IMG/VR virus record: IMGVR_UViG_3300032236_000810
Span: 1 to 40,305 of that record
DNA: 40,305 bases
Reading direction: 5' to 3' (one strand)
DNA from: a virus
The translations under genes and the position numbers were made by a program. This document shows positions 1 through 40,305 of the stretch, piece after piece (position 1 is the first letter of the stretch; each line of letters opens with the position of its first letter). The notes under the pieces were generated by a model, which saw only the letters and a list, made by a program, of their open reading frames with translations, searched no databases and was not told where the DNA came from.

Positions 1-26
1 CCAATATCTAATTCTTTGAATGTCAT
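1..26 (-). CDS. 5' end of a small early gene (partial)
   Basis: Only the first eight or nine codons are inside the window; the protein begins MTFKELDI. Its ATG shares one base with the TAA of the upstream gene (a TAATG junction), the usual coupling in this array. Product unknown. Confidence 0.5.
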
Positions 27-223
27 TATTCTTTCTCCAAATCAATCTCATAACAATTAATTTCATTGCCACTCACTTTCAATAGTGTATTACCCTTATT
101 ATCATATACTCTCATATGTTCATCATATACACCATGCAAATCAGAATATTCATCACAATCCCATGAGATAGTGGCCTTATACTTATTAAGAAGTTCTCTC
201 AATTCTGTTTTAAAATCATTCAT
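26..223 (-). CDS. small hypothetical early protein, 65 aa
   Basis: An acidic 65-residue protein, not recognised. It has a charged helical N-terminus (MNDFKTELRELLNKY) and a beta-rich remainder with many D, Y and N residues. The ATG at 223 overlaps the stop of the next gene upstream, and a GGA sits about ten bases ahead. It belongs to the run of tightly coupled minus-strand small genes read from the promoter at 1232-1259. Such genes in T4-like phages usually act early on the host, but nothing here shows what this one does. Confidence 0.6.
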   Translation of the reverse strand: MNDFKTELRELLNKYKATISWDCDEYSDLHGVYDEHMRVYDNKGNTLLKVSGNEINCYEIDLEKE

Positions 224-384
224 TATTCAATTTCCAATTCTTTTACTGCTTCCATAATAAAATCGGGATAGTTTTTCAGAACTATATTGACATACTCTTT
301 TAATTCAGTAAATGAACATTCTAAATCATAATAATCCTTTTCACCATCATCCAGAATCCAATATACTCTATATTTGTTTTTCAT
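223..384 (-). CDS. small hypothetical early protein, 53 aa
   Basis: A 53-codon reading frame from ATG at 384 to TAA at 223, coupled by TAATG to the gene at 26-223. The product starts MKNKYRVYWILDDGEKDYY and ends KELEIE. It is acidic with a likely beta-strand start and a helical end. Not recognised. Its codon use, size and coupling match its neighbours, which is the main support. Confidence 0.6.
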   Translation of the reverse strand: MKNKYRVYWILDDGEKDYYDLECSFTELKEYVNIVLKNYPDFIMEAVKELEIE

Positions 385-401
385 TATTCATCACGATATA
401 A

Positions 402-551
402 TCAGACATAACCAAACTCTAAAATACTATCAATTTCCTTTCCTTTCTTTTCTTTCCATTCATTAAATGCTTTCTCTAATTCATACCATTCAGTAGAATA
501 TAATTTAATACTGGTAGAATCAATAATAGATTCAAATTCATCCCATTCCAT
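402..551 (-). CDS. small hypothetical early protein, 49 aa
   Basis: Runs from ATG at 551 to TGA at 402. The protein (MEWDEFESIIDS...) is acidic, aromatic-rich and mostly helical, with the segment WYELEKAFNEWKEKKGKE near its middle. Its start codon shares a base with the stop of the gene at 551-709. Function unknown. Confidence 0.6.
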   Translation of the reverse strand: MEWDEFESIIDSTSIKLYSTEWYELEKAFNEWKEKKGKEIDSILEFGYV

Positions 552-709
552 TATACAATCTCCAATTCTTTTACATAATAGAAACCATTATGATTTCTGG
601 TATTCAATCTATTAACTTCTTCTATTGCATCAGATTCATCCTTAGATAACATATCATGACAAATAACACCACCAAAATCAGTATCTAACATAACTGCATA
701 TACTTTCAT
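551..709 (-). CDS. small hypothetical early protein, 52 aa
   Basis: Runs from ATG at 709 to TAA at 551. The product begins MKVYAVMLDTDFGGVICHD and ends FYYVKELEIV. The strand-strand-helix-strand pattern (MKVYxV..., SDAIEEVNRLN, FYYVKELEI) is shared loosely with the genes at 714-875 and 1030-1197, suggesting diverged copies of one small fold. Function unknown. Confidence 0.6.
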   Translation of the reverse strand: MKVYAVMLDTDFGGVICHDMLSKDESDAIEEVNRLNTRNHNGFYYVKELEIV

Positions 710-713
710 TATA

Positions 714-875
714 TTATACTCCAATCAATTCTTGCTCAATAATATCAAAGTTAATACGGTTAATATAATCGGGAAGATCATCAATATATTTCTGAGCTAA
801 TTCTTCAGTAGTAAATACCCCAGAGATATAATGCTCTTCCCATCTTTGATATTCTACAATATAAACTTTACTCAT
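714..875 (-). CDS. small hypothetical early protein, 53 aa
   Basis: Runs from ATG at 875 to TAA at 714. The protein starts MSKVYIVEYQRWEEHYISGVF, has a central helix TTEELAQKYIDDL and a C-terminal strand, ending QELIGV. The order strand, helix, strand resembles the neighbour at 551-709. Coupled by TAATG to 875-1030. Function unknown. Confidence 0.6.
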   Translation of the reverse strand: MSKVYIVEYQRWEEHYISGVFTTEELAQKYIDDLPDYINRINFDIIEQELIGV

Positions 876-1030
876 TATTCCACCAAATACAGTTCATCCA
901 CAAAAAAATATAATGTTTTATTTCTCTCATGCAATTCTCTAGCGAGTTTCTCAGCATCATCTATATTGGTAAATACCTTATCACTCGCTAATGTTAGTGT
1001 CAATTCGTTTTTAACTACAAATAATTCCAT
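875..1030 (-). CDS. small hypothetical early protein, 51 aa
   Basis: Runs from ATG at 1030 to TAA at 875. The product starts MELFVVKNELTLTLASDKVF, continues with a helix (NIDDAEKLARELHERN) and ends with the strand LYFFVDELYLVE. Both ends are coupled to neighbours by one-base overlaps. Same general fold pattern as the adjacent small genes. Function unknown. Confidence 0.6.
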   Translation of the reverse strand: MELFVVKNELTLTLASDKVFTNIDDAEKLARELHERNKTLYFFVDELYLVE

Positions 1031-1197
1031 TATACAAACTCCCTAATGGATATAATATCAATCATATCACCGTGAATATAATATACTTTTTCTAATGCTT
1101 CATTTTCTGATTTAGCATTAATAAAATCTACTTTTTTAATAGTATCCTTAGTGAATACATAATCAAATTTTTCAAGTTCTACTTCATATTCTTTCAT
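1030..1197 (-). CDS. small hypothetical early protein, 55 aa; first gene after the promoter
   Basis: Runs from ATG at 1197 to TAA at 1030. A purine-rich ribosome-binding site (GGAAAGGAAAAG) lies just upstream. The protein begins MKEYEVELEKFDYVF and contains a helix AKSENEALEKVYYIHGD. It is the first gene after the sigma70-type promoter at 1232-1259. Function unknown. Confidence 0.65.
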   Translation of the reverse strand: MKEYEVELEKFDYVFTKDTIKKVDFINAKSENEALEKVYYIHGDMIDIISIREFV

Positions 1198-1231
1198 CTT
1201 TCTCTTTTCCTTTCCTTCAAACTATGGGGAT

Positions 1232-1259
1232 AGTATACCAGAAAATTGGTAAAAGTCAA
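1232..1259 (-). promoter_or_regulatory. sigma70-type early promoter
   Basis: On the minus strand TTGACT (1259-1254) and TATACT (1237-1232) are separated by 16 bases, with TGG just before the -10 (extended -10). The conserved trailer CCATAGTTTGA follows. It points at the small-gene run 1197 to 1. Confidence 0.8.
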
Positions 1260-1432
1260 GCGTTTATTGTAACTCATTCAGAAACAGATTGTTCACTATC
1301 GTGAAACTGGTGCACCAGGTTGCATGGAATTGGATTGGCAAGGGGTATGGTATGTTTCATTCACACAGGAACGTCATACCCCTTGTATGTTATTGATTTT
1401 ATTGATGTGAAAATGAGTAAAAATCGGTTAAT
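1260..1432. repeat. noncoding gap with a 12-base palindrome and an 11-bp inverted repeat
   Basis: No convincing gene lies between 1198 and 1432. CTGGTGCACCAG at 1307-1318 is a perfect palindrome. CAAGGGGTATG (1339-1349) and CATACCCCTTG (1375-1385) form a perfect 11-bp stem around a 25-base loop. Neither is followed by a T-run on either strand, so a simple terminator is not supported. The patch is richer in G+C than its surroundings. Confidence 0.6.
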
Positions 1433-1672
1433 TTATGATTGATCGTCACATTTTTCCCATACTATATTGCCGCCCATCCAATTTTTGGTTTTACCATAAT
1501 ACATTTTAAACCATTCTCCCATAGTATCTTTGTATATGATATAATCAATACCGAGCTGTTTATATTTCTTCAATATACTCTCAGCATCATTAGTGATTGA
1601 CATACCATCACCATTATCAACCAGATATACAGTTCTACTAAATTCATCTTTCTTCTTTTCAGTATATGACAT
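1433..1672 (-). CDS. small hypothetical early protein, 79 aa
   Basis: Start taken at ATG 1672 (MSYTEKKKDEF...) rather than the in-frame ATG at 1684. A GGTG motif lies about seven bases ahead of 1672, and 1684 lies inside the upstream gene without a site. The protein has a lysine-rich start, a helix DAESILKKYKQLGIDYIIY and an aromatic end. Not recognised. Confidence 0.6.
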   Translation of the reverse strand: MSYTEKKKDEFSRTVYLVDNGDGMSITNDAESILKKYKQLGIDYIIYKDTMGEWFKMYYGKTKNWMGGNIVWEKCDDQS

Positions 1673-1677
1673 TATAT

Positions 1678-1920
1678 TCACCATTTACCATTTGTTTTGT
1701 TTATATCAATAAAGGTATCATCATTATTCTCACTAATAAGGTATGAGATATCCCTTTCATAACATTCAGCAATCAATAATTCATCCGACAATTTGGCATA
1801 ACCAATATGTCCAGTTTCTAAAATATCATATAGATATTGTTGGTCCCCATTATCCAAAATAGCAAACAAATCATCTTCAATAAGAATTTGAATAACCTTT
1901 TTACGATCAAATTCACTCAT
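1678..1920 (-). CDS. small hypothetical early protein, 80 aa
   Basis: Start chosen at ATG 1920 (MSEFDRKKVIQIL...), which follows TTGGAGTATAATATT, a good ribosome-binding site. The upstream in-frame ATG at 1944 is inside the previous gene. The acidic protein ends NKTNGKW. Not recognised. Confidence 0.6.
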   Translation of the reverse strand: MSEFDRKKVIQILIEDDLFAILDNGDQQYLYDILETGHIGYAKLSDELLIAECYERDISYLISENNDDTFIDINKTNGKW

Positions 1921-1924
1921 AATA

Positions 1925-2128
1925 TTATACTCCAATGTAATCATTCAAATCAATTCTAATCAGTGCCCGATATTCCTTCATACTAATCATACCCTTATCC
2001 CACATTTCAAATAACCACCGAATCCAACCATTGAATACCATATTGGGTGTATCCTGATATTGTTTGACTGGATCAATATATTGGTCCACATACTGATTCA
2101 CAAAGATTTTCTTTTCATACTTTGTCAT
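1925..2128 (-). CDS. small hypothetical early protein, 67 aa
   Basis: A tyrosine- and tryptophan-rich, largely helical protein (MTKYEKKIFVNQYVDQYI...GWIRWLFEMWDKG...). Its stop lies four bases from the start of the following gene, whose ribosome-binding site is within its last codons. Not recognised. Confidence 0.6.
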   Translation of the reverse strand: MTKYEKKIFVNQYVDQYIDPVKQYQDTPNMVFNGWIRWLFEMWDKGMISMKEYRALIRIDLNDYIGV

Positions 2129-2129
2129 A

Positions 2130-2216
2130 TTATACCCGAACTATTCTAGATTTATCATTTCCGATTAATACCGAAGTAATAACCATTAAACTAATAACAA
2201 TAATATATCCAATCAT
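2130..2216 (-). CDS. 28-residue single-pass membrane peptide
   Basis: A very short frame from ATG 2216 to TAA 2130. The first 19 residues (MIGYIIVISLMVITSVLIG) are a hydrophobic helix, followed by a positively charged tail NDKSRIVRV. GGGAT lies about eight bases upstream, and the gene is only two bases from each neighbour's boundary. A role at the inner membrane is inferred from composition only. Confidence 0.5.
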   Translation of the reverse strand: MIGYIIVISLMVITSVLIGNDKSRIVRV

Positions 2217-2218
2217 TA

Positions 2219-2464
2219 TTAAATCCCTGAGATAAGGTTATCAAAGAAATGCTGATCCTTTTCTTCATATACTCCCAAAAACCATTTATTGATATGTTTG
2301 GAAGTAGTTTTAGACCATTTCTTATTAGTTTTATAATAACCAGCAGGAATACTGCCAACCAGATTAGAAACAAAACAGGCGACTGGTGTATTATAAGAGA
2401 ATAATACTACAATACCATTTACAGTCAATTCGGTTTCATTTGCTGAGATTTTCTTGAGGTTCAT
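2219..2464 (-). CDS. conserved small phage protein, 81 aa
   Basis: Start set at ATG 2464 (MNLKKISANE...). The longer in-frame start at 2530 would lie inside the promoter, and a GAGAGAAAG site precedes 2464. The middle and end read VLFSYNTPVACFV and KKWSKTTSKHINKWF. This resembles a small phage family I have seen with the same order (SYxTPVA, then a W-S-x-TTSKHINxW helix), but I know of no assigned function. First gene behind the promoter at 2502-2530. Confidence 0.7.
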   Translation of the reverse strand: MNLKKISANETELTVNGIVVLFSYNTPVACFVSNLVGSIPAGYYKTNKKWSKTTSKHINKWFLGVYEEKDQHFFDNLISGI

Positions 2465-2501
2465 TTTCTTTCTCTCTGTGTGTGTTTTCAAACTATGGTG
2501 T

Positions 2502-2530
2502 ATTATCCCATAGAAAATGCTAAATGTCAA
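2502..2530 (-). promoter_or_regulatory. sigma70-type early promoter with operator-like inverted repeat
   Basis: On the minus strand TTGACA (2530-2525), a 17-base spacer and GATAAT (2507-2502). CTATGG and CCATAG form an inverted repeat with nine bases between, straddling the -10. The trailer CCATAGTTTGA is shared with the promoters at 1232 and 5091. Confidence 0.85.
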
Positions 2531-2576
2531 TAGTCAATCATGAAACAATCTATTTCCTGAGAGTAAACAATCGGGG

Positions 2577-2611
2577 TGCGACAATTTGTCACACTGCGTC
2601 ATATTGTCGCA
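2577..2611. repeat. 9-bp inverted repeat in a noncoding gap
   Basis: TGCGACAAT (2577-2585) and ATTGTCGCA (2603-2611) form a perfect stem. The loop contains a further TTGTCACA, so the TTGTCRCA unit occurs twice in one direction and once in the other. On the plus strand GTTTTATAAG follows, giving a weak terminator-like look. The stretch 2531-2808 has no gene I can support. A second short hairpin, GTCCCGAAGGGAC, lies near 2714. Confidence 0.55.
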
Positions 2612-2808
2612 GTTTTATAAGTGATTGATTTAAAAGATAATGTTAAATACCAAAAAATACTACATATCATTATCTGATATAATAATAATGAAGTAATAAA
2701 ATGAAGTTTATTCGTCCCGAAGGGACTAGATATAAACTAAACTAGAAATGATTATAATATGATATGTCTTTTTATACTGGCTACTAATATACTAGTAATA
2801 TGATATGC

Positions 2809-3003
2809 CTATCTGGGGTTAGATAATGTCAATACGATATTAGAACGATTTTCAATATCCATTCTAATATAATCTTCAATCATTTCCTTTATACTCTCTT
2901 CATCTATTCTATCAATATACTGTAGAATAAAATCCTTACACTTATTATTATAATCTTCTTGAGTAGAAATAAAATGTATGTATTGTTGTATAGTAATATT
3001 CAT
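2809..3003 (-). CDS. doubtful small protein, 64 aa
   Basis: Reads MNITIQQYIHFISTQEDYN... from ATG 3003, ending LTLSNPR. It is helical and charged and could be real, but no ribosome-binding site is visible and it stands alone in a gene-poor, very A+T-rich stretch with no promoter close by. A longer in-frame ATG at 3018 adds five residues. Weakly supported. Confidence 0.35.
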   Translation of the reverse strand: MNITIQQYIHFISTQEDYNNKCKDFILQYIDRIDEESIKEMIEDYIRMDIENRSNIVLTLSNPR

Positions 3004-3174
3004 ATTATTATATATCATATACTATCAATAGAGGTAATATCAGATATAATGCTATTGTATAGGAACTTCGTAGGAATAGGGTAATAATAGAAGAAATAAT
3101 CAATATAATCATGATATAGTAATAAACTCTATAAACCCTATTATACAAGGGAATAATGATATTAATATATGCCC

Positions 3175-3228
3175 TGTGGATAAGTATGGGGATAGGTTGT
3201 GGATAACTTTTATTATACCTGTGGATAA
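3175..3228 (+). promoter_or_regulatory. cluster of three perfect DnaA boxes (possible origin region)
   Basis: TGTGGATAA, the reverse complement of the bacterial DnaA box TTATCCACA, occurs exactly at 3175-3183, 3198-3206 and 3220-3228. Start-to-start spacing is 23 and 22 bases, so all three face the same side of the helix. A degenerate copy (TGGGGATAG) lies between the first two. The surrounding 3019-3331 has no supported gene and is A+T-rich, as origins often are. Binding of host DnaA is inferred. Confidence 0.6.
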
Positions 3229-3331
3229 GTCGCCAATGCGGCGGAAGTATGCTATAGTGTGTGTATATCTTCGTTAGTATACGTCACTATATGACACTTA
3301 GTCCCCGTATACCAACGAATATTTTTTTATA

Positions 3332-3484
3332 TTACTCCATCATTATACTGAATGTATCAATATCAAATCTATCTAAATCAATAACATACGAGTCATACTC
3401 TAACTCGCCCACCTCTAATACTCTTTCTTTGATATCATCTAGGTCTAATGGTTCAAACTCATATACTTTGTTTAATACACTCAT
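3332..3484 (-). CDS. small acidic hypothetical protein, 50 aa
   Basis: Runs from ATG 3484 to TAA 3332. Strongly acidic (MSVLNKVYEFEPLDLDDIKE...), with many D and E and an end FSIMME. GAGAG lies about ten bases upstream. Highly acidic small early phage proteins are sometimes DNA mimics or inhibitors, but nothing specific shows that here. Confidence 0.55.
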   Translation of the reverse strand: MSVLNKVYEFEPLDLDDIKERVLEVGELEYDSYVIDLDRFDIDTFSIMME

Positions 3485-3631
3485 ATTTCACTCTCTAATT
3501 TTAAATTATTATAAATACATGAATATTCAATATATTGCTTGGCACATATCCTACGGGTTTATATCACTGCCACGACTGATATAGTGAATATACACTGTTA
3601 GATTACATTATGTGTCCCAAATATAGTTATA

Positions 3632-3766
3632 TCAGGGTATCCAGTCCCACCTCTCACTGTTTGGATATTGAGAATCTGTATTAAAGAATAACGTATAATC
3701 AACGGTAGCTGCTCTTATACACCATTCAATAATACAACCAATAATAATGACATTCACTATAGGCAT
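3632..3766 (-). CDS. doubtful small membrane peptide, 44 aa
   Basis: Runs from ATG 3766 to TGA 3632. The product starts with a hydrophobic stretch MPIVNVIIIGCIIEWCI and ends in a polar tail with several tryptophans. No ribosome-binding site is seen. The flanks 3485-3631 and 3767-3921 show no other gene; the latter has a small hairpin near 3869-3888. Confidence 0.35.
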   Translation of the reverse strand: MPIVNVIIIGCIIEWCIRAATVDYTLFFNTDSQYPNSERWDWIP

Positions 3767-3921
3767 AATACACACATAAGACCGATATAGGGCAGTGTTA
3801 ATAGTCACCTAGTGAATATATTGATAGTATCATACAATCAGAATACAGGGTTTCCCATTATACCCTAATACTTTAAAAAATAGAGTATTGAAATGGGTTT
3901 TACTGCATCTATAATATGGTA

Positions 3922-4086
3922 TTACATTCCCACTCTAAATGCCATTGATAATACGCCACCTGATACCATCATAAATCTCCATGCAGTATTGCTATCAGTG
4001 AATCTCTTCCTTACTGATACATTATCTACAGTATATGTCACTGTGAATGGTAGATTCCTGGCCTTTATTACTTTACTTGACTTCAT
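3922..4086 (-). CDS. small basic hypothetical protein, 54 aa
   Basis: Runs from ATG 4086 to TAA 3922, preceded by AAGG at a seven-base distance. The protein (MKSSKVIKARNLPFTVTYTV...) is basic and beta-rich at its start, with a helix around DSNTAWRFMM. Not recognised. It is coupled loosely to 4096-4215. Confidence 0.55.
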   Translation of the reverse strand: MKSSKVIKARNLPFTVTYTVDNVSVRKRFTDSNTAWRFMMVSGGVLSMAFRVGM

Positions 4087-4095
4087 TAGTATACC

Positions 4096-4215
4096 TTAAA
4101 TATCTTGATTTAAATGTCTTTCTGCCATACTCTTATCAATATATGATGCTATAATCCTATCTCTATTATTGTATACACACCACAATTTAATATAGGGATT
4201 GTATTTTATATACAT
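4096..4215 (-). CDS. very small hypothetical protein, 39 aa
   Basis: Runs from ATG 4215 to TAA 4096 behind a clear AAGGA site. The sequence MYIKYNPYIKLWCVYNNR leads into a helix DKSMAERHLNQDI. Its start is next to the stop of 4217-4387. Not recognised. Confidence 0.5.
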   Translation of the reverse strand: MYIKYNPYIKLWCVYNNRDRIIASYIDKSMAERHLNQDI

Positions 4216-4216
4216 T

Positions 4217-4387
4217 TCAATTCCTTATTTCAAACATTATTGAGATATCATCGCCTTCTTCCATTTCAGCACATATATCAGTAGCAATATCAGAAGCAGC
4301 ATCTTCTGATTCTGCCAATATAATGTCAACCCATTTAATACCTGTTTTCATGTCTTCAAATTCTACCTTGAAAGTTTGCATTTCCAT
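4217..4387 (-). CDS. small acidic hypothetical protein, 56 aa
   Basis: Runs from ATG 4387 to TGA 4217. It starts MEMQTFKVEFEDMKTGIKW, then an acidic helix (AESEDAASDIATDICAEMEE) and a final strand ISIMFEIRN. The strand-helix-strand layout matches the small genes at 551-1197. Not recognised. Confidence 0.55.
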   Translation of the reverse strand: MEMQTFKVEFEDMKTGIKWVDIILAESEDAASDIATDICAEMEEGDDISIMFEIRN

Positions 4388-4402
4388 TATACTATACCTA
4401 TA

Positions 4403-4615
4403 TTAAACTAATCCATCCAACATCAAAGCAGGTCTATTAACTGGTGTTTTACTACCGAATACTAACTTACTCTTGGCAGATACCTTGCGAGATACCCTTA
4501 CTTTCTTTGACTTACATACTGTAACCTTTCCACCATTCATAAGATATTCGGTTACTGCTAGAGTATTCAATAGTGAATCTCTTACTTTGGTTTCATTCTT
4601 ATTCAATATACTCAT
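4403..4615 (-). CDS. small basic hypothetical protein, 70 aa
   Basis: Start set at ATG 4615 (MSILNKNETKVRDSLL...), which has GAGG about ten bases upstream. The in-frame ATG at 4660 lies within the preceding gene. The middle and C-terminus are lysine- and arginine-rich (KSKKVRVSRKVSAKSK), which would allow nucleic-acid binding, but no domain is recognised. Confidence 0.55.
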   Translation of the reverse strand: MSILNKNETKVRDSLLNTLAVTEYLMNGGKVTVCKSKKVRVSRKVSAKSKLVFGSKTPVNRPALMLDGLV

Positions 4616-4619
4616 TATA

Positions 4620-4778
4620 TTATACCTCTTCAATATCAATAACACATAGTTCATTGGCACGTAGCATACCGTCTGCCTTTAATACTACCTCTTTAGCAGT
4701 ATCTCCATATAGGGTATGCTTTCCAATGAGATACTCTCCCATATACTCATATAATACACTAACCAGATACTCATTCAT
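4620..4778 (-). CDS. small hypothetical protein, 52 aa
   Basis: Runs from ATG 4778 to TAA 4620. Reads MNEYLVSVLYEYMGEYLIGK, a helix GDTAKEVVLKADGMLRA and an end CVIDIEEV. It is joined to the upstream lipopeptide gene by an ATGA overlap and carries the ribosome-binding site of the next gene in its last codons. Not recognised. Confidence 0.55.
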   Translation of the reverse strand: MNEYLVSVLYEYMGEYLIGKHTLYGDTAKEVVLKADGMLRANELCVIDIEEV

Positions 4779-4864
4779 TTTCCGAATACCACTAATAATA
4801 CATAATCAACACACCCGACAATACCAGACAATACCAGGGTTATTAATAAGAGTTTTATATTCAT
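4775..4864 (-). CDS. 29-residue lipoprotein-like membrane peptide
   Basis: Runs from ATG 4864 to TGA 4775, overlapping the next gene by ATGA. The peptide is one lysine, then a hydrophobic run (LLLITLVLSGIVGC) ending in a lipobox-like IVGC, followed by another hydrophobic stretch VDYVLLVVFGK. It could be a tiny lipoprotein or a membrane-spanning peptide. Function unknown. Confidence 0.45.
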   Translation of the reverse strand: MNIKLLLITLVLSGIVGCVDYVLLVVFGK

Positions 4865-4918
4865 TTGATTTTCTCTCTCTGTTTTCAAACTATAGGACGT
4901 ACTATTGCTTGTAGATAC

Positions 4919-5053
4919 TTACAGACTATCTTTTTCTTTCCACAGACGATCCATATATTCATTATGTTCCTTTTTCTTTACATTATCAAGATAATCAGTA
5001 TAACAGAAGTATACAAGATATAATACAACAAAAACAGATAATACAGTAAACAT
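4919..5053 (-). CDS. small single-pass membrane protein, 44 aa
   Basis: Runs from ATG 5053 to TAA 4919, with GGAG nine bases upstream. Residues 1-18 (MFTVLSVFVVLYLVYFCY) form a membrane helix and the rest is a charged cytoplasmic-type tail. It is the first gene behind the early promoter at 5091-5119. Function unknown. Confidence 0.6.
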   Translation of the reverse strand: MFTVLSVFVVLYLVYFCYTDYLDNVKKKEHNEYMDRLWKEKDSL

Positions 5054-5090
5054 AATTTAATCTCCAATCAATTTCTCTAAACTATGGTGT

Positions 5091-5119
5091 ATTGTCCCAT
5101 ATTCTTTAGGAAATGTCAA
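5091..5119 (-). promoter_or_regulatory. sigma70-type early promoter
   Basis: On the minus strand TTGACA (5119-5114), 17 bases, GACAAT (5096-5091). ATATGG and CCATAG flank the -10 as an inverted repeat, and the trailer CCATAGTTT is conserved with the other early promoters. Reads into the small-gene run starting at 5053. Confidence 0.85.
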
Positions 5120-5181
5120 GCATTATTTTCACTTTTTTTCAATCTTTTTTCTTGAGTGATATCAGTGGGTTACTAAGGGTA

Positions 5182-5210
5182 TTGACAAATGGTAGAGAGT
5201 GTGGTATAAT
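5182..5210 (+). promoter_or_regulatory. consensus sigma70 promoter with no gene downstream
   Basis: TTGACA (5182-5187), exactly 17 bases, TATAAT (5205-5210), with TGG in front of the -10. It is a perfect consensus promoter. Transcription would start near 5217 and run against the minus-strand genes from 5344 on. No plus-strand gene follows. The product would be an untranslated or antisense RNA whose first 60 bases contain a G-quadruplex tract. Confidence 0.75.
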
Positions 5211-5244
5211 GTATTGATTTATAATGACTTTTGACTTTATATAA

Positions 5245-5271
5245 GGGGATGATGGGGATGGGGGAGGGGGG
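5245..5271 (+). other. G-quadruplex-forming tract
   Basis: Four G runs (GGGG, GGGG, GGGGG, GGGGGG) are separated by loops of 5, 2 and 1 bases, fitting the G3+N1-7 rule. It is unique in an otherwise A+T-rich window. G is on the non-template strand of the promoter at 5182-5210, which favours a stable RNA-DNA hybrid. No gene lies in 5054-5343. Confidence 0.75.
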
Positions 5272-5343
5272 ATAGTAGAAAAAGCTCATTCTGGCCCAAA
5301 CTCTTTTTTTCAATATTTTATTTTCCCAGAAAAAAAAGCAAAT

Positions 5344-5529
5344 TTAGTCTTTTTGATTTTCAAATTTTTTTTCTGGGGCAGGAATTCCCATACCCCCTTT
5401 TCGGTAATCTTCTATGATCAACTCATAGAGTCTCTCTAGTTTGGAAGCTATCTGTACGTTGTGGTTGTCCTCTGTGCACCAACGAGGAAGACCAGATTGA
5501 ATTACCATTTGCCTCAGTTTTTCATTCAT
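5344..5529 (-). CDS. small hypothetical protein, 61 aa
   Basis: Reads MNEKLRQMVIQSGLPRWCTED... with a helix ASKLERLYELIIEDYRKGG and a lysine-rich tail. Its overall look (an MVxQSGLP-like start, then a conserved Leu-rich helix) resembles small proteins encoded by T4-like cyanophages. No function is known to me. It overlaps the upstream zinc-ribbon gene by eight bases, so the two are likely translated together. Confidence 0.6.
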   Translation of the reverse strand: MNEKLRQMVIQSGLPRWCTEDNHNVQIASKLERLYELIIEDYRKGGMGIPAPEKKFENQKD

Positions 5530-5716
5530 TATTTTTTATTCCCGTTGATTTTTCCCAATCAACCTTTCTTTTTTTGTTTCTTTCTGTTTGATATACATCA
5601 GTACTCTCTGTACCACAATAAGAACATACTGAGTATTCATACTTCAACCCATCGTTCTCTGAAAAATGATCTGATAAAAAACCTTCATTACAAATGGGAC
5701 AAATATCTCCAACCAT
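5522..5716 (-). CDS. MqsA/YgiT-type zinc-ribbon protein, 64 aa
   Basis: Two Cys pairs, C6-P-I-C9 and C31-S-Y-C34, surround a short beta-rich segment. The end has the pattern TERNKKRKVDWEK. This matches the N-terminal zinc-binding domain of the MqsA (YgiT) antitoxin family. The C-terminal helix-turn-helix of full MqsA is absent, and no toxin gene is next to it. Zinc binding is likely. A role as a stand-alone decoy or regulator is only a possibility. Confidence 0.6.
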   Translation of the reverse strand: MVGDICPICNEGFLSDHFSENDGLKYEYSVCSYCGTESTDVYQTERNKKRKVDWEKSTGIKNNE

Positions 5717-5728
5717 TAATATTTCCCC

Positions 5729-6019
5729 CTATGGTAAGTTGCGTGGTTGTGGTGTATGTGTTCTGGGGTTAATCTCGTAAGGTTCACTCTTAATAGGAGC
5801 AGATGGTTTTGATACCACACTAGATTTAACCGTAGAAGTATTCGGATGCTGATTAGGAACAATAGCACCATACCATATGGCAAGTCCTGCAAGATAGAAG
5901 AATGCCAATCTAGTGGCTTTCAACCTTCCATTCCACATGGAAGAGAGTGCCACAAAAGACACTCCCATCATGAAGGAGAAAAGATTGAGTGATTCCAGAG
6001 AGATTTCAAAGATGTTCAT
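5729..6019 (-). CDS. small membrane protein, 96 aa
   Basis: Two predicted membrane helices (about residues 10-28, FSFMMGVSFVALSSM, and 38-54, LAFFYLAGLAIWYGAIV) with a short arginine/lysine-containing turn between them. A proline- and serine-rich tail of about 40 residues follows. The layout would fit a holin or other small phage membrane protein, but its position among early or nucleotide genes and the better holin candidate at 18110 argue against a lysis role. Not recognised. Confidence 0.6.
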   Translation of the reverse strand: MNIFEISLESLNLFSFMMGVSFVALSSMWNGRLKATRLAFFYLAGLAIWYGAIVPNQHPNTSTVKSSVVSKPSAPIKSEPYEINPRTHTPQPRNLP

Positions 6020-6027
6020 GACCGTTA

Positions 6028-6228
6028 TTATTCATTTAGGAGAGTAGGATTCGAACCACCCTCAGAGATAAAATCCTCTGCCAGTTGTTCGGCAAGTTCC
6101 TCATTTGTATGATATGTCTTCTTAATACTCTGATTGTTCATGAGGTATTCTACTGAGTATCCAGAGATGGATGCATAGTAAATACGTGCCTCACGATTAC
6201 CAGCAGAATATTGATGTATTAGTTGCAT
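6028..6228 (-). CDS. small hypothetical protein, 66 aa
   Basis: Starts MQLIHQYSAGNREARIYY, with a beta-rich first half and a helix TNEELAEQLAEDFISEGG. It sits directly downstream of the large HExxH/VWA gene, nine bases away, so is probably in the same operon. Its last codons contain a chance tRNA-like 3' sequence (see rejected items). Not recognised. Confidence 0.6.
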   Translation of the reverse strand: MQLIHQYSAGNREARIYYASISGYSVEYLMNNQSIKKTYHTNEELAEQLAEDFISEGGSNPTLLNE

Positions 6229-6237
6229 AATTAACTC

Positions 6238-8499
6238 CTATGAAATAAGTCCAATAAAACGATTTAATATAACTCTGTTAGAGATTTTGTTACCAGCATA
6301 CTTGGAGAATGCAGTTACAAGGCTCTTAGTTGTTTTTGCATTGGTTTTGAATTCTTCCTCTTCATCAAAAGCACCCTTATCAGATCTAAGAAGATAGTAT
6401 TCATCAAAACCAATACTAGTGGCAACAGCATGTTTTTCCTTTTTAAATTCTTGATTCACTTTGTCATGTGATTCATAATCAGGGAAAAAAGTATATATCT
6501 TATTTTTCAACTGTTTACTACTAAGAATATAGAATCCAATGATGTTACAGTTAGTCCTCAACTTCAATAACTTAATAAATGCAGCGGTCTGATCATAAGA
6601 ACTACTAACATTCTTGATTCTTACCTGATGCCTTGTCTTAGGGTCAGTAAGCACAATAACATTAGGTCTGAAACCATTAGTAGTATAATCTCCACGACTA
6701 AGGTATTTCAAATTACCATATGCATCATAATAACCATTTGATGGATTACCTTCACCATCAGTCAAGAATACCGTATTGACTATTTGTAACCTATACTTCT
6801 TCTGAAACTGCGGAATGATTTCCATAGCACTAACAATAACCTCATTCAATGGAGTACCATTCATATAAAAGATTGATGGTGGACTAATCTTATGTGCAGA
6901 AAGTGAAAGCATTACACCGGCTGCATATGCAAACTCAGATGCTGACATACGACTAGAGAAAATGTTTACCAATCTAAAATCATGTTTCAATTGAATCTCA
7001 TTTGCATTAATTTTCTGATCAGAATTAATACCATAACTGTCAGTGAAAGAATATACTTCATATGGAATATTAACTTTCTTACAGAACATAACCAGATTCA
7101 TTAACTGCTTTACAGTATTATCAATATGTTGAGTCATAGAACCAGACCAATCCAAGAACATGATCAGACCATGTGATTTGCCATTAGGTGTTACAGTGAT
7201 CTTCTTGAAGATATCTTCATTGAACTTGTAAGAGAAAATCTTATCCATGTTCAAGTCACCTGTCTTAGCAGTAGATGCTTTCTTCATCTGATCTGCATTC
7301 TTACGTAGTTCAAACTCCTTGACCATATAAGATACAACTTTCATACTTTCCTTACGGAACTTTTGAAACCCTTCAGTGTCAACAGTTTTATAACCATAAT
7401 ATTCCATCCACTTTTTATCAATCTGAGATACATGTTCAGCATAAATCTTATATGTTTCTTTATAATCAATAATCATTGGTTCAACATTGATCTTAGGAAG
7501 ATTCATATAGAAATAATTTTCATTTGATTCAGCAAACAGTTGAGATTCATTCTCTCTGTATGCATCATCAGTATGTGAACGAATGTCTTCTTCATCTACA
7601 GATGGTTTTCTGCCGCCTTTTTCATCGATTTCTGAATTATTTTCATTAGGTTCATCACCTTCATCCTCTCCAGATTCGTTATCAGAGTTAGAGGAATCAT
7701 CTTGATTCTCTTCTTCAGTTTCCTCCCCCTCTTGACCTTTTGAAATTTCGTCAGAATTTTCACCCTCTTCAGATTCTGTTTCCTGCCTTTTGTCCGAAAC
7801 ACTTTCTTCTTCTGGTTCTTCTCCCTTTTTACCCAGAAACTTTTTACCATCCTCGGACTGTTCCTCATCGGATTCATCATAATCATCACCTTCTAGGTTT
7901 TCTAAGTCAAGTTCATTGAGTTCATCTTGGAGTTGTTTCTCCATTTCCTCTCTCATGAACTTGGTGATACGTTTTGTCAACTCAACAACTTCTTCATAAG
8001 TGTTAGTAGATTCAACTTCATCAAGAAGAACACGTTCCTCATCATTGAATTTGATGTTAAGACCTGCACCAACCTTGCAATGTAGGTTAATACGGTCAAT
8101 GAAGTTCATGACATCAAGGTTTTTACCTTCAGTTGCAAAGAAATTCTTTGCAAACAATGCATTATATGCTTTAACAAAGGAATGACGAATACCTGGATAT
8201 TTGTATTTGATCTTACGTTCAATACGAGAGTCCTCAACAACGTTAAGAACAGACATGTTAACATTGTCTTCACGTGTCTGAAGCATTTCTTCAAATGGAG
8301 TATACAGTGCATGACCAACTTCATGACCCATAAACAAGTCATATGTCCAAGAATCAATCTTAGAATCAAGAACAGGAACAGTAAGAATGCGATTCTTAAC
8401 ATCAAATGATGCCGTAGATACATTTCTTTGCTCAATGTGCAAATTCTCAGTTGCCATTAACTTAGCAAGAAGTGATTTTGTTTCAAGAAGTTGTGTCAT
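6238..8499 (-). CDS. HExxH metallopeptidase-like protein with VWA domain (CobT-like), 753 aa
   Basis: The N-terminal domain carries HEVGH (residues 59-63), a zinc-metallopeptidase motif, followed by an acidic motif VVEDSRIE (about 87-94) likely to supply further ligands. A long Asp/Glu/Ser-rich linker spans roughly residues 190-330. The C-terminal half is a von Willebrand A domain with the metal-ion site DWSGS in MFLDWSGSM. The order peptidase-like domain, acidic linker, VWA is that of CobT-like proteins, which usually work with a MoxR/CobS-type AAA+ ATPase. Large T4-like phages encode both, but the ATPase is not in this window. A chaperone-like or protein-remodelling role is inferred. It is read from the minus strand behind a GAGGAAA site. 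Confidence 0.8.
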   Translation of the reverse strand: MTQLLETKSLLAKLMATENLHIEQRNVSTASFDVKNRILTVPVLDSKIDSWTYDLFMGHEVGHALYTPFEEMLQTREDNVNMSVLNVVEDSRIERKIKYKYPGIRHSFVKAYNALFAKNFFATEGKNLDVMNFIDRINLHCKVGAGLNIKFNDEERVLLDEVESTNTYEEVVELTKRITKFMREEMEKQLQDELNELDLENLEGDDYDESDEEQSEDGKKFLGKKGEEPEEESVSDKRQETESEEGENSDEISKGQEGEETEEENQDDSSNSDNESGEDEGDEPNENNSEIDEKGGRKPSVDEEDIRSHTDDAYRENESQLFAESNENYFYMNLPKINVEPMIIDYKETYKIYAEHVSQIDKKWMEYYGYKTVDTEGFQKFRKESMKVVSYMVKEFELRKNADQMKKASTAKTGDLNMDKIFSYKFNEDIFKKITVTPNGKSHGLIMFLDWSGSMTQHIDNTVKQLMNLVMFCKKVNIPYEVYSFTDSYGINSDQKINANEIQLKHDFRLVNIFSSRMSASEFAYAAGVMLSLSAHKISPPSIFYMNGTPLNEVIVSAMEIIPQFQKKYRLQIVNTVFLTDGEGNPSNGYYDAYGNLKYLSRGDYTTNGFRPNVIVLTDPKTRHQVRIKNVSSSYDQTAAFIKLLKLRTNCNIIGFYILSSKQLKNKIYTFFPDYESHDKVNQEFKKEKHAVATSIGFDEYYLLRSDKGAFDEEEEFKTNAKTTKSLVTAFSKYAGNKISNRVILNRFIGLIS

Positions 8500-8538
8500 A
8501 ATGTAGATTTCCTCTTTGTTCTCTCAGTGTATGGTGAT

Positions 8539-8567
8539 ATTATACCATAGAAAATGGTAAAAGTCAA
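8539..8567 (-). promoter_or_regulatory. consensus sigma70 promoter
   Basis: On the minus strand TTGACT (8567-8562), 17 bases, TATAAT (8544-8539). TATGG and CCATA flank the -10 as an inverted repeat, as at 2502 and 5091. It drives the HExxH/VWA gene at 8499; its -35 lies in the last codons of the upstream gene. Confidence 0.85.
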
Positions 8568-8743
8568 TCATTTTTTCTACTTACAACAATAACATTACCT
8601 TTTACACCCATTTTCATTTCTGTAACAAGAACAGTTCCTTCATCCCAACCCAATTCTTCGATGAGTTCATCAGGAATAGTAATAAAATAAGATGGGTCTA
8701 GTTCATTATCAACTTTTATTGCACATTTATATGTTTTTCCCAT
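8564..8743 (-). CDS. AbrB/MazE-like swapped-hairpin protein, 59 aa
   Basis: The motif FITIPDELIEELGWDEGTVL followed by GNVIVVSRK is typical of the SpoVT/AbrB/MazE swapped-hairpin DNA-binding fold, which works as a dimer. Start taken at ATG 8743, coupled as TGATG with the upstream stop; a GTG one codon earlier is less likely. No toxin partner of the MazF or VapC kind is adjacent. A transcription-regulator role is inferred from the family. The stop overlaps the next promoter's -35, which may matter for its own regulation. Confidence 0.65.
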   Translation of the reverse strand: MGKTYKCAIKVDNELDPSYFITIPDELIEELGWDEGTVLVTEMKMGVKGNVIVVSRKND

Positions 8744-8919
8744 CACATATCATACCTTGGTTCATCAAGAATAAGAATCTTACCCTGATCCTTTGCCTTT
8801 TTCATCAAAGTTAACTCTTCTACGAAAGAATATAACTCATCCAGTGAAAGATCACCCAATGCAAGTTCCATTGCATAGTCATCATCTTGTTCTTCTAACC
8901 CATAAACTCTATCAAACAT
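8743..8919 (-). CDS. small acidic hypothetical protein, 58 aa
   Basis: Runs from ATG 8919 to TGA 8743. An acidic helical protein (MFDRVYGLEEQDDDYAMEL... LSLDELYSFVEELTLMKK), ending LDEPRYDM. Its ribosome-binding site (GAGGAG) lies inside the last codons of the HNH endonuclease gene, with which it overlaps by eight bases. Not recognised. Confidence 0.55.
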   Translation of the reverse strand: MFDRVYGLEEQDDDYAMELALGDLSLDELYSFVEELTLMKKAKDQGKILILDEPRYDM

Positions 8920-9388
8920 AAGTAAAATACTCCTCTTCTGCTTTCTTTCTTGATTTTATAGCATCATCAATACATGAAAATGATCCTAAATGAATTAATT
9001 TGTTTTCAACTCTAATATACGATATCCATCTATTGATTGATTTGTGCCACGTAACACCTTTATGTCCAGATTTATTATTTTTATTCAAATTTCTATTTTG
9101 TCCATTTTCTTTATTATTATTTGGACATAATCTTAAATTTTCTATTCTGTTATCATCTCTTATTCGGTTAATGTGATCTATTTGACAAGATGGTAATTCA
9201 CCAGTATGATATAACCAAACTAAACGATGTTCTCTATACTGTTTTCCGTCAATTTTTATTATAATATAACCATCAATTTTTGTTCCACATCTTATACCTT
9301 TGAGTTTATTGTGTTTATTGTCATTCTTCCAAAGAAAATATCCATTTTTATTATATTCAAATAATTCTATTAATCTTTCCTGATTCAT
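8912..9388 (-). CDS. HNH homing endonuclease with AP2-like DNA-binding domain, 158 aa
   Basis: The central segment REHRLVWLYHTGELP, CQIDHINRIRDDNRIENLR is the His-Asn-His nuclease core: a histidine in the first strand, then DHINR, then N-RIENLR. The C-terminal part (KSGHKGVTWHKSINRWISY) is an AP2-type DNA-binding domain, a combination common in free-standing phage homing endonucleases. It is wedged between two small conserved genes with a 4-base overlap upstream and an 8-base overlap downstream. It thus sits as a mobile insertion without disrupting either, and supplies the ribosome-binding site of the next gene. Confidence 0.9.
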   Translation of the reverse strand: MNQERLIELFEYNKNGYFLWKNDNKHNKLKGIRCGTKIDGYIIIKIDGKQYREHRLVWLYHTGELPSCQIDHINRIRDDNRIENLRLCPNNNKENGQNRNLNKNNKSGHKGVTWHKSINRWISYIRVENKLIHLGSFSCIDDAIKSRKKAEEEYFTYV

Positions 9389-9729
9389 AATACCTCATTT
9401 TTACGACCAAGAGAAGCTGGATTCATGTCTTTTGTGACATAAACATAGTTTCCTTTGTGGAGTGGAGCAAGACATTGACCAACATGTTCAACAATCTTAC
9501 GATCAGATTCAGATAATTTGTGGAAATCACGCATAATGCCTGATTTTGTGAGTGCGCCAGTAACACCCATATCAAGAGATCGGTATTCTGGTGCAATTCT
9601 GTCACTGGGAATGGACAGGTTATAACTAGTCAAGGGTCTAAACTCTTGATTTCTAGATATTTTTTGCTTTGAAACAACATTTTTGGGTTTGCGTTTAGGT
9701 TTGTACTTTGGTACAGCACAATAAATCAT
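9385..9729 (-). CDS. conserved T4-like phage protein, 114 aa
   Basis: A basic N-terminus rich in K and P (KYKPKRKPKNVVSKQK), a middle with the helix GIMRDFHKLSESDRKIVEHVG, and an end resembling a small T4-like cyanophage protein that also closes with a KGGY/VI-x-KxD-type strand and GRK. Function unknown. It overlaps the HNH gene by four bases and is preceded by a consensus promoter at 9764-9792. Confidence 0.6.
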   Translation of the reverse strand: MIYCAVPKYKPKRKPKNVVSKQKISRNQEFRPLTSYNLSIPSDRIAPEYRSLDMGVTGALTKSGIMRDFHKLSESDRKIVEHVGQCLAPLHKGNYVYVTKDMNPASLGRKNEVL

Positions 9730-9763
9730 AATATATCACCATTTTTTTGAGTTTGTGGTGTAT

Positions 9764-9792
9764 ATTATACTACACTTACCCAAAAATGTCAA
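9764..9792 (-). promoter_or_regulatory. perfect consensus sigma70 promoter
   Basis: On the minus strand TTGACA (9792-9787), 17 bases, TATAAT (9769-9764). GTGTA and TACAC bracket the -10 as a short inverted repeat, different in sequence from the CTATGG/CCATAG pairs. It reads into the gene at 9729. Confidence 0.85.
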
Positions 9793-9801
9793 GAGATTTA
9801 C

Positions 9802-10002
9802 TTAGTCAAAGTAGTAATCTTTCTCTCTTTCGTAGATTTTATATTCTTTTACTTTGAATCTTGTTGTTGTTACGTTTTTAGAACGTTTAACTTCAACACT
9901 TTCATTATTTTTCTTCTTGTTTTTTAGAAAAGTTCCACCAAATCCTTCATAATCTTCTTCATAAAGATGATTTTTATGAATATTTGCTAAGTTCTTTGCC
10001 AC
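9802..10002 (-). CDS. small basic hypothetical protein, 66 aa
   Basis: Lysine-rich protein (MAKNLANIHKNHLYEED..., LKNKKKNNESVEVKRSK), ending in an aromatic acidic tail YEREKDYYFD. Probably disordered or nucleic-acid-binding by composition. GGAGC lies upstream of ATG 10002. It is the last gene of the run that includes RNase H. Not recognised. Confidence 0.55.
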   Translation of the reverse strand: MAKNLANIHKNHLYEEDYEGFGGTFLKNKKKNNESVEVKRSKNVTTTRFKVKEYKIYEREKDYYFD

Positions 10003-10051
10003 TTTAAAGCTCCTGTTTCATGTTTATGCCTTTATTTTACTACCAGGCATG

Positions 10052-10480
10052 TTATGGTAGCATGTCAGGGAATGCTTCCTTGACAAATTCATAACTTAAT
10101 CCTTGAACACCTTGATCTTTCTTGAAAATCCCGATAATAACTTCTGCTTCTCTAGGTTCAAGAGACTCAAGTAACTGAATTAGAAGTTCATTTTGTTTTC
10201 TTGGAGTTAAACTTTCAGCTTTTGAATCACCGACACGAAATAAGTATAGTTTTCTAAGTTCTGTTCCTAATTGACATACAGAAATTCCTGGTTTAGTATC
10301 AGGAACTTTATAGTTATCAGGCATTTCTTTTATTAACCACTGCCAATCGGGGTGATATGTTAGTTTTAGGGTATTGACTAGAGTTTGTGATAAATTCTTT
10401 TGTATCACTAACATTCTTTCTTGATGTGTGTTTGCCATTTCAAATTCATCAAACACTTCGTACATATTTTTATTAGACAT
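10052..10480 (-). CDS. conserved T4-like phage protein (DUF6433-like), 142 aa
   Basis: An all-helical protein with the start MSNKNMYEVFDEFEMANTHQ and a later segment LLESLEPREAEVIIGIFKKD. I recall this pattern from a conserved family in T4-like cyanophages and relatives (DUF6433-like), with no established role. It is coupled by TAATG to the RNase H gene, in the place where T4 keeps replication accessory genes such as the helicase loader. A replication role is possible on position alone. Confidence 0.65.
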   Translation of the reverse strand: MSNKNMYEVFDEFEMANTHQERMLVIQKNLSQTLVNTLKLTYHPDWQWLIKEMPDNYKVPDTKPGISVCQLGTELRKLYLFRVGDSKAESLTPRKQNELLIQLLESLEPREAEVIIGIFKKDQGVQGLSYEFVKEAFPDMLP

Positions 10481-11340
10481 TAAAATTCCTCAATAACTTC
10501 CATTAGGTTCATAAGTTTCTTTTCCATAAAGTAATTAACCAATCTATTCTTTGGTGCTGGTTTTACTTCTTCATAGGTATTTATTATTTTTTCTTTTATA
10601 TCGGTTGGGATATGTTCTAGGTCAATCAACATCTGATTTCTACTGAATCCCGTCTTGGCATAGTTATCTTTCCACTCATTCCAATCCTCAGCAAGAAGTT
10701 TGTCAAGAGTACCCTTAGTGATTGGTTTCTGTCTAAAATCGTTTACAAAACAATCTGGTGGAGAAAATACGTTAGGAATACCATCTCCCTTATCACCACG
10801 AATAATCTTTTCCTTTAGTTCTTCATGTGGGTTCTTTGAAACAAGGTATTTCTTTTGAGCAGGATTATATTGCTTAATAGAATACTTTCCTGTGTTGTAT
10901 TTCTGTAGTTGCAAGAAGTCACCATCACTAGAAAGAATAAGAACATTCTCATGTGCAACATGTCTAGGTGCCAAAGTTCCGATAATATCATCTGCTTCGG
11001 CACGTTCAACATCAATGACCTTGTATGGGAAGTTTTCTTTTAGTTCTTCCTTAAATCTAGCAAGCATATCAAAAATAAGATGCCAATCTAGATCGGACTT
11101 ATCACGTGTTTTCTTACGACCAGCTTTATAGAATGGGAAGACCTCTCTTCTCCAATACTTACGATTATCACAACACATAATAACTTCACCATATTCCTTA
11201 CGGAAGTTCTTCATGTGTGTTCTAATAATGTTAAGGATCATATGTCTAATAAGATCCTCTTGTAGTTTGTTACTCTTCTGGTTGTTGATCTGTGCCATCA
11301 ACCCAGAAATAAGTACTTGATTCAAATCAATCAATATCAT
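10480..11340 (-). CDS. rnh: RNase H / 5'-3' exonuclease (FEN family)
   Basis: This resembles T4 RNase H (about 305 aa; here 286). It removes RNA primers and adjacent DNA from lagging-strand fragments. The acidic metal-binding residues of the FEN fold can be followed: MILIDLNQ at the start, VIMCCDNRKYWRRE (about 53-67), ERAEADDIIGTLA (about 112-124), SSDGDFLQL (about 136-145) and RGDKGDGIPN (about 181-190). The order is as in the family and no key residue is missing. It is coupled by TAATG to the 142-aa gene downstream. Confidence 0.88.
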   Translation of the reverse strand: MILIDLNQVLISGLMAQINNQKSNKLQEDLIRHMILNIIRTHMKNFRKEYGEVIMCCDNRKYWRREVFPFYKAGRKKTRDKSDLDWHLIFDMLARFKEELKENFPYKVIDVERAEADDIIGTLAPRHVAHENVLILSSDGDFLQLQKYNTGKYSIKQYNPAQKKYLVSKNPHEELKEKIIRGDKGDGIPNVFSPPDCFVNDFRQKPITKGTLDKLLAEDWNEWKDNYAKTGFSRNQMLIDLEHIPTDIKEKIINTYEEVKPAPKNRLVNYFMEKKLMNLMEVIEEF

Positions 11341-11355
11341 TATATAACCTATATT

Positions 11356-11703
11356 TTAGTGCAATTCAGTGGGTTTCAATGTTTTTACTACACCATCATT
11401 AATTTTTTGTGAAGTAGTAGTTTTCTTGTGTATAATACCATACCAACCAGATTCAATTAAATTAGACATATAAACTAATGGATCTGTCAGAATTGCTTCA
11501 AAGTTGTCAAAGTGTACATTTCCACAAGGAAGATCTTTAACCAAAGTGATATGATATATATCACCAAGTTTACTTCCTCCTACCGCAACACCATCATCAC
11601 AATATTCACCACCTTCTATAGAAACCAATCCCTCTGCTTGTCCGGGTAAGAATGACAAACAATCATAACTCTTACCTTTCATATCTTCTAGTTCTAGTAA
11701 CAT
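11356..11703 (-). CDS. hypothetical protein, 115 aa
   Basis: Starts MLLELEDMKGKSYDCLSFLP. Glycine-rich and beta-rich in the middle (GGEYCDDGVAVGGSKLGDIY), with a C-terminal segment ESGWYGIIHKKTTT. No family recognised. It is the first gene after the consensus promoter at 11738-11766 and precedes RNase H by 15 bases, so is probably co-transcribed with it. Confidence 0.6.
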   Translation of the reverse strand: MLLELEDMKGKSYDCLSFLPGQAEGLVSIEGGEYCDDGVAVGGSKLGDIYHITLVKDLPCGNVHFDNFEAILTDPLVYMSNLIESGWYGIIHKKTTTSQKINDGVVKTLKPTELH

Positions 11704-11737
11704 GTATCCCTTCCCCTAGTTGTGGCTAATGAAGATC

Positions 11738-11766
11738 ATTATACATCAAATCATGTCATGTGTCAA
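11738..11766 (-). promoter_or_regulatory. perfect consensus sigma70 promoter
   Basis: On the minus strand TTGACA (11766-11761), 17 bases, TATAAT (11743-11738). The -35 lies inside the last codons of the GIY-YIG gene. It serves the 115-aa gene and RNase H. Confidence 0.85.
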
Positions 11767-12175
11767 GTAGAATCTTTAAGTGGTTCCTGTGAACTCTTAC
11801 CATAATCCAATGATTATAGAATTCATTTGGTTTGCGTAGAACATCTTGTACAAACTGTTCTCTTGCTTCCATATAGTTACATTCACCCTTAGAAAGACAT
11901 AGGTGAATTATTTCTCTGGTGAATAGGTCTTTACCAAGTTCTTTTACATCATCCTTTAGATCTTGGTTAGATCCATAGTATGATTTCCAATCACTTTGTA
12001 CTTTCATTCTTTTCTTCTTACCTTTAACTTGTTTGGTCTTGGTAGAATAAAAGAACTTCTTGCCTATGTATTTTTTGTTGGTGGAAAGGTTGGTGATGAT
12101 ATAGACGAATCCATAATTATCACCAACCATATCTTCTGTAAATATTTCTTTATTATAAGTCCATTCTAATGCCAT
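11756..12175 (-). CDS. GIY-YIG family endonuclease, 139 aa
   Basis: GFVYIITNLSTNKKYIGKK at about residues 22-40 is the GIY...YIG signature strand pair. The downstream region SDWKSYYGSNQDLKDDV and the glutamate in NYMEAREQFVQDVL fit the catalytic core. The protein is short, with no separate DNA-binding domain, as in Seg-like or stand-alone phage GIY-YIG nucleases. It overlaps the upstream zinc-ribbon gene by ten bases. It may be a homing endonuclease sitting just downstream of nrdB, a common homing neighbourhood in T4-like phages. Confidence 0.8.
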   Translation of the reverse strand: MALEWTYNKEIFTEDMVGDNYGFVYIITNLSTNKKYIGKKFFYSTKTKQVKGKKKRMKVQSDWKSYYGSNQDLKDDVKELGKDLFTREIIHLCLSKGECNYMEAREQFVQDVLRKPNEFYNHWIMVRVHRNHLKILLDT

Positions 12176-12366
12176 GATTCCTCATCCAATTCATCTTCTC
12201 CGTCTATATAGTCGGAATCGGATTCATCGGACAGATCTTCAATTGGTTCACCACAAAATGGGCAGTATTCTGGATATTCTTTAGATGATAACATTTCGTT
12301 ATAATTCACCAGAAATACTGATTCACATTCATGACATTCTCCATTTATTGTTTTTATTATTGACAT
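12166..12366 (-). CDS. small zinc-ribbon protein with acidic tail, 66 aa
   Basis: C11-H-E-C14 and C35-P-F-C38 make a two-knuckle zinc ribbon. The last 25 residues are almost all D, E and S. Such small ribbons are common in phages. No function is recognised. It lies between nrdB and the GIY-YIG gene. Confidence 0.6.
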   Translation of the reverse strand: MSIIKTINGECHECESVFLVNYNEMLSSKEYPEYCPFCGEPIEDLSDESDSDYIDGEDELDEESWH

Positions 12367-12381
12367 TTAATTCCTTGATGT

Positions 12382-13365
12382 TTAGTTTGCCCAAACATCA
12401 CCCCAACTTCCAGATAAAGCACCTTTTGCATAGTCAGTAGCCCTATTCTCAAAAAAGTTGGTGTGTGTTGGCGCATTAATCATTTCCTCTACCCAGGGCA
12501 ATGGGTTCCTTTTTACTTTAAAGATTCCTTTCAATCCCAATGAGATCAAACGGCGATCTGTGATATAACGAATGTATTTCTTAACATCCTCTGATGTCAA
12601 ATCTTCCATTGCACCAGTTGAGAATGCCAAGTCAATAAACTTATCTTCTAATTCAACCATTCTTTCAGCAATAGTATAAATCTTTGATTTCAGATCATCA
12701 TTCCAAATCTCACGATTTTCCTCTATATATGTCTTGAACAATTTGATCATTCCTTCTGTATGTTGAGTTTCATCAACAATAGACCAAGTGACGATCTGAC
12801 CCATTCCTTTCATCTTTCCATGTCTTGGGAAGTTAAGAAGCATTATAAATGAAGAAAATAACTGCATCCCTTCAGTGAAAGCAGAAAAGACAGCAATATG
12901 GGTAGCGGTAGATTCAATAGTGCCGTTTTTAGACGATATATCCATAACATAGTCGTGTTTCTCCTTCATCTCTGCATATTCAAGGAATTCATTATATGTG
13001 GTCTCAGGAAGACCCAGAGTTTCAATAAGATGACTGTAAGCTGCAATATGTAATGATTCTCTTGCTGCAAACCCAAGAAGCATCATACGAACTTCTGGTT
13101 GTGGGAAATGTGGCAGATAGTTGTTTACATAACCACCTGCAACGTCAATATCCCCTTGAGTGAAGAATCTAAAAATTTGTGTAAGGAAATGCTTTTCCTC
13201 TTTAGATAACTTCTTCTTCCAATCTTGAACGTCTTCTAGCATTGGAACTTCTGTGTGTAACCAATGGGACTGCTCATGCTTTAACCATGCATCATATGCC
13301 CAAGCATAGGAAAACGGGCGGAAGTATGTTCTTTCTTCTGTTAATTTTGATTTTCTATTCTTCAT
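12382..13365 (-). CDS. nrdB: ribonucleotide reductase class I small subunit
   Basis: NrdB houses the di-metal tyrosyl radical cofactor used by NrdA to make deoxyribonucleotides. The metal-ligand motifs are in order: QGDIDVAGGY (Asp), ARESLHIAAY (Glu, His and the radical Tyr seven residues after the Glu), FTEGMQLFSSF (Glu) and VDETQHTEGM (Glu, His). Length (327 aa) is normal. The C-terminal tail EN.ATDYAKGA..GSWGDVW follows the usual pattern for NrdA binding. It is directly downstream of nrdA with a 52-base gap. Confidence 0.95.
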   Translation of the reverse strand: MKNRKSKLTEERTYFRPFSYAWAYDAWLKHEQSHWLHTEVPMLEDVQDWKKKLSKEEKHFLTQIFRFFTQGDIDVAGGYVNNYLPHFPQPEVRMMLLGFAARESLHIAAYSHLIETLGLPETTYNEFLEYAEMKEKHDYVMDISSKNGTIESTATHIAVFSAFTEGMQLFSSFIMLLNFPRHGKMKGMGQIVTWSIVDETQHTEGMIKLFKTYIEENREIWNDDLKSKIYTIAERMVELEDKFIDLAFSTGAMEDLTSEDVKKYIRYITDRRLISLGLKGIFKVKRNPLPWVEEMINAPTHTNFFENRATDYAKGALSGSWGDVWAN

Positions 13366-13417
13366 GTTCTATCCAAGTATGTTTGTATCCAGTCTTCTTT
13401 TCATTATGTTTCACCAC

Positions 13418-15202
13418 TCATCCTTCACATGATAAACAAACATCATCATTTACTAATGATTTCATATCCAGTTCTTTGATCACTTCACGTTCAATTCTTT
13501 TAGATACCTTATCTGCCTTACCAATCTTTTCAGAACGACAATAATACAATGTCTTAACACCCTTCTTCCATGCCATGAAGTGCATAGCATGTACATACTT
13601 AATGTGTGCATCTGGTCTAAAGAAAAGATTCAATGATTGTGACTGATCTATGTAGTTCTGTCTATCAGCAGCCAATTCAACAACCCATTTCTGATTAATT
13701 TCCATTGCGGTTTTGAATGTATCTTTAGTTAATTCATCTAATATGTTTAGATGTTGTACTGAACCATCATTAGCAATAATAGAAGACCAAACATCATTAT
13801 ATTCTTCTTCTGTCTGAGTAAGACCCTTGATAATCCTATCTAAGTATTTGTTTTTATTCAGAAAAGATCCAGAAAGTGTATCTTGCCTGTAAGCATTAGC
13901 ACGATAGGGCTCAATAGAAGGAGAAATATTGCCCATGATAATAGAAGAAGAAGCATTAGGAGCAATGGCAGTGGTATGACTAAACCTACGTCCAGTACCA
14001 ACAGCATCAGGTGCTTCACCTCTTTCTTTACCAAGTTCAATATTTGCATTATCTAAACCTTCTTTAATGTGTTTGAAAATACGATTGTTAGCAACCTTTG
14101 CCATCACTCCTTCAAACGGAACTCCATTCCTCTGTAGGTAAGCATGAAAACCGAGAGCACCCACACCAATGCTACGCTCACGTGAAGCAGAGTATTGTGC
14201 CCTAGAAATTTCAGAGGGAGCATTGTCAATGAAGTACTGAAGGACATTATCAAGCATTTCGGCAACGTCCCGTAAAAAATATTCATCGTTTTTCCATTCA
14301 TCAAAATACTCCAAGTTTAAAGAAGATAAACAACATACTGCTGTTCTTTCTTCATTTGATGGAAGTGTGATTTCGGAACAAAGGTTGGACTGATTGATTC
14401 TTAATCCTTTATCTTTTAAGAAATCTGGCATTAAACGGTTACTGGTATCAATATAATGAATATATGGTTCACCAGTATGCATACGGAGTTCCATAATCAT
14501 CTGCCACAGATGTTTTGCAGACATAGTTTCACGAATTTCCTTTGAATGTGGGTCAATCAAATTCCAATCATCATTTGATTCTGGATCAATCATACAATTT
14601 TCAATAATTTGCATGAAATCATCTGTAATGTTAATACCATGATGGAGATTTAAGCAACGGACGTTTGGATCACCCGTTGGTTTTCTCATTTCTAGGAATG
14701 GGATTATATCAGGGTGAGAAATATCAAGATAAGCAGCATAAGACCCCCTTCTAGTACGCCCTTGTCTATAGGCGAGAGAACTTGAGTCATATATCTTGAG
14801 ATGTGGCATAACGCCTGTAGATTTATCGTCAGCAGAACGAATACCAAACCCAATACCAACCCCACCACCCAACATACTAAGCCAGTTTGTTTCTGATAGG
14901 TTTTCAACTAGACCCTCCGCTGTATCTTCTATAAAGTTGAGAAAACATGATATAGGTAGACCACGCTTACTCCTACCAAAAGAAAGGATAGGGGTAGAAT
15001 ATGATAACCAATGCTTGCTTGCATGATTATATAGACGTTGGGCATGTTCTATATTAGAACTAAACGTTTTAGAGACAAATGCTAACCTATGTTGGGGAGA
15101 TTCCTCATCATCCTTCATATATGATTCTTTTAATCTCTTTAGTCCAAGTTCATCAAATAGATTGTCCCTTTCTAAGTTAATGTTGATACCAAGATATTCC
15201 AT
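13418..15202 (-). CDS. nrdA: ribonucleotide reductase class I large subunit, short form without ATP cone
   Basis: NrdA reduces ribonucleoside diphosphates. The catalytic Asn-Cys-Glu is in NLCSEI, the two redox cysteines are in LPISCFLN and AVCCLSSLNL, and the radical-relay tyrosine pair is in TLYYCRS. The C-terminal pair CLSCEG feeds electrons from glutaredoxin or thioredoxin. Start set at ATG 15202 (MEYLGININLERDN...) because AAGGATCAAC precedes it; the upstream in-frame start at 15259 overlaps the MazG-like gene. At 594 residues it lacks the N-terminal ATP-cone and linker present in T4 and E. coli NrdA (about 750 aa), so dATP inhibition at that site should be absent. Confidence 0.93.
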   Translation of the reverse strand: MEYLGININLERDNLFDELGLKRLKESYMKDDEESPQHRLAFVSKTFSSNIEHAQRLYNHASKHWLSYSTPILSFGRSKRGLPISCFLNFIEDTAEGLVENLSETNWLSMLGGGVGIGFGIRSADDKSTGVMPHLKIYDSSSLAYRQGRTRRGSYAAYLDISHPDIIPFLEMRKPTGDPNVRCLNLHHGINITDDFMQIIENCMIDPESNDDWNLIDPHSKEIRETMSAKHLWQMIMELRMHTGEPYIHYIDTSNRLMPDFLKDKGLRINQSNLCSEITLPSNEERTAVCCLSSLNLEYFDEWKNDEYFLRDVAEMLDNVLQYFIDNAPSEISRAQYSASRERSIGVGALGFHAYLQRNGVPFEGVMAKVANNRIFKHIKEGLDNANIELGKERGEAPDAVGTGRRFSHTTAIAPNASSSIIMGNISPSIEPYRANAYRQDTLSGSFLNKNKYLDRIIKGLTQTEEEYNDVWSSIIANDGSVQHLNILDELTKDTFKTAMEINQKWVVELAADRQNYIDQSQSLNLFFRPDAHIKYVHAMHFMAWKKGVKTLYYCRSEKIGKADKVSKRIEREVIKELDMKSLVNDDVCLSCEG

Positions 15203-15213
15203 GTTGATCCTTA

Positions 15214-15582
15214 TTATAATACTTTTGCCATGATTGATTCGATGTCTGGTGGTGTCCACCCTTCTGGTTTCTGGACTTTACCATCTTCTCGTTTTAAAAC
15301 CTTTCCATCTGGACTGATTTTCTGTAGATTACTTCTAGCAACCTCATCCCAAACTTCTTGTTGTGGAATATTTAGAGTGTGTTCTAAACCTTCAATAACC
15401 CAAATCAAATCACGACAAGCATCAGCAATTTCTACCATATCTTTATTAAAATATGCATCAACCAATTCTTGAAATTCTTCAGTGATAAGTTCCATGTAAA
15501 GTTCTGATTGCTTACCAAACCCAGTTTCAGTTTGATTACATGCTTCCATAAAAATTTTTACATCATCGAATGTGTCAGTCAT
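15214..15582 (-). CDS. MazG-like / phosphoribosyl-ATP pyrophosphohydrolase-like NTPase, 122 aa
   Basis: The segment ELITEEFQELVDAYF, then EIADACRDLIWVIEGLEH, gives the EExxE...ExxD pattern of all-alpha NTP pyrophosphatases. The C-terminal NLQKISPDGKVLKREDGKV is a common phage variant. Members hydrolyse nucleoside triphosphates to monophosphates, cleaning the pool or adjusting alarmone-type nucleotides. It sits 11 bases ahead of nrdA, in the nucleotide-supply operon. Confidence 0.85.
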   Translation of the reverse strand: MTDTFDDVKIFMEACNQTETGFGKQSELYMELITEEFQELVDAYFNKDMVEIADACRDLIWVIEGLEHTLNIPQQEVWDEVARSNLQKISPDGKVLKREDGKVQKPEGWTPPDIESIMAKVL

Positions 15583-15640
15583 ACTACACCATCTCCTTAA
15601 TTTTATAATTATAAATTTTCACTATCTTATATTATGTATA

Positions 15641-16306
15641 CTATTTCTTCCCATTTAAACTATCAACAGCACTATCAATCATTGGAAATATTTGTCTAAT
15701 AGTATCTTTGCATGCCAAAGCAACTTCACGATGTTCTTTTTGGGTTTCAATACCTTCTCTAATAGCAATATATGTTACCCAACTGCGTAATGAACCCTTC
15801 ATATACATTCTTGATACAGTTAATCCTTCTGGTAATACTGCACGTGCTTGTTCCTTTGCAAGACCATTATCAATAGCCCATTCATATGCATTTCTAGCAT
15901 AGTTCAATACTCTCCTTTGAGTATTTTCCCATTCTATTGAAAGAAATTCATCTTCAGATTCAATACTGTTCTGACGATTCTTTACATCTTGTAATCTTGC
16001 TTCTCTTGTAACAAAACCAAGATCTTTGGTTGGATCAGCATATCTCTGAGAAAATTCTTGAAATACAAAAGAACGATGTCTAAGAATTTGTCTTGCAATA
16101 TCTCTAGTGGTTTCTATAGATAAAGTAACATCAACAAGTTCTAATGGACTCCAATGTTTATGGTTGATAAGATAATTTACAAGTTTTTCTGCTGTCGCAT
16201 CATTATGTTGATTCGCTGGATTGGATACCCTTGCAACAAACGCAATTTGTTCCAATAAATTTCTACCAACAATATCTTGTGTGTAACTAATTAATTCAAC
16301 TTTCAT
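15641..16306 (-). CDS. thyX: flavin-dependent thymidylate synthase
   Basis: ThyX makes dTMP from dUMP using FAD, NADPH and methylene-tetrahydrofolate. The family signature RHRxxSxxxxSxR is present as RHRSFVFQEFSQR (about residues 78-90). The start MKVELISYTQD and the later helix EQARAVLPEGLTVSRMYMKGSLRSW are also typical. Length 221 is normal. It is placed one base after the primase stop and upstream of the MazG-like and nrd genes. Confidence 0.95.
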   Translation of the reverse strand: MKVELISYTQDIVGRNLLEQIAFVARVSNPANQHNDATAEKLVNYLINHKHWSPLELVDVTLSIETTRDIARQILRHRSFVFQEFSQRYADPTKDLGFVTREARLQDVKNRQNSIESEDEFLSIEWENTQRRVLNYARNAYEWAIDNGLAKEQARAVLPEGLTVSRMYMKGSLRSWVTYIAIREGIETQKEHREVALACKDTIRQIFPMIDSAVDSLNGKK

Positions 16307-16307
16307 T

Positions 16308-17321
16308 TCACACCTTTTTCCATGTTATAAATTCCATCTTTGCCCTCAAGTTAACGAATGTATTTTTTTCTACTATATCTTGTATTTCACTGACAGTGAA
16401 CCCACCGTCCTTTACCATATCATTAATATCTTTCTCTTCAATCATTTCTGGCCATATCACAACATTATAATGGTTTTCTATCGCTTTGTCAAGAAGTTTC
16501 ACTATCTCCTTGTTTCTAGGTTCATTATCAAAGACCAGTGTTATCTTGGTCTTATCATATAGATCAGAAGCAGCGAATAGGTTAGAATCAGCAGTTGCAA
16601 TGGCATTTTCTAAGAAAAGAGAATCAATCGGTCCTTCTACAACATAAATCATTTCTTCTTCGTTGACTTTATCAAGACCAAAGAACTTCATACTCTCATC
16701 AACCATTTTCACGGTTATATATCTCATCTTTGACTCACCCAATGCTCTTCCTTGAAGAGCTACTAGGTTCTTATCCTTATCATAGAAAGGTATCACCAAC
16801 CTCTTGTCGTCCTCTACAAGATTCTGTTTATCTACACCAAGGTCTTCCACAAACTTTTTGAAATCTGGGGCATAGAAGAGGTTGTGGAGCGTTTCTTCTG
16901 GTATTTGACGGTTGATACAGTACTGTTTTGCAAAGTGACCATCTGGAAGTTCAGAAATGGTTTTCAGTTTCAACCTTTTCTTGAACTTTGGTTTTTGTTT
17001 TGGTATGTCAATACTATTATTTTCCGATTCAATATAATTGGGATGTTTGTCTTTATATCTTTCTAGAGTATAGTGTTGAAGAAGAGTGGGTTCAACTTTT
17101 TCTATAAAGTTGTAAAAGTTTGTAGATATACCACAGTTGTGGCAACGATAGAAATAATCATCACCCCTACGGAAAATATATCCGCGACATTTGGTTTTGT
17201 TTTTTTGGCTGTCACCACAGATAGGACATCTAAAATTGTATAGGTCTGGTTTTTTCTGTGTAAATGCAGTAAGTTTAGGGGAAAGTTGCAGAAGGAACTT
17301 TCTATCAATATATACACTCAT
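16308..17321 (-). CDS. 61: DNA primase (T4 gp61-like)
   Basis: Makes RNA primers for lagging-strand synthesis together with the gp41 helicase. An N-terminal zinc-binding domain has C32-P-I-C35 and C60-H-N-C63. The catalytic TOPRIM fold is marked by YVVEGPIDSLFLEN (E-G and D-S) and the acidic LVFDNEPRNK. Length 337 is close to T4 gp61. The partner helicase gene is in the same window (38494-40305), as a split gene. Confidence 0.9.
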   Translation of the reverse strand: MSVYIDRKFLLQLSPKLTAFTQKKPDLYNFRCPICGDSQKNKTKCRGYIFRRGDDYFYRCHNCGISTNFYNFIEKVEPTLLQHYTLERYKDKHPNYIESENNSIDIPKQKPKFKKRLKLKTISELPDGHFAKQYCINRQIPEETLHNLFYAPDFKKFVEDLGVDKQNLVEDDKRLVIPFYDKDKNLVALQGRALGESKMRYITVKMVDESMKFFGLDKVNEEEMIYVVEGPIDSLFLENAIATADSNLFAASDLYDKTKITLVFDNEPRNKEIVKLLDKAIENHYNVVIWPEMIEEKDINDMVKDGGFTVSEIQDIVEKNTFVNLRAKMEFITWKKV

Positions 17322-17345
17322 ATTACTCCATAACGAACAAGAGGA

Positions 17346-17765
17346 TTACTTCAAAATTTTCTCTATTGTATCATAATCAACATGAGAAATCAACCATGCA
17401 ATGACAATTATTCCACCAGCAATCATCCATCTCCAATTACTAAGTTTTTCAACAGCATCCTGCTCTTGTTTAAACTTTTGTCCCATTTCGGCACGAAGTT
17501 CCTTGATTTCATCCATAATACGGTGTTCTGTCAATTGAACTTTATCAATAACAGTATCTATTCTTTTATGGACTTCTTTAAGTTCTTCGTTCTTTTCGTT
17601 TTGTCTTTTTTCCATGTCGTTATATATTTGTGAAATATACTTGTCCTGATTATTCACAATTTTATCAATGACTAAATCTATTTTTTCACATAGTTGGCAA
17701 ATTGTTGTTACTTGTGTTTTCAAAATACCAACATCAACTTTTAAATTTGTAACTTGATCTTGCAT
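17346..17765 (-). CDS. coiled-coil protein with C-terminal membrane anchor, 139 aa
   Basis: A long heptad-rich coiled coil (residues about 1-105) ends in a single membrane helix, WMIAGGIIVIAWLISHV, and a short tail. Start set at ATG 17765 (MQDQVTNL...). GGAGG lies ten bases upstream, while the in-frame GTG at 17783 overlaps that ribosome-binding site. The late promoter 17812-17805 lies about 40 bases ahead, so it is a late gene. The layout resembles anchored inner-membrane phage proteins such as i-spanins seen in reverse, or a superinfection protein. Function unknown. Confidence 0.65.
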   Translation of the reverse strand: MQDQVTNLKVDVGILKTQVTTICQLCEKIDLVIDKIVNNQDKYISQIYNDMEKRQNEKNEELKEVHKRIDTVIDKVQLTEHRIMDEIKELRAEMGQKFKQEQDAVEKLSNWRWMIAGGIIVIAWLISHVDYDTIEKILK

Positions 17766-17804
17766 TAGATGTAATTCCTCCACTGCGGGAATAAGATATA
17801 TAGT

Positions 17805-17816
17805 TATTTATAAATA
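17805..17816. promoter_or_regulatory. overlapping divergent T4 late promoters
   Basis: TATAAATA reads on the plus strand at 17809-17816 and on the minus strand at 17812-17805, sharing four bases. The plus copy serves the lysis cassette (start 17856). The minus copy serves the coiled-coil membrane protein (start 17765). Recognition by the gp55-type late sigma factor is known for T4; here it is inferred. Confidence 0.75.
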
Positions 17817-17855
17817 CAAATTGTTGGTGTTTTAAAATTTTTATAGGATAAAGAA

Positions 17856-18107
17856 ATGAATATTGTAGTACAACAGGCGATTAATTTATTAGCATCATTA
17901 TTGTTAGGTTCCGATACATTTACACGTATTTTGGGTGTAGTAAATCGTTGGGCAGATAAAAAGATATCTGGTGCAGAAAAACGTGCTGGTGTTTTAGATG
18001 AATTTGAAATCATCGGATTAAATATTACTAAATCTCTTGCTAATCTAGGTCTAGAGCTAGCAGTTGCATATTTGAAAAATGAAGTAAAAACTGATAAGAG
18101 TGCATAA
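17856..18107 (+). CDS. small late protein in lysis cassette, 83 aa
   Basis: Starts MNIVVQQAINLLASLLLGSD, with a moderately hydrophobic N-terminal helix and a second helix GLNITKSLANLGLELAVAYL. Clear AGGA site eight bases upstream. It is read with the holin-like gene two bases further on. Amphipathic rather than truly transmembrane. It may assist the holin or be an antiholin, but it is not recognised. Confidence 0.6.
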   Translation: MNIVVQQAINLLASLLLGSDTFTRILGVVNRWADKKISGAEKRAGVLDEFEIIGLNITKSLANLGLELAVAYLKNEVKTDKSA

Positions 18108-18109
18108 CA

Positions 18110-18427
18110 ATGAATGTGGTATTAAGATATATTGTAGATCGTCTAAAGGAACCTTCAACATGGAGAGGTCTTATTTGGATTATTACTGCCGTTGGAATTG
18201 TTTTAAGTGAAGATCAGAAACAATCAATTGCAACAGCAGGTATGACTCTTGCAGGTCTTATTGGTGTATTTACTAGTGAGTATAATAAACCAACAGAAGA
18301 ACAAGTCCAAGAAGTCGTTGAAAAACAAGAAGCCAAAACTGAAAATGTATTATCAACATCAAGAGTAGCAAGAAAGGTGAAAAATGCTAAACGTAATAAA
18401 GATCCTGATAATTTCTTTAATGATTAG
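18110..18427 (+). CDS. holin-like small membrane protein, 105 aa
   Basis: The stretch STWRGLIWIITAVGIVLS, then a short polar turn EDQKQS and a second hydrophobic helix IATAGMTLAGLIGVFTS, give two membrane segments. A long charged C-terminal tail follows. This is a frequent layout of phage holins, which time lysis by opening the inner membrane. The Rz1-like gene overlapping its end supports a lysis role. No endolysin gene is adjacent. Confidence 0.7.
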   Translation: MNVVLRYIVDRLKEPSTWRGLIWIITAVGIVLSEDQKQSIATAGMTLAGLIGVFTSEYNKPTEEQVQEVVEKQEAKTENVLSTSRVARKVKNAKRNKDPDNFFND

Positions 18428-18635
18428 TGCGTGTTCTTCACCACCTAAAGAAAAGATAGTTTATATTCCTACACCAATATCAAGACCTACAATGCAACCT
18501 CTTCCAAAGATAACTGGTCAAGAGGTTGATTGTTTATCTGATGATACTAAAATGAAACTCTTAAAACGAGATGATATTATGAAGAATTATATCACAGATT
18601 TAGAAGTTATTATAGATTCTACTAAGAAGAACTAA
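18384..18635 (+). CDS. Rz1-like outer-membrane spanin lipoprotein, 83 aa
   Basis: Begins MLNVIKILIISLMISACSS, a lipoprotein signal with lipobox ISAC and acylated C17. A proline-containing stretch and the helix CLSDDTKMKLLKRDDIMKNY follow, as in Rz1-type spanins. These disrupt the outer membrane at the end of lysis. The gene starts inside the holin-like gene in another frame (44-base overlap), a classic arrangement for lysis genes, and has AAAGG upstream. An inner-membrane Rz partner is not obvious next to it. Confidence 0.72.
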   Translation: MLNVIKILIISLMISACSSPPKEKIVYIPTPISRPTMQPLPKITGQEVDCLSDDTKMKLLKRDDIMKNYITDLEVIIDSTKKN

Positions 18636-18817
18636 AACTTACAATGAGCAATACCTGTAGTTCTCATTATAGTAAACTGAACGTTTGATATATTAGGATC
18701 TCTATAAACTTGATTGGTATCTTGGATACCTGGACGAACAGAACAATCGTGTAATGCACAAGATGATAATAAGGAACTGATGAGTAATATCACAGTTCCT
18801 TTTTTATTTTTAACCAA
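18632..18817 (-). CDS. putative small lipoprotein, 61 aa, TTG start
   Basis: From TTG 18817 the product would start MVKNKKGTVILLISSLLSSC, a positively charged n-region, hydrophobic core and lipobox LSSC with acylated C20. A 41-residue tail with three further cysteines or histidines follows. AAAGG lies five bases ahead of the TTG. It converges with the lysis cassette and overlaps the spanin stop by four bases. A plus-strand terminator hairpin lies within its signal-peptide codons. Function unknown; it may act at the envelope. Confidence 0.45.
   Translation of the reverse strand: MVKNKKGTVILLISSLLSSCALHDCSVRPGIQDTNQVYRDPNISNVQFTIMRTTGIAHCKF
18772..18810 (+). terminator. rho-independent terminator for the lysis cassette
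   Basis: AGGAACTG (18772-18779) pairs with CAGTTCCT (18793-18800) around a 13-base loop, followed at once by a T-rich run to 18810. It is placed to end plus-strand lysis transcripts and lies within the minus-strand lipoprotein frame. Confidence 0.7.
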
Positions 18818-19010
18818 CCGGACCTTTTCTTGACCCCATTCCCATAAGAATAGGATTCTTCTTACGTCTTGGAAGATGAACGCCTGGTTCACCACCTTTA
18901 CCCCCGCTACCAGCAATTGCACCACCACCAACTACATTGGTTGGTCCGGCAGAGGCAATTGCTCCCCCACCCATTCCATCTTCTATAACAAACTGTTTAA
19001 AAGTTTTCAT
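18810..19010 (-). CDS. small Gly-rich candidate internal head protein with capsid-targeting peptide, 66 aa
   Basis: Begins MKTFKQFVIE, almost the same as the T4 internal-protein capsid-targeting sequence MKTYQEFIAE. The Glu is at position 10 and a V-x-E cleavage signal suits the gp21 prohead protease. The rest is a low-complexity Gly/Ala region (VVGGGAIAGSGGKGG) and a basic end. Start set at ATG 19010, coupled as TAATG with the upstream stop; the in-frame ATG at 19022 would hide the peptide and overlaps the ribosome-binding site. It is likely packaged in the head and possibly ejected with the DNA. Confidence 0.65.
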   Translation of the reverse strand: MKTFKQFVIEDGMGGGAIASAGPTNVVGGGAIAGSGGKGGEPGVHLPRRKKNPILMGMGSRKGPVG

Positions 19011-19408
19011 TAACAATTCCATTTTCTCAGTGATAGTGCCTTTCTTGTTGGTCTACCCTTTTCATCCTTCATAGGACCAGGCATACCACTCATTCTATCA
19101 CAAAATGATTTTCTGCGTTTTGCTGGCTTACTATCTGGATCTAACTTTGATGGTTTAGTAGTAACTGCCATACTCAATTTAGAACCTGGATTTTCTCTAC
19201 GATAGGATGCAATACCTTTCTTATTAAGACCGCCCTCTGGGTTCTTTCCTTCTTTACGTTGCCATGCAGCAGATTTCTCATCTAATTGAGTTTCTTCTGG
19301 GACGCAATTTGGAACTGTCTTACCACCTTTCTTTTTCATACCAACGGCATTATATCCTTTCCAACAAGGGTTCTTCATTTCATTTACAAACTGTTTAAAA
19401 CCTTTCAT
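19010..19408 (-). CDS. DUF6321-like basic protein with capsid-targeting peptide, 132 aa
   Basis: Starts MKGFKQFVNE, matching the capsid-targeting pattern with Glu at position 10. Residues about 11-35 (NPCWKGYNAVGMKKKGGK) are a small cysteine-containing module. From about 41 on, LDEKSAAWQRKEGKNPEG and GIASYRRENPGSKL belong to a conserved basic domain I know as DUF6321, ending RKWNC. A QLDE sits exactly at the junction of the two parts, giving a second possible gp21 cut. Strongly basic, as expected for a DNA-associated internal protein. Confidence 0.72.
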   Translation of the reverse strand: MKGFKQFVNEMKNPCWKGYNAVGMKKKGGKTVPNCVPEETQLDEKSAAWQRKEGKNPEGGLNKKGIASYRRENPGSKLSMAVTTKPSKLDPDSKPAKRRKSFCDRMSGMPGPMKDEKGRPTRKALSLRKWNC

Positions 19409-19791
19409 ATTTGTTCCAGTATTTCCAGTACTTTATTGTCTGTTGGGATATCTTTAGTAATAAGATCACTTCCATTAATACCTTCTAATATATCAGGAAG
19501 AAGATTTAAGTATGATAAGAATGTCTTCAATATATCATAATCTCTTTCATCCATCTTATAGAACAATATTCTCGCTGTTGGTATAGAACCAAAAACATTA
19601 TTCAATAAGATAATATGATTAAGTATCAACCTTTCTTTTAAAATTTTAGTTGATTTATATCTACGAAACAATCTTTTTAAATATTTGATTCGTTTTAAAT
19701 CACCTTCAAATTCAGATATAATACAATGAGGTGCCATGTAACACTTCATTGTATATATCAGAAAATTATCTTCAGTTAAGTTATTAAACAT
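19405..19791 (-). CDS. conserved T4-like phage protein, 128 aa
   Basis: Begins MFNNLTEDNFLIYTMKCYM and continues DLKRIKYLKRLFRRYK, LKERLILNHIILLNNVFG and TARILFYKMDERDYDILKTFL. This sequence order is one I recognise from many T4-like phages (DUF7207-like), always without a known role. All-helical and basic in the first half. No ribosome-binding site is exposed: an 18-base perfect palindrome lies directly ahead of the ATG. Confidence 0.7.
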   Translation of the reverse strand: MFNNLTEDNFLIYTMKCYMAPHCIISEFEGDLKRIKYLKRLFRRYKSTKILKERLILNHIILLNNVFGSIPTARILFYKMDERDYDILKTFLSYLNLLPDILEGINGSDLITKDIPTDNKVLEILEQI

Positions 19792-19799
19792 AATAAAAG

Positions 19800-19817
19800 A
19801 GGGGAGATATCTCCCCT
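19800..19817 (-). terminator. perfect 18-base palindrome; terminator or start-site hairpin
   Basis: AGGGGAGATATCTCCCCT is a perfect inverted repeat. On the minus strand TCTTTTATT follows, so it looks like a weak intrinsic terminator after the 202-aa gene. Eight bases after it comes the ATG of the next gene, so the hairpin may also control that gene's translation. Its AGGGGAG arm would be the only possible ribosome-binding site. Confidence 0.6.
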
Positions 19818-19821
19818 AATA

Positions 19822-20430
19822 TTATAGTCCTGGAACTATACGACCAGCACTAGTATTACCTGATGATGTGTTGGTAGCAGAACAATTAGATAGACAAACT
19901 AATGTTTCTTTCAAATAACGAATTGTTCCATCATTATTTACTTTCTTTACAACACGATTCCAACCTTGATTGATATTCCCAATATTCGCAACAGCACCAG
20001 ATGAAACGGTGATATTTGATGATCTTGTTGCAGTAATCAAAATAGTATCTTGATTATATGTGTTTGCTGGCGCAGATGGCCAATTGATTGCAGTATCAAA
20101 TTCAATTATAGTGCCAGCTGGAGTAGTGTTAAATGTATTACTAGTTAAAGTAACAACATTTCCACTAATAGATTTAACTGTGTTATTTGATGCAAAGAAA
20201 CCAGGATATCCATTACCAGCAAGTCCTGATGCAAAATAAACGTATTGACCAACAACTACACCAGCATTAGCAACATTATTTTGATTACCGTCATTATATG
20301 ATAATATAATAGTATTGCTTGGAGGTGTTGTTATTGTATATGTTGTAAAACGAACAACTTCTCTAACTTGTCTTTCATAACTCCACTTTGGTTTAGTGGC
20401 TGGAGCGTCTGTATTTCCCCATGATGGCAT
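19822..20430 (-). CDS. probable virion structural protein, 202 aa
   Basis: Begins MPSWGNTDAPATKPKW, a start I have seen on structural proteins of T4-like marine phages. The rest is beta-rich, with Thr, Asn, Gly and Ser repeats typical of virion surface proteins. No catalytic motif. A strong AGGAG site and a near-consensus late promoter 40 bases upstream indicate late, high expression. The exact virion location is unknown. Confidence 0.65.
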   Translation of the reverse strand: MPSWGNTDAPATKPKWSYERQVREVVRFTTYTITTPPSNTIILSYNDGNQNNVANAGVVVGQYVYFASGLAGNGYPGFFASNNTVKSISGNVVTLTSNTFNTTPAGTIIEFDTAINWPSAPANTYNQDTILITATRSSNITVSSGAVANIGNINQGWNRVVKKVNNDGTIRYLKETLVCLSNCSATNTSSGNTSAGRIVPGL

Positions 20431-20471
20431 TTTATTTCTCCTGTTTTAACCTTTGGTTATATTGTATTATC

Positions 20472-20479
20472 TATTTATC
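20472..20479 (-). promoter_or_regulatory. near-consensus T4 late promoter
   Basis: The minus strand reads GATAAATA (20479-20472), seven of eight matches to TATAAATA, about 42 bases before the structural gene start at 20430. Confidence 0.55.
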
Positions 20480-20481
20480 TA

Positions 20482-21516
20482 TTATTTCTTTTTGGTTTTT
20501 GGTACTGGTTCATTACCTTGAGGTTGACCAGGACGTGCTCTCATTGAAGGATCAATTTCAACATCATCTCTGTCTTGACCTGTCATAGTTTTTCCACCTG
20601 TTAATATAGCAGATGCTTTGGGTTTGTTTTCACCCATATGAGATGCATCATCGGGTTTGATAAACTTTGGTTTCTTTCCCAATGGTTGCTTGGTATCTTT
20701 ATCTTCTGCATCCCAAGCATACATATCCTCAGACATTCTTATGTTCTGATAGATTTCTTTGATCCTACGGAAAGTTTCACTGACTTTTTTCTTTTTCATT
20801 TTAGTGTTTAGTGCAGGGTTGTTAGGACCATCTTCTTGACTATTTTCCATTCCAACAGTTTGTGTGGGAGCAGAAGTATCTTGATACGTATCTTCTAATT
20901 GAAGTGATTCTTTTAGTTTAGATACAAACTCATAATCATCCATAGTAAGAACACCTTTCTTACGAATGTTAATAAGTTTCTCTACAACTTTATGCAAATC
21001 AGCATCGGACTTAATATCTTCTCTTGCCAACTCTAACATTCTTATAAGAAGAGGAATGTCAAAAGTTACAGTATCTTTTTTATCTGTTGTCTCATGAATA
21101 CCACCATGTGCAGGTGTTATGATATTATGTTTATTATAACTTTTTTTCAACTGTTTCTGTCTAATCCTAGTTGGTGAAGAAACATGACTACTTACAGAAG
21201 AACCGACATGATGAATATCACCAGTAGATCCAACTTGTTCACGCATAGGATCATTGAATGTTGGCAATTTTCCACCATGCATATGTTGTTGTACCCAACG
21301 TTGGAAAGCACCTGTCTTAGAATGTGCTACTTTCTGTTGCATACTAACATGCTTAGGGTTTAACCCTCTACGGCGAAGAAAAGCATTCAAAAAGTTAGTT
21401 TCATTGATATTTGCCTTTGCTGACCAAGGATCATTGGGGTCAGTCCCAAAGGTAGTTTTTGGTGCTACCTCTGGTTTGACGATATCTTTTACTATCTTAG
21501 AAACTTTCTTAGTCAT
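20482..21516 (-). CDS. phage protein of unknown function, 344 aa
   Basis: Start set at ATG 21516 (MTKKVSKIVKDIVKPE...), eight bases inside the end of the upstream gene and behind an AGGA site. The longer in-frame start at 21555 overlaps that gene by 46 bases. Visible segments are NFLNAFLRRRGLNPKHVSMQ (about 40-60), a helical middle DIPLLIRMLELAREDIKSD, and a lysine- and proline-rich tail ending PKTKKK. It lies between the repeat protein and the structural protein in the late unit, so a virion role is possible. Not recognised. Confidence 0.6.
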   Translation of the reverse strand: MTKKVSKIVKDIVKPEVAPKTTFGTDPNDPWSAKANINETNFLNAFLRRRGLNPKHVSMQQKVAHSKTGAFQRWVQQHMHGGKLPTFNDPMREQVGSTGDIHHVGSSVSSHVSSPTRIRQKQLKKSYNKHNIITPAHGGIHETTDKKDTVTFDIPLLIRMLELAREDIKSDADLHKVVEKLINIRKKGVLTMDDYEFVSKLKESLQLEDTYQDTSAPTQTVGMENSQEDGPNNPALNTKMKKKKVSETFRRIKEIYQNIRMSEDMYAWDAEDKDTKQPLGKKPKFIKPDDASHMGENKPKASAILTGGKTMTGQDRDDVEIDPSMRARPGQPQGNEPVPKTKKK

Positions 21517-23323
21517 ATTTTCCAGTTCCTTTACCAAATGGAGTATTGATGTCACCTTTTAATTTTGACTTGTATTTCAAGAAGTTATTTGGTTTGTTAC
21601 CAGTAGTACGACCAGTTAAATCATCTGTAGTAATAGTCGGAGCTCCACCTTCATCAGTTCCACCAGCAGACCCCATAACTGCTTCACTCTTAACACCAAG
21701 TTTATCTTTGATACGTTTCATAGCAGAATGAGCTGCTTGTTTTACACGAGCAATAGGAGTAGATGCTTCTGGAGCAAAAGTACTATTCAATGAATAATCA
21801 GAGGTTGGACCAGCTGATTCATTAAGTTCATGACGGTGCATATCTTCCCAGTGGGCAGCAGCGTGTTTACGATCACTAACAGAGAACATCTTGTGCCAAG
21901 GAGTACCATCACCATGATGTTTAGCATAAGATTGTGCGGCACGATCAGCATGATACTGCCACAGTTTCTTTGCTTTCTCTGGATGATAAGTACCTTTCTT
22001 CATCTTCTTACTCAAGTTCTTAACGATAGGTTGATGACTTGAATAGTGTAAGTGATGATCGTTATCAGCATGAAGAACAAGTTCCTTAGCTGCATGTGGC
22101 ATATCACCATAGTTTTCTTTAATGGTTTCTTCTCCTATACCTAAAATTTTTTTATTTTTATTTTTATTCTCTCTATCCTTTATGGTTTTGTGGGCTCGGT
22201 CAAGTCCAGATTCTGTATTCTTTTCATTACGATCTAAAATATCATTAAGTTCTTTAGCATGAGGATGGTTAGAATTATACCTATATGATGTTTGATGCAA
22301 ATAATTTGAAGCTTTATCTTGATATGATTTCAAAGTTTTAGTAGATAATTCATCAATCTGTTCTACATCTTCTTTGTTCAATCTGGCATTTGCTTTCTTG
22401 ATACCAGCACTTCTTTTAGCAAACTTTTCAGTATGTTTCATAAATTGTTTGGTGTCTGCGGCAGATTTACTACGTTGAGCAGCATTACCTGCAAGACCAA
22501 AAGATTTGATAGCAGAGATTGTTGATTTCTTTACATAGTTACCAAGAGTTTTCTTTGACAACTCATCCAACTGTGCATATTCTTCTGTCTGCATGAAGTC
22601 AAGAACATCTTCAAGAAGATCAACTTCTTCTTTTGCCATCTTAGTAGCAGTAGCATACATTACTTCTTTAGCACGATCACCATAACGGTCTTTGAAACCT
22701 TTTACATTCTTCTTCATGCTCTTAACATAATGTTCTTTCTCTTTGGACTCACCAGAAGTAAGAGTGCGTTCATCTAACACTTCATCTTCCTTAATCTGTT
22801 CAACTTCTTCACCTTTCAACTTATGCTTCAGTTTTTGTAACATTGATGGATGAAATGTTCCGGTCTTTTTCTTTATTTTATCATCAGCAAGTTCAGCGCC
22901 AAGTAAGCGATTCAAATTTGCTTTCATTGGATTTTTATCATATTGCTTATCATATTCCTTATATGCCTTTTTTCTATAAGCATCCAATTTACCAACAGAT
23001 AATTCATCAATCTGTTCTGAATCTTCTTTACGAAGTTTCTTAAAATCTGCACCAGTAAGTTTACCCTTTGGTTCAGCAACATCAAGTTTACTTTGAGCAC
23101 CTTTCAAACCTTCATCCAATTCTTCTTCTTTGTCTTTTGCAGTTTTCTTGATCTTATCTTTATCAGTGTTGATCTTAGCAGCAGGAATCGGTTTCGCTTT
23201 CATACGAGCAAGTTCACGATCTGCCTTTGCAACATCATCATCGTCATCGTAAGATTCTTCAACGTTAATGATCTTTTCTACTTCTTCTGCAACAGAATCC
23301 ATTTTCAGTTTATTATAGAACAT
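21509..23323 (-). CDS. repeat-containing candidate prohead-processed polyprotein, 604 aa
   Basis: A lysine- and glutamate-rich helical protein with a recurrent module beginning EQIDELS.KTL..Y, at about residues 103 (SEQIDELSVGKLDAY), 250 (AQLDELSKKTLGNY) and 321 (EQIDELSTKTLKSY). Sites of the gp21 type, [LI]xE, fall at module edges: LDE71, IDE107, IKE179, LDE185, LDE254, IDE325, IKE403 and LNE502. Residues 404-502 form a His-rich segment (LHADNDHHLHYSSH...). Start at ATG 23323 has GGAG six bases upstream. Read with the two enzyme-like genes upstream. It may be cut into several internal peptides, or act as scaffold. Confidence 0.6.
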   Translation of the reverse strand: MFYNKLKMDSVAEEVEKIINVEESYDDDDDVAKADRELARMKAKPIPAAKINTDKDKIKKTAKDKEEELDEGLKGAQSKLDVAEPKGKLTGADFKKLRKEDSEQIDELSVGKLDAYRKKAYKEYDKQYDKNPMKANLNRLLGAELADDKIKKKTGTFHPSMLQKLKHKLKGEEVEQIKEDEVLDERTLTSGESKEKEHYVKSMKKNVKGFKDRYGDRAKEVMYATATKMAKEEVDLLEDVLDFMQTEEYAQLDELSKKTLGNYVKKSTISAIKSFGLAGNAAQRSKSAADTKQFMKHTEKFAKRSAGIKKANARLNKEDVEQIDELSTKTLKSYQDKASNYLHQTSYRYNSNHPHAKELNDILDRNEKNTESGLDRAHKTIKDRENKNKNKKILGIGEETIKENYGDMPHAAKELVLHADNDHHLHYSSHQPIVKNLSKKMKKGTYHPEKAKKLWQYHADRAAQSYAKHHGDGTPWHKMFSVSDRKHAAAHWEDMHRHELNESAGPTSDYSLNSTFAPEASTPIARVKQAAHSAMKRIKDKLGVKSEAVMGSAGGTDEGGAPTITTDDLTGRTTGNKPNNFLKYKSKLKGDINTPFGKGTGKYD

Positions 23324-23324
23324 T

Positions 23325-25043
23325 TTATTCTCCGTACTTTTTTCTTTTTTTAGGTTGTTTAATTTCTACACCAGATAGCTTATTAACATTGTCTTGTTGG
23401 GTTTGCATAGGTTCTTTATTACAAGAACCACCAAGAACTCCACCAACACCCATTTCAGTACCACCTGGTTCATCAATGGATTCTACAAAATTTTTAAATG
23501 TTTTTCTACCTTCTTGATATATTCCAATATTGATACCACCTGGATATGCAGTACCAGATTGTCTCGTATCATACTCTGGACTTGTTCCTGATGGTTTTGG
23601 GAACCTTTCACTACTATTTAACCATTTTGACTTTTTCGCCTTTTCAGATTCCTTGTCTTTATTAAAGTTAGGAACTTTAGGTTTTGCAGTTATATTAATA
23701 TGAGGTTTAGATTCTTCACTATATGTCATATTAGTATATGTCTTAGTTCTCTTTGGAGCATTGAACTTGATATCATCTTGCCCCTTCATACTTGGACTGT
23801 TATCAGGAACAACATCACTAGTAGTGTCTGCTGTTTCTCCACCAAGTTTCTTTAACTTTACACTTTCAACAAATATGTTCTTATTACGATAGATGTTATT
23901 CTTATTAACACCATCAAAGAATGCATTAGTTATCTTATATGCTGATGTGATATCTTCTTCAATCATATCAACAGAACCACTGTTGTCAATACGAAGGAAA
24001 TTATCAAACTCTTCACTGTAAATATCTTTGTTGTGTTGTGCCTGTAACCATTTATCATTTCTTACTGACTCAACCATCATACGAGATAGTTTAGTGTTAC
24101 GTTCTTGACTTGATTCATTTGTTGTGTCAACAAAGATCATCATTGTTGAGTATCCAAGTTCTTCAAGTTCTTCTTTTATATAAGAAATGTGTTCATTATC
24201 ATCAGCAGGACCATTGATGATCAAAGGAGAACGACTACGGATTGCTTCTCTACGTAAGTCATGTGTCTTCTCAGACAACTTCTTCTTATCAGCAAGGTAT
24301 GTATATGCTTGAACTACATTAAGTTCAATTGCTCTTGATTCTGAGATTGATTCACGGATAACAACATCCTTTCCAGAACCAGGTCCACCAGTAACAAAGA
24401 TTGCCTTATACATACCACGAGTAAAGTTCTCATGCAATCCCATACCATGACGGACATCATGCATTAATTCTCTTGCATGTTCATCTTTAACATGGGAAGG
24501 AACACCTTGACGGAATGAAGAGAAATCTTTATTCTTAGCATGTTGACGCATCTTGGTACCAGACATACCTTCTTCACCTTCTGCATCTGGATCACGGTGT
24601 CCGGCAGAACGAACCTCAATTTTCTTGAAGTTGAAGTGTCCATGTCTTCCTTTTACACCGTTATACTTGTGTAATAGGTCATGCATTTCTTTTACACGGT
24701 CAGAACCAGCAACAACAACTAAATGATCATGACCTTTATCATGTAATTTAGATGCGTGATGTAAAATAGTAGGTTCACTACTAGAAGAAGAACTGAAGTT
24801 AGTACCTGGTGAATATCTTCTTAGATGTTTTACTTTTTGTTCTGGTGATAGAGGGTTCTTATTGGCATTCTGAGAATGAGATACAACAACAGAATGCGGC
24901 ATCTTTTCTCTGTCAGATATTTCTCTTACTTTATTGATAAGTTTGAGGTGGCCAGTGGTAGGAGGATTGTATCTCCCGAATGCCATGACAACAGGTTTAC
25001 TGGTCTTATTTGTTTCTTCTACTAACTCTAAAAAACTTTTCAT
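23325..25043 (-). CDS. NadR-like nucleotidyltransferase plus P-loop kinase with capsid-targeting peptide, 572 aa
   Basis: Residues 1-10 (MKSFLELVEE) fit the capsid-targeting pattern. Residues 17-200 form a cytidylyltransferase/NMNAT-type domain: FGRYNPPTTGH (22-32) is the GxxxP..GH signature and SGTKMR (161-166) the ISxTxxR-like motif. Residues 213-380 form a P-loop kinase with Walker A GGPGSGKD (219-226) and VDTTNESSQERN, resembling zeta-toxin or ribosylnicotinamide kinases. The C-terminal 190 residues are low complexity, with a second copy of the tag-like KTFKNFVES near 508-516 and a Gly-rich stretch. An NAD-salvage role is the simplest reading, but the substrates are not proven. Coupled to the upstream gene by ATGA. 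Confidence 0.75.
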   Translation of the reverse strand: MKSFLELVEETNKTSKPVVMAFGRYNPPTTGHLKLINKVREISDREKMPHSVVVSHSQNANKNPLSPEQKVKHLRRYSPGTNFSSSSSSEPTILHHASKLHDKGHDHLVVVAGSDRVKEMHDLLHKYNGVKGRHGHFNFKKIEVRSAGHRDPDAEGEEGMSGTKMRQHAKNKDFSSFRQGVPSHVKDEHARELMHDVRHGMGLHENFTRGMYKAIFVTGGPGSGKDVVIRESISESRAIELNVVQAYTYLADKKKLSEKTHDLRREAIRSRSPLIINGPADDNEHISYIKEELEELGYSTMMIFVDTTNESSQERNTKLSRMMVESVRNDKWLQAQHNKDIYSEEFDNFLRIDNSGSVDMIEEDITSAYKITNAFFDGVNKNNIYRNKNIFVESVKLKKLGGETADTTSDVVPDNSPSMKGQDDIKFNAPKRTKTYTNMTYSEESKPHINITAKPKVPNFNKDKESEKAKKSKWLNSSERFPKPSGTSPEYDTRQSGTAYPGGINIGIYQEGRKTFKNFVESIDEPGGTEMGVGGVLGGSCNKEPMQTQQDNVNKLSGVEIKQPKKRKKYGE

Positions 25044-26209
25044 TTCCTGACTTTTAATAGGTTGGCTTTACTGAATTCTTCTCTGTTGACTAACTTTGTT
25101 GGTTCGCCAGCATGATTAACTACAAATCCTTCTGGATCGGTCTTCTTACCATCTATGTCATGTTCTAATCCACCACCATGTTGATTCAAATTCTTTACTA
25201 AGACATCCTTTGCTTGTTGTAAATGGTGATGCATTCTCAACAAGTTTTCATAATGTTGTTTATTATTTTCAATATGATCAGAATGTGCTTGTCCTTCATT
25301 CTGTCTTCTTTGCTGAGTAGCAGGTGTTTTCAACTTACTTGCTGCTTTATTATACTTATCAACAATGTGTTGTTGTAGACCTTTAGCAGAAGGTGTTTCA
25401 CCTGTTCTTACTGTCTGATTTATATAGGTTGCTAAATGATTAGCATCTCCTTGGTGTGGAGATGTGGCATTATACATGTCTTTATTTTGATCATGAATCT
25501 TCTTTGCTTGATCCATATGAGATTGAAACTCACTCTGATCTTCTGGACTGTAATGTACATTCTTAGTATCATACTCAGCAGATTGATGCCATACATCTGG
25601 ATGTTGTCCAAAGTTATGTACATCAGGATGTGGATCTGCTCTCATAGAGTTCAAATCTTTTCCTTGATATTGTGTATGAACCACAACACCCATCTTTGCT
25701 TTTCTTATCTTATCTGCCTTATCGCCTCTGGCAGTATAAGTGATAGTATTAGGAGTAAATGATACACCACGTTTAGTTTCTTTCTTATCATCACCGGAGA
25801 ACATCATATCTCCTTGATATACACCTTGTTTTGGTGAAACTTTAGGAAGATGGTTCAGTGCTGAATGAAGTTTCTCAACTAATCCTGGTGCATGTCCATG
25901 ATTTTTAAGAATATCTTCGTGTGTATAGTTTATCTTAGGGTTCTTATTAAAAGCAGATTTAGAAGCAACAAAGAACTTACCAGTTTCTGGATGATGACCA
26001 AAAACAATAGATGGAGAACCATCATACTTCATAGTAAGTGCTGAACTGTGGCCACCACTCTTAATATGACTGTGTGCTTGATTTAACGCATTCTGAGCAT
26101 GTTCAAAACCAGCACTACCATGTAGAAGAGGTCTATCCTCTGCATGGTGAATGTGCTTCAGTTTTGCTTCTTCAACGTCTTCTTTTAGAAAATATGAGAA
26201 AGATTTCAT
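25040..26209 (-). CDS. polynucleotide-ligase-like protein with capsid-targeting peptide (DUF6267-like), 389 aa
   Basis: Residues 1-10 (MKSFSYFLKE) match the capsid-targeting pattern with L-K-E as the cut site. TMKYDGSPSIVFG (59-71) has the KxDG nucleotide-attachment motif of ATP-dependent ligases and capping enzymes. GVYQGDMMF (129-137) fits motif III, and DPEGFVV (358-364) with TKLV (371-374) fit motifs IV and V. I recall a phage family of this kind called DUF6267. The middle is His/Gln-rich. Length and motif order fit an RNA or DNA ligase fold, but activity is not proven. Transcribed from the late promoter at 26262-26255. Confidence 0.7.
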   Translation of the reverse strand: MKSFSYFLKEDVEEAKLKHIHHAEDRPLLHGSAGFEHAQNALNQAHSHIKSGGHSSALTMKYDGSPSIVFGHHPETGKFFVASKSAFNKNPKINYTHEDILKNHGHAPGLVEKLHSALNHLPKVSPKQGVYQGDMMFSGDDKKETKRGVSFTPNTITYTARGDKADKIRKAKMGVVVHTQYQGKDLNSMRADPHPDVHNFGQHPDVWHQSAEYDTKNVHYSPEDQSEFQSHMDQAKKIHDQNKDMYNATSPHQGDANHLATYINQTVRTGETPSAKGLQQHIVDKYNKAASKLKTPATQQRRQNEGQAHSDHIENNKQHYENLLRMHHHLQQAKDVLVKNLNQHGGGLEHDIDGKKTDPEGFVVNHAGEPTKLVNREEFSKANLLKVRK

Positions 26210-26254
26210 TTAGTTCCTTATGTGATCACAACGCACTATGGTTGTTCATAGAAC

Positions 26255-26262
26255 TATTTATA
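26255..26262 (-). promoter_or_regulatory. T4 late promoter
   Basis: Exact TATAAATA on the minus strand, about 46 bases before the start of the ligase-like gene at 26209 and at the very end of the epimerase gene. It makes the downstream unit (ligase-like to small internal proteins) late. Confidence 0.75.
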
Positions 26263-27090
26263 CTATTTGCAAAGTATATCCAGCATGTCACTCATAGTAT
26301 ATTTTGGATTAAATCCAAGTTTATGTAACTTATTAACGTCCAAAACCATATTGGTTGCTTGTACTTTAGTGTGGAATTCAGCAGGTGGAATGTTTTCAAT
26401 AACAGAAGTTGAACCAGTTCTTTGTACTACAGATTCAATAACTTCATCCAACCATACTGGAATTCCTCTTCCAATATTATAGATTTCATTTATACCACCA
26501 CTTTTAATGACAGTATTGATAGCACCAACTACATCATCAACATACATGTAATCTCTGTAACATCTACCACCATCATATAGTTGAATTGGTCTGTTATTTT
26601 TGATTTCATTGATCATATATTGAAGAGCATTCTTCTTCTTAGATACCTTATGATCTTGTGGACCAATAACATTAGGCAATCTTAATATACGATATTTGAT
26701 TCCAAAGGTTTCACAATAAGAAATAAGAAGTTGTTCAGCAGCCCGTTTAGTAATGCTATAGAATCCTTTTGGATCACAATGTGTATCTTCTTTTGCTGGA
26801 AGATCTACTGAACCATATACAAACCATGAACTAATAAAGTTAAAAGTTAGGTCTGGGATATTCTCCTTTCTATGTGATTCTAGAACTTTAATAAAAGTTG
26901 TTAGATTAGTATCAATGTCAATATATGGATCAGTATGAACGTTGTAATTATCAATAGTAGAAATAAAATAAACCACTTCATTTGATTTGATCTCATAATC
27001 CGATCTATGATTTTTAATAACATTAGGAGTCAGTTCACAATACCGACTCCCAACGAAACCACCACCACCAAATACGTTTACTTGTCCCAT
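26263..27090 (-). CDS. NAD-dependent epimerase/dehydratase (SDR), 275 aa
   Basis: The N-terminal VNVFGGGGFVGSRY is the glycine-rich NAD(P)-binding loop. YSITKRAAEQ (about 132-141) holds the catalytic Tyr-xxx-Lys, with the Ser of FNFISSWFVYG before it. RDYMYVDDVV is typical of extended SDR sugar enzymes. The product would be a nucleotide-sugar epimerase, reductase or dehydratase; the exact substrate cannot be told. Coupled to the RfbH-like gene by a 13-base overlap, so the two probably act in one sugar pathway. Confidence 0.8.
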   Translation of the reverse strand: MGQVNVFGGGGFVGSRYCELTPNVIKNHRSDYEIKSNEVVYFISTIDNYNVHTDPYIDIDTNLTTFIKVLESHRKENIPDLTFNFISSWFVYGSVDLPAKEDTHCDPKGFYSITKRAAEQLLISYCETFGIKYRILRLPNVIGPQDHKVSKKKNALQYMINEIKNNRPIQLYDGGRCYRDYMYVDDVVGAINTVIKSGGINEIYNIGRGIPVWLDEVIESVVQRTGSTSVIENIPPAEFHTKVQATNMVLDVNKLHKLGFNPKYTMSDMLDILCK

Positions 27091-28364
27091 GCTCTACACA
27101 CCTTTTCAATATAAGAAAGAATGTTATCATTATACAAAGGAGAACATCCAATGAAGAACACATTACTCAATGCTTTGTTAGCATTTGGATATAACTTGTA
27201 ATCGTCCAAGTGTTTATAAGCAGGATGTAATAGTAGATTACCAGCAAAGTAACTACGAGTTTGTATTTTATTTTCTTCGAAGTATTCAACCAGAAACTCC
27301 CTCAGTTCTTGTGTTTCACAGTATACTGGAACACCAAACCAAGAAGGGTCAGCACCATCTGTTGCCTCAATAACTCTTACACCTTTTATATTATCTTCAA
27401 TATAAGAACCGATCTTTTTCTTATAATCCCGTCTAGAGGACTCTAGGAAGTCAAACTTCTTCAACTGTGCCATACCAATAGCACCTTGGAGATCAAGAGG
27501 TTTTAGGTTATAACCAATGGTAGTAAAGACGTACTTGTGGTCAATTATTCCATCATAGTCCTCCAACCACTTATCAAATCGGTTACCACACGTTCCACAA
27601 GCCAAGAGATTATTACTACCAACGCAATAACAATCACGACCCCACCAAGCAATACTTGTAGCAGTAGCAATAAACTCTTTATCATTAGAGCAAACCATAC
27701 CACCTTCGCCTGTACTAATATGATGTGCAGGGTAGAACGATGTTGTCCATGCATAATAGTAATCTGTAATAAGTTGATTATTCCAGAGAGTTCCCAGAGA
27801 ATCGCAGTTATCACCCAACAAAATAATACCATGTTTTTCACACAATTCAATAATCTTATCCATATCAGGAGGATTACCGAGAACTGGTGAAACAAAGATT
27901 GCCATTGTCTTATCAGTGATCTTCTCTTCAATCTTATTAACATCAAAATTAAGAGAATCAAGTTCAATGTCAATAAAGACAGGTTTTAGACCATTTTGAA
28001 CAATAGGAGAGATGGTAGTGGGGAATCCCACAGGAGAAACGATGATTTCATCTCCGTCATACCATCCAAACTTCTTTTTCATAGCAGTAATAAGGACAAG
28101 ATTTGCCGAACTACCAGAGTTAACCATAAGAGAATTCTTTACATTAAATCTCTTACTAAACTTGTTTTGGAACTGTGCTACTTTTTCACCAGCAACGACC
28201 CATTTACCATTGACTAATGAATCAATAGCAGCTTCCATTTCTTCATGGTCCCACATCTGACCAGAGTATTGAATGAAATCACCTTCCTTATAATTATCAT
28301 AGTTCTTAACATATTTTGGAATGACCGTAGTGGCCAGTTCACGAATCATTTCATTTGTTTCCAT
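27078..28364 (-). CDS. rfbH: RfbH-type CDP-4-keto-6-deoxyglucose-3-dehydrase, 428 aa
   Basis: A DegT/DnrJ/EryC1 fold enzyme. In SFYPAHHISTGEGG (209-222) the PLP-binding lysine of the aminotransferases is replaced by His214, the mark of the dehydrase RfbH/AscC. Four cysteines, C245-Y-C247 and C256-G-T-C259, are at the position of the [2Fe-2S] cluster in this enzyme. In the known pathway it removes the C3 hydroxyl on the way to 3,6-dideoxyhexoses of O-antigens, with a separate reductase that is not seen here. First gene behind the promoter at 28394-28422. Confidence 0.85.
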   Translation of the reverse strand: METNEMIRELATTVIPKYVKNYDNYKEGDFIQYSGQMWDHEEMEAAIDSLVNGKWVVAGEKVAQFQNKFSKRFNVKNSLMVNSGSSANLVLITAMKKKFGWYDGDEIIVSPVGFPTTISPIVQNGLKPVFIDIELDSLNFDVNKIEEKITDKTMAIFVSPVLGNPPDMDKIIELCEKHGIILLGDNCDSLGTLWNNQLITDYYYAWTTSFYPAHHISTGEGGMVCSNDKEFIATATSIAWWGRDCYCVGSNNLLACGTCGNRFDKWLEDYDGIIDHKYVFTTIGYNLKPLDLQGAIGMAQLKKFDFLESSRRDYKKKIGSYIEDNIKGVRVIEATDGADPSWFGVPVYCETQELREFLVEYFEENKIQTRSYFAGNLLLHPAYKHLDDYKLYPNANKALSNVFFIGCSPLYNDNILSYIEKVCRAWDK

Positions 28365-28393
28365 GAGTATACCATCCTAAATTTTAAGTGTAT

Positions 28394-28422
28394 ATTATAT
28401 CACATATAGAACATATTGTAAA
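28394..28422 (-). promoter_or_regulatory. sigma70-type promoter
   Basis: On the minus strand TTTACA (28422-28417), 17 bases, TATAAT (28399-28394), 30 bases before the rfbH-like start. Confidence 0.8.
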
Positions 28423-28425
28423 GGA

Positions 28426-29121
28426 TTATGTTCTATACGTCCAAACGTCATTCCTATATGTATCTGGTGGAAGATACCATCTATTATCTACACCTGGATG
28501 GAGGTCATATGCTCTTGGGTTACCTGACCCATGCCAACATTCCCAATCAAATCTATGGTGTGGTTGACCAGAGAACTGAGGTAAGAACTTTGTATACTCT
28601 GGTGTTTCCATGTGTCTACACTTTCTTAGATAAGATGCCTTTGCCCAATAGAAATTACCTGCATAGAATGGATGTGGTGGATTATCTAGGAAAGCTGCAC
28701 CACACATATCATACCCTTCATCCAATTTAGCAACACAATCTTGCCATCTTTCAATGTTCCAGTATTGCATATACTTACGCCAATTCTGATGACCACCTGG
28801 TGGATGACTACAACCTTTATGTGTTATGTGACAGATATAATATTCACCTGGATTATGTCTAATATAGTTTTGTACTGCCAACTCGGTTGTTGCTTCATAC
28901 CATTCTTTATATACATTGCCATAAACACGGTATGTTACGTTCTTCCTTGAGATCCATCTATCAGATAACCAGTTATATGGTTTAGATTCGAAGTGTAAGT
29001 TCATAACAGCGGAATCACAAGCATCGAGTAGACCACTTGATTCTAAAAGATCAGCCTGTTCATGGGTAATATCCATCCCAGAACCTATATTGATAACATG
29101 ACTAAACAAAACTATTCTCAT
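28426..29121 (-). CDS. glycosyltransferase-like protein, 231 aa
   Basis: MRIVLFSHVINIGSGMDITHEQ opens a nucleotide-binding-like strand. The C-terminal HPFYAGNFYWAKASYLRK is a motif common to small glycosyltransferases of surface-sugar clusters, where the YAGNFWWA-type loop forms part of the acceptor site. HHRFDWECW follows. No DxD is obvious, so the assignment rests on the loop and on context. Four-base overlap with the methyltransferase upstream. Confidence 0.62.
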   Translation of the reverse strand: MRIVLFSHVINIGSGMDITHEQADLLESSGLLDACDSAVMNLHFESKPYNWLSDRWISRKNVTYRVYGNVYKEWYEATTELAVQNYIRHNPGEYYICHITHKGCSHPPGGHQNWRKYMQYWNIERWQDCVAKLDEGYDMCGAAFLDNPPHPFYAGNFYWAKASYLRKCRHMETPEYTKFLPQFSGQPHHRFDWECWHGSGNPRAYDLHPGVDNRWYLPPDTYRNDVWTYRT

Positions 29122-29618
29122 ATCTTTTCCCCAACGACCATAAACGAATCATTTAAATCCTTTCCTGATGAAAATATTTTATCATAATCATTATCATACA
29201 TATAATCCTTAATCATATCTGATGTAAATGAATGAAGATGTTTTCTGTTATTCCAAGGTCTCCAATATTCTTGGTCATAATGTGGTAGATAAAGGAACAA
29301 AACACCACCACTCTTTAGTTTGGATGTCCAATAATCAAGTGCATCAACCCAATATGGAAGATGTTCCAAACAATGACTAGAGTAAATGTAGTCCAGATTA
29401 TCATACTCAAAATCATAGGCATCATTCCCATCATCAAAGTTCAAATCAACACCAATTGCACCAGGAAAGCACCATTCCTGTCTATTACATCCAATATCAA
29501 TACCATATCCTTTACAAAAGTGTTTTGCAAAAGGTATTGCAAATTGTGATGCATTACCTTCCTCTTGGAATTTTGGATACCATCTACCTTTATACTTTAT
29601 TGTTTCAATATTACTCAT
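29118..29618 (-). CDS. SAM-dependent methyltransferase-like protein, 166 aa
   Basis: Start set at ATG 29618 (MSNIETIKYKGRWYP), eight bases inside the end of the upstream gene; the longer frame runs far into it. KGYGIDIGCNRQEW is a shortened motif I for SAM binding. DYIYSSHCLEHLPYWVDALD carries the S..LEH motif of class I methyltransferases, and LKSGGVLFLYLPH follows. It lies in the sugar cluster, so sugar O- or N-methylation is likely, but the acceptor is unknown. Confidence 0.75.
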   Translation of the reverse strand: MSNIETIKYKGRWYPKFQEEGNASQFAIPFAKHFCKGYGIDIGCNRQEWCFPGAIGVDLNFDDGNDAYDFEYDNLDYIYSSHCLEHLPYWVDALDYWTSKLKSGGVLFLYLPHYDQEYWRPWNNRKHLHSFTSDMIKDYMYDNDYDKIFSSGKDLNDSFMVVGEKI

Positions 29619-30342
29619 AGTTGAATTCTTTAATGTAGTGTAAATGACTATTTCTATTTTTATAATAGTGTAAGTCAAATGAATATTCAATCGGTTTACC
29701 ATCCCAATTATATAGATCATCGTCCCAAAGGATATGAGTTTCTTTATTCATCATATCAGACAATATTCCTATTCCTGTGAATGTTGTTATGAATGGGTTT
29801 GGATTATATTTGATCAACGAAAGATTATACAACAAATGATGAGAATAGTCAAGATAATAAAATCGATCTGTATTGAATTTATCATATCCTCTTATATGAT
29901 TAGATAATCTTCTCTCATCAACATCAGGTGCATCTTTTGGACTCCACCTATCTGCAACAAGAATACTATCTTCATGCTCACGTATATCATTATACCAAGG
30001 TATATTTAAATTGTAATCAACATCTAAATCAAAATCAATATTATAATTACTTCTTACAAAATTATAACATCTCCTAACTGCGAATGGTTCATCACCATTA
30101 TTTTGATCACCACCAGTGTCATCTAATACAATATATTCTTTAACTATTGGTTGTTCATCCATAAAATGAACATCGGAAAAGATACCCTGATATAATAAAA
30201 GATCTTTTATTCCATTGAATCTTTTAAGACGATCACATATACCAAATGATATTGGACCATACTTTTCATGCAATCCAGATAATGTAGGAAGACAATGGAT
30301 AAAATCTCCTAAGTTGTGTATTCTTGGTGAATATACCTTCAT
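29611..30342 (-). CDS. GT9/heptosyltransferase-like protein, 243 aa
   Basis: MKVYSPRIHNLGDFIHCLPTLSGL resembles the N-terminal GDxxxxxP loop of ADP-heptose-type glycosyltransferases (family 9). The C-terminal half lacks the usual second domain and ends in an aromatic, tyrosine- and asparagine-rich tail, so the protein may be a short or diverged member. The setting between two other sugar genes supports a glycosyltransferase. Confidence 0.55.
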   Translation of the reverse strand: MKVYSPRIHNLGDFIHCLPTLSGLHEKYGPISFGICDRLKRFNGIKDLLLYQGIFSDVHFMDEQPIVKEYIVLDDTGGDQNNGDEPFAVRRCYNFVRSNYNIDFDLDVDYNLNIPWYNDIREHEDSILVADRWSPKDAPDVDERRLSNHIRGYDKFNTDRFYYLDYSHHLLYNLSLIKYNPNPFITTFTGIGILSDMMNKETHILWDDDLYNWDGKPIEYSFDLHYYKNRNSHLHYIKEFNYE

Positions 30343-31139
30343 GCTATTGCTCTTTTATAAAAGTGATCTTTAAAGTAACCTGTTCTATCCCATTGATGAA
30401 CTAATGCAACAACTGAACCATCTTCATTAATAAGATTTCCATCTTTATCAAATATCATCTTATTATGATCATTCATTGTTGCCACTGGACCATGACCAGA
30501 TAGGTATAATCTACAATCAGGAAAATGATTATTATGGATCAAATATCCATGACATGGTTGATCAACTACAGGATTATGTTGTGTTAAGTTATTACCACCT
30601 CTTAGGATAATCATTCTATCAATTTCATTTATTATAGAATTTAAATAGAAAATCATTCCTTCTCTGGTTCCTATAGTTGTTCCGGCACAAACAACATGTT
30701 TATCCTTCATTTTCTGATAGACTTCTTCACCATAGATTCCTCTTATCCACCAGTTACCATTACATTCAGAATTTCCATAAGTAACATTCTCCATGAAAAA
30801 TTCTAATTGTGTTGTCATTTCATGTTTGAATGGGTTATCTTGGAATATGACATCTCTAGTATCAATGATGAATACTTTCTTATCATATTGTGGATTTTCT
30901 TCAAGGTATTGATTATAAATCAAATGTCTAACATTACAAATCTCAACTCCATTAGATATATCCGAAGAAAGTGTTTCCCATTTTACATTATAATAGTCCA
31001 ACATATCAATCATATTATAATCAGGATCATACATGAAAAGAACAAAATCTTCTGAGTAATGCTTTCTTAATGATTTAACAAGTGGTTCTAGATCATTTGC
31101 TGTGTAACGTGTTGCTACACCCATAACTAAATTAGACAT
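30339..31139 (-). CDS. GT-A-type glycosyltransferase, 266 aa (paralogue of 32641-33507)
   Basis: FIIDTRDVIFQDNPF (about 90-104) holds a D-x-R-D metal site like the DxD of GT-A glycosyltransferases. VVDQPCHGYLIHN and VALVHQWDRTGYFKDHF complete the pattern. The same features (DxxDVxFQxNP, DQ, VHQ[WY][DN]R) appear in the gene at 32641-33507, so the two are paralogues. Coupled to its neighbours by 1- and 4-base overlaps. Confidence 0.75.
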   Translation of the reverse strand: MSNLVMGVATRYTANDLEPLVKSLRKHYSEDFVLFMYDPDYNMIDMLDYYNVKWETLSSDISNGVEICNVRHLIYNQYLEENPQYDKKVFIIDTRDVIFQDNPFKHEMTTQLEFFMENVTYGNSECNGNWWIRGIYGEEVYQKMKDKHVVCAGTTIGTREGMIFYLNSIINEIDRMIILRGGNNLTQHNPVVDQPCHGYLIHNNHFPDCRLYLSGHGPVATMNDHNKMIFDKDGNLINEDGSVVALVHQWDRTGYFKDHFYKRAIA

Positions 31140-31834
31140 TAGAATATCCTATTATAAGTTTCCCAATCAACACCAGGTGACATATATGGATCAACTTGTG
31201 TAACCAATCCTGTTATTGGTGTCCACAGTGGATAACCATGATGATACATTGATATAAACAAATTCTGATCATGTGCAACACAATGTTGACTTGTTATAGT
31301 ATCATTATAATCTTTAAATGTTTTATTATCTATAGCATACGTATGACATGCAGATTCATTAGTTCTCCAATGATGATTACTAGTTTCATCAAAGGTTATC
31401 ATTAATTCATAATGTGAATCTTGTTTACCAGTATACTTAACTGGATTGTATCTTGCTAAATGATCATATGGAGAAATGATTTTATATTTTGGAACTGCTA
31501 ATGCTACTTTTCTAACAGAATCTGGTAGATGTAAATAATCATCTTCTACAAAATATAAATCATTATCCAATGAAGATGCAAGATTATATGCCTCCATCAA
31601 ACTACCGATATAACTTCCATGATATGTTTTCACATGTTCATATTGTTGGATGATATCAAATAATGGTCCCATTGGTCCATCATGTATGAATATAACATTA
31701 CTCACTAGGTCTTTAGCATTTTCTACTGCATTTAAAAATGAATATAAACACTTTTCTTTAGAGAACCATTCTGGTCTATTACCACAATGAGTCCCTTCTA
31801 TAGTTTCACATACTCTATAAATGATATCAAGCAT
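31139..31834 (-). CDS. glycosyltransferase-like protein, 231 aa
   Basis: Start chosen at ATG 31834 (MLDIIYRVCETIEG...), which gives the 8-base overlap usual in this operon; the frame opens 11 codons earlier. NDLYFVEDDYLHLPDS is a GT-A-like acidic metal site. HHWRTNESACHTYAIDN and SPGVDWETY lie in the second half. A family-2-like transferase is likely. The acceptor and donor are unknown. Confidence 0.65.
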   Translation of the reverse strand: MLDIIYRVCETIEGTHCGNRPEWFSKEKCLYSFLNAVENAKDLVSNVIFIHDGPMGPLFDIIQQYEHVKTYHGSYIGSLMEAYNLASSLDNDLYFVEDDYLHLPDSVRKVALAVPKYKIISPYDHLARYNPVKYTGKQDSHYELMITFDETSNHHWRTNESACHTYAIDNKTFKDYNDTITSQHCVAHDQNLFISMYHHGYPLWTPITGLVTQVDPYMSPGVDWETYNRIF

Positions 31835-32648
31835 TGTTATAATCCTTAAAGATTCTAAACCAATCATGTGGACTGTTATATCTCAACTCAAACTTCTCTG
31901 GGTCTGTGAGATATGACATCAATAATAAGGTCTGATCATCATCAATAAGTTTGTAGTTAATAAGACAATTTAAATTCTTCATAACAAGATCTTTCAAAGT
32001 GTCCCACATCTTAGTACCAGCAACAATGTGACAACCTTGAATATACACATCACCAGTATAGATAATACTATCAATAGGACGTTCTGGTTCAATATCACGC
32101 ATGTTAAAGAAATGAATCTTGTCTGAGTCAAATGGATACTTCCATTCTAATGACTTTGGTAACGTATCAATTGTTCTAGCATATCCAAAATCAATCCATG
32201 CAGTCAAATCTGTCTTAACCAATCCAGATTCAATAGCATGACTAACGTATAGTGACTTAAAGATATTAACAAGAACATAATCAGAATGCCAATATTCAAT
32301 CAATTGAGGATTGACCACCTTTTCATAATAATCAGGTGAATTCATAATCTCTTCAATCTTTTCTTTAACTTCACCAAACCCTTTTGGTAAATATGATCCC
32401 ATAACAACAACTTGTGTTCTGTCTTCTAGACCATTTTGTTTTCTTATGTCATGCACTCTTTCAGCAAGGTCTGGTGTCGTATAGACAACCATATCATTTT
32501 TCAATTTTGCCAAGTAATTGAAGTAATCAAAATAAGTATCCAAACTACGGTGCTGATAATGCGGAAGAACTCTTCCATGTTTCTCCTTGGGTAAATTACC
32601 TCTTCCAATATCAAAGAAGGCTGTACAAATAGTTATATTATCACTCAT
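31827..32648 (-). CDS. HtrL/YibB family protein, 273 aa
   Basis: ITICTAFFDIGRGNLPKEKH at the start, YFDYFNYLAKLKNDMVVYT and AWIDFGYARTIDTLP are hallmarks of the HtrL/YibB (WlaTC) family. It is found in LPS and capsule clusters and is generally taken to be a glycosyltransferase, although biochemistry is scarce. The acidic WIDFGY replaces a plain DxD. Overlaps both neighbours by eight bases, so it belongs to one operon. Confidence 0.75.
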   Translation of the reverse strand: MSDNITICTAFFDIGRGNLPKEKHGRVLPHYQHRSLDTYFDYFNYLAKLKNDMVVYTTPDLAERVHDIRKQNGLEDRTQVVVMGSYLPKGFGEVKEKIEEIMNSPDYYEKVVNPQLIEYWHSDYVLVNIFKSLYVSHAIESGLVKTDLTAWIDFGYARTIDTLPKSLEWKYPFDSDKIHFFNMRDIEPERPIDSIIYTGDVYIQGCHIVAGTKMWDTLKDLVMKNLNCLINYKLIDDDQTLLLMSYLTDPEKFELRYNSPHDWFRIFKDYNNA

Positions 32649-33507
32649 ATTTTTTCTCTATCTTATCTTTCCATTCTGGTACACGATTGTATTGGTGAAC
32701 CATAACATATTTTTCACCTTTACTATTATAAACAAACTCACCATCAAAGGTTGGTTCTGGACACAAAAGGTTTGGTCTGAATTTATGCATTTTCGTAGGA
32801 TCAGCAGTTGTTCCCAATTCACATGCCCAATCGTAATCATGATCACAGAATAATGTCATTGATTTATATGGTTCAAGAGACAACATTACATTGACTGCTG
32901 CTTGATCTGGTGTAGGATTATGTGGTGCTGATGCCTGTGCAAAATGAACTTTCAGTGAAAAATCTCTGAATGGTTCAAGTAAACCTGCCATTGATCCTGC
33001 ATTATATATTGAAGTATCTTTTAACTTATCATAGATATCTTGACCAAAACAATTTAGAAGATTTTCTCTTCCCCAATCTTCATCTTTATATTTCAAACCT
33101 TCACTACCATAGATTAAGTCGGGCCAATCATATTCCAGATCATCTAACCAATCAGATGGGTTTGTTTGAAATACTACATCAGATATATCAGTTGAAATAA
33201 CAAAACGAATATCATCTGGTGAAAGTGTGCTTAGATATTTCCAATAAAAATAATGTCTGAGTGCAGGAACCCTAAAACCAATTTCTTGGCCAACATAATA
33301 ACCATCATTAGTAATATCCCTTTGATTAGAAACTAATACAACTTCAAAATCATTATCATTAAGAAGTTTAATAGTGTCATCAGAAATATTGAAAGCAATA
33401 ACTACTTTCTTACCAGTAAACCCACTTCTGTTGATGGAATTGACCCAATATTTCAACTTATCGTAGTTATACTCCGATACAGCAGATATAATCAAATCTT
33501 TTTGCAC
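32641..33507 (-). CDS. GT-A-type glycosyltransferase, 288 aa (paralogue of 30339-31139)
   Basis: VISTDISDVVFQTNPSDWL holds the metal-binding DxxD. TPDQAAVNVML and YVMVHQYNRVPEWKDK parallel the sequence of the gene at 30339-31139. The first 60 residues form the usual Rossmann-like nucleotide-sugar-binding half (LIISAVSEYNYDKLKYWVNS). It probably transfers a sugar in the same glycan pathway; the linkage is unknown. Confidence 0.72.
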   Translation of the reverse strand: MQKDLIISAVSEYNYDKLKYWVNSINRSGFTGKKVVIAFNISDDTIKLLNDNDFEVVLVSNQRDITNDGYYVGQEIGFRVPALRHYFYWKYLSTLSPDDIRFVISTDISDVVFQTNPSDWLDDLEYDWPDLIYGSEGLKYKDEDWGRENLLNCFGQDIYDKLKDTSIYNAGSMAGLLEPFRDFSLKVHFAQASAPHNPTPDQAAVNVMLSLEPYKSMTLFCDHDYDWACELGTTADPTKMHKFRPNLLCPEPTFDGEFVYNSKGEKYVMVHQYNRVPEWKDKIEKKYE

Positions 33508-34301
33508 AGATGTTCTCCCATTTCTATAATCAAATTTCTATAAATGTAAGGTCCAATATTCATACCAAGAGTTTCTGTTAATTTTGAAGTGTCTAGTATA
33601 AACTGTTCTTTAAACTCTTCACTAGTGAATCTAATATTACCCTTACCATACCCCTGTACAAGATATGCACCAATAAGACCAATTGGTAACCCTTCACCAG
33701 CACCAAGGTTATATACACCACTTGGTTTCTTTACACACACTTCTGTTATCACTCTTGCTGAGTCATCAACATGAATAAAATCTCTTCTAGTTGATGGATG
33801 TATATTATACACTATTTCTCCTGATTTGACAAGAGAATTCATCAGATATCCGAAGAAAGAATTGCGACCATATTCAAACCCAAATAGATTTGAACCACGA
33901 ATGATAGTAGATTGATCACCAAAGTCATCTTGTATCCTTGTTTCAGTTCTTAACTTATTAATACTGTAATAATCAAAAGGATCTAGGGGATCTGTTTCTT
34001 TGAAGATTTTTAGATCAGAATGAGAACCATATACTTTTCTGGTGGAAAGCATAATAAAATGACAACCACTTTTACATGCTTTATTTGCTACATAGAAATC
34101 AAAATCAGCAGCAGTACTATATCTTGTATCTCTATACTCTGGATTTAATGCACAACCAACAACAGTATCAAAGAATGGAAGATCAATCTTATCAAAATCT
34201 TTGTGTGATACTTTGTAGAATTCTATATCAGGTCTTTTTACATTACAGAGAGCATTTCCTATAAAACTATTTTCACCAACTACTAAGACTTTTGTTTCCA
34301 A
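33492..34301 (-). CDS. NAD-dependent epimerase/dehydratase (SDR), 269 aa, TTG start
   Basis: VLVVGENSFIGNALC is the NAD(P)-binding loop. HFIMLSTRKVYGS holds the Ser, and DYYSINKLRTETRIQ the catalytic Tyr-xxx-Lys. RRDFIHVDDSARVI is the usual sugar-SDR strand. The first codon is TTG with GGAG about seven bases upstream, which supports it as the true start. Overlaps the upstream GT gene by 19 bases. Likely makes or reduces a nucleotide-sugar donor for the cluster. Confidence 0.78.
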   Translation of the reverse strand: METKVLVVGENSFIGNALCNVKRPDIEFYKVSHKDFDKIDLPFFDTVVGCALNPEYRDTRYSTAADFDFYVANKACKSGCHFIMLSTRKVYGSHSDLKIFKETDPLDPFDYYSINKLRTETRIQDDFGDQSTIIRGSNLFGFEYGRNSFFGYLMNSLVKSGEIVYNIHPSTRRDFIHVDDSARVITEVCVKKPSGVYNLGAGEGLPIGLIGAYLVQGYGKGNIRFTSEEFKEQFILDTSKLTETLGMNIGPYIYRNLIIEMGEHLCKKI

Positions 34302-34999
34302 GGGAAGACTCCATTATATCTTTGATTCACAACTTTATTACCGAGTAAGAAGAATTCAGATTTAACTGAACCATCATTACCACCCAATCTATAGTTTACT
34401 GTATATTCACCAGTGCATTTTACTTTGTTAAAGTTCTGTAACATGACATTAAAGAATACTCTATCTTGTCCCCAACCACCATGCCAAGCAGATGCAACTC
34501 TTGTTGCAATAGATGTTTTCAAGCAGTAACAATTGGTATCTATATGATTGTATTGAGCATATGGTGCCCATAGACCCAAACTCTCACAATCATCTCTACA
34601 GATAAATTCTTTATCACCACTGTATATATTTCTTAAAGAATATGCCCAATCTAGATTATTTTCAGAGATAATTCTATGCATATTCTCAACATGAGTTGGT
34701 TCTAACCAACAATCTTGATCTAGATAAAGAACATAATCAGTATTGATTAGATGGGTAAATGCGGCATAAACTCTATGACCATAGAACCCATTTGCACCTA
34801 CATTTTCTGGAAGAACACAGAAATTTATATTATGTTCCCATAATTTATTTCTACCAATAAGTTCCCTAACTTTATCAACATGTTGTTTACCATCAACTAC
34901 AAGATATAGTTGTGTATAATATGATTGATTAAGAACACTTTCAATTGCATCAATCAACTCTGGTGCACCAGTAGTTGGTAAAATCACAGTAGCAGACAT
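34283..34999 (-). CDS. family 2 glycosyltransferase, 238 aa
   Basis: SATVILPTTGAPELIDAIESV opens as a GT2 transferase. YVLYLDQDCWLEPTHVENM contains D-Q-D, the metal-binding site. The later GGWGQDRVFFNVML holds the likely catalytic acidic residue. Length is normal for a small GT2 domain. First gene of the sugar block; the Dam gene is 62 bases upstream, and the gap 35000-35061 holds only a short A+T-rich inverted repeat. Confidence 0.82.
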   Translation of the reverse strand: MSATVILPTTGAPELIDAIESVLNQSYYTQLYLVVDGKQHVDKVRELIGRNKLWEHNINFCVLPENVGANGFYGHRVYAAFTHLINTDYVLYLDQDCWLEPTHVENMHRIISENNLDWAYSLRNIYSGDKEFICRDDCESLGLWAPYAQYNHIDTNCYCLKTSIATRVASAWHGGWGQDRVFFNVMLQNFNKVKCTGEYTVNYRLGGNDGSVKSEFFLLGNKVVNQRYNGVFPWKQKS

Positions 35000-35061
35000 A
35001 CTACCCTCTCATTAATTTAAATAACATGTTAAATTTAACCAATTTCACATTAATCCAATGT

Positions 35062-35949
35062 CTATAAGAACTTTTCCAATCCATTGGTCATTTCGTTTGG
35101 ATCGTAGTTAAGAATAAGTACTTCTATTCTTGATTTTCTTATTCCTTTTGCCGGTTTACCGTCTTTTGTGACAGCACCATCTACTTTTGATAACCCATTT
35201 ATACTATATGTCTTTTCTTCATGCCAATAAAACTTATCTCTTGGAAGAATATTCTCTAACTCTTGGAAATAATAATAGGACAAGGCAAACTTACCTTCCA
35301 TCTTTGATATTAGATCCAATAACTCTATATGATCATCATACCCAAAACTATTGTTGGCATAATAATCTTCCATATTGAAATAAGGAGGATCTATGTAAAA
35401 GAATGTAGTTGGACTGTCATATTTAACAATAAGATCTCTGCAGTCTAAATTTTCAGTTTTAAGTTTCTTTAGTTTATCTAGATAATGTTTTTGTGTAAAC
35501 TTTTCTGTATATGTATGAAATTTCAGTTTGTTTTTCTTTTCAACATACATTTTACTATTTGACTCAACAGCATTACCACCAAACATGTTAGTCTGAAGAA
35601 ACATATACTTAGCCGCCAATTCATAGTTTGGTGTTTGGAAGTTAGTACCAAACAAAGGAACTATTTGATCCCTAAATTCTATAAACTTATCGGGATTATT
35701 ATCATATTGATAAAGATCTAATAGTATTTCGTGAAAATATTTAGGATTTGTAGTAGAACACAGAAATATATTATACAGATGACGGTTATAATCATTGTAT
35801 ATATTGTATTTGAATGGTGTCTTCTTACTTTGCCAGTAAATCCACCCAGCTCCACCAAACACTTCAACGTATGTGTCAAACCCTGTTTCTGGTATTTTTG
35901 GATCTATCCATTTACAATGTAATTTTTTCCCACCCATATATGGAAACAT
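35062..35949 (-). CDS. dam: Dam-type DNA adenine-N6 methyltransferase, 295 aa
   Basis: MFPYMGGKKLHCKWIDPKI is the start typical of D12-class enzymes. YVEVFGGAGWIYWQ (about 28-41) is the SAM-binding motif FxGxG, and FFYIDPPYF (about 190-198) is the catalytic DPPY. The recognition sequence cannot be read from the sequence; GATC is the usual target of the family. It is driven by a perfect consensus promoter. Such an enzyme could protect phage DNA from host restriction. Confidence 0.88.
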   Translation of the reverse strand: MFPYMGGKKLHCKWIDPKIPETGFDTYVEVFGGAGWIYWQSKKTPFKYNIYNDYNRHLYNIFLCSTTNPKYFHEILLDLYQYDNNPDKFIEFRDQIVPLFGTNFQTPNYELAAKYMFLQTNMFGGNAVESNSKMYVEKKNKLKFHTYTEKFTQKHYLDKLKKLKTENLDCRDLIVKYDSPTTFFYIDPPYFNMEDYYANNSFGYDDHIELLDLISKMEGKFALSYYYFQELENILPRDKFYWHEEKTYSINGLSKVDGAVTKDGKPAKGIRKSRIEVLILNYDPNEMTNGLEKFL

Positions 35950-35976
35950 ATTTTACCCTCTATAAATTTTTTATTC

Positions 35977-36005
35977 ATTATACCACAAAATATATATTTT
36001 GTCAA
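35977..36005 (-). promoter_or_regulatory. perfect consensus sigma70 promoter
   Basis: On the minus strand TTGACA (36005-36000), 17 bases, TATAAT (35982-35977), with TGG before the -10. Reads into the Dam gene and on into the sugar block. It lies back to back with the plus-strand late promoter at 36012-36019. Confidence 0.88.
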
Positions 36006-36011
36006 CAAAGT

Positions 36012-36019
36012 TATAAATA
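36012..36019 (+). promoter_or_regulatory. T4 late promoter
   Basis: Exact TATAAATA on the plus strand, 30 bases before the start of the 444-aa gene at 36049. It makes that gene late, whereas the divergent Dam gene is early. Confidence 0.7.
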
Positions 36020-36048
36020 TAACATCAGAAATACAATCAAAACTAACA

Positions 36049-37383
36049 ATGGCTACTATAGCAGGAAACACCAAATACGGAGAAGGTCATCAGGTTATTC
36101 TGAAGGATTATAAAGATTTGTCTTCCTTGGCGAAAAAAGCTTTCATGGACAGCAAATATATTCCAGGTAAGTCCGTATTTTCTATCACAGTAAGTCCCAA
36201 CAATAAGAAAAAGGTATTTAATGTTATAGAACTACCTACTGGGCCAGGAAGTGTATATTTATTAGATGATAAAAGAAAGGTGGTTTTGGTTATAGGAACA
36301 AATAACGCCATCAATAACTCGTTTAACCACTATACTGCAAACTCAAAATCTGACACAAATATTCTAACAGAAGTTAGAGAAAACATAAGTTTGTGGATGA
36401 TGGAATCTATCATTGAACATAACAAAATTCTCAGTGAAGATGAAATTATTTCCAAACTTGGGGACATGAAAAAATATTATAGTACAACTTTTTATGAGAG
36501 TTCTGTTAAACAATCTCAAGCACTAAAAAAAGAAATAACCACAAAAGGTTACATATATGAACGACAACATGAAAATTTGACTAAATCATTATATGATAAA
36601 GGGAGAAAACTTTCAAAAAAAAGTAATGATAACTGGAATCCTGCTGATGTATGGATGATCAAACGCGGGTATGATATTAATAAATTAGTCGAAATAGACA
36701 ATCTTGAAGAATTGAATACAGAAATTGCAATTGCTTACAAGAAAAAAGAAGTTATCCCAGTATCACTAAAACAAGTAACGACACCAAAGGGGAAGTTTGC
36801 CGTTGTTGACCCATCAACACAAATGACACAAAAACTTGATTATGATTTTTCTTTTGAAAAAGTAGATTTCTCTGGTCAGTCATATACAGGAAAATCATTC
36901 GCCAATTTCCAAATAGAAACCAAATCTGGATTTGCCGTTCGTGGAGGATTCAAGTCATCAGGGGCTTCATTGAATGTTTCACTTGAAGGAAAATGGGTTG
37001 GTGCTGGTTATCAATTGGGAGCGGTTGATGCAAAAACATATCCAGTTCATTGCAAAGAAAAATATGGATATGTTTTAAGAAATGGTGTCAACGTTTCCAA
37101 ATCTGAGCATGAATTAGCTAAAAAAGAACTAAAAGAGATATTTCAAAAGTATCCTAGAGTTTCACACACACTCAAAACATATGATGATGCCATGACTCTG
37201 TTTTTATCCAGTGATGATTTCACAAAAGATCGGTTTTCTAATATAGTATCGTATCTTTATAGTTTTCTAATTGCCCCATTAAAAGTAAAATCGGGTTTTG
37301 ACGATAACATGAAATATTGTTACTTTTCCGCCAAGAAGATTACATCAGGGGCATCATTATATGTCATTCTTGAAAATGGTTAA
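36049..37383 (+). CDS. late protein of unknown function with nuclease-like pattern, 444 aa
   Basis: Starts MATIAGNTKYGEGHQVILKD. No family is recognised. A pattern reminiscent of PD-(D/E)xK nucleases can be traced: E in TEVRENISLW (about 108-117), D200 in NWNPADVW and S-L-K at 239-241 in IPVSLKQV. The second motif has Ser in place of the usual Glu or Asp, so this is only a hint. The gene lies on the opposite strand from its neighbours, behind a late promoter but without a clear ribosome-binding site, between a Dam methylase and a DruA-like gene. It could be a virion protein, a packaged enzyme or a nuclease. Confidence 0.6.
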   Translation: MATIAGNTKYGEGHQVILKDYKDLSSLAKKAFMDSKYIPGKSVFSITVSPNNKKKVFNVIELPTGPGSVYLLDDKRKVVLVIGTNNAINNSFNHYTANSKSDTNILTEVRENISLWMMESIIEHNKILSEDEIISKLGDMKKYYSTTFYESSVKQSQALKKEITTKGYIYERQHENLTKSLYDKGRKLSKKSNDNWNPADVWMIKRGYDINKLVEIDNLEELNTEIAIAYKKKEVIPVSLKQVTTPKGKFAVVDPSTQMTQKLDYDFSFEKVDFSGQSYTGKSFANFQIETKSGFAVRGGFKSSGASLNVSLEGKWVGAGYQLGAVDAKTYPVHCKEKYGYVLRNGVNVSKSEHELAKKELKEIFQKYPRVSHTLKTYDDAMTLFLSSDDFTKDRFSNIVSYLYSFLIAPLKVKSGFDDNMKYCYFSAKKITSGASLYVILENG

Positions 37384-37390
37384 TCATCTT

Positions 37391-38494
37391 TTATCGTATG
37401 ATATCAATATCCTTTCCAGAAGTCCAGACCTCTAGTTCGGTTCTCAAACGACCTTCTGATTTCAATGTTTCGAATCTATTAATGGCTTTCTTTCTCCACC
37501 ATTCAATGATATTTGCAATATCAAATCTGTCATAATTATCATCGGGTATTAACATATCAGTCTTATTATTAACATAATCAATATAGTTTTTGAAACCATA
37601 ATTGGATGTATAATATCTTTTCTTTTCTGTTAGATTTTTAGCATTATCAATCACTTCCATGAAATGATCATACTCAGGAGAACCTTTTAATGACTGTTTG
37701 GTCAAAGATAAAATCTTTTGTGAAATCTTTAGTTTTCTACTAGAAGCATTATCATCAACAATATCACCAATTCTGCTTTCAACAAACGTAACCAAATCAT
37801 AATATGGTTTACCATGCATCATTGGAAGGAAATCACTATCAGTCAAACCCCTAAATCTAATGTAAGGTTTCATTCCATCATATTGTGATCCAACTTTAGA
37901 AGTTCCATACAAACTAGTTGTCTCAAACAAACAAAGATTCATATTATATTTCTTGTTACAGATTTCTCTTACTTGGTGTGAACAACAAATAGCAGCCAAC
38001 AACTTACCACCAAGATAATTATACCCAAAAGGTTGGGCAGGAACAATCACAAAACCCATCATAGTTGCGTTATTGAAACGAGAAGCACCTTCTTTGGTTT
38101 GTGTGAACACTTGACCCAACAATTCGTTACGGGGTTTACAATTGATTATAGGAGATCCTAAACGAATAAATCCAAGATACTTACCCGTTTTCTTTTCTTG
38201 AACAGCTAGACGAATATTCCTACCAACAGGAGGTATATTGATATGTGTTGAAGTAATACTGTTTAGTGTTTCCCACAATTGAGATGGAATTTCAACCAAT
38301 TCAATATCCATATCACTAGGATGCATCGTAAAATCATCAAACAATTCATCTTCTGGAGGGAACAGAGGATTTGAAGGAATCTCAGCGAGAGCTGCTAATT
38401 TCTGGTCTTTCATATAATCATCAATACGTTCAAAACTACCATAGTAATCTTCAAACACTTTCGAAATATAGATTCCATCTTCTTTAGTTAACAT
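37391..38494 (-). CDS. DruA-like (DUF4338) protein, 367 aa
   Basis: GRNIRLAVQEKKTGKYLGFI (about 91-110), RLGSPIINCKPRNELLGQ, MGFVIVPAQPFGYNYLGGK (146-164) and LFETTSLYGTS (189-199) follow the DUF4338 fold that defines DruA of the Druantia anti-phage system. DruA homologues also occur as stand-alone phage proteins. The partner DruB-E genes are absent, so this is not a complete Druantia system. The role in a phage is open: decoy, superinfection exclusion or DNA handling. It is coupled by TAATG to the 3' half of the helicase gene. Confidence 0.7.
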   Translation of the reverse strand: MLTKEDGIYISKVFEDYYGSFERIDDYMKDQKLAALAEIPSNPLFPPEDELFDDFTMHPSDMDIELVEIPSQLWETLNSITSTHINIPPVGRNIRLAVQEKKTGKYLGFIRLGSPIINCKPRNELLGQVFTQTKEGASRFNNATMMGFVIVPAQPFGYNYLGGKLLAAICCSHQVREICNKKYNMNLCLFETTSLYGTSKVGSQYDGMKPYIRFRGLTDSDFLPMMHGKPYYDLVTFVESRIGDIVDDNASSRKLKISQKILSLTKQSLKGSPEYDHFMEVIDNAKNLTEKKRYYTSNYGFKNYIDYVNNKTDMLIPDDNYDRFDIANIIEWWRKKAINRFETLKSEGRLRTELEVWTSGKDIDIIR

Positions 38495-38901
38495 TATACT
38501 TTAAATCCTTCAAATTTTTTCTTTGGGTTACTACTTGATTGAACTTGTCCAACATCAACTAGATCTTGTTGTCCAGAATCCTCTACATCATATAATCTCA
38601 TTTTACTTCTGTCAATACCTAATGCAAATCTTTTATATGATGTTAGATCTGAATACCTATTCTTCAATTGTTTAACCATAATCTGACCTAGTTCTTCTAA
38701 CTCTTCCGAAGACACCAACGCAAACATTAAATCTGCCGTAGCCGGTAGACCAAACGACTCGGAAGTGTCTTCAAGACCTGGATCGGACGATGAATTATGT
38801 GTCAATATATCATTAGCATAAAATAAATGATTACCAGAAACTTCAATATCAATTACATCATTTACTGTTAATTCTTTAATAGAAATTATTTTTTCAATCA
38901 C
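38494..38901 (-). CDS. 41: gp41 helicase C-terminal part with C-intein (split intein), 135 aa
   Basis: Residues 1-36 are a C-intein ending HLFYANDILTHN, with the terminal His-Asn and a Ser as the +1 residue. Residues 37-135 (SSSDPGLEDTSESFGLP...) are the C-terminal part of a DnaB-type helicase, T4 gp41. Begins at GTG 38901, behind GAGGG. The N-part is at 39606-40305. The arrangement matches the gp41-1 split inteins known from metagenomic T4-like phages, where N- and C-inteins from separate polypeptides join the helicase by trans-splicing. Confidence 0.9.
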   Translation of the reverse strand: MIEKIISIKELTVNDVIDIEVSGNHLFYANDILTHNSSSDPGLEDTSESFGLPATADLMFALVSSEELEELGQIMVKQLKNRYSDLTSYKRFALGIDRSKMRLYDVEDSGQQDLVDVGQVQSSSNPKKKFEGFKV

Positions 38902-39601
38902 AATATACCCTCATATTCAACTTTGGATGGAAAAGTCCTGGATTTGACCGGCACCATTTCGTTATTCTATTATAGTTGGATTTTCCACCAAGAAATTTTA
39001 ATAATTGATCTGTTTCATGTTTTTTCCCATCGGTATATTCTATTTTCCACATTTTAACATTATGTGGCCTATTATTTTCATAATATTTCCTTTTAATATT
39101 ACCCAAATGGTTCTTAGTTTCATCACTGTGTTTGTGTCCCCAAGAAGGGTTAATCCATCCAGAATTATATTTTTCTTTTAAGGATGCACTAATTTTTTCA
39201 GATGTATACTTACTCATATTAATATTTTTATTCCAAACATCTCCATTCTTTTTATTTTCATTTATAATAGTGATATCATCTTCAGTAAATTCTGATTTAT
39301 TTTTTTGTAAATCTTCATACCTCATATTATATCCATAACCATCTTTATAATGACTGTTATAAAATTTAATGTAATGGTTTTCTCTAGAAAACGAATCATC
39401 ATTTAATACTTCTTCTAATAATTCTATTGTAAAGTTAATTTTCCCATAATAGATTAAATCAATACATAATTCTCTATTAACACCCTTCCTACCCATTCTA
39501 AAATGTTCATCTAATCTTTTTTCTAATGTTTTATTAGTTTGTCCGATATAAATTTTATTAGGTAATAAAAATGTATTGGTGATTTTGTATATTCTAATCA
39601 T
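38894..39601 (-). CDS. GIY-YIG homing endonuclease inside the fractured helicase gene, 235 aa
   Basis: IRIYKITNTFLLPNKIYIGQ at the start is the GIY-YIG pair; Arg in LEKRLDEHF and Glu in SRENHYIKFYN are catalytic. The middle HKHSDETKNHLGNIKRKYY is a NUMOD3-type DNA-binding element, and the end resembles other homing-endonuclease binding domains. It lies between the two halves of the gp41 gene on the same strand, four bases after the N-part stop and overlapping the C-part by eight bases. Presumably it cuts intein-free gp41 genes and spreads the whole unit. Confidence 0.92.
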   Translation of the reverse strand: MIRIYKITNTFLLPNKIYIGQTNKTLEKRLDEHFRMGRKGVNRELCIDLIYYGKINFTIELLEEVLNDDSFSRENHYIKFYNSHYKDGYGYNMRYEDLQKNKSEFTEDDITIINENKKNGDVWNKNINMSKYTSEKISASLKEKYNSGWINPSWGHKHSDETKNHLGNIKRKYYENNRPHNVKMWKIEYTDGKKHETDQLLKFLGGKSNYNRITKWCRSNPGLFHPKLNMRVYCD

Positions 39602-39605
39602 ATTC

Positions 39606-40305
39606 TCATATTGTTGTTTGTATAGAAGATATATTTACATATAAACCGTCACCAATAGATAGTCCAGTTTTTATGGATTTTTCTCCCCCAATCGTTGGAA
39701 AAAGGTGTTCTTCAGAACATATTATTTTTTTACCACTTTCGGTAATAATTTCATATGTTTTTTTCTTTTGTATATCAAAAACGTTTTCAACTCTATTATA
39801 TCCGGTATTCGATAAAACATAATCACCAACATTAATATCCTTTATTTCTATACTACCTTTATTTTTTTCTCTGACGATGGTGTCGAGACTAAGACAGAAT
39901 CCGCTTCTTGTAGTTTGTGTAGCTGAAACTATAGGTACGGTATACTCGACAGCAAGACCTCTCAACTCTTCAGCAATTGACTTGACATATGTGTATGAAT
40001 TGATAGACGCACCAGGTTTGATACGAGAAGAAGTACAGATGTTAAGATAGTCAATAAAAATAATATCAGGTTTGAAATTACGCTTGAGATTAAGTTCATT
40101 TAATAATGCTCTAAAATGTGTTACAGATGCAGATGCAGTTGGGTATTCCTTGATAATCAACTTACCAGTAGTTTTCTTCTTAACTCTTGCAACTTTCTTA
40201 TCATAATCTTCTTTAGATAACTTCTCAAGTTCATCAACTTTAACATTTAAAAGATTAGCATCTATTCTTTCTGCAATCTTCTCTTCCGCCATCTCTAATG
40301 TAATA
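39606..40305 (-). CDS. 41: gp41 replicative helicase N-terminal part with N-intein (partial at window edge)
   Basis: The gene continues beyond the window; upstream codons still read ITLEMAEEKIAERIDA, DnaB-type helicase sequence. KPDIIFIDYLNI is the Walker B region and SATQTTRSGF the following motif, ending at the splice point. The N-intein (96 residues) starts with Cys at codon 39896-39894: CLSLDTIVREK..., with SGKKIICSEEHLFPT as the conserved block B region (catalytic His). It ends with stop at 39606. Together with 38494-38901 it rebuilds gp41. Confidence 0.92.
   Translation of the reverse strand, partial: ITLEMAEEKIAERIDANLLNVKVDELEKLSKEDYDKKVARVKKKTTGKLIIKEYPTASASVTHFRALLNELNLKRNFKPDIIFIDYLNICTSSRIKPGASINSYTYVKSIAEELRGLAVEYTVPIVSATQTTRSGFCLSLDTIVREKNKGSIEIKDINVGDYVLSNTGYNRVENVFDIQKKKTYEIITESGKKIICSEEHLFPTIGGEKSIKTGLSIGDGLYVNISSIQTTI

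Follow-up and report, generated by a model that had tools for sequence, protein, structure and literature searches.

A perfect sigma-70 promoter that leads to no gene is followed closely by a strong G-quadruplex motif in a 40,305-nt viral record (IMG/VR, IMGVR_UViG_3300032236_000810; below, "the window" is this whole stretch as analysed). The parts of the unit can be read in the sequence and are conserved in one relative, the G-rich part energetically prefers an RNA:DNA hybrid, and the same window holds RNase H, primase, and helicase genes. Together these suggest a non-coding element in which an early promoter drives formation of an R-loop and quadruplex; its most likely use, proposed tentatively, would be to prime early DNA replication. 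The features concerned are listed here, with conservation given relative to L006, the one other contig found to hold the element.

5091-5119, minus strand: divergent promoter-like site, TTGACA-17-GACAAT, facing small leftward genes; unchanged in L006
5182-5210, plus strand: perfect sigma-70 promoter with extended -10, TGGTATAAT; 28/29 identical in L006, the sole change being in the spacer
5211-5244, plus strand: leader of the transcript, whose start is predicted near 5217, without a conserved ORF; 34/34 identical in L006
5245-5271, plus strand: G-quadruplex motif GGGGATGATGGGGATGGGGGAGGGGGG, in the non-template strand and the RNA, G4-N5-G4-N2-G5-A-G6
5279-5283, plus strand: A5 tract just 3' of the G runs, also present in L006; resembles the A5 after G6 in the ColE1 G-tract stretch
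5304-5310, plus strand: T7 tract, candidate 3' end of a short RNA by likeness to CSB II; the surrounding 5293-5330 is 36/38 identical in L006
5325-5377, no strand assigned: perfect inverted repeat of 13 bp, CCCAGAAAAAAAA / TTTTTTTTCTGGG, which extends over the 3' end of the convergent gene and is not perfect in L006
5344-5529, minus strand: convergent small gene, 61 aa, of no known family
10480-11340, minus strand: homologue of T4 RNase H (5_3_exonuc_N + RNaseH_C), an enzyme type suited to trimming an R-loop primer

Promoter and Quadruplex Motif

Almost all genes in the window are on the minus strand, and four of the five perfect TTGACA-17-TATAAT promoters in the record are on that strand too. 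Three of these (at 36005, 11766, and 9792) have a long ORF beginning 27-34 nt past TATAAT, and the fourth (16492) lies inside the primase gene. The only perfect promoter on the plus strand is the one at 5182, in which 17 nt separate TTGACA (5182-5187) from TATAAT (5205-5210) and TGG precedes the latter, making an extended -10. It lies in a gap of ~290 bp that follows the 61-aa gene (5344-5529) and precedes the next leftward gene, at 4919-5053. The first-pass annotation had described it as an orphan, and this is borne out: no plus-strand ORF of at least 50 codons starts within 250 nt past it, and the first such ORF beyond is antisense to minus-strand genes.

The quadruplex motif begins 34 nt past the promoter. 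Its G runs, at 5245-5248, 5254-5257, 5260-5264, and 5266-5271, would occupy about +28 to +55 if the RNA starts near 5217, in agreement with the earlier claim of four G runs within the first ~55 bases. Whether runs of at least three or at least four are counted, this is the only such motif on either strand of the window; in simulated sequence with the same dinucleotides as the window, motifs built on runs of three average 0.02 per window, and 300 simulations produced no motif built on runs of four. G4Hunter scores it at 2.76, with 1.72 (absolute value) for the next best site in the window. A single randomly placed motif would have a chance of ~0.007 of landing no more than 110 nt past any of the perfect promoters, so that the joint placement is unlikely to be accidental, though both the choice of site and the test are post hoc.

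RNA folding was no better than for shuffled sequence, there was no Rfam match, no antisense promoter-like site is listed over the leader, and no canonical terminator was found. The inverted repeat at 5325-5377 was considered as a terminator and rejected, having no U run past the stem and being imperfect in L006. A T-rich 22-nt direct repeat (86%; 5132-5153 and 5303-5324 on the plus strand, 171 nt apart) brackets the promoter and quadruplex, and may be a chance product of low complexity.

Stability of the Hybrid

R-loop propensity was scored as RNA:DNA minus DNA:DNA nearest-neighbour energy, using standard published parameters, in windows of 30 nt on both strands. The score at 5242 (plus strand) is -17.5 kcal/mol, against -9.8 for the next best site in the 40-kb window and a mean of 0.9 (sd 2.7). 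Among 57 promoter-like sites the leader of the 5182 promoter is an outlier, 7 sd from the rest. The first-pass suggestion that the G-rich non-template DNA favours R-loops is thus strongly supported by calculation, this site being the best in the window by almost two-fold. If the element is transcribed, an R-loop or quadruplex would probably form. By the same measure the G-tract stretch of ColE1 (taken as its origin) scores -9.7, within the ten best of that plasmid, and T4 oriF, which is not G-rich, scores -2.4; on these scores the element is built like a G-tract R-loop and not like T4 oriF.

Distribution and Conservation

The only other contig holding the element, L006/L025, is a very near relative from IMG/VR (metagenome 3300013093). 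Scans of IMG/VR and bacterial genomes for the exact element matched this contig alone, as did the flanking small proteins when used as anchors for further relatives. DNA similarity at the locus among phages and plasmids was limited to short promoter-like or A+T-rich pieces, with no real match, and a broad IMG/VR scan for a promoter followed by G runs gave chance or unrelated cases and no family among the matches listed. More distant relatives that share the peptidase gene, at 43-63% identity, do not have the motif. Even a three-run G motif is missing from six of the seven complete T4-type genomes compared (T4 itself and six Kyanoviridae); the seventh has one.

Conservation between the window and L006 is uneven along the element. 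The promoter and leader differ by one change in 63 nt (62/63 identical), while the adjacent spacers have many changes and indels. In the quadruplex region 22 of 25 positions are identical, with a 2-nt indel; all four G runs are kept with different linkers, and G4Hunter again gives 2.76. The following 21 nt match at only 14 positions. Beyond, between variable stretches, the 38-nt segment around T7 (5293-5330) has 36 identical positions and is followed by a 23-nt indel. For comparison, divergence at fourfold sites is 11% over all compared genes and 6.3% (26/415) in the nearest ones. One change in 63 nt has P 0.005 at the overall rate and P ~0.09 at the local rate, so that conservation of promoter and leader appears unlikely to be accidental by the first and only suggestive by the second. 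Overall, the pattern lends modest support to a function for the element.

A coding role for the leader was also considered, in the frame beginning ATGATG, and rejected. The frame stops after 8 codons in the window and is open for ~37 codons in L006, and differences between the two are mostly at first and second codon positions; the early stop and this distribution indicate that coding is not conserved. Between the counterparts of 5344-5529 and 5522-5716, L006 has ~200 bp (7200-7400) with a small ORF (7220-7399) that is missing in the window.

Comparison with Known Priming Systems

The first-pass annotation had proposed an R-loop origin on the model of T4 oriF. T4 origins form promoter-made R-loops that are very likely processed by the phage RNase H, and oriF and oriG depend on both a MotA middle promoter and an A+T-rich unwinding element (PMC3016281). 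The general scheme is supported in part: the window encodes a T4-type replication system (the RNase H homologue at 10480-11340, a primase at 16308-17321, and a gp41-like helicase), R-loop propensity is high, and a promoter-driven R-loop is what is proposed here. The specific analogy with oriF is weak. By inspection the 5182 promoter has no MotA middle promoter or TGCTT box, its -35 being a perfect sigma-70 TTGACA; its RNA is not an mRNA; it has a G-rich stretch in place of an A+T-rich unwinding element; and the hybrid-stability score of oriF is low. Lacking the middle promoter, the element is not classed with T4 oriF. In the related phage Melnitz, middle promoters could not be identified (PMC9004378).

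Two general signs of an origin were looked for, and neither supports or, with only 5 kb lying on one side of the element, precludes one. GC skew at fourfold sites is -0.11 to the left of the element and -0.15 to the right (long genes; P 0.77), with no switch in strand composition of the sort that is common, though not obligatory, at origins. A jump in skew at all third codon positions (0.39 vs 0.12) was rejected as an origin signature; since it vanishes at fourfold sites, it reflects amino-acid and codon content. An A+T-rich unwinding element at the site was likewise rejected, the A+T-rich flanks being at the 8-20th percentile of duplex stability (5296-5375 at the 8-19th), which is not exceptional in an A+T-rich genome. 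The missing fourfold-skew signature, these ordinary flanks, and the existence of only two sequences are the reasons that origin function is put forward as a possibility and not as the probable case.

Systems that depend on a G tract are closer analogues than T4 oriF. RNA II of ColE1 is a folded RNA of several hundred nt under the control of an antisense RNA I. In this plasmid a promoter-made RNA forms a lasting hybrid at a guanine-rich stretch, which is essential for the R-loop and for replication, and the origin is downstream of that stretch (PMC6317783). A guanine-rich stretch favouring a persistent hybrid is present, by calculation, at 5242, and in both ColE1 and the element G6 is followed by A5 within ~12 nt. 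Unlike RNA II, however, the predicted RNA is short (~95 nt) with structure no better than shuffled sequence, there is no antisense promoter over it, and the two sequences are not related; as these RNA II and RNA I features are absent, the element is not filed as a ColE1 origin.

In mitochondrial DNA, CSB II consists of G5AG7 followed by T6, and a hybrid quadruplex there stops transcription (PMC5027508); its R-loops are trimmed by RNase H1 to give replication primers (PMC6317783). The element has a comparable discontinuous tract in the non-template strand, G5AG6 at 5260-5271, with T7 downstream at 5304-5310, both kept in L006. The arrangement of promoter, short RNA, G5-A-G6 (G5AG7 in mtDNA), and T tract, with a candidate hybrid quadruplex and possible processing of the RNase H type, is that of the mitochondrial LSP-CSB II region (PMC5027508, PMC6317783). 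The element differs in its predicted reliance on the host multi-subunit polymerase instead of POLRMT, in having two extra upstream G runs, and in spacing: 32 nt lie between its G and T tracts, and the products of CSB II end ~16-23 nt downstream. Its primer function, moreover, is only proposed.

A priming cycle consistent with these parts can be outlined, each step of which has a precedent in the literature. Early in infection, host RNA polymerase would start near 5217 and transcribe the G-rich 5245-5271. The G-rich RNA would stay on the C-rich template while the displaced G strand, alone or together with the RNA, folded into a quadruplex that locked the hybrid. Transcription would tend to end near the T7 tract, ~90-95 nt from the start. 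The hybrid RNA could then be trimmed by the phage T4-type RNase H, with the A5 tract as one possible place, and be extended rightward by the phage polymerase. A broader version, more doubtful, is that a Kyanoviridae-like T4-type phage begins to replicate at an early non-coding transcript made for this purpose, with a G-quadruplex anchoring its hybrid. This would be a counterpart of CSB II in a bacterial virus, replacing MotA/unwinding-element origins in phages without middle promoters. At ~130 bp the element is a clonable candidate, with which it can be asked whether a G-quadruplex-anchored R-loop primes phage replication, and through which priming in ColE1, mitochondria, and phages would be connected.

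Other Possible Roles

The same promoter could serve a short (~95-160 nt) early non-coding regulatory RNA, whose G-rich stretch would act in trans, by pairing with C-rich targets or by binding a host RNA-binding protein or the anti-Shine-Dalgarno sequence, or else in cis on the convergent mRNA. A strong early-type promoter without an ORF, a conserved leader and T tract, and a G-rich stretch containing GGAGG and several GGA motifs would all suit such an RNA, but it has no Rfam match, folding better than shuffled sequence, or canonical terminator, and the segment adjoining the G runs is poorly conserved (14/21); this reading is considered unlikely. Its cis form had been raised in the first-pass annotation as antisense RNA against the minus-strand genes beyond 5344. 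With read-through the transcript would indeed overlap the gene at 5344-5529 in antisense, at its 3' end, but the conserved part of the element precedes the convergent gene, and a cis-antisense role is not favoured for this reason. Several distant relatives raise instead the possibility of an ordinary early-gene promoter, here a relic whose gene has been lost with a G-rich leftover behind it. Their strong sigma-70 promoters, on the same strand downstream of the peptidase gene, drive small early genes; in L009, L010, L016, and L019 the leaders behind such promoters have a ribosome binding site and ATG 25-40 nt on, and the window has AAGGGGATGATG at the same distance. This makes a relic a serious rival, and the ~37-codon ATGATG frame of L006 also speaks for it. 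Against it, the frame ends after 8 codons in the window and its coding is not conserved, promoter and leader have been kept in L006 (62/63), and chance fails to account for the one strong quadruplex lying at exactly this place; on balance it is unlikely.

Position suggests a third role, as a barrier. The element sits between the end of a leftward operon (nrd-peptidase) and the next leftward promoter, and a convergent promoter with its R-loop or quadruplex might keep transcription of that operon out of the divergent promoter (5119) and the early genes that follow it. An imperfect terminator-like inverted repeat lies alongside; an ordinary terminator would be simpler, however, and more distant relatives have no homologous arrangement, leaving this quite unlikely. 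Least probable, and very unlikely, is a quadruplex that promotes recombination when opened by a dedicated transcript. The model would be the gonococcal pilE quadruplex, which depends on a non-coding transcript acting in cis; this RNA is proposed to pair with the C-rich strand (PMC3547852). The geometry is the same, with a non-coding promoter beside the quadruplex, a G-rich non-template strand, and a hybrid on the C-rich strand (PMC3547852), and indels distinguish the flanks in the window from those in L006. The pilE quadruplex serves gene conversion, though; no repeated or silent donor copies were seen near the element, and ordinary phage drift also explains the indels. Priming of replication, with the reservations given above, is retained as the preferred reading.

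Phage Affiliation and Gene Content

The window represents part of an incomplete genome, that of a Kyanoviridae-like T4-type phage. The primase (16308-17321) is 44% identical to that of Methylophilales phage Melnitz, and the gene order primase-NrdA-NrdB is common to the window, Melnitz, and cyanophages. The IMG/VR sample numbers of relatives suggest a freshwater phage.

Several other loci are worth recording. The gp41-like DnaB helicase gene (38494-40304, minus strand) is broken into three ORFs: 39606-40304 corresponds to the N-exon and the N-part of an intein, 38494-38901 to the intein C-part and the C-exon, and between these pieces is a free-standing group I intron-type endonuclease (38894-39601). 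The whole looks like a fractured helicase gene with a split intein; fractured genes with gp41 split inteins are a reported kind. Adjoining it, a 367-aa protein (37391-38494, minus strand) matches the DruA (Druantia) Pfam family and phrog_19197. An HNH/AP2 endonuclease ORF at 8912-9388 (minus strand) is precisely absent from three near relatives (L006, L007, and L022), where the alignment jumps from 8919 to 9387, as expected of a recent homing-endonuclease insertion or loss. Finally, a 39-bp early promoter cassette is found twice in the window, at 2494-2531 and 8531-8568 (minus strand), the copies being ~90% identical.

Follow-up and report, generated by a model that had tools for sequence, protein, structure and literature searches.

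Tagged genes in the window

Four genes on one strand of a phage DNA begin with closely similar ten-residue peptides, which raises the question of what this shared start does for the proteins that carry it. The DNA analyzed (the window) covers positions 1 to 40,305 of IMG/VR virus record IMGVR_UViG_3300032236_000810, from an uncultured aquatic T4-like phage. An earlier note had proposed that the four N-termini are capsid-targeting peptides (CTS) like those of T4. All four peptides were found on the minus strand (Table 1), with Leu, Val, Val and Val at residue 8 and Glu at residue 10 in each; residue 7 of the 572-aa protein's CTS is Leu, not an aromatic residue. By sequence, the four proteins fit an N-terminal propeptide of about 10–19 residues with a Glu end and a hydrophobic-x-E site. 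For the 66-aa gene, the CTS register requires the inner ATG at 19010 and not the first ATG of the reading frame (MELL-MKTF...). A GGA Shine-Dalgarno-like core lies immediately 5' of this inner ATG, in ATGGAATTGTTAATG, and relatives carry VELLMKTF or VELLMKSF at the equivalent start. A nucleotide search of the tagged-gene region against named phages gave no match. Head genes, those for gp21 and gp23 among them, were not found in the 40-kb window, which is a fragment of the phage genome.

Table 1. Features of the tagged-gene region (window coordinates; a slash marks the cleavage site)
Feature	Position	Strand	Support
T4-type late promoter (predicted), TATAAATA	26255..26262	-	53 nt upstream of first CTS gene (389-aa)
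389-aa DUF6267 protein, CTS-bearing	25040..26209	-	Pfam PF19782, E=7e-102
CTS MKSFSYFLKE of 389-aa protein	26180..26209	-	CTS pattern in 100/124 family members
572-aa nucleotidylyltransferase and P-loop kinase protein, CTS-bearing	23325..25043	-	PF01467, E=5e-8
CTS MKSFLELVEE of 572-aa protein	25014..25043	-	CTS in 70/108 family members and in virion-detected orthologues
Internal CTS-like stretch KTFKNFVE, near C-terminus of 572-aa protein	23481..23504	-	K-x-F-x-x-F in family consensus
132-aa DUF6321 protein, CTS-bearing	19010..19408	-	PF19846, E=4e-23
CTS MKGFKQFVNE of 132-aa protein	19379..19408	-	Sequence and CTS pattern
66-aa basic protein, CTS-bearing, inner ATG start	18810..19010	-	Start from relatives and Shine-Dalgarno-like core
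CTS MKTFKQFVIE of 66-aa protein	18981..19010	-	Compare T4 IPI start MKTFKEF
SAGPTNVVG in 66-aa protein	18927..18953	-	Matches mature gp23 start in relatives, LSE/VNSAGPTNVAGG
NPILMGMGSRKGP in 66-aa protein	18819..18857	-	Matches gp23 DPILISLVRRALP in relatives

Register, frequency and spread of the tag

We scored the pattern Mxx[FY]xx[FYLIVM][LIVMFY]xE at gene starts in other genomes, where the earlier note had suggested looking for it. It was present at 278 of 2,096 starts against about 3.8 expected, in loci chosen around two of the families, so that this is not a genome-wide rate; the expectation was taken from internal ATGs, 5 of 7,748 of which match. Grouped after removal of the first ten residues, the tagged proteins formed about 20 groups, including nuclease-, nucleotidase-, kinase- and ligase-like ones, with unrelated mature parts and the tag alone in common. 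Tagged genes were co-directional in 86/86 loci, and the strict form was almost confined to this gene cluster in whole or near-whole relatives. An MKKFKGIKEF... family (window 29611-30342) had matched a first, looser pattern; none of its 23 sequences held the CTS register, and it was rejected as chance.

In T4, genetic work has assigned residues 4 and 7 to targeting and residues 8 and 10 to processing (PMC9026906). The same positions were constrained here: residues 4, 7, 8 and 10 were held (in the DUF6267 family, F4 in 98/100, F/Y7 in 100 and L/I8 in 100), and residues 2, 3, 5, 6 and 9 varied freely. This variation speaks against recent duplication of a single gene start, as does the occurrence of the same tag on orthologues ranging from Stenotrophomonas phage DLP_6 to cyanophages. 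Chance similarity might be invoked for Lys/Phe-rich peptides in a genome of 33% G+C, but the counts at internal ATGs and gene starts contradict it, and we give either origin virtually no credence. A literature search for the T4 peptide MKTYQEFIAE found none.

Processing sites in relatives and a predicted late promoter

Among 16 records of relatives searched (fragments included), gp21 was found in 13 and gp23 in 14. The relatives with head genes encode a gp21-type protease, and their gp23 cleavage sites are mostly hydrophobic-x-Glu (e.g. FLSE, LME, LNE). Separately, the IDEL repeats of a 604-aa protein contain candidate gp21 sites, and one reading considered is that gp21 may cut there and turn the protein into peptides.

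The earlier note had also placed a late promoter ahead of the unit, which the comparison with relatives bore out. The predicted promoter TATAAATA recurs within 120 nt upstream of 62 of 123 orthologues of the first gene, mostly at 50–54 nt, compared with 87 of the 1,476 remaining genes and with 1.4% of random 120-mers. The octamer is no commoner in the window than expected (5 copies against 7.5), so the evidence for a late promoter is its conserved position in relatives. Late expression of the tagged genes is thus supported by a positionally conserved, predicted promoter.

Orthologues of the 572-aa enzyme in purified virions

The 572-aa protein consists of an HxGH nucleotidylyltransferase domain (NMNAT/cytidylyltransferase-like, about residues 18-206), a P-loop kinase domain (about 209-380) and a disordered tail. 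PF01467 scored over the Pfam cut-off, NPPT-x-GH was conserved, profiles matched phrog_3041 and phrog_2071, and fold matches were to ATP sulfurylase, adenylate kinases and polynucleotide kinases. Published mass spectrometry of purified virions has revealed orthologues of this protein in four cyanophages, S-SM1, S-SCSM1, S-CREM2 and S-SZBM1. All four carry the CTS, shown here with the predicted cleavage site: MKKFSAFLNE/A in T4-GC190 of S-SM1, MKSFLQFLKE/A in ORF91 of S-SCSM1, MKNFSSFLTE/A in ORF154 of S-CREM2 and MRFRQFIIE/A in S-SZBM1_140. We found no published link between the CTS and the virion cytidylyltransferase. Because tagged orthologues of one enzyme occur in purified cyanophage particles, it is probable that phages of this kind load enzymes into the head with the DNA. 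Some cassette proteins detected in cyanophage virions lack the CTS, so the tag is not the sole route into the virion.

Phage clamps are bound by short hydrophobic-acidic peptides, and the N-terminal peptide could accordingly be a docking motif for another partner, such as the sliding clamp or the machinery of late transcription, with the virion detections explained as carried-over abundant late proteins. The cyanophage mass-spectrometry papers warn of carry-over in CsCl preparations, and two of the four virion studies left cargo versus carry-over undecided for this enzyme. However, the peptide keeps a strict N-terminal position with an invariant Glu10 and matches T4 CTS genetics residue for residue, and the enzyme was detected independently in four studies. 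In S-SZBM1 virions, moreover, the tagged neighbour was detected and the untagged DUF6267 protein was not. We therefore regard docking as highly improbable.

A second alternative accepts that the tag leads to the prohead core, but takes the proteins for helpers in the core or scaffold, largely lost from the head before DNA is packaged, so that little or nothing reaches the host. T4 core proteins are indeed largely expelled after gp21 cleavage (PMC9026906), and a number of cassette proteins are rich in Lys and Ala and resemble scaffold proteins. Yet the CTS-bearing cytidylyltransferases can still be detected in the mature particles of four phages, and the T4 CTS proteins IPI-III are retained at 360-370 copies per mature head (PMC9026906). 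Such a helper role is unlikely in our judgment.

The 389-aa DUF6267 protein

The DUF6267 motifs KxDG (K61, D63, G64), EGxV (E360, G361, V363) and K372 were invariant in 42 sequences and suggest a covalent nucleotidyltransferase, ligase-like by motif only. The AlphaFold2 model had a pLDDT of 91, with low confidence (disorder) in the first ten residues, which form the CTS. A fold search returned weak matches only, to tRNA, RNA-editing and DNA ligases (E >= 0.03); the PDB fold search gave nothing significant, and neither a profile search against solved structures nor a profile comparison with T4 Rnl2 gave a match. No paper on DUF6267, DUF6321 or DUF7207 was found in the literature. Orthologues of the 389-aa protein in several cyanophages lack the CTS, so family members differ in cargo status.

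A small protein resembling the gp23 arm

A profile comparison (E = 3.7e-6) showed that the part of the 66-aa protein behind its tag is similar to the N-terminal arm of mature gp23. The CTS is followed by SAGPTNVVG and NPILMxM..RKxP, and these two stretches match the gp23 of relatives immediately after the cleavage site, LSE/VNSAGPTNVAGGVQNFDPILISLVRRALP. S-CREM2 gp160 and S-SCSM1_97, virion proteins of the same cassette, and S-SM1_197 carry a different arm, which matches cyanophage gp23. When gp23 was ranked by plain local alignment against all proteins of a genome, it came first for one of three small proteins, and the resemblance therefore rests on the profile comparison and the cyanophage pairs. 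We tentatively suggest, at somewhat less than even odds, that a scaled-down copy of the gp23 N-terminal arm is encoded in the cargo operon; after gp21 cleavage, proteins of this kind could attach to the inside of the capsid lattice by mimicking that arm, and serve as internal decoration or as a cargo anchor.

Proposed mechanism and significance

The T4 register and residues, the gp21 and gp23 sites of relatives, the conserved late promoter and the virion mass spectrometry of orthologues together support the capsid-targeting reading. The earlier claim that all four proteins are head cargo is well supported for the 572-aa protein, whose orthologues occur in virions; for the other three we infer packaging, as we do cleavage and ejection for the set. 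We thus read the phage as T4-like and Kyanoviridae-related, and the four genes as part of a late operon for CTS-tagged head cargo, with a probability of about 0.86 for the explanation as a whole.

Each protein bears the ten-residue N-terminal form Mxx-F4-xx-F/L7-L/V8-x-E10. During prohead core assembly, residues 4 and 7 would recruit the tagged protein into the core, where a gp21-type protease would cut after Glu10 and release the mature protein. The latter would stay inside the head alongside the DNA and, at infection, probably pass into the host. We speculate that, right at the start of infection, the cargo serves nucleic-acid or NAD(+)/nucleotide chemistry.

If this reading is true, conserved enzymes reach the host with the DNA of T4-like phages that abound in aquatic habitats. 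The NMNAT/cytidylyltransferase-like enzyme recurs in cyanophage-particle proteomics, where its cargo status was left undecided, and the CTS on all detected orthologues supplies a mechanism. The tag also makes undescribed head cargo readable directly from genomes.

Comparison with known systems

The cyanophage virion cytidylyltransferase/NMNAT-like protein T4-GC190 shares with the 572-aa protein an orthologous nucleotidylyltransferase domain, the gene neighbourhood and the CTS, whereas the four virion-detected cyanophage proteins lack its P-loop kinase domain. In giant phages such as phiKZ and SPN3US, as a review describes them, ejection proteins are likewise head cargo trimmed by the prohead protease, but the virions are much larger and the cargo proteins far more numerous. 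We know of no relation between T4 Alt and the window proteins, and its propeptide has 7 residues, unlike the ten-residue tag. Alt, a packaged and ejected ADP-ribosyltransferase, nevertheless offers the likeness of a large head-core enzyme with a gp21-cut N-terminus (PMC9026906). The T4 internal proteins IPII/IPIII (MKTYQEFIAE/A) and IPI (MKTFKEF...ITE/A) share the register of the window tags, with an aromatic residue 4, hydrophobic residues 7 and 8 and Glu10, and the IPI start MKTFKEF compares with MKTFKQF in the window. As in IPI-III, unrelated mature parts stand behind one tag. The T4 proteins are small, basic and different between phages (IPI is a restriction inhibitor), whereas the window tag is also found on long, widely conserved enzyme-like proteins.

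Tag-like N-termini in the window and its relatives

The window, a 40,305-base virus contig from a T4-like phage, carries, in order, DUF6267, a nucleotidylyltransferase, two charged Lys/Arg-rich proteins, a 202-aa protein, DUF7207, DNA primase, thymidylate synthase and ribonucleotide reductase. This order broadly agrees with that of Kyanoviridae (Pelagibacter phage HTVC008M, Methylophilales phage Melnitz and cyanophages); the 202-aa protein occupies the position of relatives' S-layer/tail-fibre genes. The four N-termini resembling a capsid-targeting sequence (CTS; Mxx-F4-xx-F/L7-L/V8-x-E10) that had been claimed for the window are all present as described, and the 66-aa protein likely starts at its inner ATG.

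Features of the window and of related loci
Feature	Sequence	Position	Strand	Description
DUF6267, 389 aa	window	25040-26209	-	MKSFSYFLKE
Late promoter octamer TATAAATA	window			53 nt upstream of DUF6267 start
Nucleotidylyltransferase + kinase, 572 aa	window	23325-25043	-	MKSFLELVEE
Second CTS-like stretch	window	23481-23504	-	RKTFKNFVE, close to C-terminus of 572-aa protein
Charged protein, 604 aa	window	21509-23323	-	repeats EQIDELSxxTLxxYxxKA
DUF6321, 132 aa	window	19010-19408	-	MKGFKQFVNE
Basic protein, 66 aa	window	18810-19010	-	MKTFKQFVIE
Three small ORFs	window	17856-18635	+	within otherwise minus-strand region
Two overlapping exact TATAAATA sites	window	17805-17816	opposite	between divergent genes
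In-frame CTS-like stretch	C48C1 (L246)	2983-3043		KNFSQYLLEE..., upstream of annotated cytidyltransferase start
DUF6267-adjoining protein	L089	3833-4807		tagged
DUF6267-adjoining protein	Melnitz (L002)	12203-13288		tagged
DUF6267-adjoining protein	HTVC008M (L001)	8768-9826

Searching other genomes for the same pattern beside enzymes, as the earlier note proposed, recovered it in 278 genes out of 2,096, where the rate at internal methionines predicts 3.8. The set comprised 156 loci surrounding the two large proteins (DUF6267 and nucleotidylyltransferase), together with HTVC008M, Melnitz and the window. The pattern was present in 100/124 DUF6267, 70/108 nucleotidylyltransferase and 34/60 DUF6321 family members. 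It fixes Glu10 by definition and limits residues 4, 7 and 8, and the narrowing to Phe4/Phe7/Leu8 goes beyond it: the 100 tagged DUF6267 members carried Phe4 in 98, and Phe/Tyr7 and Leu/Ile8 in all. Without their first ten residues, the tagged proteins formed 21 linkage groups, including one large group chained via common C-terminal modules and a few single-member groups resembling chance matches. At least two tagged genes occurred in 86 loci, on the same strand in every one, and the strict form was nearly confined to the tagged-gene cluster in near-complete relatives.

The predicted late promoter reported ahead of the unit holds its position in about half of the orthologues: the exact octamer lay within 120 nt upstream in 62/123, clustering at 50-54 nt, compared with 6% of other genes. 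The paired sites at 17805-17816 are a possible bidirectional late promoter. Among the nearby plus-strand ORFs, one is holin-like and one small-lipoprotein-like (spanin-like), making a possible lysis cassette.

Properties of the tagged proteins and their neighbours

In the 572-aa protein, an HxGH nucleotidylyltransferase is joined to a P-loop kinase, an arrangement resembling ATP sulfurylase/APS kinase; its fold also matched adenylate and polynucleotide kinases. Its second CTS-like stretch is similar to the C-terminal KKRTFKEFLEYIE of the virion protein S-SCSM1_93. Each repeat of the 604-aa protein contains a gp21-type IDE/L-like site (slash, presumed cut by the prohead protease gp21); judged from these sites, the protein may be processed to peptides, as T4 core proteins are.

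The DUF6267 model was confident (pLDDT 91) and low over the first ten residues. KxDG, EGxV and a Lys, the signature of covalent nucleotidyltransferases, were invariant columns; fold matches outside its own family included RNA and DNA ligases, none significant, and direct profile comparison with T4 Rnl2 gave no match. From its motifs, we infer that DUF6267 is ligase-like. In some phage proteins it appears to be fused to the nucleotidylyltransferase (phrog_455 spans both; S-PM2 protein), which links the two functions. The DUF6267-adjoining proteins of Melnitz and HTVC008M carry a PD-(D/E)XK-like TPKTD...SLK signature, possibly marking a packaged nuclease.

Tagged relatives in virions

Four virion proteins are related to the 572-aa protein and share its gene neighbourhood, three by profile match (E = 1e-66 or better) and the fourth by annotation and sequence. 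S-SM1 particles contain the putative citidylyltransferase T4-GC190 (Sullivan et al. 2010, PMC3037559); SSM1_190, marked GC190 in its record, begins MKKFSAFLNE/A. The others are S-SCSM1 ORF91 (MKSFLQFLKE/A; PMC9602691), S-CREM2 ORF154 (MKNFSSFLTE/A; PMC10665884, Table 3) and S-SZBM1_140 (MRFRQFIIE/A, shorter by one residue; PMC9146016, Table 1). S-SCSM1 ORF90, upstream of the cytidylyltransferase, is also a virion protein. Two of the cyanophage virion papers raised possible carriage or carry-over. In S-SZBM1 the DUF6267 neighbour was untagged and undetected in virions, one case that fits the tag reading; several untagged cassette proteins were also detected in cyanophage particles, and detection there thus does not require the tag. 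The enzyme is also tagged in Syn9 gp184, S-SSM4 and C48C1, and DUF6267 in C48C1 and Stenotrophomonas phage DLP_6; inspected P-HM2 N-termini showed the tag on neither. Published gene starts may hide tags, as C48C1 illustrates.

Likeness of small cassette proteins to the gp23 arm

In the 66-aa protein, the tag is followed by SAGPTNVVG and the C-terminal end is NPILMGMGSRKGPVG; the mature arm of the major capsid protein gp23 in relatives reads SAGPTNVAGG...DPILISLVRRALP. Across about 1 million residues of open frames in the loci, [AGT]PTN[VLF]xG occurred only in gp23 and this protein's family (0.3 expected). Profile comparison of the family with gp23 aligned both elements (E = 3.7e-6, probability 87%; few sequences). 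Similar stretches occurred in cassette proteins of five relatives' loci (L194, L090, L123, L104 and L108). S-CREM2 gp160 matched 24 residues of its own gp23 (0/2,000 shuffles equal), and S-SCSM1_97 and S-SM1_197 resemble it; gp160 and S-SCSM1_97 are virion proteins. These cyanophage proteins mimic a different gp23 arm from that mimicked by the 66-aa protein. The S-SM1 version is closer to gp23 of other cyanophages than to its own; the resemblance therefore holds across clades rather than strictly inside one genome. RefSeq labels some of these small proteins "major head protein", and the likeness was thus known to annotators; the accessible literature yielded no proposed function.

Comparison with the T4 system

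The N-termini of T4 internal head proteins served as the control: IPII and IPIII begin MKTYQEFIAE/A, and IPI begins MKTFKEF, with ITE/A farther along. The first ten residues of IPIII are enough for packaging; residues 4 and 7 determine targeting and residues 8 and 10 processing (review PMC9026906), the same four positions kept in the window-type tags. Searches of 16 records from relatives detected gp21 (PF03420) in 13 of them and gp23 (PF07068) in 14. In most cases gp23 had a hydrophobic-x-Glu site ahead of its conserved domain, such as AFLSE/AAPTN (Melnitz) and QALME/TSDTG (G009, another relative). Agreement with T4 residues, gp21 and gp23 in relatives, the position of the predicted late promoter and tagged virion orthologues of the 572-aa protein back the earlier note's interpretation of the four late proteins as capsid-targeted. 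This reading is supported, with cleavage and ejection as predictions. The tag system is that of T4; what is new is that conserved enzymes of aquatic phages carry it.
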